Below, one piece after another: positions 1-64,000 of a stretch of 64,000 nt of DNA. Numbering within the stretch: position 1 is the stretch's first letter; each line of letters starts with the position of its first letter. Made by a program: the position numbers and the translations under genes. The stretch lies in the NCBI RefSeq assembly GCF_001021555.1, contig NZ_LDCP01000001.1:496001-560000 (forward strand). The letters are read 5' to 3'. This DNA is from Aurantiacibacter marinus (GTDB taxonomy: Bacteria > Pseudomonadota > Alphaproteobacteria > Sphingomonadales > Sphingomonadaceae). The notes below the pieces were generated by a model, which searched no databases, had not been told where the DNA came from, and was given only the letters and a program-made list of their open reading frames with translations.

Positions 1-590
1 CCAAGCCAAGCGTTATATGACATGCCTCGGACTTCAGGGATCAGCATCCTTATAGCGTCATCGTAAGGCTGGCCTGTCCGCTCCTCTATCAACCGACCAA
101 GTATGCAATATCCGATATTGGAATAAACCTGTTTCGCACCCGGAGTGAATTGTTTTTCGGGTGCCGGCAGGTTCATGCATTCCGTATCTCGAGATGCGCT
201 CGTGACAGGATCGCCATCAATATTGCTGTCCCAACCCGCAGAATGGCTTAGCAATTGGGCAACGGTTGCACCCTCGATCTCTTCGTCCAGACCGATCGTG
301 CCCAATTCGACCAGTTCCATCACGGCGGCAGCGGTAATCGGTTTTGACAAGTTGAAGTAAGCTCGGGTTTTGCCGGCACTGTTACCGATAGATATGCTTG
401 TGGGAGTGGCTCCGATTATCCCGTAAATTACGTAGCCATCGCCTAAGTCATGGAGTCTTGCAATCCGTTCGAGCCGCGATTCCGGGCTCGAGATCTGGAT
501 TATGATAAACAGCGACAGCAGTGACAGCAGCATCCAAAGTATTCCAACCCTGACCACGCGATTGTCTTCGGATTTAATCCTTGCTGTCAT
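1..590 (-). CDS. Serine hydrolase of the beta-lactamase/class C family, partial, with Asn at the usual nucleophile position
   Basis: The reading frame starts at an ATG at 590 and runs off the left edge, so 196 N-terminal codons are visible. Residues 14-31 form a hydrophobic segment (signal anchor or signal peptide), placing the catalytic domain outside the cytoplasm. The family pattern is clear: a stretch ending LSKPITAAAVMELVELG followed by LDEEI, then a LLSHSAGW segment and YSNIGYCILG, which fits the second family motif Y-x-N/S. In the family the first motif is S-x-x-K. Here the aligned residues read N80-L-S-K83, so Asn sits where the acylated Ser is expected, although Lys83 is kept. It may be inactive, may use another residue, or may have a different role. 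Substrate unknown. The C-terminal part is outside the window. Confidence 0.8.
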   Translation of the reverse strand, partial: MTARIKSEDNRVVRVGILWMLLSLLSLFIIIQISSPESRLERIARLHDLGDGYVIYGIIGATPTSISIGNSAGKTRAYFNLSKPITAAAVMELVELGTIGLDEEIEGATVAQLLSHSAGWDSNIDGDPVTSASRDTECMNLPAPEKQFTPGAKQVYSNIGYCILGRLIEERTGQPYDDAIRMLIPEVRGMSYNAWL

Positions 591-718
591 TACACCGATG
601 TAAGGGATTTTGGGATTTCGGCCAAGCTGCGTTGTCGTCGGCGTCGACCTGGGCCGAGGCTCACTGAAAGTTTTGTGAAGGCAGCAGGCCAGTGCGCCGC
701 AGCAGTTGATTGAAAAGA

Positions 719-795
<77 letters not shown>

Positions 796-845
796 TTGAC
801 CTGCCGGGCGATTAGCAATGCCTGCGGCTCTCGCCAAGCCAAAAG

Positions 846-2060
846 CTACTTCCAGCCACTATCCAGAAATTCAACGGCGCAGCCAGCCAGAAATGCAGCG
901 CCCTTGGGCATGACGCTTTCGTCCACCACCATGCGGCTGGAATGCAGCCCGCAGCAGCCCTGCCAGTCGACACCGTCTGCTGCCACGCCAAGGAAGAACA
1001 TTGCACCGGGCACTTTTTCCAGCACGTAGGAGAAATCTTCGGCGCCCATGGTGGGTGAGGGCCGCTCTGCCCACGGCTCTTCTCCGCCAAGCGCAGTGGC
1101 GACGTGTTTGCCCAATGCGATCGCGCGGGCATCATTGACGGTAGGCGGGAAGCCTGGCGTTATGGTCACTTCTGCCGTGCAGTCATGCGCGCGGGCGATG
1201 TTTTCGGCCACTTGCCGCACCGCGACTTTCATGGCTTCACGCCGCTCCGGCGACAAATTGCGCATCGTGCCGAGCAGGTAAGCGCTGTCGGGAATGATAT
1301 TGTTGTTGGAGCCGGCTTCCATCTTGCCGATCGTCAGCACGCTGGCTTCGGTCGCGGCAAAGCGCCGTGTGATCATGGTTTGCAGGGCAATTATGATTTC
1401 CGCAGCGACTGGCACCGGATCGACAACGTCGTGCGGCATGGAGGCATGGCCCCCGCGCCCCTTTACAGTGATCTCCAGCATATCGGCAGAGGCCATCATG
1501 GCACCTGCGCGGCCTTCCACACGGCCATGGGGGGCGTTGGGCCAGACATGCAGCGCAAAGGCAGCATCGGGCAGCGGATAATCCGTCTCACCGCCCAGCA
1601 GGCCATCATCCAGCATGAAGCGTGCGCCGTGAAAGCCTTCCTCGCCCGGCTGGAACATGAAACGTACCTCGCCTGCCAGATCATCCGTGCGTGCCGCCAG
1701 TATTCGCGCCGCGCCGGCCAACATTGCAGTATGCGCGTCATGGCCACAGGCGTGCATACGGCCGGGAATCGTGGAGGCAAAATCCAGCCCGGTGTGTTCG
1801 TCCATCGGCAAGGCGTCCATATCGCCGCGCAGCAGAACGCTCGGGCCAGGCCGAGCCCCTTGCAGGACTGCGACCGCGCCGGTGCAGGAAGGACCTTCGT
1901 GCCATACCAGCGGCAAATCGGCGAGCGCCGCCTTGACCTTCGCCAGCGTCTTGGGCGTTTCCAGCCCGAGTTCTGGTTCGGCGTGAATGGCACGGCGCAG
2001 CGCGATGATCGCGCCCTCTTCGCCCTTGGCGGCATCGAGCAGGCTGGCGGTCAACATCAT
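846..2060 (-). CDS. M20-family metallo-amidohydrolase (hippurate hydrolase/aminoacylase type)
   Basis: This 404-residue protein belongs to the M20D amidohydrolases, cytosolic di-metal enzymes that cleave N-acyl amino acids or related amides. Visible signatures are an early IHAEPELG segment (residues 25-32), LLRGDMDALP (77-85), the metal-binding block HACGHDAH (103-110) and the catalytic FQPGEEG (136-142). A C-terminal PTMGAEDFSYVL block carries a further conserved acidic/metal region. The length is normal for the family. Two ATG codons lie together at the start and a GGAG motif stands a few bases upstream. It has no operon partner on its strand; tRNA-Arg lies just downstream. The exact acyl substrate cannot be read from sequence. 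Confidence 0.93.
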   Translation of the reverse strand: MMLTASLLDAAKGEEGAIIALRRAIHAEPELGLETPKTLAKVKAALADLPLVWHEGPSCTGAVAVLQGARPGPSVLLRGDMDALPMDEHTGLDFASTIPGRMHACGHDAHTAMLAGAARILAARTDDLAGEVRFMFQPGEEGFHGARFMLDDGLLGGETDYPLPDAAFALHVWPNAPHGRVEGRAGAMMASADMLEITVKGRGGHASMPHDVVDPVPVAAEIIIALQTMITRRFAATEASVLTIGKMEAGSNNNIIPDSAYLLGTMRNLSPERREAMKVAVRQVAENIARAHDCTAEVTITPGFPPTVNDARAIALGKHVATALGGEEPWAERPSPTMGAEDFSYVLEKVPGAMFFLGVAADGVDWQGCCGLHSSRMVVDESVMPKGAAFLAGCAVEFLDSGWK

Positions 2061-2284
2061 TTCACTCCGTAAAATTGGTCAGGTCCCGGATACGCCGGAT
2101 ATCGAGCGGCTTGCAACACAGGCATTGGCCCCCATGTTTACAAGCCTACATAAAGTAGCCTTTTCGTGGTTAAACGCGAAACCAATAGCAGTGGTCGATT
2201 ATTTGCGCTGCGGTGGCAGGTTTGCGGTATTCGTGAAAAAGGTCGTAGAAAATGCAGCAGGGCAGTGTGTAAGGCGATTTGGTA

Positions 2285-3343
2285 ATGCAAAAAAGCATCC
2301 ATCTTTTTGAGCGCTTGCCGCGGATTGACGCCAGCCCTGCCGGTGCAGATTCTTTGGCGGCGGATGATGGAGTTGTGTTCCCGGTGCGAAGCAAGCCGCT
2401 TGTTGGACTGATCCGCAATCGCCGAAGCTATCACAATGGTGACGAGCGCAACCAGCGCGGTGCCGTTCCGGCCAGCGCGACCGAGGATGTGATCGTCAGG
2501 TCTCCGGGACTTCGCAGCGAGCTGACAGAGATCCTGGCGGAATTCGCCGCACTCAGGGTCGATTGCGTTGCCATCGATGGCGGTGATGGAACCGTGCGCG
2601 ATGTCTTGTCCTGCGGGGCAGCGATTTTCGGCGAAAGCTGGCCGACCGTCATTATTCTTCCCCATGGCAAGACCAATGCCCTTGCACTTGATCTGGGTAT
2701 TCCCACCGACTGGACGCTGGAAGAGGCGTTGGCGGCAATTCACAACGGCAATATCAAACGTCGCCAGCCGCTTGTCATGACGCAGTGGGACAATGCAGAA
2801 GCCCAGGTGCGCGGCTTCATCATGGGGGCGGGCGTTTTCAATCATTGTATTGCGCTGGGTCAGCGGTCGCACGATCTTGGCGCGTTCAACGCTGCAGTGG
2901 TTGGCGTGACAACGGGCTGGAGCGTGCTTCAGGCAATTTTTGGCGGCAAGGGCAATGTGTGGCGCCGGGGCACACGGATGCGCGTGCGCAGCGCAGATGG
3001 TTCTGAAGTGGAACACCTTGGCGGTTTGCCCGCGAATGAGCGTTATTTGCTGTTCGCATCGACTCTCGAAAATTTCCCCGCGGGGCTTAATCCGTTTCGC
3101 GGGATCAGCAATCCATTGCGCGTAGCAATGCTTGATAACCCAGGGCGCGGACTGTTGTTGAGAATTGCCGGCCTGATGCGCGGTACGGCTAGCGCAGCCA
3201 CAAAGCGGCGCGGCGCGCACGCCTTTGGAAGCGAAGGGCTGGAGCTCGATTTGTCCGAGAGTTTCATCCTTGATGGTGAAGCTTTCCCGGCAGGCCAATA
3301 CCGGCTGAGCGTCGGTGCCAAGCTGCGCTTCGTCGTACCGTGA
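2285..3343 (+). CDS. Diacylglycerol-kinase-family lipid kinase
   Basis: The protein (352 residues from the ATG at 2285; a TTG at 2279 in the same frame is an alternative) has the diacylglycerol kinase catalytic fold. The nucleotide-binding signature GGDGT is at residues 99-103, preceded by VDCVAIDGG and followed by a glycine/asparagine turn, HGKTNALALDLG, that matches the second conserved block of the family. The C-terminal half is the usual beta-sandwich domain. Such enzymes phosphorylate a membrane lipid such as diacylglycerol or sphingolipid-related alcohols with ATP on the cytoplasmic face. The stop codon overlaps the GTG start of the next gene, so the two are probably translated together, and that neighbour looks like a nucleotidyltransferase. 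The lipid substrate is unknown. Confidence 0.85.
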   Translation: MQKSIHLFERLPRIDASPAGADSLAADDGVVFPVRSKPLVGLIRNRRSYHNGDERNQRGAVPASATEDVIVRSPGLRSELTEILAEFAALRVDCVAIDGGDGTVRDVLSCGAAIFGESWPTVIILPHGKTNALALDLGIPTDWTLEEALAAIHNGNIKRRQPLVMTQWDNAEAQVRGFIMGAGVFNHCIALGQRSHDLGAFNAAVVGVTTGWSVLQAIFGGKGNVWRRGTRMRVRSADGSEVEHLGGLPANERYLLFASTLENFPAGLNPFRGISNPLRVAMLDNPGRGLLLRIAGLMRGTASAATKRRGAHAFGSEGLELDLSESFILDGEAFPAGQYRLSVGAKLRFVVP

Positions 3344-4251
3344 ACCTGACGGCCCGCGTCGAAACGGCGCTGGACCGCAAGGTTGATCCCGCCATTGCCG
3401 CTTTCGCCGCGCGTCTCGGGAAAGAGGCGCAGGCCATTGCCGTGCTGTTCTATGGCTCCAATCTGCGTACCGGATCGCTGGAAGGCGTACTCGACTTTTA
3501 TGTTCTGACCGACGGTCCGCCCGAGCGCGGGATTTGGCCGCGCGTATCCTACCGCGAGTGGGAGCACGAAGGGGAAACGCTGCGGGCCAAGATCGCAACC
3601 ATGACGCTGGCCAAATTCGCCTACGCTGCCAGGGGCGCTTCGCGTGACAGCACCATCTGGGCGCGATTTGTGCAGCCGAGCGCGCTGGTGTGGTGCTGTG
3701 AAGGCGGTGATGAACGCTCCGGATTACCATACAGGACCGCGATCGTGGACGTGATCGAAGACGCGGTACGCATCGCATCCGAACTGGCGGTCGCGCTGGG
3801 GCCGCAAAGCGGGCGCGAGAACGACTTTTGGAGGGCACTTTTTCGGCAGACCTACAAAGCCGAACTCCGCTTTGAAAAGCCCGGGCGCGAGAATTCCATT
3901 CTGGAACTCAACGCTGCGCATTTCGCCGGATTGCTACCTGCTGCGCTGGAATCGGCCGGAATTCCATATTCCGGCACCGGCGATCTGCTGGTGCCTGTCA
4001 TGCCCGCTGCTCGGCGCCGGCAGGTTTTTCGATCATGGCGTCGCTCCCGCCGGTGGGGCAAGCCGCTCAATATCGCTCGCCTGCTGCGCGCGACACGCAC
4101 CTTCGACGGCGCCGGCCGCTATGCTGCGTGGAAGGTGGAGCGTCATACAGGGGTGAAGGTGGAAGTTACACCATGGCGCGAAAAACACCCGGTGCTGGCG
4201 GCGCCGGGTGTTCTGTGGAAGGTGTGGCGCGCCAAAAGACGCGCCGATTAG
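3340..4251 (+). CDS. Nucleotidyltransferase-fold protein, possibly Tam41-like phosphatidate cytidylyltransferase
   Basis: This 303-residue soluble protein begins with GTG in a GTGA overlap with the lipid kinase stop. Near the N terminus it has LFYGSNLRTG (residues 37-46) followed by GVLDFYVLTDG, the Gly-Ser then Asp-x-x arrangement of polymerase-beta-type nucleotidyltransferases. The same layout (YGSG, then a spaced hydrophobic-Asp-Phe) is found in Tam41, the peripheral CTP:phosphatidate cytidylyltransferase of mitochondria. The remainder is mixed alpha/beta with a basic C terminus (VFRSWRRSRRWGK) suited to membrane contact. Coupling to a kinase that may produce phosphatidate fits a lipid-nucleotide role, but this rests on motif resemblance and context. 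A generic nucleotidyltransferase of other function cannot be excluded. Confidence 0.55.
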   Translation: MNLTARVETALDRKVDPAIAAFAARLGKEAQAIAVLFYGSNLRTGSLEGVLDFYVLTDGPPERGIWPRVSYREWEHEGETLRAKIATMTLAKFAYAARGASRDSTIWARFVQPSALVWCCEGGDERSGLPYRTAIVDVIEDAVRIASELAVALGPQSGRENDFWRALFRQTYKAELRFEKPGRENSILELNAAHFAGLLPAALESAGIPYSGTGDLLVPVMPAARRRQVFRSWRRSRRWGKPLNIARLLRATRTFDGAGRYAAWKVERHTGVKVEVTPWREKHPVLAAPGVLWKVWRAKRRAD

Positions 4252-4255
4252 GGAT

Positions 4256-4759
4256 TTACATATAGCGTATGCGGATCGTCATCGGCTTGACCTCCCGGCC
4301 GATTGAAAAGCGCGTGCGATCAATACTTGGGCGGCCGAGGTTGAAGATATTGATGCTGGGATTGTTGGACATGCCGCCGCCATCGGTTCTGATATCGGTG
4401 CTGCCATTGCCGTTGACGTCATGCCGGATCGCTATCGCGTAATCCCCGGTCGAAGGCACAGGCATGCAAATCTGCATGCTGCCAGCCCGCGCGGGCACTT
4501 CGATACGGTTCAGCCAGCGGCCGGATTCAAGCCAGTCGGCTCTCGTGCCGCGATACAATTGCACGCGCAATGTGCCGCTGGATGCTTCGATGTCGGTCAC
4601 GTTGATCCAGACGGCAGGCCCCTCGCCCCGACACGGCGTGACCGAATGCCGCAGTTCCTGGCGATATTGCTGGGCGCTGGCCGGCACGGCGATGCCGGTC
4701 GCGGCCACTGCACCAAGCAGCAGGGCGCCGGAAATGCGGAAATTGCGTGTGATCGTCAT
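4256..4759 (-). CDS. Secreted DUF2141-family protein
   Basis: The frame is open further upstream, but the ATG at 4759 is preferred because it begins a clean signal peptide (basic MTITRNFR, hydrophobic core, cleavage near VPASA/QQ), giving a 167-residue precursor. The mature part has a beta-rich pattern, including GTLRVQLYRG and DYAIAIRHDVNGNGSTD, the latter close to the Asp/Asn-rich turn typical of DUF2141 proteins. The family is exported and its biochemical role is not known. The gene converges on the lipid kinase/nucleotidyltransferase pair, only a few bases after its stop. A possible divergent promoter region of about 280 bases separates it from rpe. Confidence 0.8.
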   Translation of the reverse strand: MTITRNFRISGALLLGAVAATGIAVPASAQQYRQELRHSVTPCRGEGPAVWINVTDIEASSGTLRVQLYRGTRADWLESGRWLNRIEVPARAGSMQICMPVPSTGDYAIAIRHDVNGNGSTDIRTDGGGMSNNPSINIFNLGRPSIDRTRFSIGREVKPMTIRIRYM

Positions 4760-5041
4760 GTCTTGCGTAACCCTGTTCTCGTTTACCGGACCTCGGCTTG
4801 CAGCACCGGAATTTTTCCACTCCAGCGCAAGAATGCCGCACATGATGCACAAGTCGCGCGGTCATGAAGCGGCATTACAACCCGATCCGTAATTGCGTGC
4901 TGTTTGCGCCATTTCCACTGAACACTGGCTGAAGACGGCTGTCAGCTTCGTAAAACTATGAGTTTTCCCCCACCATTGTCTTAAATCTGGCCATCCCGTC
5001 CTTGAGAGGTGATTCGCGCATCTTTATCGCAGGGGATGCAT

Positions 5042-5707
5042 ATGACCCGCCCGCTTATCTCTCCTTCGATCCTTTCGGCCGACTTTGCGCGGCTGGGCGA
5101 AGAAGTGCGCGCCATTGATGAGGCCGGTTGTAACTGGATCCATGTTGACGTGATGGACGGGCATTATGTGCCCAATATCACTATCGGGCCTGACGTCGTG
5201 AAGGCATTGCGCCCGCACACGCAAAAGACCTTTGATGTGCATCTGATGGTATCGCCGGTCGACAATTGGCTGGAAGCCTTTGCCGATGCGGGCGCTGATA
5301 TCATCACTGTCCATCCGGAGGCGGGTGCACACACGCATCGCACGGTGCAGGCGATCCGCGCTTTGGGCAAGAAAGCGGGCATATCGCTCAATCCCGCGAC
5401 GCCAGCCAAAATGCTCGATTATCTGCTTGAGGAAATCGATCTGGTGCTGATCATGAGTGTCAATCCCGGTTTCGGCGGACAAAGCTTCATTCCATCGCAG
5501 CTGCGCAAGATCGAGGCGGTGCGCCGCATGATCGACAAGGCCGGGCACGATGTGCTGATCGAAGTCGACGGCGGCGTTAATCCCGAAACCGCGCGGCAAT
5601 GTGTGGATGCGGGCGCGGATGTGCTGGTTGCTGGTTCTGCCACATTCAAAGGCGGGCCTGATCATTACGCGGCCAATATCGCCGCCCTGCGCGGAGATGC
5701 CGCGTGA
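5042..5707 (+). CDS. rpe: Ribulose-phosphate 3-epimerase
   Basis: A 221-residue TIM-barrel enzyme that interconverts D-ribulose 5-phosphate and D-xylulose 5-phosphate in the pentose phosphate pathway. Signatures are [16 protein letters not shown] at the N terminus, [14 protein letters not shown] with the metal-binding His-Val-Asp, VHLMV (here DVHLMVSP), [10 protein letters not shown] and [11 protein letters not shown] near the C terminus. The ATG at 5042 is chosen because AGGGG at 5031-5035 sits six bases upstream; two in-frame starts at 5009 and 5036 are poorly placed. It is the first gene of a probable operon with the heparinase-like gene (GTGA overlap) and purH. Confidence 0.97.
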
Positions 5708-7563
5708 ACGCCGAGGCGCTCGGGCTGCGGCGCGAGGCGCAGGAAAAGGGCGCACATCTGCAGCATGAACTGGCGCTCCCGCTGGACGCCCACATCGAAG
5801 AATCGCTGGTCGAGAGTGATGGCGATACGCACGGCACGCATGAAACCATTGCTGCCGACCGCGCTCTGGTCCTGACGGACTTCGATCCGCCGGCGATTTC
5901 GGCGGGCGAGCGTTTCCTCCGCATGGCCTATCGCATGGGCATACCGGGCAGCACGTTAGCGCAGCCGTTCCGCAGGCCTGCGCGGACGCGGTTGTTGGCG
6001 ACGGTTGAAAGCCCGCTCGCTGGTGAACGCGCTGCAGGCATGGCGCTGCGGGCAGGGCATTTCTACGTTCACGGAGTCAAGGCACCGATTGCGCAGGTGG
6101 ATTTCGGGCCGACCGCAAAACTCAGTCCGCCATTCGAGCGCACGGTGCACGGCTTTACCTGGCTGCGCGACTTGCAGGCCTGCGCCCCGCGCGAACAATG
6201 TACCCAGGTGGCAGAGCGTGTCGTCACGAGCTGGCTCAAGGTCAATCCGAAGCCCGCAAAGGGTCCGGCCTGGAAAGTTGAGCATGCCGGGCTCCGGTTG
6301 CTTGGCTGGCTGGTGCACGCGCCGCTGATAATGTCCGGAAAGGACAAGGCGCTGCGGCAGGATGTCATCGCGTCGCTGGAAGAAACCGCGCGCTGGCTTG
6401 ACCGCAACGTTACCCGAGCGCCTGAACGCATGGGAGAGCTGGCCGGATGGTGCGCAATCACTGCTGCCGGATTACTCCTGTCCGATGGCAAGCCCCGCCG
6501 CCTGTTCGGCGAGGCAGGTTTGGCGCGGACGCTGGGTGAATTGGTCGGCGATGATGGCGGCGTGCTGTCACGCAGTCCGCTGGCGCAAATTCAGGCGATC
6601 GAACTGCTGGTGGAGCTGTCCGCTTGTTACCGCGCGGCGAAGCGTGACATTCCGGAGGCCATTCAGGCCGTGCTGCAATTGCTGGTGCCGCCGCTGCTGG
6701 CGCTGACGCACGGCGATGGCGGGCTTGGTAGCTGGCAGGGCGGCGCCGCTGTTCCGGCAAGCCGACTGGCCGCTTTGATCGAGGCGAGCGGCGTGCGCGC
6801 CCGCCCCTTACGTGAACCGCGTGGGTGGGGTTATCAGAGCATTGCTGCAAAGCCCGCTGTTTTGCAGGTGGATGCATCTCCGCCGCCGCTTGCACGCCAT
6901 GCGCGGCACGGATGCGCGTCCACGCTGGCGTTTGAATTCAGTTATGGCGATCACCGGCTGATCGTGAATTGCGGCGGTGCTGCGATGGCGGGCGGGCAAG
7001 TGCCTATCCGCATCGAGCAGGGTCTGCGCGCCACCGCTGCCCATTCCACGCTGACGCTGGGCGATGCGAATTCGACGGCAGTCCTGCTTGACGGCAAGCT
7101 GGGCTCTGGCGTGGGCGAAGTTGAAATCGAGATGCGCACGGTCACGTTGAAGAACGGCAGCGCGCGGCGTCTGGAGGCGAGCCATGATGGCTATGCACAG
7201 CGGTTCGGCCTGCTGCACAAACGCATCCTGATCCTGCGCGATGATGGCAGCGAATTACGCGGTGAAGATGTGCTGGTGCCTTCTGGCCGCAAGGGTAAGC
7301 GTGGCAAGGTTTCCTATGCCATCCGGTTCCACCTAGGCCGCCACGTCGAGGCCACTCTCGGTGAAGGCGGGCGCAGTGCCAGTCTCGTGCTGCCCGATGG
7401 CAGCTTCTGGCAATTCGTCACCGGAGAACCAGGCCTCGAAATAGAAGAAAGCATGTGGGTCGATGGAAACGGTCGCCCGCATCCGGTACAACAGCTGGTG
7501 ATTCAGGGCCTCGCCTCACGCGGCGGCGGCAATTTTTCCTGGCTGCTCAAACGAATGGGATAG
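5704..7563 (+). CDS. Heparinase II/III-family protein
   Basis: A 619-residue protein starting with GTG that overlaps the rpe stop. It has the alpha-helical toroid of the heparinase II/III family (roughly residues 80-380, with WLRDLQAC and [15 protein letters not shown] helices) and a C-terminal beta-sandwich. That second domain includes a [15 protein letters not shown] strand block and [10 protein letters not shown], both conserved in the family. Characterised relatives are polysaccharide lyases acting on uronate polymers, but this cytosolic-looking form has no evident signal peptide, so exported lyase activity is doubtful. From general knowledge of alphaproteobacterial genomes, similar genes often lie just before purH. 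The first ~70 residues are less conserved and the start could lie later. Confidence 0.85.
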
Positions 7564-7572
7564 GCATCACGC

Positions 7573-9162
7573 ATGACTGACGTTGCGATCAAGCGGGCAC
7601 TGATTTCGGTGTCCGACAAGACCGGTATTGTCGAACTCGCCAGCCGTTTGGCGAAGGTCGGGGTCGAACTGGTTTCCACAGGCGGTACGGCCAAGGCGTT
7701 GCGCGAAGCGGGCCTGCAAGTGCTCGATGTGTCGGACGTGACGGGCTTTCCTGAAATGATGGATGGCCGCGTGAAAACGCTGCACCCGATGATCCATGGC
7801 GGATTGCTGGCGGTGCGCGATGATCCTGCCCATGTGGACGCGATGGAGGCACACGATATCGGCGCGATCGACCTCGTGATCGTCAACCTGTATCCCTTTG
7901 TGAATACCGTTATGAGCGGCGCGGACCGCGACACGATCATCGAGAATATCGACATCGGCGGGCCGAGCATGGTGCGCTCTGCCGCGAAAAACCACGCCTA
8001 TGTGACGATTGTAACGGATCCGGAAGACTACCGCGGCCTGTATGATGAACTGGCCGAGCACAATGGCGGCACCACTCTGCCGTTCCGCAAACGCATGGCG
8101 GCGAAGGCCTTTGCGGCCACTGCGGCTTACGATTCGGCCATTAGCAGCTGGTTCGCTTTTGCCGATCAAGGCGCGATGTTCCCGGAGGCTTTGACTGTGG
8201 CGACAAAGCTCGGCTCGACCCTGCGATATGGCGAAAACCCGCACCAGAATGCCGCGCTTTACCTTCCCAATGGACCGGCCACTGGCGGAGTGCCGCAGGC
8301 AAGCCAGGTGCAGGGTAAGGAACTGTCTTACAACAACCTCAACGATGCCGATGCGGCGCTCAATCTGGTCGCGGAATTTCCCGCTGATACGCCCGCCATC
8401 GTGATCGTAAAGCACGCCAATCCTTGCGGAGTTGCCCAAGGCGCGAGCCTGCTTGAGGCTTGGGAAAAGGCGCTGGCTTGCGATAGCGTATCTGCCTTCG
8501 GCGGAATTGTTGCATCCAATGTACCATTGGACCAGCCGACCGCCGAGGCGATCACCAAGATTTTCACCGAAGTGGTTATTGCACCTGGTGCGGATGAACC
8601 AGCACGGACAGCGTTCGCGGCCAAGAAAAACCTGCGCCTGTTGCTCGTCGAAGGCCTGCCTGATCCAGCCCGCCCTGGTCTCGATATGAAGAGTATTGCG
8701 GGCGGCATGCTGTTCCAGTCGCGTGACAATGGTGTGATTGATGCCGGCGATCTCAAAGTGGTCACAAAGCGCCAGCCAACCACACAGGAAATCGCCGATG
8801 CCCTGTTTGCATGGAAAGTCGCCAAGCACGTCAAATCCAATGCCATTGTCTATGCAAAAGACAATGTGACCGCAGGGATTGGCGCGGGCCAGATGAACCG
8901 CCGCGATTCCTCCCGCATCGCCGCCCTGCGCGCTGCCGAAGCTGCAGAGGCTGCTGGCTGGGATGCGCCGATGACAGTTGGCAGCGCGGTCGCCTCGGAT
9001 GCGTTCTTCCCTTTCGCCGATGGTTTGATGAGTGCAGTAGAAGCGGGCGCGACCATGGTTATCCAACCCGGCGGATCCATGCGTGATGAGGAAGTCATCG
9101 CCGCCGCGGATGAGGCCGGCATCGCAATGGTCTTCACCGGAATGCGCCACTTCAAACACTAA
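7573..9162 (+). CDS. purH: Bifunctional AICAR formyltransferase/IMP cyclohydrolase
   Basis: A 529-residue cytosolic enzyme catalysing the last two steps of IMP synthesis: formylation of AICAR with 10-formyl-THF, then ring closure. The N-terminal cyclohydrolase domain (about 1-200) shows [24 protein letters not shown] and the [13 protein letters not shown] block. The transformylase domain shows [14 protein letters not shown], the [13 protein letters not shown] catalytic Lys-His region, and [10 protein letters not shown] near the C terminus. Length and domain order are normal. It lies 9 bases after the heparinase-like gene, so all three genes from rpe are probably cotranscribed. Confidence 0.98.
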
Positions 9163-9357
9163 GCCTTTGGCTGGCCGGGACCGTTATGGGGCGAAGGTCC
9201 ATCTGGAAGCGGATTGGCTTGTCACTATTTTAAGAACGCACGGCCTAAAGCGCTGTGTGAACGGCAGGCAACGCGCGAATTCAGTCGTTCGAAAGTAACC
9301 GATCCCTATCAGGGTGACGAACTGACCGACAACTGACCTTCAAACCGGACCATTGCC

Positions 9358-9462
9358 ATGACGCTCTTTTCTTCTGATCTCGTGCGCTCTTTTCTTTTGG
9401 GCTTTGGTGTAACCGCGACCGTGCTTGTGGCGAATATCTTCCCACAACTCGGAGGAGCATGA
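9358..9462 (+). CDS. Candidate small membrane peptide (34 aa) coupled to msrA
   Basis: A short frame starts at ATG 9358 and encodes 34 residues; its TGA at 9460-9462 overlaps the msrA start in an ATGA arrangement. The predicted peptide has a short polar N terminus (MTLFSSDLVR), then one hydrophobic segment, SFLLGFGVTATVLVANIF, long enough to cross a membrane, and a Gly/Ala end. The ribosome-binding sequence of msrA (GGAGGAG) lies within its last codons, so translation of the peptide could feed msrA. No strong Shine-Dalgarno is seen before its own ATG. It could instead be an untranslated leader. No family was recognised. Confidence 0.45.
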   Translation: MTLFSSDLVRSFLLGFGVTATVLVANIFPQLGGA

Positions 9463-10136
9463 TGCATTTTAGGACTGTCTTCACAGCGATCGCCATGGGC
9501 GCCAGCGCCCTTGCACTGACGCCCGCCACAGCGTCTGCCGAGGTGTTCGATGCGCCCACGGCCACGCGCCAGGCCAACGAACAGGGCCTGCAAACCGCGA
9601 TCTTCGCTGGCGGCTGCTTTTGGGGCGTCGAAGCCGTGTTCAGTCACACCCGCGGCGTAACCAGCGCTGTTTCAGGCTATCATGGCGGAACGGCGCAAAA
9701 CGCCACATACGACCGCGTCTCGGGCGGTTTTACGCGCCATGCAGAAGCTGTGCGCGTGATCTACGATCCGTCTGTCGTGCGCTATGACCAGCTGCTCGAG
9801 ATCCTGTTTTCGGTCGTCGCCGACCCGACCCTGCGCAATCGTCAGGGGCCCGATCGCGGTGCCCATTACCGTGCGGCAATTGTGCCGCTGACAGCAGAGC
9901 AGCGCACCGTCGCGCAGTCCTACATCCGCCAGATGGCACGGTCGGGGGTGTGGAGCGATCCCATTGTCGTTCAGGTGGAAAACCACAATCGCTTCTTCGA
10001 AGCAGAGGCCTATCATCAGGATTTCGCCCAGCGCAATCCGAACCACGGTTACATCCGCCGCTGGGATGCACCCAAGATCCGGGCGCTGCAGGCCAATTTC
10101 CCCGGCCTGTACCGCGCCCGCTTTCGCACCGGCTGA
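9459..10136 (+). CDS. msrA: Peptide methionine-S-sulfoxide reductase, exported
   Basis: A 225-residue precursor. Residues 1-27 are a signal peptide ending near TASA/EV, so the enzyme should act in the periplasm. The catalytic motif GGCFWGVEAVF places the reactive Cys at residue 53. YDQLLEILFSVVADPT, RGAHYRAAI and the later EAEAYHQDF are all family hallmarks. It reduces methionine-S-sulfoxide in oxidised proteins. Its start overlaps the stop of a 34-codon frame, and GGAGGAG just before the ATG is an excellent ribosome-binding site. A lipoprotein MsrB is encoded 13 kb downstream, giving both stereospecific activities in the cell envelope. Confidence 0.96.
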   Translation: MMHFRTVFTAIAMGASALALTPATASAEVFDAPTATRQANEQGLQTAIFAGGCFWGVEAVFSHTRGVTSAVSGYHGGTAQNATYDRVSGGFTRHAEAVRVIYDPSVVRYDQLLEILFSVVADPTLRNRQGPDRGAHYRAAIVPLTAEQRTVAQSYIRQMARSGVWSDPIVVQVENHNRFFEAEAYHQDFAQRNPNHGYIRRWDAPKIRALQANFPGLYRARFRTG

Positions 10137-10194
10137 TTCCAAGCCCGATCCTGCATAAGATTGCCATAACGGGGCCAATGCCTATGTTGGCCCC

Positions 10195-10659
10195 ATGGCA
10201 ACGCATCATCATCACAGCGAACATTCCGGCGATAAGCTGATCAAAGAAGCCGGCGCGGTCCTTTCCGAAGCTGGCGAACAGTGGACGGCCATGCGGCAGG
10301 ATGTGTTCCGCGCATTGGCAGCACAGGATCGGCCGGCTTCCGCATATGACATCGCCGAACAGGTGGGTAATGCGCGCGGAAAGCGGGTTGCAGCCAACAG
10401 CGTATACCGCATTCTCGATCTGTTTGTGCGCACCAACCTTGCCAATCGAATCGAAAGTGCCAACGCCTATCTGGCAAATGCACACCCCGGTTGCCGCCAC
10501 GACTGCATTTTTCTGATTTGCGACGATTGCGGACAGGCCGATCACTTCGACGATGATTCGCTAACGGGAGGCTTGCGGCAGGCGGGCCGGGATCACGGAT
10601 ACACAAATGTCCGTCCGGTGGTGGAACTGCGCGGGCTTTGCCGCGAATGCGCAGGATAG
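10195..10659 (+). CDS. zur: Fur-family zinc uptake regulator Zur
   Basis: A 154-residue Fur-superfamily repressor. The N-terminal winged helix contains WTAMRQDVFRAL and the recognition region NSVYRILDLF. The dimerisation domain has NRIESANAYL and ANAHPGCRHDC, resembling the Zur-specific RIES-NA...HP pattern rather than Fur. Two Cys pairs, C109-x2-C112 and C149-x2-C152, match the structural zinc site. The N terminus is His-rich (H4-H7, H10), which may add metal affinity. It would repress zinc uptake genes when zinc is plentiful. It stands alone between msrA and dxs; its targets are not visible here. Confidence 0.88.
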   Translation: MATHHHHSEHSGDKLIKEAGAVLSEAGEQWTAMRQDVFRALAAQDRPASAYDIAEQVGNARGKRVAANSVYRILDLFVRTNLANRIESANAYLANAHPGCRHDCIFLICDDCGQADHFDDDSLTGGLRQAGRDHGYTNVRPVVELRGLCRECAG

Positions 10660-10734
10660 CCGGCGACAGACCGTGCCGTTTTGTCGATAAAGCGTTCATC
10701 GACAGGCCAGAATTTCCCGTGTAAAGCTGTTTGC

Positions 10735-12684
10735 ATGACTGCTTTACGCCCGGCTACGCCGCTGCTCGATACTGTTGATACACCTGAAGATCTGCGCAAG
10801 CTCAAGCCCGAGCAATTGCGGCAGCTTTCTGATGAATTGCGCACCGAAATGATCGATGCCGTCGGCTCTACCGGCGGACATCTCGGTTCCGGTCTTGGCG
10901 TGGTCGAGCTGACGGTGGCCATCCATTACATTTTCAACACGCCGGATGACCGCCTGATCTGGGATGTTGGTCATCAGGCCTATCCGCACAAGATCCTGAC
11001 CGGACGCCGCGATCGTATCCGTACGCTGCGCCAGGGCGGCGGACTTTCGGGCTTCACCAAGCGTAGCGAAAGCGAATATGATCCCTTCGGCGCGGCGCAC
11101 AGCTCCACGTCGATTTCGGCGGCCATCGGCTTTGCCGTGGCGAACAAGCTGAACAACAAGCCGGGCAAAGGCATCGCAGTTATCGGGGACGGCGCGATGA
11201 GCGCCGGGATGGCCTATGAAGCCATGAACAATGCCGAACATGCGGGCAATCGTCTGGTCGTGATCCTGAATGATAACGACATGTCCATCGCCCCGCCGGT
11301 GGGCGGCCTGTCCGCCTATTTGGCGCGGATGGTGTCCAGCAGCGAATATCTCGGCTTGCGCTCGCTTGCATCCAAGGTGGCGAACAAGATCAGCCGGCGG
11401 GTGCACAACTCGCTCGGCAAGGCAGAGGAATATACGCGCGGTCTCGTAACAGGCGGCACTCTGTTTGAAGAGCTGGGTTTTTATTATGTCGGTCCGATCG
11501 ACGGACACAATCTGGACCATCTGATTCCCGTGCTGGAAAATGTGCGCGACAGCGATCAGGGCCCGATTCTTGTCCACGTCGTCACCACCAAGGGCAAGGG
11601 ATACGAACCAGCTGAAAACAGCGCGGACAAATATCACGGCGTTCCCAGATTCGATGTGGTGACGGGTGAGAAATCCAAAAGCGCGGCTGGCCCTCCCGCC
11701 TATCAGAATGTCTTCGGTGAAACGCTCGCAAAGCTGGCCGAAAGCGATGACCGGATTTGCGCCATAACTGCCGCCATGCCGAGCGGGACCGGCGTCGATA
11801 AATTTGCAAAGGCTCACCCCACCCGCACCTTTGATGTCGGCATTGCCGAACAGCACGGCGTAACCTTCGCTGCCGGACTTGCAGCGCAGGGCATGCGGCC
11901 ATTCGCGGCGATCTATTCCACCTTCCTCCAGCGCGCCTATGATCAGGTTGTGCATGATGTCGCGATCCAGAACCTCCCGGTTCGCTTTGCCATCGACCGT
12001 GCAGGACTTGTCGGTGCAGATGGCGCAACCCATGCGGGCAGTTTTGACGTTACCTATCTCGCCAGCCTCCCCAATTTTGTGGTGATGGCAGCAGCAGACG
12101 AAGCTGAACTGGCGCACATGACCTACACCGCCGCCGAACATGACAGCGGACCGATTGCGTTCCGCTATCCGCGCGGCAACGGCGTTGGCGTGGAGATTCC
12201 TGAAACATTGCAGAAGCTTGAAATCGGCAAGGGCCGGATTGTGCGCGGCGATGTAGAGGGCGGCAGAGTGGCCATCCTTTCGCTCGGTGCGCGTCTGGAA
12301 GAAGCCAAAAAGGCCGCCGATCAGCTGGAGGCCAAGGGCCTGCCAACTACCATCGCCGACATGCGCTTTGCTAAGCCTTTGGATGAAGACCTCATCCGCA
12401 AACTTGCCGCCACTCATGATGTGCTGGTGACAGTGGAAGAGGCATCGATTGGCGGACTGGGTGCGCATGTGCTCACCATGGCGAGCGATGAGGGCCTGAC
12501 CGATCCCGACAGTTCGACGGGCGGGCTGAAGATCCGCACCATGCGGCTTCCCGATGTTTTCCTGGATCATGATGATCCGGTGAAGCAGTACGATACCGCA
12601 CGCCTTAACGCGCCGCACATCGTTGAAACCGTGCTGTCGGCGCTTCGCCACAACAGTGCAGGCGTGGAAGAAGCGCGGGCCTGA
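10735..12684 (+). CDS. dxs: 1-deoxy-D-xylulose-5-phosphate synthase
   Basis: A 649-residue thiamine-diphosphate enzyme that condenses pyruvate and glyceraldehyde 3-phosphate in the first step of the MEP isoprenoid pathway. The TPP/Mg motif is [18 protein letters not shown] around residue 155. The transketolase-like pyrimidine domain begins at about residue 325 and includes [15 protein letters not shown]; the C-terminal domain contains RYPRGNG and [16 protein letters not shown] sequence. The ATG at 10735 opens the conserved N terminus; a start at 10681 would add 18 unconserved residues. Length is close to the E. coli enzyme. The carotenoid and hopanoid demand of sphingomonads makes this a key entry step. 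Confidence 0.98.
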
Positions 12685-12713
12685 TTGCTAAGGCGCAACG
12701 GCGGAGTTTGCAT

Positions 12714-13502
12714 ATGATCGGCAAGATCATGCTCATTGTGCTGCTTGTTTATGTTGGCGTCCTCGCAGCCGTATATTTCAATCAGCACAGGCTGATCTAC
12801 GCCCCGCCAGCGACCGCTGCGGGAGTACCCGCAGGCTTTGAGCGTATCACCTATGAAACGCCGGATGGGCTGGAACTGACCGCGGGTTATCTCCCCGCAA
12901 ATGAGGGGATGCCCACGCTGCTGTTCTTCCACGGCAATGGGGCAAGCTGGCATTCCTCCACTATCGTCACGGCCCGCCTTGCAGCGTTCGGCTACGGCGT
13001 CATGGCGGCAGAATATCGGGGCTATTCAGGCAATCAAGGGACGCCGTCGGAACTCGGCCTATACGAAGATGCGCGCGGCGCATGGCGCTTCCTGCTGGCA
13101 GAGCAGGGGCTTGCGGCCAATGACATCGTGCTGGTCGGCAATTCCATCGGCTCCGGCGCTGCCACACAGCTGGCAACTGAAGTGACAGCCCGCGCGCTGG
13201 TGCTGATTTCCCCGTTCGACAGCTTGGAAGAAACCGCGGCCCGCAAAGTCAGCTGGCTGCCTGTGCGCCTGCTTCTGCGTGATCGCTTTGCCAATGATGA
13301 AAAACTGCCCGAAATCGAGGAGCCGATCCTGATCCTGCACGGCGAGGCGGACACGCTGATCGTGTTGGAGCAAGCGCAGGCGCTCGCTTCAGTGCAGCAA
13401 GATGCGGTGCTGGAAACCTATCCCGGGTGGGGCCATGATCTTGTGGTTCACGAGGCCGTGCAGGACAGGATCGCTGCGTTTCTGGCAGCGCCCGACGGCT
13501 AG
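12714..13502 (+). CDS. Membrane-anchored alpha/beta hydrolase
   Basis: A 262-residue protein from the ATG at 12714 (a TTG six bases earlier is in frame). Residues 4-21 are one N-terminal membrane anchor. The rest is an alpha/beta hydrolase resembling the ABHD13/ABHD17 and bacterial YfhR-like group. The oxyanion region is FFHGNGASW (71-79), the nucleophile elbow is GNSIGSG with Ser144, the acid is Asp213 in HGEADTL and the base is His241 in GWGHD. The substrate is unknown; thioester or lipid ester hydrolysis is common for relatives. It is 29 bases downstream of dxs. Its stop TAG shares bases with the stop of the convergent NnrU gene (CTAG at 13499-13502). Confidence 0.85.
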   Translation: MIGKIMLIVLLVYVGVLAAVYFNQHRLIYAPPATAAGVPAGFERITYETPDGLELTAGYLPANEGMPTLLFFHGNGASWHSSTIVTARLAAFGYGVMAAEYRGYSGNQGTPSELGLYEDARGAWRFLLAEQGLAANDIVLVGNSIGSGAATQLATEVTARALVLISPFDSLEETAARKVSWLPVRLLLRDRFANDEKLPEIEEPILILHGEADTLIVLEQAQALASVQQDAVLETYPGWGHDLVVHEAVQDRIAAFLAAPDG

Positions 13503-14173
13503 ATCCAGCGCCAGATCCCGGCGGACACATCGCCTAGATGGATGTGTGCATAGGTCGCCGCGAGCCAGCCGGCAATCCCTGCCAACCACAGGCCAATCCC
13601 TACGCGAGGCAATTGCCCCCAGCGCGGCCAGAAGGTCGTATTGGCCTGCCAATGATCCCACGCATCGCCCATTTGCGCGGCCTTCTTGCGGTCCTGCAAA
13701 TGCGCGCCGACCAGAGCGAGCACGATTATGGCAAGCGCGACGATATTGGTGCGCCAGCTCCACCACATCACGATGTGAGACACGCCCCACAGGGCAAAGC
13801 TCCACATCATCGGATGGCGAGTGACATGAAAGGCGCCTGATGGTTCTTTCAGCGCCGCTTGCTCAGCGCCCGGTGCAGGCAGAGCCGGATTGCCGAGAAA
13901 AGACCCCAGCAGGAGGACCATCGCGGGCAAAGTCAGCAGTGTAGCGATCGCCCAGCCCAGTGTGCCACTGCCGCCCAGCATGCCGCCATCTATTGCGCGA
14001 AATGCCAGCGCCATCCAGCCCATCGCCGCAAACGCTACAAGCGAATAGACCGCCATGAAGCCGCCTGCGCCGAATATCCGCACCAGCGGCGCCCGCAGCG
14101 GATGTGACAGCGCGAAATGCGTGCCGACAAAGGTCAGGCTGGCTGCGGCGAGGGAAGTGTAGGCCGCGTCCAA
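13499..14173 (-). CDS. NnrU-family integral membrane protein
   Basis: A 224-residue membrane protein with about six hydrophobic segments. The conserved block FHVTRHPMMWSFALWGVSH with two His, followed by WWSWRTNIVAL and GAHLQDRKK, is characteristic of the NnrU family, related to isoprenylcysteine methyltransferase-like membrane folds. NnrU was named from denitrification gene clusters, but no nitrogen-oxide genes are seen here and the function in this setting is unclear. It is 3 bases downstream of the amidohydrolase gene on the same strand, so it may be the last gene of that operon. Confidence 0.88.
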   Translation of the reverse strand: MDAAYTSLAAASLTFVGTHFALSHPLRAPLVRIFGAGGFMAVYSLVAFAAMGWMALAFRAIDGGMLGGSGTLGWAIATLLTLPAMVLLLGSFLGNPALPAPGAEQAALKEPSGAFHVTRHPMMWSFALWGVSHIVMWWSWRTNIVALAIIVLALVGAHLQDRKKAAQMGDAWDHWQANTTFWPRWGQLPRVGIGLWLAGIAGWLAATYAHIHLGDVSAGIWRWI

Positions 14174-14176
14174 ACC

Positions 14177-15550
14177 CTACCTCCGATAAGCCGGTGGAAG
14201 CTGGCTTTCATCAAGCGTGCGATAGCGTTCGCGCAGGCGGGTCTGATGGTTGTTGAGCGGTTGTTCAATGCCGTCGATGAAGACCCGCAATGGTGCGGAG
14301 CTGATTTCCAGCGGGTCACCATCCCAGATTACAAGATCGCCATGCGCGCCAGGTGCGAGCACGCCTGCGCGGCCACCCAGCCCGCCAATGCTTGCAGGCA
14401 CGGAAGTGATCGCCGCGAAGGCTTCACCCCACGTCAGGCCGGTCGCCCCGGGAATACGGTTAAGCGCCACCATGTTGCCTGCCTGCTGCGGCAAATTGCG
14501 CGGATGATCGCCGCTGCTTTCGTACCCGCCGATGGCCACGGCAACGCCCGCATCGACCATCCGTCCGACATTGCTTTGCGTCGCGGCGAGTTGTTCGAAA
14601 CTCGCAGGCAGGTCGGTCAAGGCACCCGTAATGACGGGCACGCCTGCCGCGGCGATCTGGTTTGCCACCATCCAGCCTTCGCTCACGCCGACCAGCACCA
14701 GATTGAGCCGGGGAAAATCGTTGCGGAGCGCCAGTACGGAGAGAATGTCGCTCGCTCTGTGGACCGAAACATACAGCTTCTGTTCGCCGCGAACCACAGG
14801 AACCAGAGCGGCGGCATCGAAACGGGTCAGCAGCACATCGCCTTCCCGTTCGGCCCGCCCCAGCAGGCGCGAGTCCACCGCAATATCGTCTCCCATACCA
14901 ACGCTGCCACTGCGGCCGATAGTGCGCAGCTGCGCATCGTCGCCATAATTGCCCGCTTCACGCAAAGCATTCAGGAACAGGGCATAGACCGAAGTCCGGC
15001 TGCCACCCGCAAGCCGGGCACCGCGTTCGCCCATTTCTACAAACTGGAATGCGCGCGGCTGTGTGACTGCGTCAAAATCGGCACCAAGGTCTATGACGGC
15101 GCCTTGGCCGGCAAAGATGGACGCCCCTGCAACCGGCGTCACCGTTGCACGGGTCACACCGCCAGCACGGCTGTAGGCGAAGTCCTGCGCAGCCGGATTG
15201 ATGACGGGGGCAACATCGAGTGCGGCATTAAACGGCGAATCGCCTGCCGACGCATCGTTGCTTTCCGAAACTGCATCAACATCGACCAGGCCAAGATTGG
15301 TGATCGAGGCAAAGATGCCGGGCGTCACCCAGGTGCCGCTGCCATCCAGCATGGTCATTCCAGCAGGAACGGCAACGCCTGCGCCTGCCGCAACCACGCG
15401 CCCGCCTTGCACAACGACGGTGGCGTTTTCGATCGGATTACTGCCGTCGCCGGTGGCAACAGTCGCGCCGGTGATGGCGATATCCTGTGCGGCAAGCGGC
15501 GTGGCTGACAATACCAGCGCAGCAGCGGAGAGCGCGAGGAGGCGCTTCAT
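14177..15550 (-). CDS. Exported amidohydrolase-family protein lacking the HxH metal motif
   Basis: A 457-residue precursor with a signal peptide (residues 1-21, ending PLAA/Q). The composite beta-sandwich/TIM-barrel layout of the imidazolonepropionase-like amidohydrolases is retained: GATVATGDG near the start, GRVVAAGAG, VTPGI (75-79), and C-terminal GVLAPGAHGDLVIWDGDPLE. The first metal motif, expected as D-x-H-x-H after PGI, reads A-S-I-T-N (81-85), so both histidines are lost, and a later metal-binding Asp region reads GGYESSGDHPRN. One His in LYVSVHRASD remains. It overlaps the stop of the intact paralogue upstream (ATGA). It may be a non-catalytic partner or an enzyme with an altered metal site. 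Confidence 0.85.
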   Translation of the reverse strand: MKRLLALSAAALVLSATPLAAQDIAITGATVATGDGSNPIENATVVVQGGRVVAAGAGVAVPAGMTMLDGSGTWVTPGIFASITNLGLVDVDAVSESNDASAGDSPFNAALDVAPVINPAAQDFAYSRAGGVTRATVTPVAGASIFAGQGAVIDLGADFDAVTQPRAFQFVEMGERGARLAGGSRTSVYALFLNALREAGNYGDDAQLRTIGRSGSVGMGDDIAVDSRLLGRAEREGDVLLTRFDAAALVPVVRGEQKLYVSVHRASDILSVLALRNDFPRLNLVLVGVSEGWMVANQIAAAGVPVITGALTDLPASFEQLAATQSNVGRMVDAGVAVAIGGYESSGDHPRNLPQQAGNMVALNRIPGATGLTWGEAFAAITSVPASIGGLGGRAGVLAPGAHGDLVIWDGDPLEISSAPLRVFIDGIEQPLNNHQTRLRERYRTLDESQLPPAYRR

Positions 15551-16944
15551 TTCACATCTCCTTCACCCGGCTGGCCAAGCTCGAAATCGCTCACCGGTCG
15601 CAGCAGGGGATTATTCATATCGTACATCAGTGCGCCGTCGATCCAGACCATTTCAGGCCGCGAATAGATGCTGAGTGGATCACCGTTCCACAGCACTACA
15701 TCGGCCATTTTGCCTGCCTCCAGACTGCCGGTCATGTCATCAATGCCCATCGCGCGTGCGGCGTTGAGCGTGATCCAGCTGATCACATCGGCATCGGCAA
15801 TTTCGATACCCATACGGCGGCCATCGGCCTGCGCCTTCGCTGCTTCCTGATTGAGACGCTGGATGCCGTTTTCATCGTCGGAGTGGATGACCACACAGGC
15901 CCCTGCATTGTGGATCATCGCGGCGTTTTCCGGAATGGCGTCATAGGCTTCCATCTTGAAACCGTACCAGTCGGCCCACACTGCGCTGCAGACGTCGTTT
16001 TCGCGCAGCAGATCGGCGATCTTGTAGCTTTCCACCGCGTGGTGGAAGGCGGCAACGCGGTAGCCGAATTCGTCCGCCATATCCATCACCAGCGCCATTT
16101 CATCGGCGCGGTAGCAATGGTTCTGGATCATGATTTCGCCTGCAAGAACGCCCGCCAGCGTTTCCATCGCAAGATCGCGATCAGGGTTTTCTTCGGCGGC
16201 ATAGGCTTGCGCTTCGAGCCATGTTTCGCGGTTTACGGCGAAATTGCCCATGCGGGTGGAGGGCATGCGGCCCCTGCCACCATAAACGCGTTTGGGGTTC
16301 TCTCCACAGGCCATTTTCATGGAATAGGGCGCGCCAGGGAATTTCATGCCCTGCACCGTGCGGCTGGGCACGTTCTTTAAAGTGACTGTGCGCCCGCCCA
16401 TAAGGTTGGCAGAGCCGGGCAGGATTTGCAGCGAAGTGATCCCGCCATTGGCGATCGCGCGACTGAAACCGGGGTCCTGCGGCCAAACCGAGTGTTCGGC
16501 CCATACTTCGGGCGTGGTCGGGCTGGTTGCCTCATTGCCGTCGCTGTGCGCATCGACAGACGGGGTCGGATAATTGCCCAGGTGAGAGTGGATGTCGATG
16601 ATGCCGGGGGTGACGAATTTGTCCGTACCGTCGATCTGTGTGTAGCCTGCCGGAATGGCGAGATCAGCGCCGCCAATGCCAACGACTTCGCCGTCCGCAA
16701 ACAGCACCACGCCATTGTCTATCCGGCCGCCAGCGCCATCATAAATGACCGCGCCAACCAGGGCGGTGGGCACGCCGGGATAGCGCGCATAGGTGGAGGC
16801 GTAAGGCGCATAGGCCTGGCTCGCAGTGTCATTGGCCGAAGCCACGCTCTGTGATCCCGAAGCTGCGGTGCAACTGGCGAGAGCCAGCGAGGCGATTATA
16901 ATGAGGGCGCCGCCTGGACCGCCCTTCAAGAAGTGACGGTCCAC
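15547..16944 (-). CDS. Lipoprotein amidohydrolase with intact metal motif
   Basis: Taken from a GTG at 16944, seven bases after the transporter stop and preceded by AGGGA, the protein has 465 residues. Its N terminus is a lipoprotein signal (GALIIIASLALASC, lipidated Cys25). Longer in-frame extensions upstream would overlap the transporter and bury the signal. The amidohydrolase fold shows VTPGIIDIHSHLG with His119 and His121, followed by a Lys region (SMKMACGENPKRVYG), IQNHCYRADEM, VAAFHHAVE and VVIHSDDENG, which supply the other expected metal ligands. It should act at the envelope on a cyclic amide or peptide-like substrate. With a POT transporter upstream and a degenerate paralogue downstream, peptide processing followed by uptake is plausible. 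Confidence 0.88.
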   Translation of the reverse strand: MDRHFLKGGPGGALIIIASLALASCTAASGSQSVASANDTASQAYAPYASTYARYPGVPTALVGAVIYDGAGGRIDNGVVLFADGEVVGIGGADLAIPAGYTQIDGTDKFVTPGIIDIHSHLGNYPTPSVDAHSDGNEATSPTTPEVWAEHSVWPQDPGFSRAIANGGITSLQILPGSANLMGGRTVTLKNVPSRTVQGMKFPGAPYSMKMACGENPKRVYGGRGRMPSTRMGNFAVNRETWLEAQAYAAEENPDRDLAMETLAGVLAGEIMIQNHCYRADEMALVMDMADEFGYRVAAFHHAVESYKIADLLRENDVCSAVWADWYGFKMEAYDAIPENAAMIHNAGACVVIHSDDENGIQRLNQEAAKAQADGRRMGIEIADADVISWITLNAARAMGIDDMTGSLEAGKMADVVLWNGDPLSIYSRPEMVWIDGALMYDMNNPLLRPVSDFELGQPGEGDVK

Positions 16945-16951
16945 GCGCGAA

Positions 16952-18616
16952 TTATCCCTTGGTTGCTGGGTGAATACCCGCCTCTTGCGCTTCCAGGCCA
17001 GCACCGGCCTGACCAAGCAGGTCGTCGCCAACATTGTCATCCGTCAGCGTGTCGAGATGCATGTACTTCTTGATCAGCGGACTGACGACCATGACGATCA
17101 CGCCGATGCCGACGGCATACCAACCGACGGTTGAGTATACATCCAGCACAATCTGCTTTCCTGCTTCCTCGCCCACGCCTTCTGCGCCGGTTGCCGAGGC
17201 AATCAGGCCAGCGGCAAAGTTACCCGTTGCCGATGCAAAGAACCATGTGCCCATGATGAGCGAGGCCATATGCGCTGGCGCGAGCCGGTTCATGGCCGAC
17301 AGGCCGACCGGGCTCAGGCACAGCTCACCAGTGGTGTGCAGCAGATAGATAAGGAAGATGAAGATCACCGGCGTCGGGACATTCAGGCCCGCGCCTTGCG
17401 AACCCCAAACCAGCACCAGGAAGCCCAGGCCCACCTGAATGACCGCAAGGCCGAACTTCATCGGCGTGCTGGGCTCTGCGCCCCGGCGTGCCAGACCTTG
17501 CCACAACATCGCGAACACCGGTGCCAGCAGCACGATATAAATCGCGTTGATGGACTGGAACATCGATGCGTTGACGCCCTGCGTATCGACATGGCGATCG
17601 GTAAACAGGTTCAGACTGGAGCCTGCCTGTTCGAACAATGCCCAGAAAACGATCGACACAAGGATCAGGAACATCGCGGCGAAAATGCGGTCGCGCTCTT
17701 CCGCGGCAAGTTTCGTGACTGCGGTGAACAGGACGAACAGAACCAAACCGCCGCCAAACGCTCCCAGCACATAGCCAACGAGCTGCTGGAACTGGATCGC
17801 CGCAAAGCACAGCAACACCATGGCGAGGCCGAGGCCGTAAATGAGCCACTCCTTACCGCCAGCAATACGCTCCGGATGCTTTGATTCGCCTTTGCCCAGC
17901 AGCAGCGGTTTGCCCAGCACGAAGAACACGAGGCCGATCAACATGCCGAAACCGGCAAGACCAAAGCCATATTCCCAGCCCACTGTCTGACCGAGATAGC
18001 CGCAAATGATGGATGCCGTGGCAGCGCCAACGTTAATGCCCATGTAGAAGATGGTGTAGGCCGGATCCCGGCGGATATCCGTGCGTGAATACAGCTGGCC
18101 GACGATCACCGAGATATTGGCTTTCAGGAAACCCGAACCCACGATGATAAGCGCCAGCGCAAGCCAGAACACATTGATCATCGGATTGTCCTGGCCCAGC
18201 GACGCGTCGCCTTCGAAAGCCATGAAGAAGTGGCCGAATGTCAACAGGACGGCGCCAAACAGCACTGCCTTGCGTTGGCCGAGATAGCGGTCAGCCAGAT
18301 AGCCGCCGACAACCGGGGTAATGTAAACCAGCGCTGTGTAAGCACCGTAGATGATCGAAGCTTCACCGTCAGAAAACAGCCAGTGCTGCGTGAGGTAGAA
18401 GATCAGCAGCGCGCGCATACCGTAGTATGAGAACCGCTCCCACATTTCCGCCATGAACAGCAGGAACAGTCCCTTGGGGTGGCCGATTACTTCTTCCTGG
18501 GGCCGGGTGATGAGCACCACGCCGCCTATCAAGAAACTGACCAGCGCGATCACCGCGAACCGGAAGGTCCACATTTCGAACGCGGAACCGAATGTGAAGA
18601 ACGTGCCTTCGACCAT
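16952..18616 (-). CDS. Proton-dependent oligopeptide transporter (POT/PTR family)
   Basis: A 554-residue inner-membrane symporter. The POT signature ExxER appears as AEMWERFSYYGMRALL (Glu57-Arg61), with GGYLADRYLGQRKAVL next and the second signature FYMGINVGA in the middle. About fourteen hydrophobic segments are present, including one extra N-terminal helix (18-37) before the signature helix. Family members import di- and tripeptides with protons. It is the first gene of a minus-strand operon with two amidohydrolases and NnrU. A short GntR regulator is divergent, and two inverted repeats lie between them. Confidence 0.95.
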   Translation of the reverse strand: MVEGTFFTFGSAFEMWTFRFAVIALVSFLIGGVVLITRPQEEVIGHPKGLFLLFMAEMWERFSYYGMRALLIFYLTQHWLFSDGEASIIYGAYTALVYITPVVGGYLADRYLGQRKAVLFGAVLLTFGHFFMAFEGDASLGQDNPMINVFWLALALIIVGSGFLKANISVIVGQLYSRTDIRRDPAYTIFYMGINVGAATASIICGYLGQTVGWEYGFGLAGFGMLIGLVFFVLGKPLLLGKGESKHPERIAGGKEWLIYGLGLAMVLLCFAAIQFQQLVGYVLGAFGGGLVLFVLFTAVTKLAAEERDRIFAAMFLILVSIVFWALFEQAGSSLNLFTDRHVDTQGVNASMFQSINAIYIVLLAPVFAMLWQGLARRGAEPSTPMKFGLAVIQVGLGFLVLVWGSQGAGLNVPTPVIFIFLIYLLHTTGELCLSPVGLSAMNRLAPAHMASLIMGTWFFASATGNFAAGLIASATGAEGVGEEAGKQIVLDVYSTVGWYAVGIGVIVMVVSPLIKKYMHLDTLTDDNVGDDLLGQAGAGLEAQEAGIHPATKG

Positions 18617-18697
18617 AATGCTTGCTTCCCTTTCCGTGCTGCCTGCGTTGCCGCATCGCGCCGGTTATCCCTGAATTGGCGGCACCCTAACGATTGT

Positions 18698-18734
18698 TTC
18701 ACCATTGTGAAGCCGTTTCAGTTGCCGATGAAAC
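18698..18734. promoter_or_regulatory. Paired inverted repeats, candidate operator between transporter and GntR gene
   Basis: Two inverted repeats stand side by side in the divergent region: TTCAC-N4-GTGAA at 18698-18711 and GTTTCA-N8-TGAAAC at 18715-18734. The half sites resemble each other (TTTCA/TGAAA). Position between a GntR-type regulator and the POT operon suggests an operator, but this is inference from symmetry and location only. Confidence 0.35.
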
Positions 18735-18808
18735 TGTATCGCGAACCGCTCTTTTGCTTCAGCAAGCCTTGACCTGACGCGCTGTATTATGGCACTGATG
18801 CACCCGAC

Positions 18809-19147
18809 ATGGTCGATACCCGCCCCGTATACCTGCGCCTGCGCGAACAGATTGCAGCTGCCATTATCGATGGCCGCTATGCCGAAGGGGCAATGCTGCC
18901 ATCGGTGCGTGCGTTTGCTGCGGATCAGGGCGCCAACCCGCTCACCGTTGCCAAGGCCTATCAGCAATTCCAGTCAGACGGGCTGATTCGTGTTCAGCGC
19001 GGTGTCGGCATGTTCGTGCGCGAAGGCGCTGCTGCGAAGCTCCGCGCAAGTGAGCGCGATGCGTTTCTGCACGAGGAATGGCCCGCAATCCGGCAACGGA
19101 TGAACCGGCTGGGCCTCGATGTTGGTGACCTGATCGAGCAAGCCTGA
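18809..19147 (+). CDS. Short GntR-family regulator (YtrA type)
   Basis: A 112-residue protein with an N-terminal GntR winged helix: VYLRLREQIAAAIIDGRY, then GAMLPSVRAFAADQGANPLTVAKAYQQF, and GLIRVQRGVGMFV as the wing. The ligand domain is only about 40 residues, which marks the YtrA subfamily. Members of that group often repress a nearby transport operon. Here the divergent transporter operon is the obvious candidate target. No effector can be predicted from sequence. Confidence 0.88.
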   Translation: MVDTRPVYLRLREQIAAAIIDGRYAEGAMLPSVRAFAADQGANPLTVAKAYQQFQSDGLIRVQRGVGMFVREGAAAKLRASERDAFLHEEWPAIRQRMNRLGLDVGDLIEQA

Positions 19148-19283
19148 GGGCCTTCCGCGGCAGCTTGGTTTTTGCTTTGCCCAGAAAATCTTTCGCAAAT
19201 TCATTGATAAATGTTGATCTGCATTGCGCCAGCAAGACGTTTCTGGCAATCTGCGAAGCAATCCGGACGATACTGTTCGGCGG

Positions 19284-19311
19284 TTGCGGTAATGCGGGTC
19301 GCGCCCATAAC
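19284..19311 (+). promoter_or_regulatory. Possible sigma-70 promoter for ihfB
   Basis: TTGCGG at 19284-19289 and CATAAC at 19306-19311 are separated by 16 bases. They lie 18 bases upstream of the ihfB start codon. The -10 element is a weak match, so this is a candidate only. Confidence 0.3.
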
Positions 19312-19328
19312 CCGATCGGGGAACATAT

Positions 19329-19610
19329 ATGATCAGGTCTGAACTTCTCCAGGCATTGTCGGAAGACAATCCGGAACTGCGTCCCGAAGAAGTGGAGCAG
19401 GTTGTCGACATTTTCTTTGACGAAATTGCGTCACGGCTGGCCGAAGGCGGCCGGGTGGAATTGCGCGGATTCGGCACCTTTTCCACACGTCAGCGCGATG
19501 CGCGCACAGGACGCAATCCGCGTACCGGCGAAACTGTTGAAGTGCAGGCCAAGCGCGTGCCTTATTTCAAGCCGGGCAAGGAAATGCGCGAACGGCTTAA
19601 CGCCGACTGA
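19329..19610 (+). CDS. ihfB: Integration host factor beta subunit
   Basis: A 93-residue HU/IHF-family DNA-bending protein. It starts [15 protein letters not shown] and contains [16 protein letters not shown], then [12 protein letters not shown] with the minor-groove-intercalating Pro region, and [15 protein letters not shown]. The N-terminal MxxSEL and the EVEQVV helix match the beta (HimD) subunit better than alpha or HU. It forms a heterodimer with IhfA, which is not in this window. It is probably monocistronic, with tRNA-Leu about 90 bases downstream. Confidence 0.93.
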
Positions 19611-19702
19611 TCGCTCCTTTGCCTCGCGCCTAAATTATCGGCGCGTGCTGTATTCCGACCATTGGCAAACCTATGTCACTGCCGCTAGGCGCGTAAAGCT
19701 GT

Positions 19703-19788
19703 GCGGGCGTGGCGGAATGGTAGACGCCGGGGACTTAAAATCCCCTGTCTTTTAAGGCGTGCGGGTTCGAGTCCCGCCGCCCGCACCA
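19703..19788 (+). tRNA. tRNA-Leu (anticodon TAA)
   Basis: Acceptor stem GCGGGCG (19703-19709) pairs with CGCCCGC (19778-19784), followed by discriminator A and an encoded CCA (19786-19788). The anticodon stem GGGGA/TCCCC encloses CTTAAAA, anticodon TAA at 19736-19738. A long variable arm (TGTCTTTTAAGGCGT region) and GTTCGAGTC T arm confirm a class II tRNA. It decodes UUA and UUG. Confidence 0.97.
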
Positions 19789-19800
19789 GTTTCGATTAGA

Positions 19801-19975
19801 GAAAGCCGTCCGGGGGACGGCTTTCCATCGAAACTCCCAAGCGAAGCGCCGGGTGCGCAAACCTAAAGTCCGGGGGACGGCTTTCCATCGAAACTCCCAA
19901 GCGAAGCGCCGGGTGCGCTTGCTTGGCGTCCGCAGAACGGCATTCCTTTGAAATGGCCAGTACGCGAATGCCCTG
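19801..19975 (+). repeat. 60-bp tandem repeat following tRNA-Leu
   Basis: Two copies with a 60-bp period are identical over 51 bp (19808-19858 and 19868-19918). A third, degenerate copy starts at 19928, clear over about its first 30 bases. The first copy begins with a perfect 11-bp hairpin, GAAAGCCGTCC/GGACGGCTTTC around a GGG loop at 19801-19825, immediately after the tRNA; in later copies the left arm is altered. The hairpin could end tRNA transcription but has no T-run. On the minus strand the period of 20 codons leaves an open frame, which I regard as incidental. Confidence 0.9.
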
Positions 19976-20265
19976 CCTTTGCCGCGTTCGTCAGGAGCAG
20001 CGAATCGCCCCCAAGTGCGCACTGGCACTTCAAACATGTGACGGCCCGGCACAGGATGAGACCTGCCTATCCGCCGCCCTGTTTTCTCGTGAGACCAATA
20101 AGTTGGACGTGCCAGAGACAGTGCCCGTTCCTTCGTTACGTAGCCAAGAAGGTAAAAACTTTCCGTACCGAGCTATGCCGGGAACCACCAACATGTTGCA
20201 GCGACCTTGGGAAACCAACCTCCGCTAATCTGTGCCCCACAGCAATTCTTGAAGAGGGTATGCGC
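19976..20265. other. Intergenic stretch without a recognised feature
   Basis: No convincing gene, tRNA or terminator is seen between the repeat block and the PilZ gene. A plus-strand frame is open from 19948 but its translation upstream of 20260 has no recognisable pattern. GAAGAGGG at 20251-20258 is the ribosome-binding site of the downstream gene. Confidence 0.6.
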
Positions 20266-20952
20266 ATGGGTGGTAAGACGACAATGTTGCTGAGAGACGG
20301 TGAGGGCCGGGGCTTGTGCAAAACGTCAGAGACGATGATGACAACAGCTGCGGCGGCCGGGCGATTTGGCAGCGCCACGACAAATGTCGCCGAAATGCGC
20401 GATGCCCCGCGCTTTTCTCTGCTGATCCGGGCAGCAAAACTTGTCACGGAACACGGCGAATTCCTCTGTGTTGTTCGTGATGCTTCGGACACCGGCCTTT
20501 CCGCACGCATTTTCCACCACATTCCGCGGTGCAGGCAGTTGGTGATCGAATTGCAGAACGGCGAACGCTATGATGTCGAAATGATGTGGCAGGAAGAAGA
20601 GCGTGCTGGCTTCCGCTTCCAAAGCCCGATTGACGTGAAGGCAATAATCGAATGCCCGAGCCGATTTGCCAAGCGCTCCGTTCGTATCAATCTGGCCGCG
20701 ACCGCCCAGATAGAAACCCTTGGCAGGGCGGAATATGCGACAATTCAGGATATTTCGCAGCAAGGTGCCAAGGTGGCATGCCACAGCAGCTATGCCATTG
20801 ACCAAAGGGTAAAACTGCTCGCCGCCGGAATGCGTGACACTCATGCCAAAGTGCGCTGGCGACGCGATGGCACATGCGGACTGGTGTTTGAAGAAACATT
20901 CCAGTTCGGAGAATTGGCCCGCCTGGCGCAACAACTCCAGATTGCTCGTTAG
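20266..20952 (+). CDS. Tandem PilZ-domain protein
   Basis: From the ATG at 20266 (seven bases after GAAGAGGG; another ATG lies at 20260) the protein has 228 residues. Two PilZ-like halves follow one another. The first begins near MRDAPRFSLLIRAAKLV and contains VRDASDTGLSARIF; the second begins SRFAKRSVRINLAATAQI with IQDISQQGAKVAC and ends KVRWRRDGTCGLVFEE. The R-x-x-x-R plus D/N-x-S-x-x-G signature of cyclic-di-GMP binding is closer to consensus in the second half; the first is degenerate. No membrane segment or enzyme domain is attached, so it probably acts as a cytosolic effector or adaptor. Target unknown. Confidence 0.75.
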   Translation: MGGKTTMLLRDGEGRGLCKTSETMMTTAAAAGRFGSATTNVAEMRDAPRFSLLIRAAKLVTEHGEFLCVVRDASDTGLSARIFHHIPRCRQLVIELQNGERYDVEMMWQEEERAGFRFQSPIDVKAIIECPSRFAKRSVRINLAATAQIETLGRAEYATIQDISQQGAKVACHSSYAIDQRVKLLAAGMRDTHAKVRWRRDGTCGLVFEETFQFGELARLAQQLQIAR

Positions 20953-21012
20953 GCGGATTAGGCAGCGCGAAATCACGGTCGATGTTGCCAGACGATTTCA
21001 TTCAGAGCGCGC

Positions 21013-21450
21013 ATGAGCCTTATCCAGCAAGAAGGCAATTTCTGCCCCTACCCGCTCCGTGCGTTCGAGTGGTTTGGCAATCTGGGGATATGGCGCAGTG
21101 CGATGTGCATGCTCAGCTATGCCAGGGCCAAGACTTTCCCCAATCGCAACATCAACAGTTTCGAAGACCAGGCAACCAACCAGTTCGGCAAGAACCTGCT
21201 CGAGACATTCCGATATCCGCGCCTTGGCCCGGGCATGATTTGGGAAGCCAAAGGCGAGGTCAGCAAGGGGTATGAGCGGAAGCAGCTCGCTTCTGACGGC
21301 GCGGGCGGTCGCCTGGAATGGTGCTCGATCAGAATCGTGCCTGTGTCGGCATTGAACATTTCTGTTTTGAAGGCGACGGCTTGTCGTCGATGGACGATGA
21401 CGATCTGGTCGCTCCTGCTACCAAGGAAATCGCCATTCTCGACCTTATGA
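21013..21450 (+). CDS. Hypothetical protein, possibly frameshifted
   Basis: A 145-residue frame with a coding-like codon pattern (third positions rich in G/C) over its first ~100 codons, e.g. LRAFEWFGNLGIWRSAM and NQFGKNLLETFRYPRLG. No family was recognised. Beyond about 21320 the codon pattern weakens, and a different frame starting at 21318 takes over and continues to a GtrA-like C terminus. That frame has a stop at 21294, so a single shift between 21294 and about 21360 would join the two into one protein of roughly 215 residues. It may be a real short protein, a frameshifted gene, or a pseudogene fragment. Confidence 0.4.
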   Translation: MSLIQQEGNFCPYPLRAFEWFGNLGIWRSAMCMLSYARAKTFPNRNINSFEDQATNQFGKNLLETFRYPRLGPGMIWEAKGEVSKGYERKQLASDGAGGRLEWCSIRIVPVSALNISVLKATACRRWTMTIWSLLLPRKSPFSTL

Positions 21451-21662
21451 CGCCAGACAAGGTCATCGGGAGCCATGGTGCAGCACGGAACCGGCGAAAA
21501 GCGCTCTTTGTGATTTTCGCTCTCGCTGGCCTCGGCCTGACCACGGGAATCGTTTGGGCAGGCGAAGTTTCAGTCTTCGATCCGCGGACTGCCAAGCTCT
21601 TCGCGATTGCGGTCAGCTTTAGTGTAACTTGGCTACTGCGCAGCCGCGTTGTTTTCCGCTAG
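21318..21662 (+). CDS. Small membrane protein resembling the C-terminal half of GtrA
   Basis: A 114-residue frame; the ATG at 21390 (MDDDDLV) is an alternative start that reduces overlap with the upstream frame. Two hydrophobic segments, ALFVIFALAGLGLTTGIVW and AKLFAIAVSFSVTWLL, are followed by a basic RSRVVFR end. The sequence FALAGL...AKLFAIAVSF...RVVFR matches the second half of GtrA-family flippase-associated proteins, which usually have four helices. The gene ends 12 bases before the large membrane protein gene and probably shares its transcript. The first half of GtrA is not evident. Confidence 0.55.
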   Translation: MVLDQNRACVGIEHFCFEGDGLSSMDDDDLVAPATKEIAILDLMTPDKVIGSHGAARNRRKALFVIFALAGLGLTTGIVWAGEVSVFDPRTAKLFAIAVSFSVTWLLRSRVVFR

Positions 21663-21674
21663 AGACCTCGCCCA

Positions 21675-23420
21675 ATGGCAAGGTCAGGGAAAACACAGGG
21701 CGCATTGTTCCGCTCCGCATCGGCAGTCTTGCTGGTGTGGGCGGCGTATTGCGCGTTGCGTCTGGCGATACAGCCGCTGCTCGGGTGGGAACCATCTTCT
21801 GCTGATGACTGGATGCGCCTGCTGCAGGTCCGCGATCTGCTTGCCGGGCAAAGCTGGTGGGATGTCACCCAATACCGGATGAACCCGCCGGACGGTTTTT
21901 CGATGCATTGGTCGCGGCTGGTCGATTTGCCGTTGGCGCTGACGATCGCTTTGCTAGGTGAACGCTGGGGCATGGCGGTGGTGCCGCTGTTGTGGCTGCT
22001 GCCCGCATTATTCGCACTGCGCTCCATCATGCTGCGGCTGAATTTTTCCCGCACTGCGCACGGCATCGGCCTCATAATCTTCCCGCTGTTTCCGTTGCTT
22101 CCCGGCATTTTTGCGCCATTCGCGATTGATCACCACACGCCGCAAGCGGTGTTGGGGTTGTCCTGCGCGGCGCTGATGCTGTCCGAACGGCGCCTGGGCG
22201 CGATCGGTGCGGGGCTGCTGGCCGCTGCATGGGTGGTAATATCGCTGGAGGCGCTGCCGTTGATTGCAGTCATCGCGGGCCTGTACGGGCTGCGCTATCT
22301 GGGAGAGGAGCGGCGGCTCTTGCCGTGGTTCCTGCTGTCGCTGACGGTGTTCAGCATTTTCCTGTCACTTGCCACGCGGCCTTACAGCGAATTGCTTGGC
22401 CCGTGGTGCGATGTGCTTCGGCCAGAACACATGACAGCTTTCGGGCTTGCGACTTTGATGGCGGGGATCGGTCCGTTCCTGCCTTACCAACAACATGCAG
22501 CCGGGCGCTTGGCTGCGCTTGTGCTGATCCCCTTGGCGAGCCTTCCGGCAGCTTTCGTCCTGCTCGGCCAATGTGCGACAAATCCGATGGCGGCGCTCGA
22601 TCCGGTGCTGCTGGAATGGTGGCATGGTTATATCACCGAAGGCCTGCCCTTCTGGAAGCAGCCGGTGTCGGTTGCAGTCATGCTGATCTGGGTCATCATC
22701 CCGATCGGCGCAGGCTACTGGCTTGCCGCGCGCGGCGGCGCTTTTGCCGAAGGCGCGGGCGTTCGCTGGCTGATGCTGTTTGTGCTGGCGGTGAGCACAT
22801 GGGCCTATTCGCTATATCTGATGCGCGCAGGTGTGTTTGCGCAGATGCTGGCCGTGCCTTTCGCCGCTGTGCTGCTGGCTTTGCTGGTGCCGCAAGCGCG
22901 AGCGATTGGAGAGATGCTTCCCCGTGTTGCGGCAACGCTGGGGTGCTTTGTGCTGGCGACGCCGATGTTCGTGACTGCGCTGGCAAAGCCGCTCGATCCG
23001 TTACTACCGACCGCCACGATGGCGCGCGGTGCCGCGGCACCTATCGCCAGCGAGATATGCGAGTTTGAGAAGTTGAGCGGCTTGCCCGCCGGGATGGTTT
23101 TCATCACGATGGATGATGCGCCGCAGCTCCTCGGCATAACAGACCACACGGTGATCGCAGCCAGCTATCACCGCAACCAGACGCCGATGATAGACGTGAT
23201 CAAAGCCTTCACATCAGCGCCGGATGATGCGCGGGCGATCATCGACGCTTATGATCCTGATTACGTTGTGGCATGCTTTTCCGCGAGTGACTTTGCGCTT
23301 TACCGCACTGCCGATCCAGGCAATTTCGCCAACATCCTGGCCAGTGATGGGCCGCCAGTGTGGCTGACGCCAGTCGCTGGTTTCACAGACGGCGCTCTGC
23401 GCATCTACCGGGTGCGTTAA
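21675..23420 (+). CDS. Large polytopic membrane protein, GT-C-like
   Basis: A 581-residue protein with about 11-12 hydrophobic helices and a soluble C-terminal domain from about residue 450. The first loop after TM1 contains ADDWMRLLQVRDLLAGQSWW, then MNPPDGFSMHWSRLVDLPL, an arrangement of acidic and aromatic residues like the first periplasmic loop of GT-C glycosyltransferases. Homologues are widespread in sphingomonads and are sometimes misnamed AcrB-like. A lipid-linked sugar or cell-surface modification role is inferred from fold and from the GtrA-like upstream neighbour. Its TAA shares bases with the convergent msrB stop (TTAA). Confidence 0.7.
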   Translation: MARSGKTQGALFRSASAVLLVWAAYCALRLAIQPLLGWEPSSADDWMRLLQVRDLLAGQSWWDVTQYRMNPPDGFSMHWSRLVDLPLALTIALLGERWGMAVVPLLWLLPALFALRSIMLRLNFSRTAHGIGLIIFPLFPLLPGIFAPFAIDHHTPQAVLGLSCAALMLSERRLGAIGAGLLAAAWVVISLEALPLIAVIAGLYGLRYLGEERRLLPWFLLSLTVFSIFLSLATRPYSELLGPWCDVLRPEHMTAFGLATLMAGIGPFLPYQQHAAGRLAALVLIPLASLPAAFVLLGQCATNPMAALDPVLLEWWHGYITEGLPFWKQPVSVAVMLIWVIIPIGAGYWLAARGGAFAEGAGVRWLMLFVLAVSTWAYSLYLMRAGVFAQMLAVPFAAVLLALLVPQARAIGEMLPRVAATLGCFVLATPMFVTALAKPLDPLLPTATMARGAAAPIASEICEFEKLSGLPAGMVFITMDDAPQLLGITDHTVIAASYHRNQTPMIDVIKAFTSAPDDARAIIDAYDPDYVVACFSASDFALYRTADPGNFANILASDGPPVWLTPVAGFTDGALRIYRVR

Positions 23421-23917
23421 GCGGGCCGGAATTCCAGCGCCACGCCGTTGATGCAATGGCGATGGCCGGTAGGCCGGGGGCCGTCGTTGAAGCGGTGGCC
23501 AAGGTGCCCGCCGCAATCGGCGCAATGTTCTTCCGTCCGCGCATAGCCGAGCAGGCGATCGGTCGAATATGCAACTGCGCCGCTGTCTATCGGTTGCCAG
23601 AAACTGGGCCAGCCGGTGCCGCTGTCAAATTTGTGTGCGCTGGAAAACAACCGATTGCCGCAGCCCTGGCAATGGAATGTGCCCCGGCGGCTCTCACCGT
23701 CCAGCGGCGAGGAGAAGGGGCGTTCCGTACCCGCTTGGCGCAGGATACGGAATTCCTGCGCAGTCAGGCGGCGACGCCATTCGGCCTCTGAATAGGACAC
23801 GCGGAAATTCTGCTGCGCTTGCGCTTCGCTGCCGCCGCATGCGGCCAGCACCGGGAAGGATACTCCGGCCCCAAGCAGGGCAAGAACGGATCGGCGGTCA
23901 GTCTTTGTATTTGTCAT
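23417..23917 (-). CDS. msrB: Peptide methionine-R-sulfoxide reductase, exported lipoprotein with Tat-like signal
   Basis: From the ATG at 23917 the protein has 166 residues. Its N terminus carries a twin-arginine-like motif (TDRRSVLALLG, Arg8-Arg9) and a lipobox LAAC with Cys27, so it is probably a periplasm-facing lipoprotein. The MsrB domain shows FHCQGCGNRLF (Cys83, Cys86) and HCADCGGHLGHRF (Cys132, Cys135), the structural zinc ligands, and catalytic Cys155 in GHRHCINGVAL. It reduces methionine-R-sulfoxide and complements the exported MsrA in this window. An extension to 23959 would add residues before the signal and is less likely. Confidence 0.93.
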   Translation of the reverse strand: MTNTKTDRRSVLALLGAGVSFPVLAACGGSEAQAQQNFRVSYSEAEWRRRLTAQEFRILRQAGTERPFSSPLDGESRRGTFHCQGCGNRLFSSAHKFDSGTGWPSFWQPIDSGAVAYSTDRLLGYARTEEHCADCGGHLGHRFNDGPRPTGHRHCINGVALEFRPA

Positions 23918-23968
23918 AACATTATACCTATGATGCAGGCGCTGAACTGTTCCTGACACCCCCGCCGC

Positions 23969-25216
23969 TTATCCAGTTGCGCGGCCCAGCCTTTGGAAAA
24001 GGCTGCGCTTCTTCGCGCCGCGCGGGCCCGATTGCATCACCCGGCGGCGAAACAGCGATGCGCCGCCCTTGATGAAAATCGCCACCCACAGCGCCTGCCA
24101 GCCCAAAGCCAGCAGATGCGGCCACAGTGATTCCTCTGCCGCTGCCCGCGCCACCATGGCGAAAGGCGAACTCAGCGGGAATGCCATGGCAGTATATTCG
24201 ATCACACCCCCGCGATCGGTTACAGCGAGGCTGGCGAAAAAGAACACCAGGATCTGGAACATGGTGGCAGGCATGGACAGCGTCTGCACTTCGCGCACCG
24301 TTGCAGCGAGCGAACCGACAGCGAGGAATATGCTTCCGAGCAGCAAATAACCCATCGCGAAATACAGCGCGAACAGCACGAAGAACATCGGCCAGCCGAC
24401 ACCGGGATTGGCGAAATCGGACAGCGATTGCCCGCCTGCGTAAAGTATTGCCGCACCAGTGCTGCCCCATACGGCAATGCCGACTACCGACACGCCAAGC
24501 ATGGCGAACAGCTTGCCCATGAATACCGCATCCATCGGAATGGCAGCAGCAAGGACTTCAATGATCTTGTTGCCCTTTTCCTCCACCAGGTTGGACAGCA
24601 CCATGCTGGCGAGCAGCATGATAAGGAGGAACAATAGCACTTGGCCGCCTTGTGCAGTGCGCAACCGGCCGGAATTTTCCGCTGCGCCGCTGGTGCCGAC
24701 AATTTCGGTGCCAACCGGCGGATAGATGCGTGTCTGCTGATCTGCGGCATGGGCTGCGATCAGTCCTATCGTGCCTTGCCAGCGGGCCACGCGCCCTTCG
24801 GTGGCAGTCAATACAGGCGCATCCAGAGTGCCGGTAACGATGGCGGCCAAGCTGCCTTCGCCTTCTTCCAATACGCTGCGGGCATCGAATGTTTCACCCG
24901 GCGCCAGCCGCTTCAATGCGACCATCGGCGGCACTGATCCGGGCACTTGCATGGCAAGTTCGCTGTGGGCGGCCAGCATCGCGTCAACGTCCTGCGTCTG
25001 CATTGCGATACCGACATCGGCAACGGAAGCCTCGCTTTGCACCTGCGCGCCGACACCTCCGGCAAGGCCCATCACCACCACCGGAAACAGCGGGCCGAGC
25101 AGGAAGAAGATGAAGCTGCGGCTGAACAGTATTGCGGTGAAATCGCGCCGGGCGATCACCCAGGCGGCACGCCACGCGGACAAGCGTCCGCCATCCCTGA
25201 TTGCATGGTTGCTCAT
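23969..25216 (-). CDS. ABC-2-type exporter permease (NatB-like)
   Basis: A 415-residue inner-membrane protein with the ABC-2 permease layout: one helix near residues 30-55, a large extracytoplasmic domain (about 60-190), then five or six helices at the C terminus. A conserved VEEKGNKIIEVLAAAIP segment precedes the second helix, as in NatB/YhaP-type permeases. Its ATG overlaps the stop of the ATPase gene (ATGA), confirming a two-gene transporter operon. Relatives export sodium, drugs or peptides; the cargo here is not predictable. Confidence 0.92.
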   Translation of the reverse strand: MSNHAIRDGGRLSAWRAAWVIARRDFTAILFSRSFIFFLLGPLFPVVVMGLAGGVGAQVQSEASVADVGIAMQTQDVDAMLAAHSELAMQVPGSVPPMVALKRLAPGETFDARSVLEEGEGSLAAIVTGTLDAPVLTATEGRVARWQGTIGLIAAHAADQQTRIYPPVGTEIVGTSGAAENSGRLRTAQGGQVLLFLLIMLLASMVLSNLVEEKGNKIIEVLAAAIPMDAVFMGKLFAMLGVSVVGIAVWGSTGAAILYAGGQSLSDFANPGVGWPMFFVLFALYFAMGYLLLGSIFLAVGSLAATVREVQTLSMPATMFQILVFFFASLAVTDRGGVIEYTAMAFPLSSPFAMVARAAAEESLWPHLLALGWQALWVAIFIKGGASLFRRRVMQSGPRGAKKRSLFQRLGRATG

Positions 25217-26154
25217 GCCGGTTCTCCTGGCGCTTGCGTGACCATGTCGCGTGCTGCGGCCTCGCCTGCGATGGCGACGAAGGCATCATGCAGGCCGGCG
25301 CGTTCAATACTGAGCGACAAGATACCGGCCTCCCCCTCGATCAATGCCTTAAGCAGCGGCTCAACTCCGCTTTCGGGCAGCGGGAAGTTCCAGAAATCGC
25401 CCACCCGGCGGGCATCCTGCGGCATCGCTGCGCGCCACGGACCGTCTGAATTGCGCGTTTCCAGCCGGACTTGTGCAGGAATGCGGTCCCGCGCTTCATC
25501 CACGCGGCCTGCAAACGGCACTTTTCCGCCTGCAATAATGGCAATGCCTTCGCACAGGCGTTCTGCATGGGCGATAACGTGGGTGGAGAAGATTACCGTG
25601 GTGCCTTTGTCGGCCAGCCCCCGGATCAGAACTTCCAGCTTGCCCTGATTGATCGCGTCCAGCCCGCTGAAGGGTTCATCGAACACCACCAGTTTCGGCT
25701 CATGCACCAATGTGCCCAGCAATTGCACGGTTTGCGCCATGCCTTTGGACAATTGGCGGATCTGCTTGTCTATCGCATGGCCTAGGCCGTGATTTTCCAG
25801 CAGCACTTTCGCCCGCGCGCGCCCTTCGGGCAGCGGCACACCGCGCAGCGCGCCCATAAAGGCAATCGCTTCGTAGCTTTTCATGGATGGATACAGGCCG
25901 CGTTCTTCCGGCAGATAGCCGAGACGGCGCGCGACATCCTGCGGATTGTCCGACCCCAGCACGCGGCGATAGCCTTCGTCGGGATCGATAATCCCCAGCA
26001 GCATGCGGATGGTTGTGGTCTTGCCCGCGCCGTTGGGGCCAAGAATACCATAAATCGCGCCTTCGGGAATGGAGATATCCACCCCGTCCACCGCCAGCGT
26101 ATTGTCGAACCGCTTTACCAGCCCGCGCGCTTCAATCGCGAGCGGACGTGTCAT
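25213..26154 (-). CDS. ABC transporter ATP-binding protein (NatA-like)
   Basis: The ABC ATPase of the exporter pair. Starting at ATG 26154 gives 313 residues; in-frame starts at 26187, 26193 and 26229 are also open, and no strong ribosome-binding site decides between them. Walker A is GPNGAGKTT (about residues 39-47), the signature is QLSKGMAQTVQ, and Walker B is KLVVFDEPFSGLD, followed by the STHVIAHAE switch His. The extra C-terminal domain of about 90 residues is common in NatA-like proteins. It energises the downstream permease. The gene is divergent from queG across about 100 bases. Confidence 0.93.
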   Translation of the reverse strand: MTRPLAIEARGLVKRFDNTLAVDGVDISIPEGAIYGILGPNGAGKTTTIRMLLGIIDPDEGYRRVLGSDNPQDVARRLGYLPEERGLYPSMKSYEAIAFMGALRGVPLPEGRARAKVLLENHGLGHAIDKQIRQLSKGMAQTVQLLGTLVHEPKLVVFDEPFSGLDAINQGKLEVLIRGLADKGTTVIFSTHVIAHAERLCEGIAIIAGGKVPFAGRVDEARDRIPAQVRLETRNSDGPWRAAMPQDARRVGDFWNFPLPESGVEPLLKALIEGEAGILSLSIERAGLHDAFVAIAGEAAARDMVTQAPGEPA

Positions 26155-26259
26155 ATTGTGTGCGGGAGAAAAATCACTTGTCGCCATATCCATAGTGTAG
26201 CCGCTACAGCGCAGGAATGAACGGGACACACCCGCATTATGGTTAATAACCCAGAGACT

Positions 26260-27294
26260 ATGTCAATTGAGCACCGCCTCAAGGCGAAGGCGCGTGAACT
26301 GGGCTTTGTGGCTGTGGGTATTGCGCCGGCGCAGGATGATCCGCTGCGCACGCGGCGGCTGCATGAATGGCTGGACGAAGGCTTCCACGGCGAAATGGGC
26401 TGGATGGAAGACCGCGCCGATGTACGGCAGGGTCCGCAAAGCATGTGGCCAGAGACGCGCAGCGTGATCGCGCTCGGCATGAGTTACGCGCCCGACGTCG
26501 ATCCGCTGGCGCTGGAGGGCGATGCGGAGGCGGCGCGCATTTCCGTCTATGCGCAAGGACGCGACTATCACGATGTGCTGAAAAAGGCGCTGAAGGCGCT
26601 GGCTCGCTGGATGTGCGCCGAAATCCCCGAAACGCAGCTCAAGGTGTTTGTCGATACTGCGCCCGTTATGGAAAAGCCGCTGGGCGAAGTGGCGGGGATC
26701 GGCTGGCAAGGCAAGCACACCAATCTGGTCAGCACAGATCATGGCAGCTGGATGTTTCTGGGGGCGATCTACACCACGTTAGAGCTTACGCCGGACACGC
26801 CTCACACCGACAGATGCGGATCATGCAACGCATGTCAGGATGCCTGCCCGACTGACGCTTTTCCTGAAGCCTACCGGCTGGATGCAAGGCGCTGCATTTC
26901 CTATCTTACCATTGAGCACAAGGGACCCATCCCGGAGGAATTTCGCGAAGCCATCGGCAACCGCATCTACGGCTGCGATGATTGTCTGGCCGTGTGCCCA
27001 TGGAACAAGTTTGCTGAAGTGGCGGCGCGCCACCTGGCCTTTGCTCCGCGCGCCGAGCTGATTGCGCCGCGTCTGGATGAGCTTCTGGCGCTGGATGATA
27101 CAGGTTTTCGCGCGAAATTCTCCGGTTCCCCGATCAAACGGATCGGCCGGGACCGGTTCGTGCGCAATTGCCTGATCGCGGCGGGCAACAGCGGCAATGC
27201 CGCGCTGTTGCCTCAAGTAGAACAGCTTACCGGCGATCCCGATGAAGTGGTGGCAGAGGCTGCGCGCTGGGCGCGGGCGCGGCTGAGCGCCTAA
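26260..27294 (+). CDS. queG: Epoxyqueuosine reductase
   Basis: A 344-residue cobalamin- and iron-sulfur-dependent enzyme that reduces epoxyqueuosine to queuosine in tRNA wobble positions. The N terminus [15 protein letters not shown] is typical and favours the ATG at 26260 over one at 26239. [20 protein letters not shown] and GKHTNLV form the active-site region. Two [4Fe-4S] clusters are bound by [17 protein letters not shown] and [18 protein letters not shown]-like C-terminal stretch ([17 protein letters not shown]) completes the protein. The rest of the queuosine pathway is not in this window. Confidence 0.97.
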
Positions 27295-27295
27295 G

Positions 27296-28519
27296 CTATC
27301 GAAGGTCCTTGAGCAGTTTTTCGGTATCGGCCAGATCGGCCGGATCGACCTCCACCCGTGCCTCGACCAGCTTGCGCCCCTGCACGTAATCCTTCGTGCG
27401 GTTCACGGCATCAACCGCGATGACCTTGCCATCCTTCAGATACAGCACTGAAAAGCTTCGCTCCGCCGGGTCCCCGCGCAATACGGTTTTGTCGTAGCCC
27501 ATGCTCAGCCCGGCGGTTTGCAGCCGCAGATCATACTGGTTGGACCAGAACCAGGGGAAGGCATTGTAGGGCTGCGGGTCACCGCAGATGGCCTTGGCAG
27601 CGGTGGTGGCCATATCATGCGCGTTTTGCACGCTTTCCAGCCGGATTACCGCGCCATCAGCCCAGGGGTTGGAATGCGCCGCGCAATCGCCAATCGCATA
27701 GACCTGCTCAAGGCTGGTGTGGCAATTGTCCGAGACTTCGACACCGTTCGCGCCAGCTGCACCGGCAGCGATCAGCGGACCGACCGCAGGCACAATTCCG
27801 ATCCCGACGACGACCGCATCGCATGCGATTTCCTCGCCATCGGCCAGCACGACGCCGGTGACGCGGTCTTCGCCGGTAAGCCGTTCAACACCGACACCAA
27901 GCCGAAGATCGACCCCGTGTCTGCGGTGTTCGGCCTGATAGAAATTCGACAGGTCCTCGCCTGCAACACGGTTGAGCACGCGATCTTCAGCTTCGACCAG
28001 AACGACATCACGGCCCAGCTTGCGCAGGACAGCTGCCGCTTCCAGCCCGATATAACCGCCGCCGATCACTACGAAACGCTGCGCGCCCGCAGCCAGGTCA
28101 GCCAGCAAGCGGTCAACATCGCGCATATCGCGCACCGCATGCACACCGTCCAGATGGCTGCCGGGGCATGACAGCCGCCGCGCATCGCCGCCTGCAGACC
28201 AGATCAGCCGTTCATAGCCGATCCGTTCACCTGAACTCAGCTGCACTTCATGGGCCATCGGATCGACTTTAGTAACCGACTCGCCGAGCATTAGCTCGAT
28301 CTGCTTGTCTGCCCAAAATGCCTCTGGCCGGATCAGCAGCCGTTCCAGCGGCTTCTCTCCGGCGAGATATTCCTTCGACAATGGCGGCCGTTCATACGGA
28401 GGCAAGCGGTCGCGCCCAATCATCAGGATCGAGCCTTCGAAGCCCTGTTGGCGCAGTGCGATGGCGGCCTGCGCGCCGCCATGGCCTGTGCCCACGATTA
28501 CAACATCATGCCTAGTCAT
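27296..28519 (-). CDS. FAD-dependent ferredoxin/rubredoxin reductase-type oxidoreductase
   Basis: From the ATG at 28519 (407 residues; a TTG at 28546 is less likely). The FAD-binding N terminus [18 protein letters not shown] is a dinucleotide fold with a GxGxxG variant, followed by [11 protein letters not shown], the hallmark of the ferredoxin-NAD+ reductase group supplying oxygenases. The NAD fold is [16 protein letters not shown], and the second FAD motif is [10 protein letters not shown]. The C-terminal reductase domain starts about residue 310. It would pass electrons from NADH to a [2Fe-2S] ferredoxin or rubredoxin, but no oxygenase or ferredoxin gene is adjacent. It converges on queG with a one-base gap. 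Confidence 0.9.
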
Positions 28520-28567
28520 GGGCACGGCGTGGGCAAATTCGGGCAAGCCGTCAAGGCAGCGACTCGA

Positions 28568-31500
28568 TCAACCCTGCAACAGATTGCGCGCCTGACTGGC
28601 GATTTGCGCAAGCATTGCGGGGGCGACGGGTGCTGCTGCCTGCGCGCGGGCGATCATGCGGCGGAACTGGTCGATGGCCATTGTGTTGCCCTTCGCCCAA
28701 TTGGCGATCAGAGCGGCTGGATCGTCTGCATTTTTGCCGCGTTTGGCGGCCATTCCGCGTAGGAAATCGAACCGCATCTGCTGGAAATCGCGGGCCAGAC
28801 CGGCGACCAGCAGGCGTTCCCACGGGTCCGCCGGGCTCATGACCGAAGCACGCGACTGTGCCCAGTCGATGCCAAGCAATGCGCCAAGTTCGATGAACGC
28901 GCTCGCCAGCTCTGCCGGGGCAATACCGGTGTCGCTGGCCAGCCGCGCAAGGCCGATGGCCCCGTCAACCGCGAACAGCCTTGCGACCATGTTGGCCTGG
29001 GCTTCATTTGCACCTTTTTCCACCAGGCTTGCGGCGATGCCTTCGATATGGCTCCGCGCTTCGTCACCCAGTAGCGTATCGACATCATCAATCAGCTCTT
29101 CCACCATGCCGCCGATTTCTGTCTGTAGAACCGACGGAGAGGTGTTTGCGCCGCCTGCGCGCAGGAGGTCTGCCACATGTCCGCGAAGGGCCAGAGCAGC
29201 CTGATCGAACAGCATGAGCCGTGCGGATTCGGGCATATCTTCGGTATCAAGGACGTGCCAGATTGTGTCCATCCGCAGCAGCGCGCTGGCAGAAATGAAG
29301 GCAGTGCCAACTGCATCCAGCCCGGCGCCTTCTTCCTCTGCCAGTTCAAAGGGGTGCAGCATTCCCATCCGGTTAACGATCTTGTTCGCCACAACAGTGC
29401 CAACGATTTCCTTGCGAAGGCGGTGGCTGAGCAATTGGGTAGCGAACTGTTCCTGCAATTGCGGCGGGAAATCACCCAGAACCAGCGGATCGGCAGCTTC
29501 GTCCGTTGCCAGCGCTCCGCCCTCGACCGCGTCTTGCAAGACCAGCTTGGAGTGCGACAGCAGGACGGCGAGTTCAGGCCGGGTCAGCCCTGCGCCATCG
29601 GCGGCGCGGCGGGCCATCGCTTCAGAATCGCCCAGACCTTCATTCGCCCGGTCCAGGCCGCCAATTTCCTCCAGCACTTCAATCAGGCGCGCCTGTGCTC
29701 CGATGGTGCGGCTGCCGCCCTGCTCCGCGATGGAAAGAGCAAGCGCCTGCAAGCGATTGTCTTCCAGAACCAGCTCTGCAACTTCTTCTGTCATGTCCTT
29801 CAGCAGCGCATTGCGGCGCTCTTCGGACAGGCGCCCGGCCTTGCGTGCCGCGCTGAGGGCGATCTTGATATTGACCTCGTTATCCGAACAATCGACGCCT
29901 GCCGAATTGTCGATGAAATCCGTGTTTACCCGCCCGCCGCCAAGCGCGAATTCAATGCGTCCGGCCTGGGTGGCGCCCAGGTTGGCGCCTTCGCCGATGA
30001 CCTTGGCGCGCACATGCTCCGCATCGACGCGAAGCCCGTCATTTGCCGGATCTCCGACATCAATCTGACTTTCGTGACTGGCCTTGATGTAAGTGCCGAT
30101 GCCGCCGAACCAGATGAGGCCCACAGGAGCCTTCAGAATGTGGCTGATCAGCGTTTCCGGATCGAGCGCGCCGTCTTTCAACGCGCTTTCCGCGATGCCC
30201 AAGGCTTCCATCGCTGCTGCAGACACTTCGATCCGCTTCAGGCTGCGCGGATAGATGCCGCCGCCTTTGGACAGCAGCTTTTCCGAATATTCGCCCCAGT
30301 TGGAACGGTCCATGTCGAACAGGCGCTTGCGCTCTTTCCAACTGGAAGCGGCATCGGGATCAGGATCGATAAAGATGTGGCGGTGGTCGAATGCGGCGAT
30401 CAGCTTGATTGATTTCGACAGCAGCATGCCATTGCCGAACACGTCACCTGACATATCACCGCAGCCAATCACGGTGACCGGGTCTTTCTGAATATCCACG
30501 CCCATTTCGAGGAAATGGCGCTGCACGCAGACCCAGCCGCCGCGCGCTGTGATGCCCATGGCCTTGTGATCATAACCGACAGAGCCGCCGCTGGCGAAAG
30601 CATCGCCGAGCCAGAAATCACGTTCCAGCGCGATGGCGTTTGCGGTGTCGGAGAAGGTCGAGGTGCCCTTGTCGGCGGCGACCACGAAATACGGGTCTTC
30701 GCTGTCACGAATTACGACATCCGCCGGATGCACGACTTTGTCATCCACGATATTGTCGGTGATCGACAGCATCGTGCGAATGAACAGCTTGTAGGCTTCC
30801 TTGCCTTCCGCGAACCAAGCGTCGCGGTCGACAGCGGGATTGGGCAGGCGCTTGGGATAGAAGCCGCCTTTCGCGCCGGTCGGCACGATCACGGCGTTCT
30901 TCACTTTCTGCGCCTTCATCAGACCCAGCACTTCGGTGCGGAAATCGTCGCGCCTGTCAGACCAGCGCAGGCCGCCGCGTGCGACCGGGCCAGCGCGCAA
31001 ATGAATGCCTTCCACACGGCGCGAATACACGAAGATTTCGCGCCAAGGCACCGGCTTGGGCAGCCCGGGAATAAGCGAGGAATCCAGCTTGAACGCCAGG
31101 GCTTCGCTGGCGGCGGGGGAAAAGGCGTTTGTGCGAAGGATGGCGCGGATAATATCCCAATAACGGCGCAGCAGGCGATCATCATTGATCGCTACAACCG
31201 CCACGAGAGCGGCGCGGATATCTTCTTCGGCCTTGGCGGCGGCTTTCGCACGGTCACCCGTGAATTCAGGATCGTGCAAGGTGCGGAACAGACCAATCAG
31301 CCCGCGCGTCACGGTGGGCGCACCGGCCAATGCATCAACCACGGTATAAATGGTGAAAGCAACGTTGGACTGGCGCAAATAGCGATAGAAGGCGCGCAGC
31401 CAATCAGCATCCTGCGCGTCCAGCCTGCTGGAAATGACGAGGCGATTGAAGACATCGTCCTCCGCCTTTTCATTCAGCACGCTGCTGACGGCGGCTTCGA

Positions 31501-33328
31501 TTACAGCCGCACGTTCCAGCAAGTCATCAGGTTCCATCCCGGCAGGCAGGCCCAGAATGAAATCATGGATCGTGCCGCTGTCCTGCCCGCTAAGTTCAGT
31601 CGGGATTTCGGACATCACGCGGAAGCCGAAGTTTTCCAGCGCGGGCACCGCATCTGACAAGGGCAGCGCGCCGTGGTGTTGATAAACCTTCAGCCGCATC
31701 CGGCCTTTGCCATCTTCATCAGACCGGTAAAGGCGTGCATCGCGGCCTTGCCCGCTTTCTTCTGCATGGGAGGCCAGCTGCCGCAGTCGCGTGATATCGA
31801 TGGCGGCTTCAGCGGGGCCATATTCGGTGCGGTAGAAGTCCGGGAAACTCGCGCCATAACGCAGCGTCAGCGCGGCGGCACGGCTGGGCTCTTCGGTTTG
31901 TGCCAAGGCCTCTTCGACAGCATCATTCCAGCCGCGCAGCATGGTCTGCAAGGCGGCATCCACGGCTTCGTTGTCAGGCTCTGACTGGTTGCCGCGGAAA
32001 TCCATGACGTATCGCAAAAGCGCCAGATTGCCGCCTTCGACCATCAGGCTCCAATCAAGCGTGGTGGCACCGGTCCGGGTTTCCAGCAAGTCCTGTACTT
32101 GCAGGCGCACGGTGGTGGACAGCATATCCCGTGGCAGCCAGACGAAGCCGAACAGGTGCCGGCCCAGCGGAGCCGTGACCAGTGTGGCGCGCGGGCGCGG
32201 TCGGTCTGCCAGACCCATCATGGATGTGGCGACGCGGGTGATGTCGCTATCGGAAAAGCTGATGATCAGATCATGCGGCAACGCGGTCAGCGCGTGAACC
32301 AGCGATTTGTAATCATGGCTGCCGGTTTCGAAATCGAGCCGGTCCATGATGGCGCCCAATTGCTGGCGCAGCACGGGCACGCTGTCAGGCGGGGAGACGA
32401 GAGCGGCGCTCGTCCAGATGCCGGCGTGAACCGATAGCGCTTCGACCCGCCCTTTTTCGACAATGGGCACGATAAACAGGTCCAGCGGCACACGGCGGTG
32501 CACCTTGGAAATGCGGTTGGCTTTCAGGATCAGCGGCGCACGGCCCGGTTTGCTATGGCCTGATTTGCTATGGCCTGGCTTGCCGCTGTCACCGTCAAAC
32601 CAGGCGAAGGCTTTATCATAGGCATCGTCAGCCAGCAGATCGGGGGTGGATCGGCGACAAATGCCCAGCTTGCCGGATTCCTTGCCGTCACGTTTGCGGG
32701 TGATGTGCCCCAATTGGGTCATCATCCCCCCAGACAGCCAGCGCAGCAGCGCTGCACCTTCGGCATCGGGCAGGCGGTCCGCATCGTCGTCCATTTCGGC
32801 GCGCATTGCGGACCAATCGGCCACAGCGGCACGCACATCGAGGATGGCGGCTTCCAGATCTTTTTCCAGCGCGCGCCGTTCCTTGGCATCGATCCGCGCG
32901 GTTTCGAGATAGACCCAGCTTTCCTTCTTTTCGCCGGTGCCGTCACCTTCGGGAAGTTCATCCAGCGCGCCATCCTTGCGCCGCACGGGCACGATGGGGT
33001 GGGCAAGCACGTCTATCGTCATACCCAGCGATGCCAGTGTCGAGCCGATAGAATCGACCAGAAACGGCATATCCTTGTTGATGATGGCGATGCGCATGAA
33101 GCGCCGCCCTTCGGCAGCTGACTGGATCAGGATTGATGGCTTACCATCTTCGCGTGTGCGCGCGGCGGTGACTACAAAGGCGCTGGCATGGTCCAGCCGC
33201 TCTCCATCGAGCGGGGTTTCACCGGGCAGGATCGAATCGCTGATGCGATCACTTAAGGCTTTCGCGAAGCCCTTTTCCGCCTTGCTCAGATCAGAAAAAG
33301 GGTCGGATGCGCGCTTGGTGCTGGCCAT
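28568..33328 (-). CDS. NAD-specific glutamate dehydrogenase, large (~180 kDa) type
   Basis: A 1586-residue cytosolic enzyme of the large bacterial NAD-GDH class, which oxidatively deaminates glutamate to 2-oxoglutarate. The N-terminal ~700 residues are the regulatory ACT-like region found only in this class. The catalytic domain includes IVPTGAKGGFYPKRLP, with the substrate-binding Lys, then VAADKGTSTFSDTANAIA, and GCGDMSGDVFGNGMLLS for NAD binding. A long helical C-terminal region follows. The length is normal for alphaproteobacteria. A strong GGAGGAG ribosome-binding site stands before the ATG at 33328. It is monocistronic on its strand. Confidence 0.96.
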   Translation of the reverse strand: MASTKRASDPFSDLSKAEKGFAKALSDRISDSILPGETPLDGERLDHASAFVVTAARTREDGKPSILIQSAAEGRRFMRIAIINKDMPFLVDSIGSTLASLGMTIDVLAHPIVPVRRKDGALDELPEGDGTGEKKESWVYLETARIDAKERRALEKDLEAAILDVRAAVADWSAMRAEMDDDADRLPDAEGAALLRWLSGGMMTQLGHITRKRDGKESGKLGICRRSTPDLLADDAYDKAFAWFDGDSGKPGHSKSGHSKPGRAPLILKANRISKVHRRVPLDLFIVPIVEKGRVEALSVHAGIWTSAALVSPPDSVPVLRQQLGAIMDRLDFETGSHDYKSLVHALTALPHDLIISFSDSDITRVATSMMGLADRPRPRATLVTAPLGRHLFGFVWLPRDMLSTTVRLQVQDLLETRTGATTLDWSLMVEGGNLALLRYVMDFRGNQSEPDNEAVDAALQTMLRGWNDAVEEALAQTEEPSRAAALTLRYGASFPDFYRTEYGPAEAAIDITRLRQLASHAEESGQGRDARLYRSDEDGKGRMRLKVYQHHGALPLSDAVPALENFGFRVMSEIPTELSGQDSGTIHDFILGLPAGMEPDDLLERAAVIEAAVSSVLNEKAEDDVFNRLVISSRLDAQDADWLRAFYRYLRQSNVAFTIYTVVDALAGAPTVTRGLIGLFRTLHDPEFTGDRAKAAAKAEEDIRAALVAVVAINDDRLLRRYWDIIRAILRTNAFSPAASEALAFKLDSSLIPGLPKPVPWREIFVYSRRVEGIHLRAGPVARGGLRWSDRRDDFRTEVLGLMKAQKVKNAVIVPTGAKGGFYPKRLPNPAVDRDAWFAEGKEAYKLFIRTMLSITDNIVDDKVVHPADVVIRDSEDPYFVVAADKGTSTFSDTANAIALERDFWLGDAFASGGSVGYDHKAMGITARGGWVCVQRHFLEMGVDIQKDPVTVIGCGDMSGDVFGNGMLLSKSIKLIAAFDHRHIFIDPDPDAASSWKERKRLFDMDRSNWGEYSEKLLSKGGGIYPRSLKRIEVSAAAMEALGIAESALKDGALDPETLISHILKAPVGLIWFGGIGTYIKASHESQIDVGDPANDGLRVDAEHVRAKVIGEGANLGATQAGRIEFALGGGRVNTDFIDNSAGVDCSDNEVNIKIALSAARKAGRLSEERRNALLKDMTEEVAELVLEDNRLQALALSIAEQGGSRTIGAQARLIEVLEEIGGLDRANEGLGDSEAMARRAADGAGLTRPELAVLLSHSKLVLQDAVEGGALATDEAADPLVLGDFPPQLQEQFATQLLSHRLRKEIVGTVVANKIVNRMGMLHPFELAEEEGAGLDAVGTAFISASALLRMDTIWHVLDTEDMPESARLMLFDQAALALRGHVADLLRAGGANTSPSVLQTEIGGMVEELIDDVDTLLGDEARSHIEGIAASLVEKGANEAQANMVARLFAVDGAIGLARLASDTGIAPAELASAFIELGALLGIDWAQSRASVMSPADPWERLLVAGLARDFQQMRFDFLRGMAAKRGKNADDPAALIANWAKGNTMAIDQFRRMIARAQAAAPVAPAMLAQIASQARNLLQG

Positions 33329-33448
33329 AGCCTGTATGTTCTCCTCCGCGTGGCCCGTTACGGACTCAACGCCTCACTCTCAACTTCCAGCGAGTGCCTC
33401 TACAGGAAGTTCCCGTCACTCACTATCGCTGCGTCTTGCGCAATGCAC

Positions 33449-34216
33449 CTATTTTGTTTCATCCGAAACCGGTTTGATGCTTTCGATGAGGGCAGACATT
33501 GTACCAAGCAGCAGCGCGATATCGCTTTCGCGGGAGAGGCGATGGTCGCCGCCCTTGATGAGAGTGACCTGCACGTCTTCGCTGGTGAGCGCGGCAGCGG
33601 TGCGCAGCGAAATTTCCGGCGGCACGTCGCGGTCCTCTTGCCCGTGGACCAGGCGGACCCGGCAGCCGAGCGGGATAGGCGTCTCCAGCAGCTTTAGCTG
33701 TTCGGCATCACGCCAGAATTTGGCGTGCGTTGGCATGGGGTCGTAGCCGTAGCCGCTTTCCTCATAGATCGTCGCGCCATCCCGCAATTGCGCCTTCTGG
33801 CTTTCATCAAAGCCCCATTCGGAAAAATCGGGCGCAGCAGCAATGCCGAGCAGCCCGGCCAGCCGATCGGCCAAAGCAAGGCCGACGAGCAGCATCAGCC
33901 AGCCGCCCATCGAGGATCCGATGATGATCACGCGGTCACTGGAAACCTGCGCCGCGATCAGGGCCAGCACCTCGTCACGCCAAATGCTGAGCGAGCCGTC
34001 GGCAAAATCCCCTCCGCTCTGCCCGCAGCCGGAATAATCGAGCAGCAAACACTCACGGCCATGCGCAGCGCACCAATTGAAAACAGCCGTCGCCTTGCCG
34101 CCTTCCATGTCCGACATATAGCCCGGCAGAAAAACCACGGCTGGCCCGCTGCCGGGTGTGTGCCGGAAAGCCAGAGGCGTGCCGAGAGGTGAGGGGTGCT
34201 TTCGTATCGTGCTCAT
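33449..34216 (-). CDS. Alpha/beta hydrolase
   Basis: A 255-residue soluble hydrolase. The oxyanion-hole region is [16 protein letters not shown], the nucleophile elbow is IIGSSMGGW, the acid appears in [10 protein letters not shown] and the base in [10 protein letters not shown] strand [15 protein letters not shown] is typical of the group that includes ABHD10-like and prolyl-oligopeptidase-like small esterases. Substrate unknown. It is divergent from thrS, whose start lies 86 bases away, and has no operon partner. Confidence 0.88.
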
Positions 34217-34302
34217 CTGTGCACCCTATTGGCGACAGGTCGATAACCGCAAGCAGCAATCCCCACTTGGCGTGCCCGCACCTAGGCATTAGGTGGCACT
34301 CC

Positions 34303-36330
34303 ATGACCGAACTTCTCAAAATCAGCCTGCCCGATGGATCCGTGCGTGAAATGGAACCCGGCAGCACACCCGGCGATGTTGCCGCCGCCATCGGCCCCGG
34401 CCTTGCCAAGGCCGCCATCGCTGCACGCGTGAACGGCGAAGTGCGCGACATCAATCGCCCGTTTGACGGCGATGCGGAACTGGCGCTGATCACCAGCCGT
34501 GATGAGGAAGACGCGCTGGAACTTGCTCGCCATGACTTCGCCCATGTGTTGGCAGAAGCGGTGCAGGCGCTGTATCCCGGCACCCAGATCACTTTCGGCC
34601 CCGCCACCGATGATGGCTTTTATTACGACGTGAAAGCGCCCGAAAGCCGCGCGCCGTTCAGTTCCGAAGACCTGCCCGCCATCGAGGAAAAGATGCGCGA
34701 GATCATCAAGGCGGACAAGCCGCTGATCCGGCAGGCATGGACGCGTGAACAGCTGATCGAAAAATGGTCGTCCGAAGGCGAAACGTTCAAGGCTGAATGG
34801 GCGAAGGAACTGCCCGAGAACGAGGAACTGACTGTCTATTGGTCGGGCGAACCCGGCTCTGACGGGGCGTGGCTGGATATGTGCCGCGGCCCGCATCTGG
34901 CCAGCACCGGCAAGCTGGACCCTGACGCGTTCAAGCTGATGCGCGTTGCGGGCGCTTACTGGCGCGGTGACCAGAACAATGCGCAACTGACGCGCATTTA
35001 CGGCACCGGCTGGCTCAACAAGAAACAGCTGAACCAGCATCTGATGCGGCTGGAGGAAGCAGGCAAGCGCGATCACCGCAAGCTGGGCAAGGAGATGGAC
35101 CTGTTCCATCTTCAGGAAGAGGCGCACGGCAGCGTGTTCTGGCATCCCAAAGGATACCGCATCTGGCGCGAGCTGGAGGCGTATATGCGCCGCAAGATGG
35201 ACGGGGCGGAATATCAGGAAATCAAGACGCCGCAGCTGATGGATGTCCGCCAATGGACGCAGTCCGGCCACTGGGGAAAATATGCTGAAAACATGTTCGC
35301 CGTGCCGGACATTGTGCCGGAAGTTGATGCGGAAAGCGGCGAATCCTCCCCTGCCGTTGCCGACGATTCCCAGTGGATGGCGATCAAGCCGATGAACTGC
35401 CCGGCGCACGTGCTGGTCTTCAAACAGGGCATCACCAGCTACCGCGATCTCCCGATCCGGCTGGGCGAGATGGGTTGCTGCCACCGCAATGAACCGCACG
35501 GCGCGCTGCACGGGTTAATGCGGGTGCGCCAGTTTACGCAGGACGATGCGCATATCTTCTGCACAGAGGCGCAAGTCGTCGATGAAGTGCGCGCTTTCTG
35601 CAAGCTGGCGGATGAGGTCTATTCCGATTTTGGCTTCACCTATCACGTCAAACTGGCGCTGCGCCCGGACCAGCGCTTCGGTTCCGATGCGGATTGGGAC
35701 AAGGCCGAGCAGGAGCTCCGTGATGCCGTGGCAGAGGCCGACATGGACAACGCCGAATACGGCTGGGAAGAACTGCCCGGTGAAGGCGCGTTTTATGCGC
35801 CCAAGCTGGAATGGCATCTGACCGATGCGATTGGCCGGACATGGCAGGTCGGCACGATCCAGGGTGACCGTGTGCTGCCCGAACGTCTTGATGCAAGCTA
35901 TATCGGAGAAGACGGCGACAAGCATCGCCCGGTCATGCTGCACCGCGCGATTTTCGGATCGTATGAACGCTTTATCGGCATTCTGATCGAGCATTTTGCG
36001 GGCCGCCTGCCGGTGTGGCTAGCCCCTGTTCAGGCCGTGGTCGCAACCATCGTTTCGGATGCGGATGATTACGCCAAGGGCGCAATCGCGCGGCTGGAAG
36101 CAGCAGGCATTCGCGTGGACAGCGATTTCCGCAACGAGAAGATCAATTACAAGGTGCGCGAACATTCACTGGCGAAGGTGCCGCATCTGCTGGTGATCGG
36201 TATGCGTGAGGCGGAAGAGGGCACGGTCGCGGTGCGAACCCTCGGCGAAAAGGACCAGCGGGTGATGAGCCTCGATGATGCCATCGCCATGCTGACCGAA
36301 GAAGCAACCCCGCCGGACTTGCGGGGCTAG
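34303..36330 (+). CDS. thrS: Threonyl-tRNA synthetase
   Basis: A 675-residue class II aminoacyl-tRNA synthetase. The TGS domain occupies residues 1-60 ([17 protein letters not shown]), followed by the editing domain. The catalytic core contains [15 protein letters not shown] with the zinc Cys, [20 protein letters not shown] as motif 2 with a zinc His, and [19 protein letters not shown] as motif 3. The C-terminal anticodon-binding domain begins around residue 575 ([10 protein letters not shown]). The start at 34303 is at the conserved TGS boundary; an upstream open stretch is antisense to the hydrolase gene. Two transporter genes follow closely. Confidence 0.98.
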
Positions 36331-36344
36331 GCCCGCCGCCGCGA

Positions 36345-37088
36345 ATGACCGAACTGTTCGGCTTTGCCCCTGTGGCTGTCGCCGCAGCGTTGTTTGCTGC
36401 CTTCGGGTCGGCCTTTGTGCGCGGGTTGACCGGCTTCGGTATGGCTATCTTGTTGGTGCCGATCCTGGCGCTGGCATTGACCCCGCTCGATGCCGTGCTG
36501 TTGGCGAATTTTCTATCGCTGTTCATCGGACTTTCCGAAATCGTGAGGCTCGTGCGCGGGGCAGAGCGTTCAGCCTGGCACATAGCTGGCGTTGTTCTGC
36601 TGACCGCGCCGTTCGGCTTTATCGCGCTATCCTATACCTCGGCTGATGTGGCGCGGCTGCTGATCGCGCTGATCGCATTCTCCGCCTTCCTGGCGGTATT
36701 GTTTCCGCGCCGCCCTGCAGCGCCGCATGGCGCCGCAACCACCGGTGCAGTGGGCGTGGTGAGCGGGCTGATGACCGGCTATGCCGGAATGCCCGGCCCG
36801 CCTGTTGTGCCCTACTATGTCGGGCGCGACATTCCGCGCGAAACGGCGAAGGCATCGATGATGCTGATCTTCACCATTGCACCACTTGCGGGGCTGGCAA
36901 CCGGCGCCGTGATGGAGGTGCTGGAATGGCAATTGGCGCTGTTTGCAGCCTGCCTGTTTCCGGCGGTGTTGCTGGGAAACTGGCTGGGCAATCATGCATC
37001 GGGCCGTGTTTCGGACCCTGCATGGCGCTCCATCGTGGGGCTGATCCTGGCAGGCGCCGCCATCGCTGCATGCCTTCGGCTGCTGTAG
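36345..37088 (+). CDS. TSUP (TauE/SafE) family permease, copy 1
   Basis: A 247-residue protein with about eight hydrophobic helices. The family repeat is visible in both halves: AFVRGLTGFGMAILLVPIL near the N terminus and SGLMTGYAGMPGPPVVPYY after the midpoint. The family moves sulfite, sulfoacetate, taurine-derived or other organosulfur anions across the inner membrane, but individual substrates vary widely. The gene lies 14 bases after thrS and 9 bases before a second TSUP gene of similar design, suggesting cotranscription and duplication. Confidence 0.9.
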   Translation: MTELFGFAPVAVAAALFAAFGSAFVRGLTGFGMAILLVPILALALTPLDAVLLANFLSLFIGLSEIVRLVRGAERSAWHIAGVVLLTAPFGFIALSYTSADVARLLIALIAFSAFLAVLFPRRPAAPHGAATTGAVGVVSGLMTGYAGMPGPPVVPYYVGRDIPRETAKASMMLIFTIAPLAGLATGAVMEVLEWQLALFAACLFPAVLLGNWLGNHASGRVSDPAWRSIVGLILAGAAIAACLRLL

Positions 37089-37097
37089 GGGCGCGCC

Positions 37098-37835
37098 GTG
37101 CTGGGATTTCCTGTTGAAATGATCGTATTCGCTTTGCTCGCAGCAATTGCTGCCGGGTTTGTGCGCGGACTTGCAGGATTTGGCCTCTCGGTTGTGTTGG
37201 TGCCTGTTTTGCAGCTTGCCATTGCGCCGAGCGCCGCAGTGCTGGTCGGGCTGATTTCGCTGTTCCTAATCGGGCTGACCGATCTTGGGCGCGTTCGCCG
37301 GGATGCCGACCGCTCGGCAATTCCCATCAGCGCGCTGGCGCTTGTCTGTATGCCGCTGGGATTGTGGGCATTGACAGCCTTACCGGTGGAATGGGCACGC
37401 GTGCTGATCGCTGCGGTGTCGCTGGGTGCCTTTGTGCTGGTGGCAGTGCCGCTCGGCAAAGTGGTGATGCCGCGCCTTCCTGCGATGGGCCTGTCCGGAT
37501 TTTTCACCGGGTTCTTCGGCGGATTTGCAGGAATGCCGGGACCGGGAATGGCGCCGTTCTATTTGCGGGGGCGGCTGGAGCCTGCTGCAGCGCGCGCCTC
37601 CATGATGGCAATATTTCTGGCGCTCACACCGATCTCAGCTGCGTTTTTCGTGTGGCGGGGTATTGGCGGCTGGAATGAAGTGAAGCTTGCCCTGATGCTG
37701 TTTCCTGCCGTGTTGTTTGGCGACTGGTTCGGCCACCGTGCCTTTGGCAGGGTGAGCAAGACGCAGTGGCAAGTGGCCACTGCGCTGGTGCTGGGCGGAG
37801 CAGCCCTTGGCGCCATGTGGAAGCTGTTGGCTTAG
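37098..37835 (+). CDS. TSUP (TauE/SafE) family permease, copy 2
   Basis: A 245-residue permease starting with GTG at 37098. Its two family repeats are AGFVRGLAGFGLSVVLVPVL and SGFFTGFFGGFAGMPGPGM, closely parallel to the gene just upstream, with the same spacing and the same FVRG-GFG core. The similarity suggests tandem duplication followed by divergence, or two subunits of a heterodimer; the sequence cannot tell which. Its TAG overlaps the stop of the convergent DUF1223 gene. Confidence 0.9.
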   Translation: MLGFPVEMIVFALLAAIAAGFVRGLAGFGLSVVLVPVLQLAIAPSAAVLVGLISLFLIGLTDLGRVRRDADRSAIPISALALVCMPLGLWALTALPVEWARVLIAAVSLGAFVLVAVPLGKVVMPRLPAMGLSGFFTGFFGGFAGMPGPGMAPFYLRGRLEPAAARASMMAIFLALTPISAAFFVWRGIGGWNEVKLALMLFPAVLFGDWFGHRAFGRVSKTQWQVATALVLGGAALGAMWKLLA

Positions 37836-38602
37836 TTAAGCCAGCGACCGGCCAGCACGGGTCCGGCGCCGCCGGGAAGGTCTTCACGCAGGATCAGAGC
37901 GTGACGGTCGGCGCGCGCTTGCTCGGGCAGAATTTCGGGCACGGTGTAGCTCTTTTTTCCGCCGGCCCAGACGCCGATGGTGTCTTCTCCCAGCCAGCTG
38001 TTGGTATAGGTGACGCTGCGGTTCCGGTTTTCGCCAGAGGCAATCGACACAGTCTCGCTGGCATCCACGGCGACGATGGAAAGGCGGGCAGTGGAACTGG
38101 CGGCACCATCTACCGTGATCTGCCCATCCGCTGTGATCGTGATGGAAGGTCGAGGGCGCAAGATCGCCTGTTCCAGCAGACCGGTGACATCTCCGGATCG
38201 TGATCCGACAACCCCGCTGCGCCCGTCAATCACCGCCTGCGGGGTATAGACGCCGTTACGGCCTTCCAGCCCGCGCCGTGCATAGCCGCGCTGCAATTCG
38301 GTATTGTCTTCGCTGGAAAGCGTATCTTCCCAGCCAATCCGGTTCCAATAGGTGACCGGGCGGGAAATCACGATCACATCGACGCGCTGGGCCAGTTCTT
38401 CGGCAAGCGCATCGGCGGGCGGGCAGGACGAACAGCTCTGGCTGGTGAAAAGCTCCAGCACAGCAGGAGCAGCATCGGTCTGGGACAGCGGCAGGCCGAC
38501 TGGTGTGTCGACGATCGGGGCCGGGCCGTGCGGCGCATCGAATGCAAATGCGGCAGCGATCGCCAAGCCACCCACGACCGCGAGAATTGGGAGAGTTTTC
38601 AT
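37832..38602 (-). CDS. Exported DUF1223 thioredoxin-like protein
   Basis: A 256-residue protein with a hydrophobic N-terminal segment (residues 4-21) that should export or anchor it. The DUF1223 core begins VLELFTSQSCSSCPPADALA, containing a Cys-Ser-Ser-Cys pair in a thioredoxin-like position, then VISRPVTYWNRIGWEDTLSS and YTPQAVIDGR, which fits the cis-Pro region of a thioredoxin fold. The second half is a beta-rich domain. The family is common in alphaproteobacteria and its role is undefined; an envelope redox function is an inference from the CxxC. Confidence 0.88.
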   Translation of the reverse strand: MKTLPILAVVGGLAIAAAFAFDAPHGPAPIVDTPVGLPLSQTDAAPAVLELFTSQSCSSCPPADALAEELAQRVDVIVISRPVTYWNRIGWEDTLSSEDNTELQRGYARRGLEGRNGVYTPQAVIDGRSGVVGSRSGDVTGLLEQAILRPRPSITITADGQITVDGAASSTARLSIVAVDASETVSIASGENRNRSVTYTNSWLGEDTIGVWAGGKKSYTVPEILPEQARADRHALILREDLPGGAGPVLAGRWLN

Positions 38603-38670
38603 ATAGCGAAGTTCCTGCAGGTTGCAGGATGAGCTTCGTCCGGAACGCAGCGAAGGTTACGCTGGCTGGT

Positions 38671-38793
38671 TCAGATGGGGAGGAACTGGCCCGCCGCAAT
38701 CAATGACATACCGCAAAATGCCACAATCAGGGTGCGCGCAGTTTCGCGCAGCTGAGGGGTGATAGCGTGGGTAAGGGCAACGGCTTTGACCAT
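38671..38793 (-). CDS. Candidate small membrane peptide (40 aa)
   Basis: In the 225-base gap between DUF1223 and the agmatine-deiminase-like gene, a minus-strand frame from ATG 38793 to TGA 38671 encodes 40 residues. A polar, amphipathic first half (THAITPQLRETART) is followed by a hydrophobic segment LIVAFCGMSLIAAGQFL that could span a membrane. The codons favour G/C in third position as in neighbouring genes. It begins 34 bases after the upstream gene stops, but there is no good ribosome-binding site directly before its ATG. It may be a real small protein or chance. Confidence 0.38.
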   Translation of the reverse strand: MVKAVALTHAITPQLRETARTLIVAFCGMSLIAAGQFLPI

Positions 38794-38827
38794 TCGCAGA
38801 TTGTGCGCCGAAAATCCTAACGAAAGA

Positions 38828-39811
<984 letters not shown>

Positions 39812-39815
39812 GGTG

Positions 39816-41456
39816 TCAGCAGCCTTCATTATCAGAAGCGCAGCTTGCATCGCGGATCGCGCGGAATTCATCCCCCTCGTTCCAGTTTGGCCATTCACCG
39901 GTATCGCCCAGCGCACGAGCGAGGCTGAAATAGAGGTTCAGGTCCTGCATCACACCGGTCCAGTCCCAGTCTTCCGAATATTCATCGCTCGCTGCGTGAT
40001 AATGGTTGGTGTTGTATTCTTCGTAGGCTGCTTCGCCCGCCTCTGCGCCGCCCTCGGACAGCGTCTGGCCCGATTTGATATAGAACATCGGCACACCGCG
40101 CTTGGCGAGGCTGAAATGGTCTGAGCGGTAATAGCGCCCTGCCTGCGGTGCGGCATCGGGTGTGGAGGTGCGGCCCTGCGCTGCCAAGGCATCGGCCAGA
40201 TAACCATCAAGTTCGCTTTTGCCGCCGCCAATCACCGTCACATCTTGCGCCTTGCCCAGCACATACAGTGCGTCGATATTCACACCGGCTACGGTGCGAT
40301 CGAGCGGATAGACCGGGTTCGCGCCGTAATATTCGGAACCGAGCAAGCCCGATTCCTCAGCGGTCACAGCCAGGAATACCTGCGTGCGGGCAGTCGGCCC
40401 GGCTTCGGCGTGGGCTGCTGCCAGCGCGACAAGCGCGGCAGTGCCGGTGGCATTGTCCACCGCGCCATTGCAAATCTGGTCTTCCTCGCCCTCTGCGCCG
40501 CAGCGGCCCAGATGGTCCCAATGTGCCGTGTGGAGGATGTATTCGGTCGGTGCCTGATTGCCCGGCAGGATACCGATCACATTGCTGGACGTGAAGCGGC
40601 GGATCGTGCTGTCGAAACTGGCCGAAACACTCTGGCTGAGCGGAATGGCTTCAAAACCAGGCTGGCTGGCAGCGGCAATCAGCTCATCCAGGTTCAGTCC
40701 TTCAGCAGACGCAATCTGCGCTGCCGCATCCCGGGTCATCCAGCCGTTCATCGCTGTGGCGTCTGCCCCGCCATCGCCAGTGTCGGCGTACAATTGCGCG
40801 CCGGTCCAGCCGCCTTCGACCACGTTCCAGCCATAGCTGGCGGGGAAATCTTCGTGAATGATGATCGCTGCCGTCGCACCCTGCCGTGCAGCCTCTTCAT
40901 ATTTGTAAGACCAGCGCCCGTAATAGGTCATGGCACGGCCATTGAACGGGCCTTCCAGCCCTTCTTCCGCATAATCCGGATCGTTGACCAGGATCAGCGC
41001 GGTCTTGCCCGCCATGTCCAGCCCTTCGTAATCGTTCCAGCCGCGTTCCGGCGCGTTTATGCCGTATCCAACGAACACCAGCTCGCTATCGGTGATTTCG
41101 GTGCGTTCGACTTGCGGGTAGCTGACGCCGACCCACTGGCTGCCGTGTTCGAATTCCAGATCGCCAACGGTTAGCGGTGTGAAATTGGTGCTGGTCATTT
41201 CCACCAGCGGCACTTCCTGCACCCAGCTTCCAGCATTGCCCGGTTGCAGGCCCGCGGCCTGAAATTGCTCGATCAGATAGGCGACCGTGCGTTCCCCGCC
41301 CGGAGTGCCCGGTTCACGCCCTTCGAACGCGTCCGAAGACAGCGTGCGCGTGACATCCTGCATCAATTCGAGCGAAATTTGCGGTTCGGCCTCCTGCACT
41401 TCGGTTGTGCAAGCGGTGAGCGCGATCAGCGCGGCGGGAGCAAGAATGCGGAACAT
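39816..41456 (-). CDS. M28-family lipoprotein aminopeptidase
   Basis: A 546-residue lipoprotein with a signal peptide ending in LTAC (Cys16). A protease-associated domain lies around residues 130-260, inserted before the zinc peptidase core. Metal and catalytic motifs are ILHTAHWDHLG, NGAVDNATGTAAL, FLAVTAEESGLLGSEYY, VAGVNIDAL and YYRSDHFSLAK, the standard two-zinc M28 set. It should cleave N-terminal residues of peptides at the periplasmic side of the envelope. It is followed directly by the agmatine-deiminase-like gene, and is divergent from glnE. Confidence 0.93.
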   Translation of the reverse strand: MFRILAPAALIALTACTTEVQEAEPQISLELMQDVTRTLSSDAFEGREPGTPGGERTVAYLIEQFQAAGLQPGNAGSWVQEVPLVEMTSTNFTPLTVGDLEFEHGSQWVGVSYPQVERTEITDSELVFVGYGINAPERGWNDYEGLDMAGKTALILVNDPDYAEEGLEGPFNGRAMTYYGRWSYKYEEAARQGATAAIIIHEDFPASYGWNVVEGGWTGAQLYADTGDGGADATAMNGWMTRDAAAQIASAEGLNLDELIAAASQPGFEAIPLSQSVSASFDSTIRRFTSSNVIGILPGNQAPTEYILHTAHWDHLGRCGAEGEEDQICNGAVDNATGTAALVALAAAHAEAGPTARTQVFLAVTAEESGLLGSEYYGANPVYPLDRTVAGVNIDALYVLGKAQDVTVIGGGKSELDGYLADALAAQGRTSTPDAAPQAGRYYRSDHFSLAKRGVPMFYIKSGQTLSEGGAEAGEAAYEEYNTNHYHAASDEYSEDWDWTGVMQDLNLYFSLARALGDTGEWPNWNEGDEFRAIRDASCASDNEGC

Positions 41457-41566
41457 GATTGTGGCCTCTCAGGCGGCGATTTTGTGTTGCGTGTCATGTG
41501 GCACCACCCGCCGCGTGACACAAGCGCACTTGCGAGGCAGGCAGGGTGCAGGCAGGAGCGTGGGTT

Positions 41567-44227
41567 ATGGCAGTAGATTGGCAATCGGCACTGGACCGCG
41601 CGCGGGCGCATTCGCCTTTCCTGCAAATGGCGCTGGAGCGGAGGCCCGAGCTTGACGCGATGATGGCCGAAGGGCGCGGCGCGGAGGCGCTCGCTGCGGC
41701 CAAGGCCAGCGGTGATGGGATCGAGGATACCGGCCTTGCCTTGCGCCGTGAACGCCTGTCGCTCGCACTGGTGCTGGCCATTGGCGATCTGGCCGGGGAA
41801 TTCACGCTTGCCCAGGTGATGGGCGAACTCAGCAGTTTTGCCGATCATGCGCTGGATGCGGCCATGCTGGCAGCAGTGCAGCGCCGCGTGCCCGGCGCCG
41901 ATACGCGCGGTTTCTTTGGCCTGGCCCTGGGCAAGCAGGGCGCGGGCGAGCTCAACTATTCGTCGGACATAGATCCGATCCTGTTGTTCGATCCACAGAC
42001 CATTGCCCGCGCAGACCGGGACGAGCCGGGGGAGGCGGCGCAACGTTATGCGCGGCAAGTGGTGGAAATGCTCTCCAATCCCACCAGTGAAGGCTATGTC
42101 GTGCGCGTCGATCTGCGATTGCGCCCCGCAAGCGAAGTCAGCCCGCTGGCAGTGCCGGTAAATGGCGCGATTTCACATTATGAAAGTTCTGCCCTGGCGT
42201 GGGAGCGGGCCGCCTACATTCGTGCGCGGTCAGCGGCGGGCGATCTGGCAGCGGGAGAGCAGTTTCTTGATGACATCCGCCCGTTTGTCTGGCGCAAGAG
42301 CCTGGACTTTACCGCTATCGAGGAAATCCGCCGACTGACTGGGCGCATCCGTTCTGCCTACAAGGGGCCGCTGGAACCGGGGCCTGGGTTCGATGTGAAG
42401 AAGGGGCGCGGCGGGATTCGTGAAGTGGAATTCTACGCGCAGACCCATCAGCTGATTTATGGCGGCCGCAATCCGGCACTAAGGCTGCGCGGCACCCGTG
42501 AAGCACTGGATGCGCTGGCCGATGCCGAGGTGATATCAGCGGATGATGCACGGGTTCTGGGCGAAAGTTACGACCGGCTGCGGGTTATCGAACACCGGCT
42601 GCAAATGGTCGATGACCGGCAAACGCATCAGCTGCCCGCCAGTGCAGAGGCCATCGATAATGTCGCGAAGCTGGAAGGCTTGGCGGATGGCGCTGCGCTG
42701 GTCGCTGAACTGCGCGAGGTCTGCGGAGCGGTGGCGGCACGCTATGACGATCTTCTGGGTGAAGTTGCGGAGACGCCCACTCAGATCAGCGTTCCGGGCG
42801 ATTTCCGCGACCGGTTTGACGGGCGAGTGGATCATTGGCGCGGCACGATCAGGGCGTTGCGCTCTACCGAAGCGCGCAAGGCCTTTGCTGCGATCCAGCC
42901 CGATTTGCTCCAATCGCTTGCCGATGCGCCGGATCCTGAAAGGGCGCTTGCCCGGTGGGAAACATTCCTGTCCCGCTTGCCCACCGCCATAAACCTGTTC
43001 CGCCTGTTTGAAGAACGCCCCGGTCTGCTTGACCGTGTGCTGCGTGTACTCACCTTGTCACAGCCGCTGGCGGACGAATTGGCGCGGCGTCCCGAATCGC
43101 TGGATGTGCTGATTGATGCAAATGCCCTCAGCCTGCCCGGCTCCCGCGAGGCACTCGCTGCCCGGATGGCGCGATGCGAGGAAGGAGATTACGAGGCGCG
43201 GCTCAACCGGCTGCGGCAAGTTGTCGGCGAAGAACGCTTTGCGCTGGGCGTTCAGCTGATCGAGGCGCGCCACGATCCGCTGGACATTGCCGAAGGCCTT
43301 TGCCGCGTTGCCGAAGCGGCCGTCCAGACAGGGGCTGATGCTGCCCGTGATGAATTTCGCAAAGAACATGGCGACATTGCAAACAGCGAATTGGTGGTGC
43401 TGGGCTTGGGACGGCTGGGCGGCGGCGCGCTGACCCATGCCTCCGACCTTGATATCGTCTATCTGTTCACCGGAGATTTTGGCGAGGAATCGGACGGTCG
43501 CAGGCCGCTGTCCTCAACACTTTACTTCAACCGTCTTGCCACCCGCGTCACCGCTGCACTGAGCGTCCCCACCGCAGAGGGCGCGCTATACGAAATCGAC
43601 ACGCGCCTCAGGCCGCAGGGCAAACAAGGCCCGCTGGCGGTAAGCTTTGCCGCGTTTGAACAATACCAGCGCGAAGATGCGTGGACGTGGGAACACATGG
43701 CGCTCGCCCGGGCGCGGCCTTTGTATGGTTCTCCGGCGGCGCAGGACAGGCTGGCGGTCATCATCAGAAGCGCGCTGTGCCAGAAACGCGATCCCGAAAC
43801 TTTGCACACCGATGTCTTGAAAATGCGCCGCGATGTGCTGGATGCAAAACCGCCGCAGGGACCGCTCGATGTCAAATTGCTGCGCGGCGGCCTGATGGAT
43901 TCCGAATTCCTGATCCACTATCTGCAATTGCGCGAAGGGATCGGGCTTGACCCCGCAATAGAGAAGGCCTGCGCCGCTCTGGCCGGTGCCGGATTGCTGC
44001 CTGAGGAGCATGCTCGCAACCACCTTGCCCTCACGCGGTTTCTTGCCGCTGGCAGATTGTTTACGCCCGATGGCGGTGAACCATCGGATGCGGCCAAGCC
44101 CATTCTGGCGCAGGCCTGCGGCCACCACCTCTATTCAGACCTGTTGCAATCACTGACGCAGGCAAGGCATGGAATTGCCGAGCAATGGCATGTCCATTTT
44201 GGCGAAAAACTGGAGATCGAACCATGA
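41567..44227 (+). CDS. glnE: Glutamine synthetase adenylyltransferase/adenylyl-removing enzyme
   Basis: From the ATG at 41567 (AGGAG nine bases upstream; a GTG at 41546 is in frame) the protein has 886 residues. It contains two nucleotidyltransferase domains. The deadenylylating half has GAGELNYSSDIDPILLFD and the adenylylating half has LGRLGGGALTHASDLDIVYL. Between and after them are the helical regulatory regions; RGGIREVEFYAQTHQLIYGG and RGGLMDSEFLIHYLQLR are typical. It adjusts glutamine synthetase activity to nitrogen status through PII. The TGA overlaps the peroxiredoxin ATG. Confidence 0.97.
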   Translation: MAVDWQSALDRARAHSPFLQMALERRPELDAMMAEGRGAEALAAAKASGDGIEDTGLALRRERLSLALVLAIGDLAGEFTLAQVMGELSSFADHALDAAMLAAVQRRVPGADTRGFFGLALGKQGAGELNYSSDIDPILLFDPQTIARADRDEPGEAAQRYARQVVEMLSNPTSEGYVVRVDLRLRPASEVSPLAVPVNGAISHYESSALAWERAAYIRARSAAGDLAAGEQFLDDIRPFVWRKSLDFTAIEEIRRLTGRIRSAYKGPLEPGPGFDVKKGRGGIREVEFYAQTHQLIYGGRNPALRLRGTREALDALADAEVISADDARVLGESYDRLRVIEHRLQMVDDRQTHQLPASAEAIDNVAKLEGLADGAALVAELREVCGAVAARYDDLLGEVAETPTQISVPGDFRDRFDGRVDHWRGTIRALRSTEARKAFAAIQPDLLQSLADAPDPERALARWETFLSRLPTAINLFRLFEERPGLLDRVLRVLTLSQPLADELARRPESLDVLIDANALSLPGSREALAARMARCEEGDYEARLNRLRQVVGEERFALGVQLIEARHDPLDIAEGLCRVAEAAVQTGADAARDEFRKEHGDIANSELVVLGLGRLGGGALTHASDLDIVYLFTGDFGEESDGRRPLSSTLYFNRLATRVTAALSVPTAEGALYEIDTRLRPQGKQGPLAVSFAAFEQYQREDAWTWEHMALARARPLYGSPAAQDRLAVIIRSALCQKRDPETLHTDVLKMRRDVLDAKPPQGPLDVKLLRGGLMDSEFLIHYLQLREGIGLDPAIEKACAALAGAGLLPEEHARNHLALTRFLAAGRLFTPDGGEPSDAAKPILAQACGHHLYSDLLQSLTQARHGIAEQWHVHFGEKLEIEP

Positions 44228-44709
44228 CAGACCGTCCCGACATTGGAGACATGATGCCAGATGTGGCGATGGAAACGCCGGCTGGCGGCAGCGTGAAACC
44301 GTCTGACTTCAAGGGCAAGCCGCTGGTGATGTTCTTCTACCCGAAGGACGATACGCCGGGCTGCACGACTGAGAACAAGGACTTCACCGCGCTGAAGGGC
44401 GAATTCGATGCCGCTGGCGTGGCCCTGCTCGGTATCAGCAAGGATCCGCCAAAGAAGCACGAGAAATTCATTGCGAAACATGACCTCGCCGCGCCGCTGG
44501 CATCGGACAAAGCCGCTGATTCTGGTGAAGACGGCATTGCCGAAGCTCTCGGTATCTGGGTTGAAAAGAACATGTACGGCAAGAAGTATATGGGCATGGA
44601 GCGCAGCACGTTTCTGGTTGCTGCCGATGGCACGATTGCCCAGGTCTGGCGCAAGGTGAAAGTAAAGGGCCATGCGGAGGAAGTGCTCGCGGCAGCCAAA
44701 GCGCTCTGA
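44224..44709 (+). CDS. bcp: BCP/PrxQ-type peroxiredoxin lacking a resolving cysteine
   Basis: A 161-residue thiol peroxidase starting at the ATG overlapping the glnE stop. GKPLVMFFYPKDDTPGCTTE contains peroxidatic Cys47. In the well-studied enzymes a resolving Cys stands five residues later; here that position is Lys52, and no other cysteine is seen in the protein. It therefore looks like a one-cysteine form that must be reduced by an external thiol. It should remove hydrogen peroxide and organic peroxides in the cytosol. The fixed coupling to glnE is common in sphingomonads from general knowledge. Confidence 0.95.
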   Translation: MTDRPDIGDMMPDVAMETPAGGSVKPSDFKGKPLVMFFYPKDDTPGCTTENKDFTALKGEFDAAGVALLGISKDPPKKHEKFIAKHDLAAPLASDKAADSGEDGIAEALGIWVEKNMYGKKYMGMERSTFLVAADGTIAQVWRKVKVKGHAEEVLAAAKAL

Positions 44710-44729
44710 AACCCGGCCCATCAACCGAC

Positions 44730-45533
44730 TTGTCACCCGACTTGCCACCCGACTTGTCTCAGGCCATTCGCGCCGCGCTTTTGACCGGCAACAAGCGCGC
44801 CAAGATCATGCAGACGCGCTCACTTGTGCGCCGTTGGCGGCGCGGCGAACTGGCTGGCGGCTTCACGGTGGCAATGCCCGATCACCCTGCATGGCCTGAA
44901 ACGCTCCAAGTCCTTGCACCTGCAAAAATGCCGCGGCGCGGCAAGGGCGGTTCGCAGCGAAGCCGCATTGCCTTGTGGCATGCTCTTGCGCATATCGAAT
45001 TCGTCGCGATCGACCTGGCGCTCGATATTGTCGGACGCTTTGGTGCAGCGATGGGGGATACGTTTGTGGCAGATTTCCTTGCTGTTGCTGCGGACGAAGC
45101 GATGCACTTCGCATTGATAGAGCGGCATCTGGCGAGCATGGGGGCGCAATATGGCGATCTGCCGGCGCATGGCGGGCTGTGGCAGTCTGCTGCGGATACA
45201 GCTCATGCGGTCGATGCGCGTCTTGCTATCGTACCAATGGTGCTGGAAGCGCGCGGCCTCGACGTGACGCCAGCGACGCTTGAGCGTGTGCGCAGTTTTG
45301 GCGATGAGCGGGGGGCACGAATCCTCCAGCGAATCCTTGACGACGAAATCCGTCACGTGCTCGCGGGATCAACCCATTTCGACGCATGGTGCGCCGCCAA
45401 TGGCAAAAACCCGCAGAATCATTGGAGATTGCTCGTGAAAAGGCACTTTCGCGGCGGGATTAGGCCGCCATTCAACGACTCAGCGCGTCTTGCAGCCGGT
45501 CTGCCGCGCGGATTGTATCAAGATGTTGCTTGA
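44730..45533 (+). CDS. DUF455 ferritin-like di-iron protein
   Basis: A 267-residue protein with a TTG start at 44730; TTG codons at 44742 and 44754 and later ATGs are possible alternatives. Helices with carboxylate and His ligands are visible: HALAHIEFVAIDLAL, AVAADEAMHFALIERHL, IVPMVLEARGLDV and RILDDEIRHVLAG. This spacing (E, ExxH, E, ExxH) is a di-iron ferritin-like site, as in the tRNA hydroxylase MiaE and DUF455 relatives. The reaction is unknown. The start region contains three near-repeats of ACCCGACTTG, giving a Pro-Asp-Leu repeat in the protein. Confidence 0.85.
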   Translation: MSPDLPPDLSQAIRAALLTGNKRAKIMQTRSLVRRWRRGELAGGFTVAMPDHPAWPETLQVLAPAKMPRRGKGGSQRSRIALWHALAHIEFVAIDLALDIVGRFGAAMGDTFVADFLAVAADEAMHFALIERHLASMGAQYGDLPAHGGLWQSAADTAHAVDARLAIVPMVLEARGLDVTPATLERVRSFGDERGARILQRILDDEIRHVLAGSTHFDAWCAANGKNPQNHWRLLVKRHFRGGIRPPFNDSARLAAGLPRGLYQDVA

Positions 45534-45672
45534 TTAACTTTTCACCGCATAACCCATAATCATTGAGGCGGACGGGAGTTCCGGGTTCCTCAAAAAAAAT
45601 GGTCACCGCGATGCGATTGGCTGCTGAATAGCTGGGGGGGAAACCTCCCGGCAAAACAAAAAAAGGGATCGC

Positions 45673-46338
45673 ATGCTAGTCAAGATCACCAGTTTTATGG
45701 CCGCAGGTGCCATGTTGTTCGCCAGCCCGGCCATGGCCGATGAGCCCGCTTCGACCGGTGCGATTGATACCGCTGCCATTGCCTCTGCCGATATCGATTC
45801 CGAATTTACGGAACTGTTTGCCAGCTGGGAAACACTTGAAAACGGTGGCCGCGTGACGATGACCGGTGACGTGCAGGCGCCGCCACGCATCTCTGTGTCA
45901 GTGCCTTCGCGTATGCCGGTTGACGGTGTGACACTGACCAGCGGTTTTGGCATGCGCGATCACCCGATCCTGCGCCGCCGCGCCCGTCATAACGGTGTTG
46001 ATCTGGCCGCGCCTACCGGCACACCGGTCTATGCGACGGCTGATGGTGTAGTGGAAATGGCCCAGCGTTACAGTTCATACGGGAATTACGTTCAGATCGG
46101 CCATGGCGGCGACATTGAAACCCGCTACGCTCATCTGTCGAGCTACACCGTGTCTGCTGGTGAAGAAGTTCGTATGGGCGATTTGATCGGTTATGTGGGC
46201 TCGACCGGCCGCTCCACCGGTCCGCACCTTCACTACGAAGTCCGCGTTGCCAATGAAGCGGTCAACCCGATCCCTTACATGGTCGCCCAGCTTGAAGCCG
46301 ACGAAGCTGCAAATGCGGCACGCGGTGGCCCCGAGTAA
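45673..46338 (+). CDS. M23-family metalloendopeptidase (LytM/NlpD type), exported
   Basis: A 221-residue precursor with a signal peptide ending at PAMA (residue 22). The LytM core begins TSGFGMRDHPI, with zinc ligands in RHNGVDLAAP, and the second and third His in TRYAHLS and GPHLHYEVRV. All catalytic ligands are present. It should cut peptidoglycan cross-links in the periplasm. The gene is followed by a strong terminator shared with galU. The leader has G- and A-rich tracts of unclear meaning. Confidence 0.93.
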   Translation: MLVKITSFMAAGAMLFASPAMADEPASTGAIDTAAIASADIDSEFTELFASWETLENGGRVTMTGDVQAPPRISVSVPSRMPVDGVTLTSGFGMRDHPILRRRARHNGVDLAAPTGTPVYATADGVVEMAQRYSSYGNYVQIGHGGDIETRYAHLSSYTVSAGEEVRMGDLIGYVGSTGRSTGPHLHYEVRVANEAVNPIPYMVAQLEADEAANAARGGPE

Positions 46339-46381
46339 GAGCAAGGTCCTGAACAAGCCGGGCTACCCCGGCACCAGATTG

Positions 46382-46412
46382 AAAAAAGGCGGGCCGCAGT
46401 GCCCGCCTTTTT
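46382..46412. terminator. Bidirectional rho-independent terminator
   Basis: A perfect 10-bp stem, AAAGGCGGGC at 46385-46394 with GCCCGCCTTT at 46401-46410, has a six-base loop. It is flanked by an A-run on the left and a T-run on the right, so it can end both the M23 peptidase transcript and the convergent galU transcript. Confidence 0.9.
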
Positions 46413-46442
46413 CGTGTCTGGATGAATTCTTCGGCGGGTTGA

Positions 46443-47318
46443 TTATTCCGCGAGCAAGCGCTGCGCCATCGCCCGAACATCCGCGCCCATGTCCTCCCGC
46501 TGCAGTGCAAGGGCCAGAGTGGCCTCAACAAAACCAAGCTTGCTGCCGCAATCGAACCGGCGCCCTTCGAAAGTCACAGCGTGAAACGGCTGTGTGCCGA
46601 TCATTTTTGCCATGGCATCGGTCAGCTGGATTTCACCGCCAGCACCCTTGCCCTGGGTTTCCAGCGTCCGCATGACTTCGGGCTGGAGGATGTAGCGGCC
46701 TGAGATGATCTTGTTCGAGGGCGCTTCGTCAACCGGCGGTTTTTCAACCAGGCCTTTGACTTCAGTCAGAGCGCCGCTGGACTTGCCGGGATCGATCACA
46801 CCGTAGCTCGAGACTTCTGCGTGCGGCACTTCGAGAACGGAGATCAGATTGCCGCCAACTTCATTATAGGCCTCTACCATCTGCGCCATGCAGCCCGGTT
46901 GCCCTACCATCATCTCGTCCGGCAGGAGGATCGCGAAGGGTTCATCGCCAACAATTGCGCGCGCGCACCATATGGCGTGGCCAAGTCCCATCGGGACTTG
47001 CTGGCGCACTGTAATGATATCGCCCGGAGTGAAACGGGAGGAATCAAGCACACCCATATCCTTGCCCCGCTCCCCCATGGTGGCTTCCAGCTCATAGGCG
47101 ACGTCGAAATGCTCGACGATTGCGGTCTTGCCGCGCCCGGTGACGAAGATCATCTGTTCGATCCCGGCCTCCCGCGCTTCGTCCACTGCATACTGGATCA
47201 GCGGCCTGTCCACGATGGGCAGAAGTTCTTTCGGAATAGCTTTGGTGGCTGGAAGGAAGCGTGTGCCAAGCCCGGCTACGGGGAACACGGCTTTGCGGAT
47301 CGGTTTGCGTTCAATCAT
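46443..47318 (-). CDS. galU: UTP-glucose-1-phosphate uridylyltransferase
   Basis: From the ATG at 47318 (291 residues; an in-frame start at 47420 adds an unconserved stretch). The nucleotide-binding motif is FPVAGLGTRFLPATKAIPKE, with the catalytic Lys-Glu region, then LLPIVDRPLIQY, and PFAILLPDEMMVG later. It makes UDP-glucose for glycans, lipopolysaccharide and exopolysaccharide, and so would also supply the polysaccharide locus beginning at 54.6 kb. It is transcribed toward the shared terminator and divergent from a small membrane-protein gene. Confidence 0.96.
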   Translation of the reverse strand: MIERKPIRKAVFPVAGLGTRFLPATKAIPKELLPIVDRPLIQYAVDEAREAGIEQMIFVTGRGKTAIVEHFDVAYELEATMGERGKDMGVLDSSRFTPGDIITVRQQVPMGLGHAIWCARAIVGDEPFAILLPDEMMVGQPGCMAQMVEAYNEVGGNLISVLEVPHAEVSSYGVIDPGKSSGALTEVKGLVEKPPVDEAPSNKIISGRYILQPEVMRTLETQGKGAGGEIQLTDAMAKMIGTQPFHAVTFEGRRFDCGSKLGFVEATLALALQREDMGADVRAMAQRLLAE

Positions 47319-47451
47319 GGCGTTCTTACTGCGCGGCGCAGGCGATGTGGTCAACCGGGTTCGCGCGGGTAAAAAATGTTTGGTACCCTGCGCCAATGTA
47401 GAACCTTTCGTGGCCGCCATGCGTTGAAGCGATCATGAAAGGATACAATCC

Positions 47452-47691
47452 ATGTTGATCAGACTTGCTGCCCTCGGCGCCCTTGGCGTTGCAGGCTTTC
47501 GTTATTTCAAGACGCGGAAAACCGGCCAGAATGAAGCTTTTGCCGAAGGCGAGGCGGGCGGTTCGAATTTTTCGCAGGTTCGCAATGCGGGGCCGAAGGC
47601 GATGAAAGATCCGCCGAAGGATACGTGGGATTCCATTGATGAGGAAAGCGACGAAAGCTTTCCCGCCAGCGATCCGCCTGGAAATTACTGA
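47452..47691 (+). CDS. Small hypothetical protein with SFPASDPP motif
   Basis: A 79-residue protein with a short hydrophobic N terminus (LIRLAALGALGVAGF) and a polar remainder ending WDSIDEESDESFPASDPPG. The acidic DESFPASDPP tail recurs in many small alphaproteobacterial proteins of unknown function. The gene is divergent from galU and overlaps the end of the convergent RHH gene by seven bases. No function is known. Confidence 0.75.
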   Translation: MLIRLAALGALGVAGFRYFKTRKTGQNEAFAEGEAGGSNFSQVRNAGPKAMKDPPKDTWDSIDEESDESFPASDPPGNY

Positions 47692-47942
47692 GCACTTCGT
47701 TCTGGCGTCTGCCGCTGTAAATCGGCGGCGAGCCAGAGCCTGACAGACGTAGCGAGGCCGGGCGCATGCTCGGCCTTGATTCGTTCAGCGTCGATACGCG
47801 CCACAACCGCGTTGAGCGGCAAGTTCTGCCGCTCTGCCACGCGCTGCAGCAGGTCCCAAAACAAAGGTTCAAGGCTGATCGAGGTCTTGTGCCCGGCGAT
47901 CTCGACCGAGCGTTTGACGGGCGGGTGGTAGATGTCAGTCAT
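47685..47942 (-). CDS. Ribbon-helix-helix domain protein
   Basis: From the ATG at 47942 (85 residues; an ATG at 47957 is possible). The sequence VKRSVEIAGHKTSISLEPLFWDLL matches the RHH_4-type DNA-binding domain in alphaproteobacteria, with the strand RSVEIAGHKTSISL and helices following. The end (LATSVRLWLAADLQ) corresponds to the family C terminus. These proteins may repress their own or neighbouring genes. It is 12 bases downstream of phbB on the same strand. Confidence 0.8.
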   Translation of the reverse strand: MTDIYHPPVKRSVEIAGHKTSISLEPLFWDLLQRVAERQNLPLNAVVARIDAERIKAEHAPGLATSVRLWLAADLQRQTPERSAQ

Positions 47943-47969
47943 CGCGCTTTCTGCCACCCGCCAATCAAA

Positions 47970-48692
47970 TCAATACATGTGCTGACCACCATTGATCGAC
48001 AGCGTCGAGCCGGTAACAAACCCGCCATCTTCAGAGGCAAGGAAGCTCACTCCACGGGCGATTTCACTGGCCTGGCCAAGACGACCGACCGGAATCTTCG
48101 CGACGATCTTTTCCAGCACGTTTTCAGGCACGGCGGCGACCATGTCTGTATCGATATAGCCCGGAGCAATCGCGTTTACGGTAATGCCGTAACGCGCGCC
48201 TTCCTGTGCCAGCGCCTTGGTAAAGCCATGGATGCCGCTCTTGGCGGCCGCGTAGTTTACTTGACCATACTGACCAGCCTGACCGTTGATCGAGCCGATA
48301 TTGATAATGCGGCCCCATTTGCGGTCTTTCATGCCTTCGAACGCGGCCTTGGCCATGTTGAAGCAGCCACCCAGATTGGTGCGCATTACATCTTCCCAAT
48401 CATCGTAGCTCATCCGCATCAGAGTGCCATCGCGGGTGATGCCGGCGTTGTTCACTACGACATCAATCGGGCCGACTTCTTCTGCAATCCTGGCGCAGCC
48501 GGCCAGCGTGGCTTCGTGATCGCCAACATCGAATTTGTAAGTCGGGATGCCGGTTTCCTCGGTAAAGGCACGGGCCTTTTCATCATTGCCTGCATAGGTG
48601 GCAACGACAGTAAAGCCATCATCCTGAAGTGATTCGCATATGGCACGGCCAATTCCGCGTGTACCACCCGTGACGACTGCAACCTTGCCCAT
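47970..48692 (-). CDS. phbB: Acetoacetyl-CoA reductase
   Basis: A 240-residue short-chain dehydrogenase starting at the ATG at 48692, with GGGAGAAG upstream. The cofactor motif is VVTGGTRGIGRAICESL, NNAGITRDGTL is the PhbB/FabG-like segment, and the active-site Tyr-Lys appears in VNYAAAKSG, with Ser in INIGSINGQAGQ. The latter GSINGQ, and the C-terminal NGGQHMY, identify the NADPH-dependent acetoacetyl-CoA reductase of polyhydroxybutyrate synthesis rather than FabG. No phaC or phaA gene is nearby. Confidence 0.95.
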   Translation of the reverse strand: MGKVAVVTGGTRGIGRAICESLQDDGFTVVATYAGNDEKARAFTEETGIPTYKFDVGDHEATLAGCARIAEEVGPIDVVVNNAGITRDGTLMRMSYDDWEDVMRTNLGGCFNMAKAAFEGMKDRKWGRIINIGSINGQAGQYGQVNYAAAKSGIHGFTKALAQEGARYGITVNAIAPGYIDTDMVAAVPENVLEKIVAKIPVGRLGQASEIARGVSFLASEDGGFVTGSTLSINGGQHMY

Positions 48693-48760
48693 AGTTTCTT
48701 CTCCCACTCGTTTTTCGTTCTTGTGGAGCGAAGTCTTAAGCGGGGCGCATCAAATCCGCA

Positions 48761-48786
48761 AAGAAAAACCCCGCAAAAGCGGGGCT
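48761..48786 (-). terminator. Rho-independent terminator
   Basis: On the minus strand a GC stem (CCCCGC pairing with GCGGGG around a TTTT loop, 48769-48784) is followed by a T-rich run at 48768-48761. It lies directly downstream of the outer-membrane-type gene and separates it from phbB. Confidence 0.9.
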
Positions 48787-48819
48787 CTTTGACCAATTTC
48801 TGTGCTGCATTGCAGCGTA

Positions 48820-49617
48820 TCAGAAGCGGAACTGCGTACCTACGTAGACGGCCTGACTGTCCTGCTGGTCGATTTCAGGCAGCGGCACGATATCGCGGTC
48901 CTGTTCGTACCGGACGCCAGCCGTGATATCGAGGTTGTTCGTCAGGCGATAGCTGCCACGCACATCCAGCATCTGGTCCCCAACCGAATCGCGCCTGTTG
49001 TTGGCGGCGACCGAGGTATTGTCATCCATTTCCACGCGCGCAGCAAAGCGGCTTTCGTCGCCCCGCGCTCTGGTACGGGGGGCGAACGAGGACAGATCAG
49101 GAATATTCGCTTCGGAAAGCGAGCGTGAAATCTGGGGCGAGCGTGTGACCGTCGGGATCGTCATGCGGCTCGAAAGCTGGGCAGGGCTCTGGGCAAAATT
49201 GCCGTAGCCGCGCGCCAGACCAAGGTTATAGCGTGTTGGCGCGACCCGAAGGCCGCCTGTTGCGCCTGCGTTATCGCGCGGCGCAGAAATTCCGGCTGTA
49301 GCATCCGAAAGCGACTGCGCCGTCCGCTGGTCAATCCGCACTGCTACTGTAACCGAACGTTCTGCCCGCGAGGCCGAGACCCCTGCGGGCGTGAAGCGCA
49401 TCATGCGCGCCTGACCGCCGGTTCCCTGCGCTACAAGCTCTGCAATATCGGGATCAGCAGCTGCGGGCGTAAAGGCGAATTGGCCACCGGCCTGCTCTGT
49501 GCCATCGGCACTCAGCAATCCGATCGCAAACACCGAACTGGGAAGCGCAACGGCCAGCAGCGTGGCAGACGCTGCAAGCGCCACCTTCCCTGCTACACTG
49601 TTGTTACGCCTAGCCAT
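48820..49617 (-). CDS. Putative outer-membrane beta-barrel or surface protein
   Basis: From the ATG at 49617 the precursor has 265 residues with a signal peptide (residues 1-31, cleaved near SSVFA). The mature protein is Ala/Arg/Ser-rich in the first half. The C-terminal part has alternating strands such as DQMLDVRGSYRLTNNLDI and ITAGVRYEQDRD, ending AVYVGTQFRF, with the C-terminal Phe typical of outer-membrane barrels. It is too short for a large porin, so a small barrel or a barrel-terminated domain is likely. A strong terminator follows. No named family was recognised. Confidence 0.65.
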   Translation of the reverse strand: MARRNNSVAGKVALAASATLLAVALPSSVFAIGLLSADGTEQAGGQFAFTPAAADPDIAELVAQGTGGQARMMRFTPAGVSASRAERSVTVAVRIDQRTAQSLSDATAGISAPRDNAGATGGLRVAPTRYNLGLARGYGNFAQSPAQLSSRMTIPTVTRSPQISRSLSEANIPDLSSFAPRTRARGDESRFAARVEMDDNTSVAANNRRDSVGDQMLDVRGSYRLTNNLDITAGVRYEQDRDIVPLPEIDQQDSQAVYVGTQFRF

Positions 49618-49977
49618 AATGACTGCCCTATATTCCCCCTGTGATGCATCCTGAATGAACAAACCTGAAAACCGTTTCACCGAAACGACTCGGCAAGTTC
49701 ATTGGCGCATCATCTGTGATTCGTTTTGTAATCATCGAATCCCGGTTTTTCCACTTAATGCGTCTGCGGATCGCGGGTTTTTGCAAACTGTTGCCGTTGC
49801 AGCACAAACCAATCGGACATGCCAGCAGAGTGCCGGGCAGCTATTAAGCGCGCATTCACCCCTGCAAAGCGCATTTGTGTGCAATCTTGCCACTTCACCT
49901 TGCCGCGCGCCTTGCGGCTTGTATAGAAGCGGCGAACCGGGCGTCGGCGCCCGAAACACGCGTTTACAGGACTGACA
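49618..49977. other. Divergent intergenic region, 360 bases
   Basis: This region separates the outer-membrane-type gene from the DUF3576 gene. It contains a plausible plus-strand promoter near its right end and otherwise shows no convincing gene, tRNA or repeat. Confidence 0.7.
49900..49927 (+). promoter_or_regulatory. Predicted promoter for DUF3576-leuS operon
   Basis: TTGCCG at 49900-49905 and TATAGA at 49922-49927 are spaced by 16 bases, a reasonable housekeeping promoter. Transcription would begin near 49934, about 45 bases before the DUF3576 start codon. Confidence 0.45.
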
Positions 49978-50445
49978 ATGGCCCATTCGACCTCCGCATC
50001 AAATTCCCGCACGCGTCGCCTTGTCGGCGCAGCTATTGCGGGCCTTGCCACATTCGCGCTGACCGCATGCGGCGGCGGTAATGACGAACGACTGCGGGCC
50101 GATATGGCTGCATCACAAGTCACCTCGATCGGGGTGAATGCCTATCTGTGGCGTGCCAGCCTTGAAACGCTTTCCTTCATGCCGCTCACCACGGCAGACA
50201 GTGCTGGCGGCGTGCTGATCACGGATTGGTATGTGAATCCAGAAAGCCCGAGCGAGCGGGTGAAGGTTTCGGTCGCTATTCTTGACCAGGATCTGCGCGC
50301 CGATGCTCTGCGCGTTGCCGCCAGTCGTCAGACATTGCAGGCAGGCCAATGGGTCGAAGCCCCGGTGCAGGCGGCCACGATCCAGCGGTTGGAGGACATT
50401 ATCCTCACCAAGGCACGTGACCTTAGGCGTTCCACCGTCAGTTAA
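49978..50445 (+). CDS. DUF3576 lipoprotein
   Basis: A 155-residue lipoprotein with the lipobox FALTAC (Cys31). The mature domain includes GVNAYLWRASLETLSFMPL, then LITDWYVNPESPSERVKV, and ends with a helical KARDLRR stretch, the DUF3576 pattern. It lies 19 bases upstream of leuS and with lptE forms a conserved alphaproteobacterial neighbourhood. A role in outer-membrane biogenesis is suggested only by this context. Confidence 0.88.
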   Translation: MAHSTSASNSRTRRLVGAAIAGLATFALTACGGGNDERLRADMAASQVTSIGVNAYLWRASLETLSFMPLTTADSAGGVLITDWYVNPESPSERVKVSVAILDQDLRADALRVAASRQTLQAGQWVEAPVQAATIQRLEDIILTKARDLRRSTVS

Positions 50446-50464
50446 GTCCCGCTAAGGGGCCCTT

Positions 50465-52984
50465 ATGAGCAACGAAAGATTCGATCCGTCTGTCGCGGAC
50501 AGGCGCTGGCAAGCTGCGTGGGAAGAAGCCCGCTGTTTTGAAGCGGACAGCAATTCTGCGAAGCCCAAAAGCTATGTGCTGGAGATGTTTCCGTATCCGA
50601 GCGGGCGCATCCATATCGGCCATGTGCGCAATTACACCATGGGCGATGTGCTGGCGCGGTTTCGCAAAATGCAGGGCTGCGAAGTTCTGCACCCGATGGG
50701 CTGGGACGCTTTCGGAATGCCTGCGGAAAACGCCGCGATGGAAAAAGGCGTGCACCCCGCTGGTTGGACGTACCAAAACATTGAAACGATGAAAGGCCAG
50801 CTGAAACAGCTTGGCTTTGCACTCGATTGGTCCAGAGAATTTGCGACCTGCGATCCCGAATATTACGGCCACGAACAGGCCCTGTTTATCGATTTGTTCA
50901 ATGCCGGGTTGGTGTATCGCAAGGAATCAGAGGTCAATTGGGATCCGGTCGACATGACCGTGCTCGCCAATGAGCAGGTAATTGACGGCAAGGGGTGGCG
51001 CAGCGGCGCCGAGGTCGAGAAGCGCAAGCTTAACCAGTGGTTCCTGAAGATCACCGATTTCGCCGACGAACTTCTTGAAGGCGTGCAGGGGTTGGAGCAT
51101 TGGCCGCAAAAGGTGCGCCTGATGCAGGAAAACTGGATCGGTAAATCGACTGGCCTGGAATTCGCCTTCGATCTGTCGAATGGCGAGACTCTGCCCGTGT
51201 ACACCACGCGGCCCGACACGATTTTCGGTGCAAGCTTTGTTGCAGTTGCGGCGGATCACCCGATTGCTCAAGGCGTTGCGGCAGATAGCGCAGAAGCGCG
51301 CGACTTTATCGCTCTGTGCAAGAAGGGCGGCACAACGGCGGCGGAGCTTGAGACAGCGGAAAAGCTGGGCTTCGACACCGGCATTACTGCCAAGCATCCA
51401 TTCACGGGCGAACCATTGCCGCTTTTCATCGCGAATTTCGTGCTGATGGATTACGGAACCGGCGCAATCATGGCGGTTCCGGGCCATGACCAGCGCGACT
51501 TTGAATTCGCCAGCAAATACGGCCTGCCGATCCCGCGCGTTGTCGCGGCCAGCACCGAAGGCGCGGGCAAGCCCTTCGAGGGCGAAGCAGAGGCCGGTGA
51601 CGGCGTAATCGTCAATTCGGATTTCCTCAGCGGCCAAGAGGTTGAGGATGCCAAGCGTGATGTAATCACACGTGCCGAAGCAGGCGGCTGGGGCAAGGGC
51701 ACAACCGTCTGGCGGCTGCGCGACTGGGGCGTTTCGCGCCAGCGGTATTGGGGCACGCCCATCCCTTTCATCCATTGCGAGGCCTGCGGTGTGGTTCCGG
51801 TTCCGCAAGACCAGCTTCCCGTAAAGCTGCCGGAGGATGTGGACTTCAAGCAGCCCGGCAATCCGCTGCTGCGTCACCCCACATGGAAGAACGTCGCTTG
51901 CCCCAAATGCGGCGGAGCGGCGGAACGCGAAACCGATACGCTCGACACCTTCGTCAATTCCAGCTGGTATTTCCTGCGCTTCGCAAGCCAGCCGTCAGAC
52001 AAGCCGTTTGACGCGGCGGAAATCGCCAAGTGGCTTCCGGTCGATCAATATATCGGCGGGGTAGAGCATGCGATCCTGCACCTGCTCTACGCTCGCTTCT
52101 GGACCCGTGCCCTGGCGCACTGCGGCAAGCTGGACGTGAAGGAACCCTTCGCCAGCCTGTTCACGCAAGGCATGGTCACGCATGAGACTTACAGCAGGAA
52201 GGCTGGCGCGCGGGAAGTGTACTACATGCCCGCAGAAGTGGACCGGTCCAGCGATGGAGCAGTGCTGAAGGCTGATGGCCAGCCGGTTGAAATCGGCAAG
52301 GTCATCAAGATGTCCAAGTCGAAGAAGAACGTCGTCGATCCGGAAGACATTATCCGTGATCATGGCGCGGATGCGGTGCGTTGGTTCATGCTGTCCGACA
52401 GTCCGCCAGAGCGCGATCTGCCATGGTCCGAGGCCGGGATCGAAGGCTGCGGGCGTTTTGTCCAGCGGCTCTGGCGGTTGTTCGGCCAGTTCGATGCTGC
52501 TGCCAGCGGTGCGAATAAGGAACTTGCCCGCAAGACGCACCAGACCATTGCTGCGGTTGCGGGCGATATCGAGGCGCTCGCGTTCAACAAGGCGGTCGCG
52601 CGGCTGTATGAACTGACCAGTGCTGCCGAAAAGGCCGGGCCAAGTGCAGACCGCAACCATGCAATCCGCTCGATCTTGCTGATGGCTTCACCGATGATGC
52701 CGCATCTGGCCGAACAGGCCTGGGCGGAATTGGGCGGCGAAGGCCTGGTCGCAGGTGCACCTTGGCCCGAAGTCGACGCTGCGCTGCTTGTGGAAGACGA
52801 AGTGACCATCGCTGTGCAGCACAAGGGCAAGCTGCGCGATACGCTGAGCGCGCCCAAGGGTGCGTCAAAGGAAGACCTTGAAGCGCTTGCGCTCGCCAGC
52901 GAGAAGGTTCAGCGTTCACTGGATGGCGCAGAAATTCGCAAGGTGATCGTGGTGCCCGACAGGCTGGTCAATATCGTCACATGA
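50465..52984 (+). CDS. leuS: Leucyl-tRNA synthetase
   Basis: An 839-residue class I synthetase. The HIGH motif is [16 protein letters not shown] and the KMSKS motif is [13 protein letters not shown]. The CP1 editing domain is around residues 220-420 and contains [22 protein letters not shown]-rich zinc-binding insert is visible in [10 protein letters not shown] and [12 protein letters not shown]. It charges tRNA-Leu and proofreads. TGA overlaps the lptE ATG in ATGA. Confidence 0.98.
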
Positions 52985-53478
52985 TACGCGCGCTTGCCCC
53001 GCTTGCCGCTCTTTTGGCGCTGACCGGCTGCGGCTTGCAGCCGATCTATGCGGGCGGCTCGAATGGAGTGGTGGCGCGCGGGCTGGCACAGATCGACATT
53101 GCGCAGATCCCTGGTGATGAAGGCTGGCTGATGCGCAATGCGCTGTCGGACCGGCTGGGGCGCGGCGCGAATGGCGGCGGCTCTGCCTATCGGCTGGATG
53201 TCGTGCTGGACGACCAGCTCGAAGGATTGGGCCTGCTGACCGATGACACGATTGGCCGTGAACGCCGCACTTTGCGGGCCCGCTATCAATTGGTCGATCT
53301 GACTACCGACACGATTATCGTCGATGCAACGGCAGGTTCGGACGCGGGTATCGATGTGGTCGGCAGTGAATATGCGACGATTGCTGCAGAGCAGACGGCA
53401 CTTGAAAACCTGACGCAGGAAGTGGCGGATCAGATTGTCGTCCGGTTGACGCGCACCTTGCGTGAACAGGCCCGATGA
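52981..53478 (+). CDS. lptE: LPS-assembly lipoprotein LptE
   Basis: A 165-residue lipoprotein (LALTGC, Cys17, then GLQPIYAGG). The mature part shows the family features [19 protein letters not shown] and [19 protein letters not shown]. LptE plugs the LptD barrel and helps insert LPS in the outer membrane. It lies between leuS and holA with 4-bp overlaps on both sides, the classic arrangement. Confidence 0.9.
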
Positions 53479-54509
53479 AGGCCAACCAGCGCGACTATGC
53501 GCAGGCCGCCAGAAACGCCGGTGCGAAATGCCGGCTGTTTTTCTTTTGCGGGCAGGATGAGGCCGGGGCCTCCGCCGCTGTTGCCAAACTGGTTGCAGGG
53601 TTGCCAGATGCGGGCGAGCGTGTTGATCTTTCGGGCAGTGAATTAAGGTCCGATCCATCCAGACTGGTCGATGAAGCACGTTCCACATCATTGTTCGGTG
53701 ATGTGCGCCATATTCTCGCGCGGGTTTCGGGCGAGGAAGCGCATGATGCGCTACTCAGCTGGTGCGAACTGGTCGATCGGGGCGAAGTCGATCAGGGTTG
53801 GCCGATCTTCATCATTGCTACTTCCGCCACGGACAAATCGCGCAGTGCAAAGCTGCTGATCAAGCGCGATGATGCGCTGGTAGCCATTTTCTATCCGCCG
53901 GACCTGCGATCAGTCACCGCCGATGTACGCGCCATGGCCGATGCGGCCGGGATGCGCCTCGATGGATCGCTGGGGGAGACAATTGCGCGGGCAGCAGGGC
54001 TCGATGTGCGGTTGGCCCAGTCCGAAGTGGATAAATTGGCGCTCTATCTCGATGCATCTCCGCGTTCACCGAAAACCGCCGATCAGGCGGCGTGGGACGC
54101 AATCGGTGCGAGCACCGAAGAAGACGGTTTCATGCCGCTGGTAAACGCCGCTTTGGGCGGAGAGCTGGGCAAATTGCCGCGCGAACTGGCGCGCATGCGT
54201 GAAGTCTCCCTCAACCCGGTTGGTGTGGCGCTGGCCATGGAGCGACGGGCCGCACAACTGGCGATGCTCGCACCCAAACTGCGGCGCGGCGACGATATGA
54301 AGCAATTCCTGCGCGCCAATGGCGTGTTTTTCAAAGAACACCGCGAAGTTGGCGATCAATTGATGCGCTGGAGCGGGGGGAAGCTTGAACGGCTGGTGCC
54401 GCGCCTTGCCGATCTGCACCGCTCCTTGCTTGCCAACAGCCAGACCGCCGAACTGCTCCTGGCGCGCGAAATTACCCAAATCACCCGCTATGCCGCTGCA
54501 AGACGGTAG
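53475..54509 (+). CDS. holA: DNA polymerase III delta subunit
   Basis: A 344-residue clamp-loader subunit. It opens with KCRLFFFCGQDEAGASAAVA, followed by ARSTSLFGDVRHILARVSGE and LLIKRDDALVAIFY, features of the delta AAA+-like domain. The C-terminal collar domain includes PVGVALAMERRAAQLAMLAP. It loads the sliding clamp during replication. It overlaps lptE by four bases and is the last gene of the leuS operon. Confidence 0.92.
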   Translation: MKANQRDYAQAARNAGAKCRLFFFCGQDEAGASAAVAKLVAGLPDAGERVDLSGSELRSDPSRLVDEARSTSLFGDVRHILARVSGEEAHDALLSWCELVDRGEVDQGWPIFIIATSATDKSRSAKLLIKRDDALVAIFYPPDLRSVTADVRAMADAAGMRLDGSLGETIARAAGLDVRLAQSEVDKLALYLDASPRSPKTADQAAWDAIGASTEEDGFMPLVNAALGGELGKLPRELARMREVSLNPVGVALAMERRAAQLAMLAPKLRRGDDMKQFLRANGVFFKEHREVGDQLMRWSGGKLERLVPRLADLHRSLLANSQTAELLLAREITQITRYAAARR

Positions 54510-54523
54510 CAGAACCAACTACA

Positions 54524-54533
54524 AAATTGTGCA
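54524..54533. promoter_or_regulatory. AAATTGTGCA motif upstream of the EPS initiating transferase
   Basis: This 10-mer lies 87 bases before the start of the sugar-phosphate transferase gene. The same 10-mer occurs at 58181-58190, upstream of gmd and the GDP-mannose dehydrogenase gene. Both positions are in promoter-containing gaps of the polysaccharide locus, so a shared regulator site is possible. Confidence 0.25.
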
Positions 54534-54619
54534 CTTGCGAGATTTTAGTGGTGAACCGTTTGCCAATCGTGTCTAGGTAGTTTTCCGTAAGGGGGGGCAC
54601 TCGGGATGAAGTCGCAGGC

Positions 54620-56083
54620 ATGGTTGATTCAGCGCCATTACAAGTAGTTGGAATTGCGGTAGACGCTGAAACCACTACCACGCCAGTAACACCGCCTCCG
54701 AAAGCACCGCTTCCGCGTGCACCGAGAAACGGGCTTGCGCGTTCATTGGAACGGCGGCGATTGCAGACCTATCTCTTCCTGGTTGCGCTGGATGCTGCGA
54801 TTTTGTTGTCAGTTTTCTATGCGGTCTCGGCCGTGTACTTTGGCACCTTCACCGAGCTTGCCCGGTTGGAAAGCGGCATGCTGTCGGCATATGTAAATCT
54901 CCCGCTTTATCTCACCGTCGCAATGTACAGCGGAACCTATTCGCGTAGCGGGCTGACCGATTGGCAGTTGAGTGCGATGAAAGCGATAGTCGCACTGTTT
55001 GTCTCTGCGGCGCTTCTCAGTCTCTTTGCCTTTTTCATAAAGATCAACGCGGAGCTTTCGCGACTGGTGTTCGTGCTGGCGATGATGATTTCTGCTACGA
55101 TCATGGTTGCTGCCCGTGTGATGATGGCCAAGGCGATCGTGCGACATTGGGGCCCTTCGGCGATCAACAGGCTGGTAATTCTGGCTGGTGGCCCGGAATT
55201 TAAACTTCCGCATTCGTATCACGTCGATGCCGAAGTCCACGGCCTGATCCCGGACTTCAACGATCCGCAGGCACTTGACCGGTTGAGTAAATATCTACGC
55301 AATATGGATGAAGTCATCGTCAGCTGCCAGGAAGGAGACAGGCCTGCTTGGTCTCAGGTACTTAAAGGCACGGGCATCCACGGTGAAGTGACGCATCAGC
55401 TCTCGCGAGAGATCGGCGCAATCGGCGTGGTCCATCACGATGATGTCGGCGTATCGGCGCTGAAGGTTTCGGCGCGGCAACTGGGCTTGCGCGCTCGGGC
55501 GACAAAGCGGATTTTCGACCTGGCGGTTGCAGGCGGCGCCTTGTTGTTCCTCTCGCCAATCATGCTGATCACGGCATTGCTTATCAAGCTGGAGGACGGC
55601 GGGCCTCTCTTCTTCGTCCAAAGACGCATGGGGCGCGGTAACGAGTTCTTCGACATCCTCAAGTTCCGCTCGATGCGCGGAAGTGACGCAAATGGGGAGC
55701 GTTCAGCGACTTTGGATGATGACCGGATCACGCGTATCGGCCGCTTCATTCGCCGGACCAGCATTGATGAACTGCCGCAGCTGATCAATGTCCTGATCGG
55801 TGATATGAGCATGGTAGGACCGCGACCGCATGCGCTTGGATCGAAAGCGGGCAGCAAACTTTTCTGGCAAGTCGATCACAAATATTGGCAGCGTCATGGC
55901 TTGCGCCCCGGCATCACCGGCTTGGCGCAGATTCGTGGTCATCGCGGTGCAACTGATACCGAAGACCATTTGACCGACCGGCTGTTGGCCGATCTTGAAT
56001 ATGTCGAAGGCTGGAGACTCTGGCGCGACATCGGGATCTTGATTTCGACTTTGCGAGTGCTGACGCACAATCGCGCCTTCTGA
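54620..56083 (+). CDS. Polyprenyl-phosphate sugar-phosphate transferase (initiating, WbaP/GumD type)
   Basis: A 487-residue membrane enzyme. The N-terminal half holds four hydrophobic segments (about residues 48-165) and a nucleotide-binding-like domain (VILAGGPEFKLP). The C-terminal catalytic domain starts near residue 290: FDLAVAGGALLFLSP, KLEDGGPLFFVQRRMG, FDILKFRSMR, RTSIDELPQLINVLIGDMSM and VGPRPHA. It transfers a sugar phosphate, typically glucose or galactose 1-phosphate, onto undecaprenyl phosphate to start a repeat unit. It is the first gene of the exopolysaccharide locus. Confidence 0.93.
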   Translation: MVDSAPLQVVGIAVDAETTTTPVTPPPKAPLPRAPRNGLARSLERRRLQTYLFLVALDAAILLSVFYAVSAVYFGTFTELARLESGMLSAYVNLPLYLTVAMYSGTYSRSGLTDWQLSAMKAIVALFVSAALLSLFAFFIKINAELSRLVFVLAMMISATIMVAARVMMAKAIVRHWGPSAINRLVILAGGPEFKLPHSYHVDAEVHGLIPDFNDPQALDRLSKYLRNMDEVIVSCQEGDRPAWSQVLKGTGIHGEVTHQLSREIGAIGVVHHDDVGVSALKVSARQLGLRARATKRIFDLAVAGGALLFLSPIMLITALLIKLEDGGPLFFVQRRMGRGNEFFDILKFRSMRGSDANGERSATLDDDRITRIGRFIRRTSIDELPQLINVLIGDMSMVGPRPHALGSKAGSKLFWQVDHKYWQRHGLRPGITGLAQIRGHRGATDTEDHLTDRLLADLEYVEGWRLWRDIGILISTLRVLTHNRAF

Positions 56084-56101
56084 AAACGTGTCGGTGCGCG
56101 T

Positions 56102-57040
56102 TTAGCTTTTCCGCTCTCCGGCAAGGAAAGCGCGGTAGGCATGGGCAATTCCATCACGCAGGCTGATTTTTGGCGACCAGCCCATTTCCGCCAGCATGTC
56201 TCCGCTCATCAGCTTGCGGGGCGTGCCATCGGGCTTGGTTGTATCTTTCGTTATCTCACCTTCAAAGCCGACAACGCTGCACACGATCTTGGCGAGTTCG
56301 ATAATAGGCAGGTCCTTTCCCGAACCCAGATTGACGTGACTTTCCGCCGAGTATTTCTTCAGCAAGAATACAGAGCCATCGGCCAGATCATCGACGTGCA
56401 GGAATTCACGCCGGGGAGCGCCTGTGCCCCAGATTTCGATACTGCTCGCGCCAACTTCCTTTGCCTCGTGCGCCTTGCGGATGAGAGCGGGCAGCACATG
56501 ACTGTTCGCGAGGTCGAAATTGTCGCCGGGGCCATAAAGGTTGGTTGGCATGGCGCTGATGAAATCACAGCCGTATTGCCGCCTGTAGGCCTGACACAGC
56601 TTGATCCCGGCAATCTTCGCGACCGCATACCATTCATTCGTCGGCTCGAGCGGGCCCGTTAGAAGAGCATCTTCCGGTATCGGCTGTGGAGCCATTTTGG
56701 GATAGATGCAGGACGAACCGAGGAAGAGCAGTTTCTCTACGTCGTTGCGGTAGGCCGCCTCGATGATATTGGCCTCTATCATCAAATTATCGTACAGGAA
56801 TTCAGCGGGATAATTGTTGTTGGCAAGGATGCCGCCGACCTTTGCCGCTGCAACTACCACAGCATCGGGACGGTTGACCGAAAACCATTCGCGTACCGCA
56901 ACCTGCTCTCGTAAATCGGTACTTCGATCACTTGTCAGGATTTCACAGCCTTCGCTTGCCAGTCGCCGAACGATGGCAGATCCGACCATGCCCTTGTGCC
57001 CGGCGATGTAAACGCGCTTCCCGGTGAGCCTGTATGCCAT
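56102..57040 (-). CDS. fcl: GDP-L-fucose synthase
   Basis: A 312-residue SDR enzyme converting GDP-4-keto-6-deoxymannose to GDP-L-fucose. The NADP motif is [18 protein letters not shown], and the active site appears in [14 protein letters not shown] (Ser) with the Tyr-Lys in [27 protein letters not shown] and [16 protein letters not shown] are family hallmarks. Its start shares one base with the gmd stop (TGATG), so both enzymes are coupled. Minus-strand, opposite to most of the polysaccharide genes. Confidence 0.96.
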
Positions 57041-58116
57041 CAGTCGGCGCCCGCAATGGGCTCGGCCTTCATCAGTTCAAGATCAGCCAGGACCATTTCA
57101 CGCGCAAGTTCGCGCGCGGAGATATCGTGTTTCCAGCCGAGCTTTTCGTGCGCCTTCGTCGGATCGCCGAGGAGCAATTCCACTTCGGTCGGGCGGAAAT
57201 AGCGCGGATCGACTTCGACCAGGCAGCGACCATCGCTGGCCGCATAACCCTTTTCCTCTACGCCTTTGCCGCGAAATTCGATGGGAATGCCCGCATCTTC
57301 GAACGCCCAGCGCACGAATTCGCGCACCTCGGTGGTAACGCCGGTGGCGAGCACATAATCGTCGGGCTTTTCCTGTTGCACCATCATCCACATGCCGCGC
57401 ACATATTCGCGCGCATGACCCCAATCACGTTTGGCATCCATATTGCCGAGATAGAGTTTATCTTGCCGGCCCAGCGCAATCGCGGCGGCGGCGCGGGTAA
57501 TCTTGCGCGTGACAAAGGTCTCTCCACGAAGGGGGCTTTCGTGATTGAACAAGATGCCGTTGGAAGCGTGAATTCCGTATGCCTCGCGGTAGTTTACCGT
57601 CATCCAGTAGGCATAAAGCTTGGCCACAGCATAGGGGCTGCGGGGGTAGAACGGCGTTGTCTCGCGCTGAGGAACTTCCTGCACCAGGCCATACAACTCG
57701 GAAGTCGAGGCCTGATAGAAACGCGTTTTATCTTCAAGCTTCAGAATGCGGATCGCCTCGAGCAGGCGCAAAGTACCAACCGCATCGGCGTTGGCCGTGT
57801 ACTCGGGCGTTTCGAAGCTGACAGCGACATGGCTTTGCGCCGCGAGGTTGTACACTTCGTCCGGCTGGACTTCCTGCATGATGCGGATCAGGTTTGTGCT
57901 GTCTGTCAGATCGCCATAATGCAGGTGGAACCGCTGGTTATCGACATGTGGATCCTGATAAATATCTTCGATCCGGCCCGTGTTAAAGGACGAAGACCGG
58001 CGTTTGACGCCGTGCACTTCATAGCCCTTCTCCAGTAGGAGGTGGGACAGGTAGGCGCCATCTTGCCCGGTCACGCCGGTGATAAGCGCAGTCTTCTTGC
58101 CATTCTGATGGGTCAT
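57040..58116 (-). CDS. gmd: GDP-mannose 4,6-dehydratase
   Basis: A 358-residue SDR enzyme catalysing the first step from GDP-mannose to GDP-fucose. The NADP motif is [20 protein letters not shown], with the family-specific [17 protein letters not shown] and [12 protein letters not shown]. The Thr-Ser-Glu-Tyr active-site region appears in [17 protein letters not shown], with the Tyr-Lys in [31 protein letters not shown] is conserved. The upstream gap is shared divergently with the GDP-mannose dehydrogenase gene. Confidence 0.97.
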
Positions 58117-58180
58117 CTGATGTCCTCGAAATCCTTTGTGCCAGCCTCAAGCGCATCGCTTGTGAAAGTGCAAGTGCAGC

Positions 58181-58190
58181 AAATTGTGCA
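58181..58190. promoter_or_regulatory. AAATTGTGCA motif between gmd and the GDP-mannose dehydrogenase gene
   Basis: The second copy of the 10-mer seen at 54524-54533, here in the 155-base divergent gap. The region is AT-rich relative to its surroundings and includes TACAAT at 58221, a possible -10 element, but no well-spaced -35 is certain. Confidence 0.25.
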
Positions 58191-58271
58191 GTGCAAAAAT
58201 TGCGGTTGCATAGACCCTGTTACAATCTCTAATGACCAAGTAGTAATACGTAGCCTTAAGAGGGGCATTTT

Positions 58272-59537
58272 TTGAAAATCGCGATTTTTGGGCTCGGTTA
58301 TGTTGGTTGCACTGCTGCTGGCTGCATAACCCGGCAGGGGCACAGCGTTTTCGGCGTTGATGTAAGTGACGCCAAGGTCGCGACTATTAATGCAGGGCGC
58401 TCTCCCGTTCGGGAGCCCGGTCTGGATGAGCTGGTTGCGCAGGCGCATTCCGACGGACGGCTCACCGCAGCTACGCGCATCGGGAATGAGCTGGACGATT
58501 GCGATATTGCCATCGTTTGTGTCGGTACGCCGAGCGGCGTCGATGGGGCACACAATATGAGCTATATCGCGCAAGTCACGCGCGATATAGCAGAGGCGAT
58601 CAAGCCTGATCGCGTCCGCCCGCTGACTGTCGCCTATCGTTCTACAATGCGACCCGGATCGACCGACCAGATCATTCTGCCGATCTTCCGTGCGAAGCTG
58701 GGTGAGCAGACAGATCGGCTGGTGGAGCTGGTCTACAATCCCGAGTTCTTGCGCGAGGCGACCGCAATCCAGGACTATTTCGAACCTCCAAAAATTGTGC
58801 TGGGCACACTTGATGGCGTGCCGAGCGCCAATATGGAACGTTTGCACGACGGCATCGAAGCGCCAGTCTTTCACGTCGGCATTCGGGAAGCGGAAATTAC
58901 CAAATTCGTCGACAATACCTGGCATGCGACCAAAGTGGCGTTTGCCAATGAAGTGGGACGGGTCTGTCAGAACCTCGACATTTCGGCGAGCCAGGTTCAC
59001 GAGATTTTCGTCTCGGATACCAAGCTCAATATTTCGGCTTATTACACGCGCCCCGGCGGTGCTTTCGGCGGGTCATGCCTGCCCAAGGATGTGCGCGCCT
59101 TGCAGCATATTGCCGCCGACATCGGTGCGAACACGCATCTTGTCGATGCGCTGATCCGCAGCAATGAGGCACACAAACACCATCAGTTTCTGCGCGCAGT
59201 TGATGGCTTGGAGCCCGGTGCCAAGGTTCTGCTCGTGGGCCTTGCATTCAAAAAAGACACGGACGATCTTCGCGAAAGCCCGGCGGTGGATATGGCGCGC
59301 AAGCTCCTCGATGCCGGATTTGAAGTGGAAATTCATGATCCTGCCCTGAAACCGGAACAACTGGTGGGGCAAAATCTCGGTTATGCCTTTGCATTCCTGC
59401 CTACGATCGAGACGCTGCTTGTGGACAAGGGCACTGCCGAAACTGGCGGATATGCCCGTATCATCGCCACCAATCGCCTGATCGATACGCTCGATCTGGG
59501 CGATACACCTGTGATGGATGTGAGCAGCATAAATTGA
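58272..59537 (+). CDS. GDP-mannose 6-dehydrogenase (AlgD-like)
   Basis: A 421-residue nucleotide-sugar dehydrogenase starting with TTG at 58272, with AGAGGGG eight bases before it. The NAD motif is IFGLGYVGCTAAGCI, with VREPGLDELVAQA next; YNPEFLREATAI is the core signature and the catalytic Cys269 is in AFGGSCLPKDVRAL. The overall pattern (FGLGYVG start, YYTRPGGAFGGSCLPKDVRAL, FKKDTDDLRESP) follows AlgD more closely than UDP-glucose dehydrogenases. It would oxidise GDP-mannose to GDP-mannuronate; a UDP-sugar substrate remains possible. Confidence 0.88.
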   Translation: MKIAIFGLGYVGCTAAGCITRQGHSVFGVDVSDAKVATINAGRSPVREPGLDELVAQAHSDGRLTAATRIGNELDDCDIAIVCVGTPSGVDGAHNMSYIAQVTRDIAEAIKPDRVRPLTVAYRSTMRPGSTDQIILPIFRAKLGEQTDRLVELVYNPEFLREATAIQDYFEPPKIVLGTLDGVPSANMERLHDGIEAPVFHVGIREAEITKFVDNTWHATKVAFANEVGRVCQNLDISASQVHEIFVSDTKLNISAYYTRPGGAFGGSCLPKDVRALQHIAADIGANTHLVDALIRSNEAHKHHQFLRAVDGLEPGAKVLLVGLAFKKDTDDLRESPAVDMARKLLDAGFEVEIHDPALKPEQLVGQNLGYAFAFLPTIETLLVDKGTAETGGYARIIATNRLIDTLDLGDTPVMDVSSIN

Positions 59538-60778
59538 CTCCTGAAACCGCAGAAGATTTCGCCTTTCCGACTGACATCGAGGGCCAGCCGCTCGCGGGAA
59601 AATCGATACTGATCGTGGTTGAAAACCTGCCCTTGCCGTTTGATCGGCGCGTTTGGCAGGAGGCGCGCACATTAAAGGCGGCGGGCGCTACGGTCTCTGT
59701 GATTTGCCCAACGGGCAAAGGATATGAAAAGCGCTACGAGGAAATCGAAGGCGTCCACATTCACCGGCATCCCCTGCCATTGGAGGCGGACGGTGCACTC
59801 GGGTTTCTGCTGGAATATGGCGCGGCGCTGTTCTGGGAAACCGTGCTGGCTTGGCGAATATATTTCAAACGCGGCATCGATGTGATCCAAGGATGCAATC
59901 CGCCCGATCTGATCTTTCTGGTCGCGCTGCCGTTTCGGCTGCTCGGCGTGAAGTATATTTTCGATCACCACGATATCAATCCCGAGCTTTATGAAGCCAA
60001 ATTCAACAAACGCGGTTTTTTCTGGAAGCTGATGGTTCTGTTCGAGAAGCTGACCTTCAAGGCGGCGCATGTCTCTATTGCGACCAATGAAAGCTACAAA
60101 ATCATTGCGGTCGAACGTGGCGGGATGGATCCGGACAAGGTCTTTATCGTGCGGTCCGGTCCTGATCTGTCCAAGCTCAAAAGCGTTGAACCCAATGCTG
60201 CCTTGAAAGACGGCAAGCAATTCATGGTGGGTTATGTCGGAGTGATGGGCGAGCAGGAAGGCATTGATCTGCTGATCGATGCCGTGGACCATCTGGTGAA
60301 CCGAATGGGCCGGCGCGACATTCGTTTCGTACTGGTCGGCGGCGGCCCGGCGCTGGAAGGACTGAAGGCCATGGCCTCGGAACGCAGCCTTGGCGAATGG
60401 ATCCATTTCACGGGCAGGGCGCCGGATCAGGAATTGTTCGAAGTGCTTTCAACGATGGACATCGGCGTCAATCCTGACCGCGTGAACGCGATGAATGACA
60501 AGTCGACCATGAACAAGATCATGGAATATATGTCACTCGGCAAAGCGATGGTGCAATTCGACGTCACAGAGGGGCGGTTTTCAGCGCAAGAGGCATCGCT
60601 TTACGCCGCAGCAAATGATCCCGCCGACATGGCCGAGAAGATCGCCGCTTTGCTCGACAACCCCGGGCAACGGGCGATGATGGGGGAATTTGGACGGAAG
60701 CGTGTGGTGCAGGAACTCAACTGGAACAAGCAGGTTGAGCCTTTGCTGGCCGCCTACCGCAGCGCATTGGGTAATTAG
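59534..60778 (+). CDS. Glycosyltransferase family 4 protein
   Basis: A 414-residue GT-B enzyme with a TTG start overlapping the dehydrogenase stop (TTGA). The N-terminal domain has ENLPLPFDRRVWQEARTL and GYEKRYEEIEGVHIHRHP; the C-terminal domain has VGYVGVMGEQEGIDLLIDAV and, further on, KIMEYMSLGKAMVQFD, the sugar-nucleotide-binding region of GT4 enzymes. The first block resembles WbuB/FnlA-associated transferases. It probably adds a sugar to the lipid-linked repeat. Donor is not predictable, though coupling to the dehydrogenase suggests its product. Confidence 0.9.
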   Translation: MTPETAEDFAFPTDIEGQPLAGKSILIVVENLPLPFDRRVWQEARTLKAAGATVSVICPTGKGYEKRYEEIEGVHIHRHPLPLEADGALGFLLEYGAALFWETVLAWRIYFKRGIDVIQGCNPPDLIFLVALPFRLLGVKYIFDHHDINPELYEAKFNKRGFFWKLMVLFEKLTFKAAHVSIATNESYKIIAVERGGMDPDKVFIVRSGPDLSKLKSVEPNAALKDGKQFMVGYVGVMGEQEGIDLLIDAVDHLVNRMGRRDIRFVLVGGGPALEGLKAMASERSLGEWIHFTGRAPDQELFEVLSTMDIGVNPDRVNAMNDKSTMNKIMEYMSLGKAMVQFDVTEGRFSAQEASLYAAANDPADMAEKIAALLDNPGQRAMMGEFGRKRVVQELNWNKQVEPLLAAYRSALGN

Positions 60779-60792
60779 CTGGGGGCGACTAG

Positions 60793-61350
60793 CTAGCTCG
60801 GCCTGATCCGGTCATTGATGCGCTGCCTTTGCCGCACAATGTACAGCGCTGCCAGCGCACCGGCGGCGATGGTTATGCCTCCATCCAAAACCCAGTTCAA
60901 ACGAATGCTGCCACCATACAGCAACCGGTCGAAAGCGTGGAGCGATATGATGCGCAGCGCAAACAGGGGCACGAGCAGGCCCATCAAAAGCTGAACGAGC
61001 CGGATATAAAGATCCGAAGGGCGGGACCGGGCACTGTTGGCATAGGCCCAGCCAACCCAGAGTATGACCGCCCCTGCCATGATGGCCACAGCCACCAGCG
61101 GTTTTTGCAAGTACTGTCTGCGATTGACGAAGTCATTCTCGGCCAATCCAGCTCTTAACGCCTCTCGCGCTGCCTCTTCCCAACCCAGTGTCCGGCTGGC
61201 AATCATCAGTGCAAATACCAAGGCGCAGATCAGCCAGGTGACCAGATGCGCGCGATTTCTATCACTTGCCAATGCAGCGGAACCAGCTCCAATCGCAAGC
61301 ACCCCAACCATGCCATAGGCGAGGCAGGCCAAGAGGTTGATCAACGACAT
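60793..61350 (-). CDS. Hypothetical membrane protein in the EPS locus
   Basis: A 185-residue protein with about four hydrophobic segments: near residues 5-26, 36-52, 85-105 and 115-135, with a further one around 155-172. The basic tail RQRQRINDRIRPS should be cytosolic. No family was recognised. It lies on the opposite strand between the GT4 and export genes and converges on the GT4 gene, with 14 bases between their stops. Confidence 0.7.
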   Translation of the reverse strand: MSLINLLACLAYGMVGVLAIGAGSAALASDRNRAHLVTWLICALVFALMIASRTLGWEEAAREALRAGLAENDFVNRRQYLQKPLVAVAIMAGAVILWVGWAYANSARSRPSDLYIRLVQLLMGLLVPLFALRIISLHAFDRLLYGGSIRLNWVLDGGITIAAGALAALYIVRQRQRINDRIRPS

Positions 61351-61374
61351 TTACATTTACTTTCCAACAGCGAG

Positions 61375-61394
61375 GCCAATTTCCAAGGATTGGC
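61375..61394. promoter_or_regulatory. Inverted repeat upstream of the Wza-like gene
   Basis: GCCAAT at 61375-61380 and ATTGGC at 61389-61394 flank an 8-base spacer in an AT-rich gap between the membrane protein and export genes. It could be an operator or a chance palindrome. Confidence 0.25.
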
Positions 61395-61565
61395 TAGCGA
61401 TATGTATTTAACCGGTCAAACCGATGGAAAAATTGAGTGCTTGGATGTTGCGTTGCACCATCGTAGGGTTATAGCCCTGTTAACGAAACATTCGGTTTCA
61501 ATAGGGGAATGCACGTAGTATTTTCCGGCATTTGCATAATTCGGTCGCACCAGGAATGAACAGTC

Positions 61566-62279
61566 ATGACGGCAAGTGGTAAGAAGAATGTGGCGGCCAC
61601 GTGCTTGCTGGTTTTTTCCGCAACGCTAACAGCGTGTGCCAGCGGTCCTGTGGTCGCACCTGGTCCGGTCGTCAGTCAGGCTGCCGCCGAATTGGGCCAG
61701 GACGGCTATGGCTCGTCATTGACGGCAAGTTACGTCCTGCGCCCGTCTGATGTGATCAAAGTCGATGTATTTCGTGAGGCAGACCTCTCGCTTGAGAGTG
61801 TTGCCGTCTCCGCGACAGGCGAGGTTTCGCTGCCATTGATCGGGCAGATTACCGTCGCTGGCCTTTCCGCAGGAGAGGTGGAAGACCGCATCGAGGAGAT
61901 GCTTGCAACGCGCTACCTTCGCAACCCCCGTGTCTCGGTGAATGTTCTCAATTACAATTCGCATCAAGTCACAGTGGAGGGCCGTGTCGAAAGCCCGGGC
62001 CTCTATGACTTCCGCCCAGGCACCCGTCTGTCCGGGGCGATTGCGCTGGCCCAAGGGCTCTCGAGAGTTGCCGAGCCGGATGAGATCGCAATCTTTCGTC
62101 AAGCGGATGACGGGATCGAGGTGGCCAAGTTCGACTATACAGCTGTAAGATCGGGCACCATGCTTGATCCGGTTCTTCATCCCGGCGACCGCGTGGTGGT
62201 CGGCACAGACGGCCTATCGCAACTTTGGCAGGACTTGTTGAGAGCATTGCCGCTGTTCGCTCTCTTCACCCGTATCTAA
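61566..62279 (+). CDS. Polysaccharide export lipoprotein (Wza/OPX family)
   Basis: A 237-residue lipoprotein (ATLTAC, Cys24). The polysaccharide biosynthesis/export domain begins YVLRPSDVIKVDVFREADLS and continues with VSATGEVSLPLIGQITVAGL; a SLBB repeat follows (VTVEGRVESPGLYDFRPGTR). It ends with a hydrophobic stretch after DLLRALPLFALF, consistent with the outer-membrane helix of a shorter OPX protein. It exports polymer across the periplasm and outer membrane, with the downstream Wzc-type kinase. The genes are 16 bases apart. Confidence 0.92.
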   Translation: MTASGKKNVAATCLLVFSATLTACASGPVVAPGPVVSQAAAELGQDGYGSSLTASYVLRPSDVIKVDVFREADLSLESVAVSATGEVSLPLIGQITVAGLSAGEVEDRIEEMLATRYLRNPRVSVNVLNYNSHQVTVEGRVESPGLYDFRPGTRLSGAIALAQGLSRVAEPDEIAIFRQADDGIEVAKFDYTAVRSGTMLDPVLHPGDRVVVGTDGLSQLWQDLLRALPLFALFTRI

Positions 62280-62295
62280 TCCGCAGAGGCCCTCA

Positions 62296-64000
62296 ATGAC
62301 CGCTGACCGAATTACAAATGACGGATCTGCCGACAGATCCATGGCGTATCCTGCGACCGAGGCCCGCGCTGGCGAGTCTTTCCTGAGCATTTCCTATCTG
62401 CGCGGTGCCTTGTGGCGCCAGCGTGTGGCTTTGCTTGGTATTGTTGTGACTGCCTTGGCGATCGGATTGATCCTGACGATGCTCGCCACCCCGCGATACA
62501 CCGCGACCGCTACTATCCGTGTGAATGTTGATAATACCAATATTCTGCCAGGCCAGGATGTGTCAGACCCTTTTATTCAAGTAAACGAGGTGCGCAATTA
62601 TCTCGCGACCTTGATCGAGGTTGTCAAAAGTCGCCGCATTGCTTCTGAAGCGGCCAATCGCCTGGATCAGGCTACCATGCGCTCACTCACGGGCATGGAC
62701 ATCAGCGAAAGTTCCAGGCTGGCTGCACGTGGAATCATCCGCAATTCCATCTCTGCAGAATTGCCCCAACAGGCCCGTATCATCAACCTGAATGCGAGCT
62801 CGACCGATCCCCAGGCTGCCTCGGCCATCGCTAATGCTTATGCCGATGCGATGGTGGCGGACAGCGTTCTTGGCGGCACTGAAAGCAATTCTGCAGCGAC
62901 CGAATTTCTTGAAAAGCAAATCACTGAAGTTCGCAACGAACTGCGCGCAGCAGAGCTTACGGCCAACGAATACGCCAGGGCAAACGCGCTCATCGGTGAA
63001 GATGCGGAGGCTGTTTCGGTCAACAATGATGGAGGCGCACGCACCATCACCGGATCGAATTTGGCCAACATCAACGAAGCCTACATCAATGCCCGTTCGC
63101 GCCGCATCGTCGCAGAACAGGAATGGCAGGCAATATCCCGCCTGCCTATCGCTCAGGTGCCCGAAGTACGTGACAGTCCGGCAGTGCAGGCATTACGCTC
63201 CCGCTTGTCTGAACTGACTGTCCAGCTTTCGGAATTGCGTGAACGATATCAGGAAGAATATCCCGAAATTCGGGATGTTCGGGCGGAAATTTCATCGCTC
63301 CAAAGTGAAATCGCCAGCTCCGGACAGGAAATTCGGGACAGTCTTCGCAGCGAATATCAGATAGCACTTCGTCAGGAGCGCGCCCTCTCGACCGAACGTG
63401 ACCGACTATCGGCTGCCACGCTCGACGAGCAGGATCGCCGTGTGCAGTACAATATTTATTCGCGTGAAGCGCAGGCCTCCCGAGAAGAGCTGGCTTCCCT
63501 GCTGGCACGCTTCAATCAGATTTCGTCGGCTGCCAACCTGCAGGATGGCAACATTGCCGTGCTGGATTATGCTATCACGCCGCGCTCGCCATCATCGCCG
63601 GATCTGATGCGCAACATGTTGTTGGCACTTCTCGCCGGTATTGGTGCTGCCATTGGCTTTGCGCTTGTCCGCGAATTCTTCGACGAACGCATCCGCACTT
63701 TGGATGAAATGGAGGCGCGTCTGGGAATCCCGGCGCTGGGCCAGACGCCATATTCCGACGAAGAATCGAGCGAAGTCATGCTCAGTTCGTTCAGTGCCCT
63801 GGGTGAAGCCTATTCATCGATCCGCGCGACACTCAGTTATGCCATGCCGGAAATGGACAGCTGCGTGCTGCAAGTTACCAGTAGCCAGCCGGGCGAAGGC
63901 AAGACCACATCGGCTATTGCGCTTGCAGTCAGATTTGCCGCTGTTGGCAAGCGAACGCTAATTATCGATGCCGACCTTCGCCGGCCGGCAATCGCCAGGC
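62296..64000 (+). CDS. Chain-length-determinant tyrosine autokinase (Wzc type), partial
   Basis: The frame opens at ATG 62296 and runs past the right edge; 568 codons are visible. TM1 is about residues 44-66 with the Wzz domain from SISYLRGALWRQRVALLG onward. A long helical region (about 200-430) follows, then TM2 (LLALLAGIGAAIGFALV) near 440. The BY-kinase domain contains Walker A SSQPGEGKTTSA (Gly533-Lys536) and Walker A' LIIDADLRRP (Asp558 and Asp560). The C-terminal tyrosine cluster lies outside the window. It controls polymerisation and export with the upstream lipoprotein. Confidence 0.95.
   Translation, partial: MTADRITNDGSADRSMAYPATEARAGESFLSISYLRGALWRQRVALLGIVVTALAIGLILTMLATPRYTATATIRVNVDNTNILPGQDVSDPFIQVNEVRNYLATLIEVVKSRRIASEAANRLDQATMRSLTGMDISESSRLAARGIIRNSISAELPQQARIINLNASSTDPQAASAIANAYADAMVADSVLGGTESNSAATEFLEKQITEVRNELRAAELTANEYARANALIGEDAEAVSVNNDGGARTITGSNLANINEAYINARSRRIVAEQEWQAISRLPIAQVPEVRDSPAVQALRSRLSELTVQLSELRERYQEEYPEIRDVRAEISSLQSEIASSGQEIRDSLRSEYQIALRQERALSTERDRLSAATLDEQDRRVQYNIYSREAQASREELASLLARFNQISSAANLQDGNIAVLDYAITPRSPSSPDLMRNMLLALLAGIGAAIGFALVREFFDERIRTLDEMEARLGIPALGQTPYSDEESSEVMLSSFSALGEAYSSIRATLSYAMPEMDSCVLQVTSSQPGEGKTTSAIALAVRFAAVGKRTLIIDADLRRPAIAR

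Follow-up and report, generated by a model that had tools for sequence, protein, structure and literature searches.

A lipid kinase and a Tam41-fold nucleotidyltransferase encoded by overlapping genes in Aurantiacibacter marinus, a candidate pair for the activation of ceramide-1-phosphate

Which lipid do the two overlapping genes at positions 2285..4251 of this Aurantiacibacter marinus DNA act upon? The window, by which we mean the whole analysed stretch of 64,000 nucleotides, carries there a lipid kinase gene followed by a nucleotidyltransferase gene. The initial annotation proposed that a diacylglycerol-kinase-type enzyme and a Tam41-like partner make phosphatidate and turn it into CDP-diacylglycerol (CDP-DAG), and the observation of the gene pair was confirmed. 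The first gene (2285..3343, forward strand, ATG start at 2285) encodes a DAGK_cat lipid kinase of 352 aa, a predicted ceramide kinase of the CpgB type. Its assignment to the diacylglycerol kinase type was borne out by a match to PF00781 (E 6.7e-12, 45.5 bits, cut-off 23.6). Bacterial ceramide kinases are reported to possess a GGDG motif and to lack CxxxCxxC (PMC10331486). The window kinase, with its DAGK_cat domain, has the nucleotide-binding GGDG at residues 99-102 (2579..2590, forward strand), and inspection of its sequence found no CxxxCxxC. Of 148 aligned partner kinases, counting that of the window, 145 have GGDGT, and no such motif was found in the other three. The stop codon TGA of the kinase and the start codon GTG of the nucleotidyltransferase share the GTGA at 3340..3343 (forward strand), just as first described.

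The second gene (3340..4251, forward strand, GTG start) encodes a Tam41-fold nucleotidyltransferase of 303 aa, a predicted CTP:ceramide-1-phosphate cytidylyltransferase of the CpgC type. It had been said to have no obvious family name, rightly, since neither Pfam nor NCBIfam gave any match at E<=1, the CdsA family model CTP_transf_1 (PF01148) included. The frame is not a chance ORF, because at least 4104 homologues were recovered at E<=1e-3 among 8000 candidates scored. Most are named “hypothetical protein”, and a few in UniRef “Nucleotidyltransferase” or “Phosphatidate cytidylyltransferase”. Residue conservation was assessed in 151 sequences, window included, at 42 positions preselected as conserved in earlier alignments. 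The G-S...D layout noted at the outset was found throughout: the nucleotide-binding GS loop Y38-G39-S40 (3451..3459) and D52 (3493..3495), the only acid in what is usually a catalytic D-x-D, were each invariant (151/151). The second acid position of D-x-D is filled by Y54, kept in 148/151. The basic residue K84 (3589..3591), the E175-x-R177-x-E179 motif (3862..3876; all these features on the forward strand), R109, Q112 and P113 were likewise invariant in 151/151, as were Y261, K265 and H269 in the 150 sequences with a letter at those positions.

The Pfam model of Tam41, PF09139, matched neither the window protein nor 19 close homologues. Two of ten further homologues were matched (P0210 with 32.8 bits and P0236 with 26.7 bits; cut-off 24) and eight were not. 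Over the cut-off there was no match among 61 relatives or 299 phylum genomes, although 4 of the former and 2 of the latter gave weak ones, so we conclude that PF09139 misses the branch of the window. For want of a PF09139 match, the window protein was classed as a Tam41-fold relative and not as a member of that family.

The evidence for the fold came from structural alignments. In the protein a nucleotidyltransferase core and a helical domain at the C-terminus are placed as they are in 6ig4, 6ig2 and 7ecd, at 10-14% identity to the Tam41 structures. The closest structure was 7ecd, a bacterial Tam41 in complex with CTP-Mg, and the fold is that of a CDP-DAG synthase, as the Tam41 comparison in the initial annotation had implied. 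When solved structures were searched by sequence alone, neither the window protein nor alignment A1 or A2 gave a Tam41 match. Even P0210, despite its PF09139 match, hit a single solved structure, a ribosome entry that we took as chance. Tam41 is reported to be active with only one of the three acids usual in catalysis (PMC11646218), and the window family shares this single-acid feature.

The coupling to a kinase was conserved. Genome contigs were searched with alignment A4, and among the best 80 of 83 confirmed loci (hereafter the named loci) the kinase gene lay directly upstream of the nucleotidyltransferase gene in 79; the remaining one, L198, starts at a contig end. The pair was also found in 20/20 order loci chosen for diversity out of 208 positive genomes, in 56/58 short loci (30 order and 28 class, the window's own L010 among the latter) and in 19/20 longer loci (18 class and 2 phylum, overlapping with the short set). 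The pairing noted at the start extends through the relatives. Nucleotidyltransferase genes without an adjacent kinase were L079/L118 (one genome), L081 and, outside those sets, L219. Distances in the kinase and nucleotidyltransferase trees were correlated at 0.90 (75 of the 148 loci), a value reached in none of 500 permutations.

Some of these exceptional loci deserve mention in their own right. In L118:7864-10009 and L219:9183-13456 the nucleotidyltransferase gene stands beside a gene for serine palmitoyltransferase (SPT) with no neighbouring kinase, and in L118 a CDP-alcohol phosphotransferase gene lies immediately upstream, in the place of the kinase. L198:21-1001, on a contig labelled Gemmatimonadetes, has a partial CDP-alcohol phosphotransferase gene close to the nucleotidyltransferase; it is possibly a case of spread beyond Proteobacteria, or a binning error.

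What surrounds the pair in relatives points to sphingolipids. Neighbouring genes were clustered without prior labels and the representatives named afterwards. Two representatives were SPT (607 bits, NF047599 cut-off 500) and a fatty acyl-AMP ligase (NF006624, 802 bits, cut-off 600). The other clusters comprised an epimerase-type reductase, an acyl carrier protein, two LptF/LptG permeases, a fatty acid hydroxylase, a CDP-alcohol phosphotransferase, a MobA-like NTP transferase, a phosphoesterase, DUF2141 and a GNAT cluster, a weak match (E 2.9e-4) on which the CerS label is based. The labels AasR, CerR and CerS were given by domain and position; CpgA-like denotes the PF01066 cluster, and CpgD-like the PF12804 cluster, a label that does not choose between the nucleotidyltransferases CC_1152 and CC_1153. 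The set agrees with the Caulobacter genes reported for ceramide and ceramide phosphoglycerate synthesis (PMC11324152), and it is within such sphingolipid clusters that the kinase homologues are situated. SPT lay within 10 kb in 36/80 named, 14/20 order and 17/20 longer loci, and at least one sphingolipid gene in 57/80, 16/20 and 19/20, respectively, counts to be read with many loci ending sooner than 10 kb.

The window gene itself belongs to a clade of 39 (support 1.0, midpoint-rooted tree of 151 sequences), in which a CpgD-like gene adjoins the pair in 11 cases and SPT was in no case seen within 3 kb, short loci limiting the view. The groups next outside this clade are largely SPT-linked. Its close relatives L015, L025 and L026 have the kinase, the nucleotidyltransferase and a CpgD-like gene and, nearby, a partial CpgA-like gene and DUF2141. 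In the window a DUF2141 gene (4256..4759, reverse strand) with a signal peptide recognised by eye converges on the pair; PF09912 matched it with E 7.5e-20, scored on the longer frame 4259-4852. This conserved neighbour was near the pair in 18/20 chosen order loci and 14/80 named loci. Beyond these three genes, the 64-kb window had no cluster-profile matches other than one weak generic epimerase match.

The pair was also observed on plasmids. A Roseomonas mucosa plasmid (L228) carries DUF2141 near it as well. A Qipengyuania citrea plasmid has the order kinase, hypothetical protein, DUF2141, rpe, heparinase, purH, which the open frames of the window match in order and size. Much of an apparent phosphosphingolipid gene set is carried by pDCB2, a conjugative IncP plasmid of Diaphorobacter sp. 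JS3051 (L227:3165-15963). There the kinase gene is not adjacent to the nucleotidyltransferase gene but follows it downstream at a distance of about 2 kb, and no aminotransferase was listed within the stretch seen.

The family was detected in at least 208/296 genomes of the order (66/79 genera), at least 34/289 across the class (24/223 genera) and, with the wider alignment A3, at least 14/299 of the phylum; all three counts are minima, since no more than 7 (phylum) or 8 candidates were scored per genome. The class searches for the nucleotidyltransferase and for SPT, of 289 genomes each, were taken as the same draw, the listed genomes agreeing. SPT was found in 40 of them at E<=1e-120 and in 39 over the curated cut-off. 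We preferred the latter count, as the E limit alone also admits E. coli in the control set. All 34 nucleotidyltransferase-positive genomes had SPT over the cut-off vs 5 of the 255 others, with a sixth below it (Fisher 2.7e-39, kinship ignored). SPT was missing from the stretch in 44 named loci; 24 of their genomes were tested, and elsewhere in them it scored over the cut-off in 22, more weakly (409 bits) in one and not at all in one. In the six genomes with SPT in which no nucleotidyltransferase was found (G061, G062, G390, G403, G568 and G602), neither this gene nor its partner kinase lies in the SPT neighbourhood (8-19 kb), though in cases like G061 and G062 the nucleotidyltransferase may have been missed because so few candidates were scored.

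SPT-centred ceramide genes in L208, L209, L210 and L212 have neither the kinase nor the nucleotidyltransferase near SPT, and these genomes perhaps make glycosphingolipids only. The idea of a paralogue beside a separate sphingolipid-linked copy was dropped: the order search returned one match per genome, or two weaker ones that we took as one gene matched in pieces.

Judged by SPT, the host encodes sphingolipid synthesis, a feature looked for in support of the ceramide kinase call. Its SPT (C1:281592-282773; 582 bits for NF047599, 777.5 bits for NF047603 with a cut-off of 670) is encoded about 215 kb from the pair. This distance fits the scattering of sphingolipid genes reported for Sphingomonadales (PMC11324152). 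A CpgD-like gene of 48% identity was found on another contig (L225:4278-9451, host contig C2), where a PF01943 polysaccharide flippase-like gene precedes it and its surroundings also include a glycosyltransferase, a HAD phosphatase and a 455-aa frame with no name. This is perhaps a locus for a phosphoglycerate-containing surface polymer. A PF01066 search of the host returned two proteins, PgsA (116 bits, cut-off 109.1) and PssA (108.1 bits, cut-off 107). A CpgA-type phosphotransferase was not recognised in that search, nor with the CpgA profile itself on the few stretches it covered.

Taken by gene order and genome content, the family tracks SPT, which argues for ceramide-1-phosphate rather than phosphatidate as the substrate. 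We regard it as very likely that the pair is part of sphingolipid metabolism. At a probability of roughly 0.65, the kinase is a ceramide kinase and its partner a CTP:ceramide-1-phosphate cytidylyltransferase. The kinase would use ATP to convert ceramide into ceramide-1-phosphate. The Tam41-fold enzyme, soluble or peripheral, would then form CDP-ceramide and pyrophosphate from CTP and ceramide-1-phosphate, by transferring CMP as Tam41 does to phosphatidate. We assign both steps on family and context. Counting against this reading are the lack of a PF09139 match, the distance of the pair from SPT, the scarcity of cluster genes in the window, the lack of a recognised CpgA-type enzyme, the missing DgkA, the homologues with no kinase beside them, the six SPT genomes in which no nucleotidyltransferase was found and the two of 24 tested genomes with no SPT over the cut-off. 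In a third step a CDP-alcohol phosphotransferase would join CDP-ceramide to a small alcohol, giving a phosphosphingolipid. PgsA and PssA are the sole recognised enzymes of this kind in the host, and CDP-ceramide would therefore have to be accepted by one of these two or by an enzyme that escaped recognition. It is a possibility that in such genomes both draw on it, yielding ceramide analogues of phosphatidylglycerol or of phosphatidylserine/ethanolamine. With that possibility left out of account, we would give even odds to the wider proposal that CDP-ceramide is a real bacterial intermediate made by a Tam41-fold CTP:ceramide-1-phosphate cytidylyltransferase. The initial interpretation thus stands in part. 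Its fold, its pairing and its separateness from CdsA, which the host encodes elsewhere, were upheld, while phosphatidate as the substrate is probably wrong. Of the two outcomes that it had named as refuting, a fold lacking nucleotidyltransferase topology and a pairing not kept in related genomes, neither was observed.

The same sphingolipid context would also suit a phosphosphingolipid enzyme with another acceptor or nucleotide, for example one acting on phospho-ceramide-phosphoglycerate, or on ceramide-1-phosphate with GTP or ATP. The account in PMC11324152, in its part on activated ceramide, names only an NDP-activated form and leaves the roles of several nucleotidyltransferases open. We consider such an enzyme unlikely: the nearest structure, 7ecd, holds CTP-Mg, and a lipid kinase as the usual upstream partner suggests a lipid monophosphate as the natural acceptor.

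Quite unlikely, too, is the original proposal, in which the kinase phosphorylates diacylglycerol to phosphatidate, the nucleotidyltransferase turns this into CDP-DAG, and the two would bypass or boost CdsA by a soluble route. In its favour is the fold, shared with a CDP-DAG synthase. Bacterial Tam41 is reviewed as making CDP-DAG (PMC11646218), and yeast Tam41 is reported to relieve phosphatidate accumulation in CdsA-depleted E. coli, where phospholipids were restored although MPIase and growth were not (PMC6362211). In addition, DgkA (PF01219) was not found in the host genome, so that the kinase could also serve diacylglycerol. Against this, the host has its own CdsA, and relatives of the pair often lie within sphingolipid clusters. 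CDP-DAG is needed by bacteria in general, yet in the class sample the family was found only in genomes with SPT. It is very improbable that the protein kept the fold as a non-catalytic lipid carrier or kinase regulator, as the single acid D52 in place of the usual two to three, with Y54 in the second position, might suggest, since Tam41 is active with one acid (PMC11646218) and 14 of the 42 inspected positions are invariant, including Y38, G39, S40, D52, K84, R109, Q112, E175, R177, E179, K265 and H269.

If the pair activates ceramide-1-phosphate, it would probably supply an activation step in bacterial phosphosphingolipid synthesis that has so far gone unexplained, and bacteria would activate ceramide with CTP as cells do phosphatidate. 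As late as May 2026 a preprint (PMC13228409) described the conversion of ceramide-1-phosphate into ceramide phosphoglycerate as “unidentified”; placing a Tam41 fold at this step makes it testable in one tube. NDP-activated ceramide has already been suggested in print (PMC11324152). A literature search mostly confined to papers outside subscription found no mention of CDP-ceramide or of a ceramide-1-phosphate cytidylyltransferase, and no link between bacterial sphingolipids and Tam41 among the listed titles of papers covering both. Ceramide diphosphoglycerate is reported to help Caulobacter live without lipopolysaccharide (PMC12275187), and for this reason the enzyme bears on the building of the outer membrane.

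Among known systems, CdsA (PF01148) offers analogous CTP:lipid-phosphate chemistry, but it is an integral-membrane family unrelated to the window nucleotidyltransferase. Homologues of Tam41/TAMM41 have already been reported in Firmicutes and Proteobacteria (PMC11646218). The window family differs from them in its operon with a kinase, in the SPT of all its class genomes and in the missing PF09139 match. The closer comparison is with Caulobacter crescentus, where cpgB, the ceramide kinase gene, and cpgC are reported to be required, through an “unidentified mechanism”, in the making of ceramide phosphoglycerate (PMC13228409). Compared by features, the window kinase resembles CpgB (CC_1160 / CCNA_01218): both are DAGK_cat proteins with GGDG and without CxxxCxxC, encoded beside a cpgC-type gene. 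CpgC (CC_1161 / CCNA_01219), reported with an InterPro domain that hints at a CDP-DAG synthase, is encoded between spt and the ceramide kinase gene, as in relatives of the window gene. L127 (a Proteobacteria MAG), L129 and L130 (Dongia) have SPT, nucleotidyltransferase, kinase, CDP-alcohol phosphotransferase, phosphoesterase and the LptF/LptG pair, the order reported in Caulobacter as CC_1162, CC_1161, CC_1160, CC_1159, CC_1158 and CC_1156/CC_1155 (PMC11324152). It is by gene order that we relate the family to CpgC as a putative orthologue. Unlike cpgC, the window gene belongs to a diverged branch and is not beside spt; like cpgC, it adjoins the gene of a CpgB-type lipid kinase, which it overlaps by GTGA.
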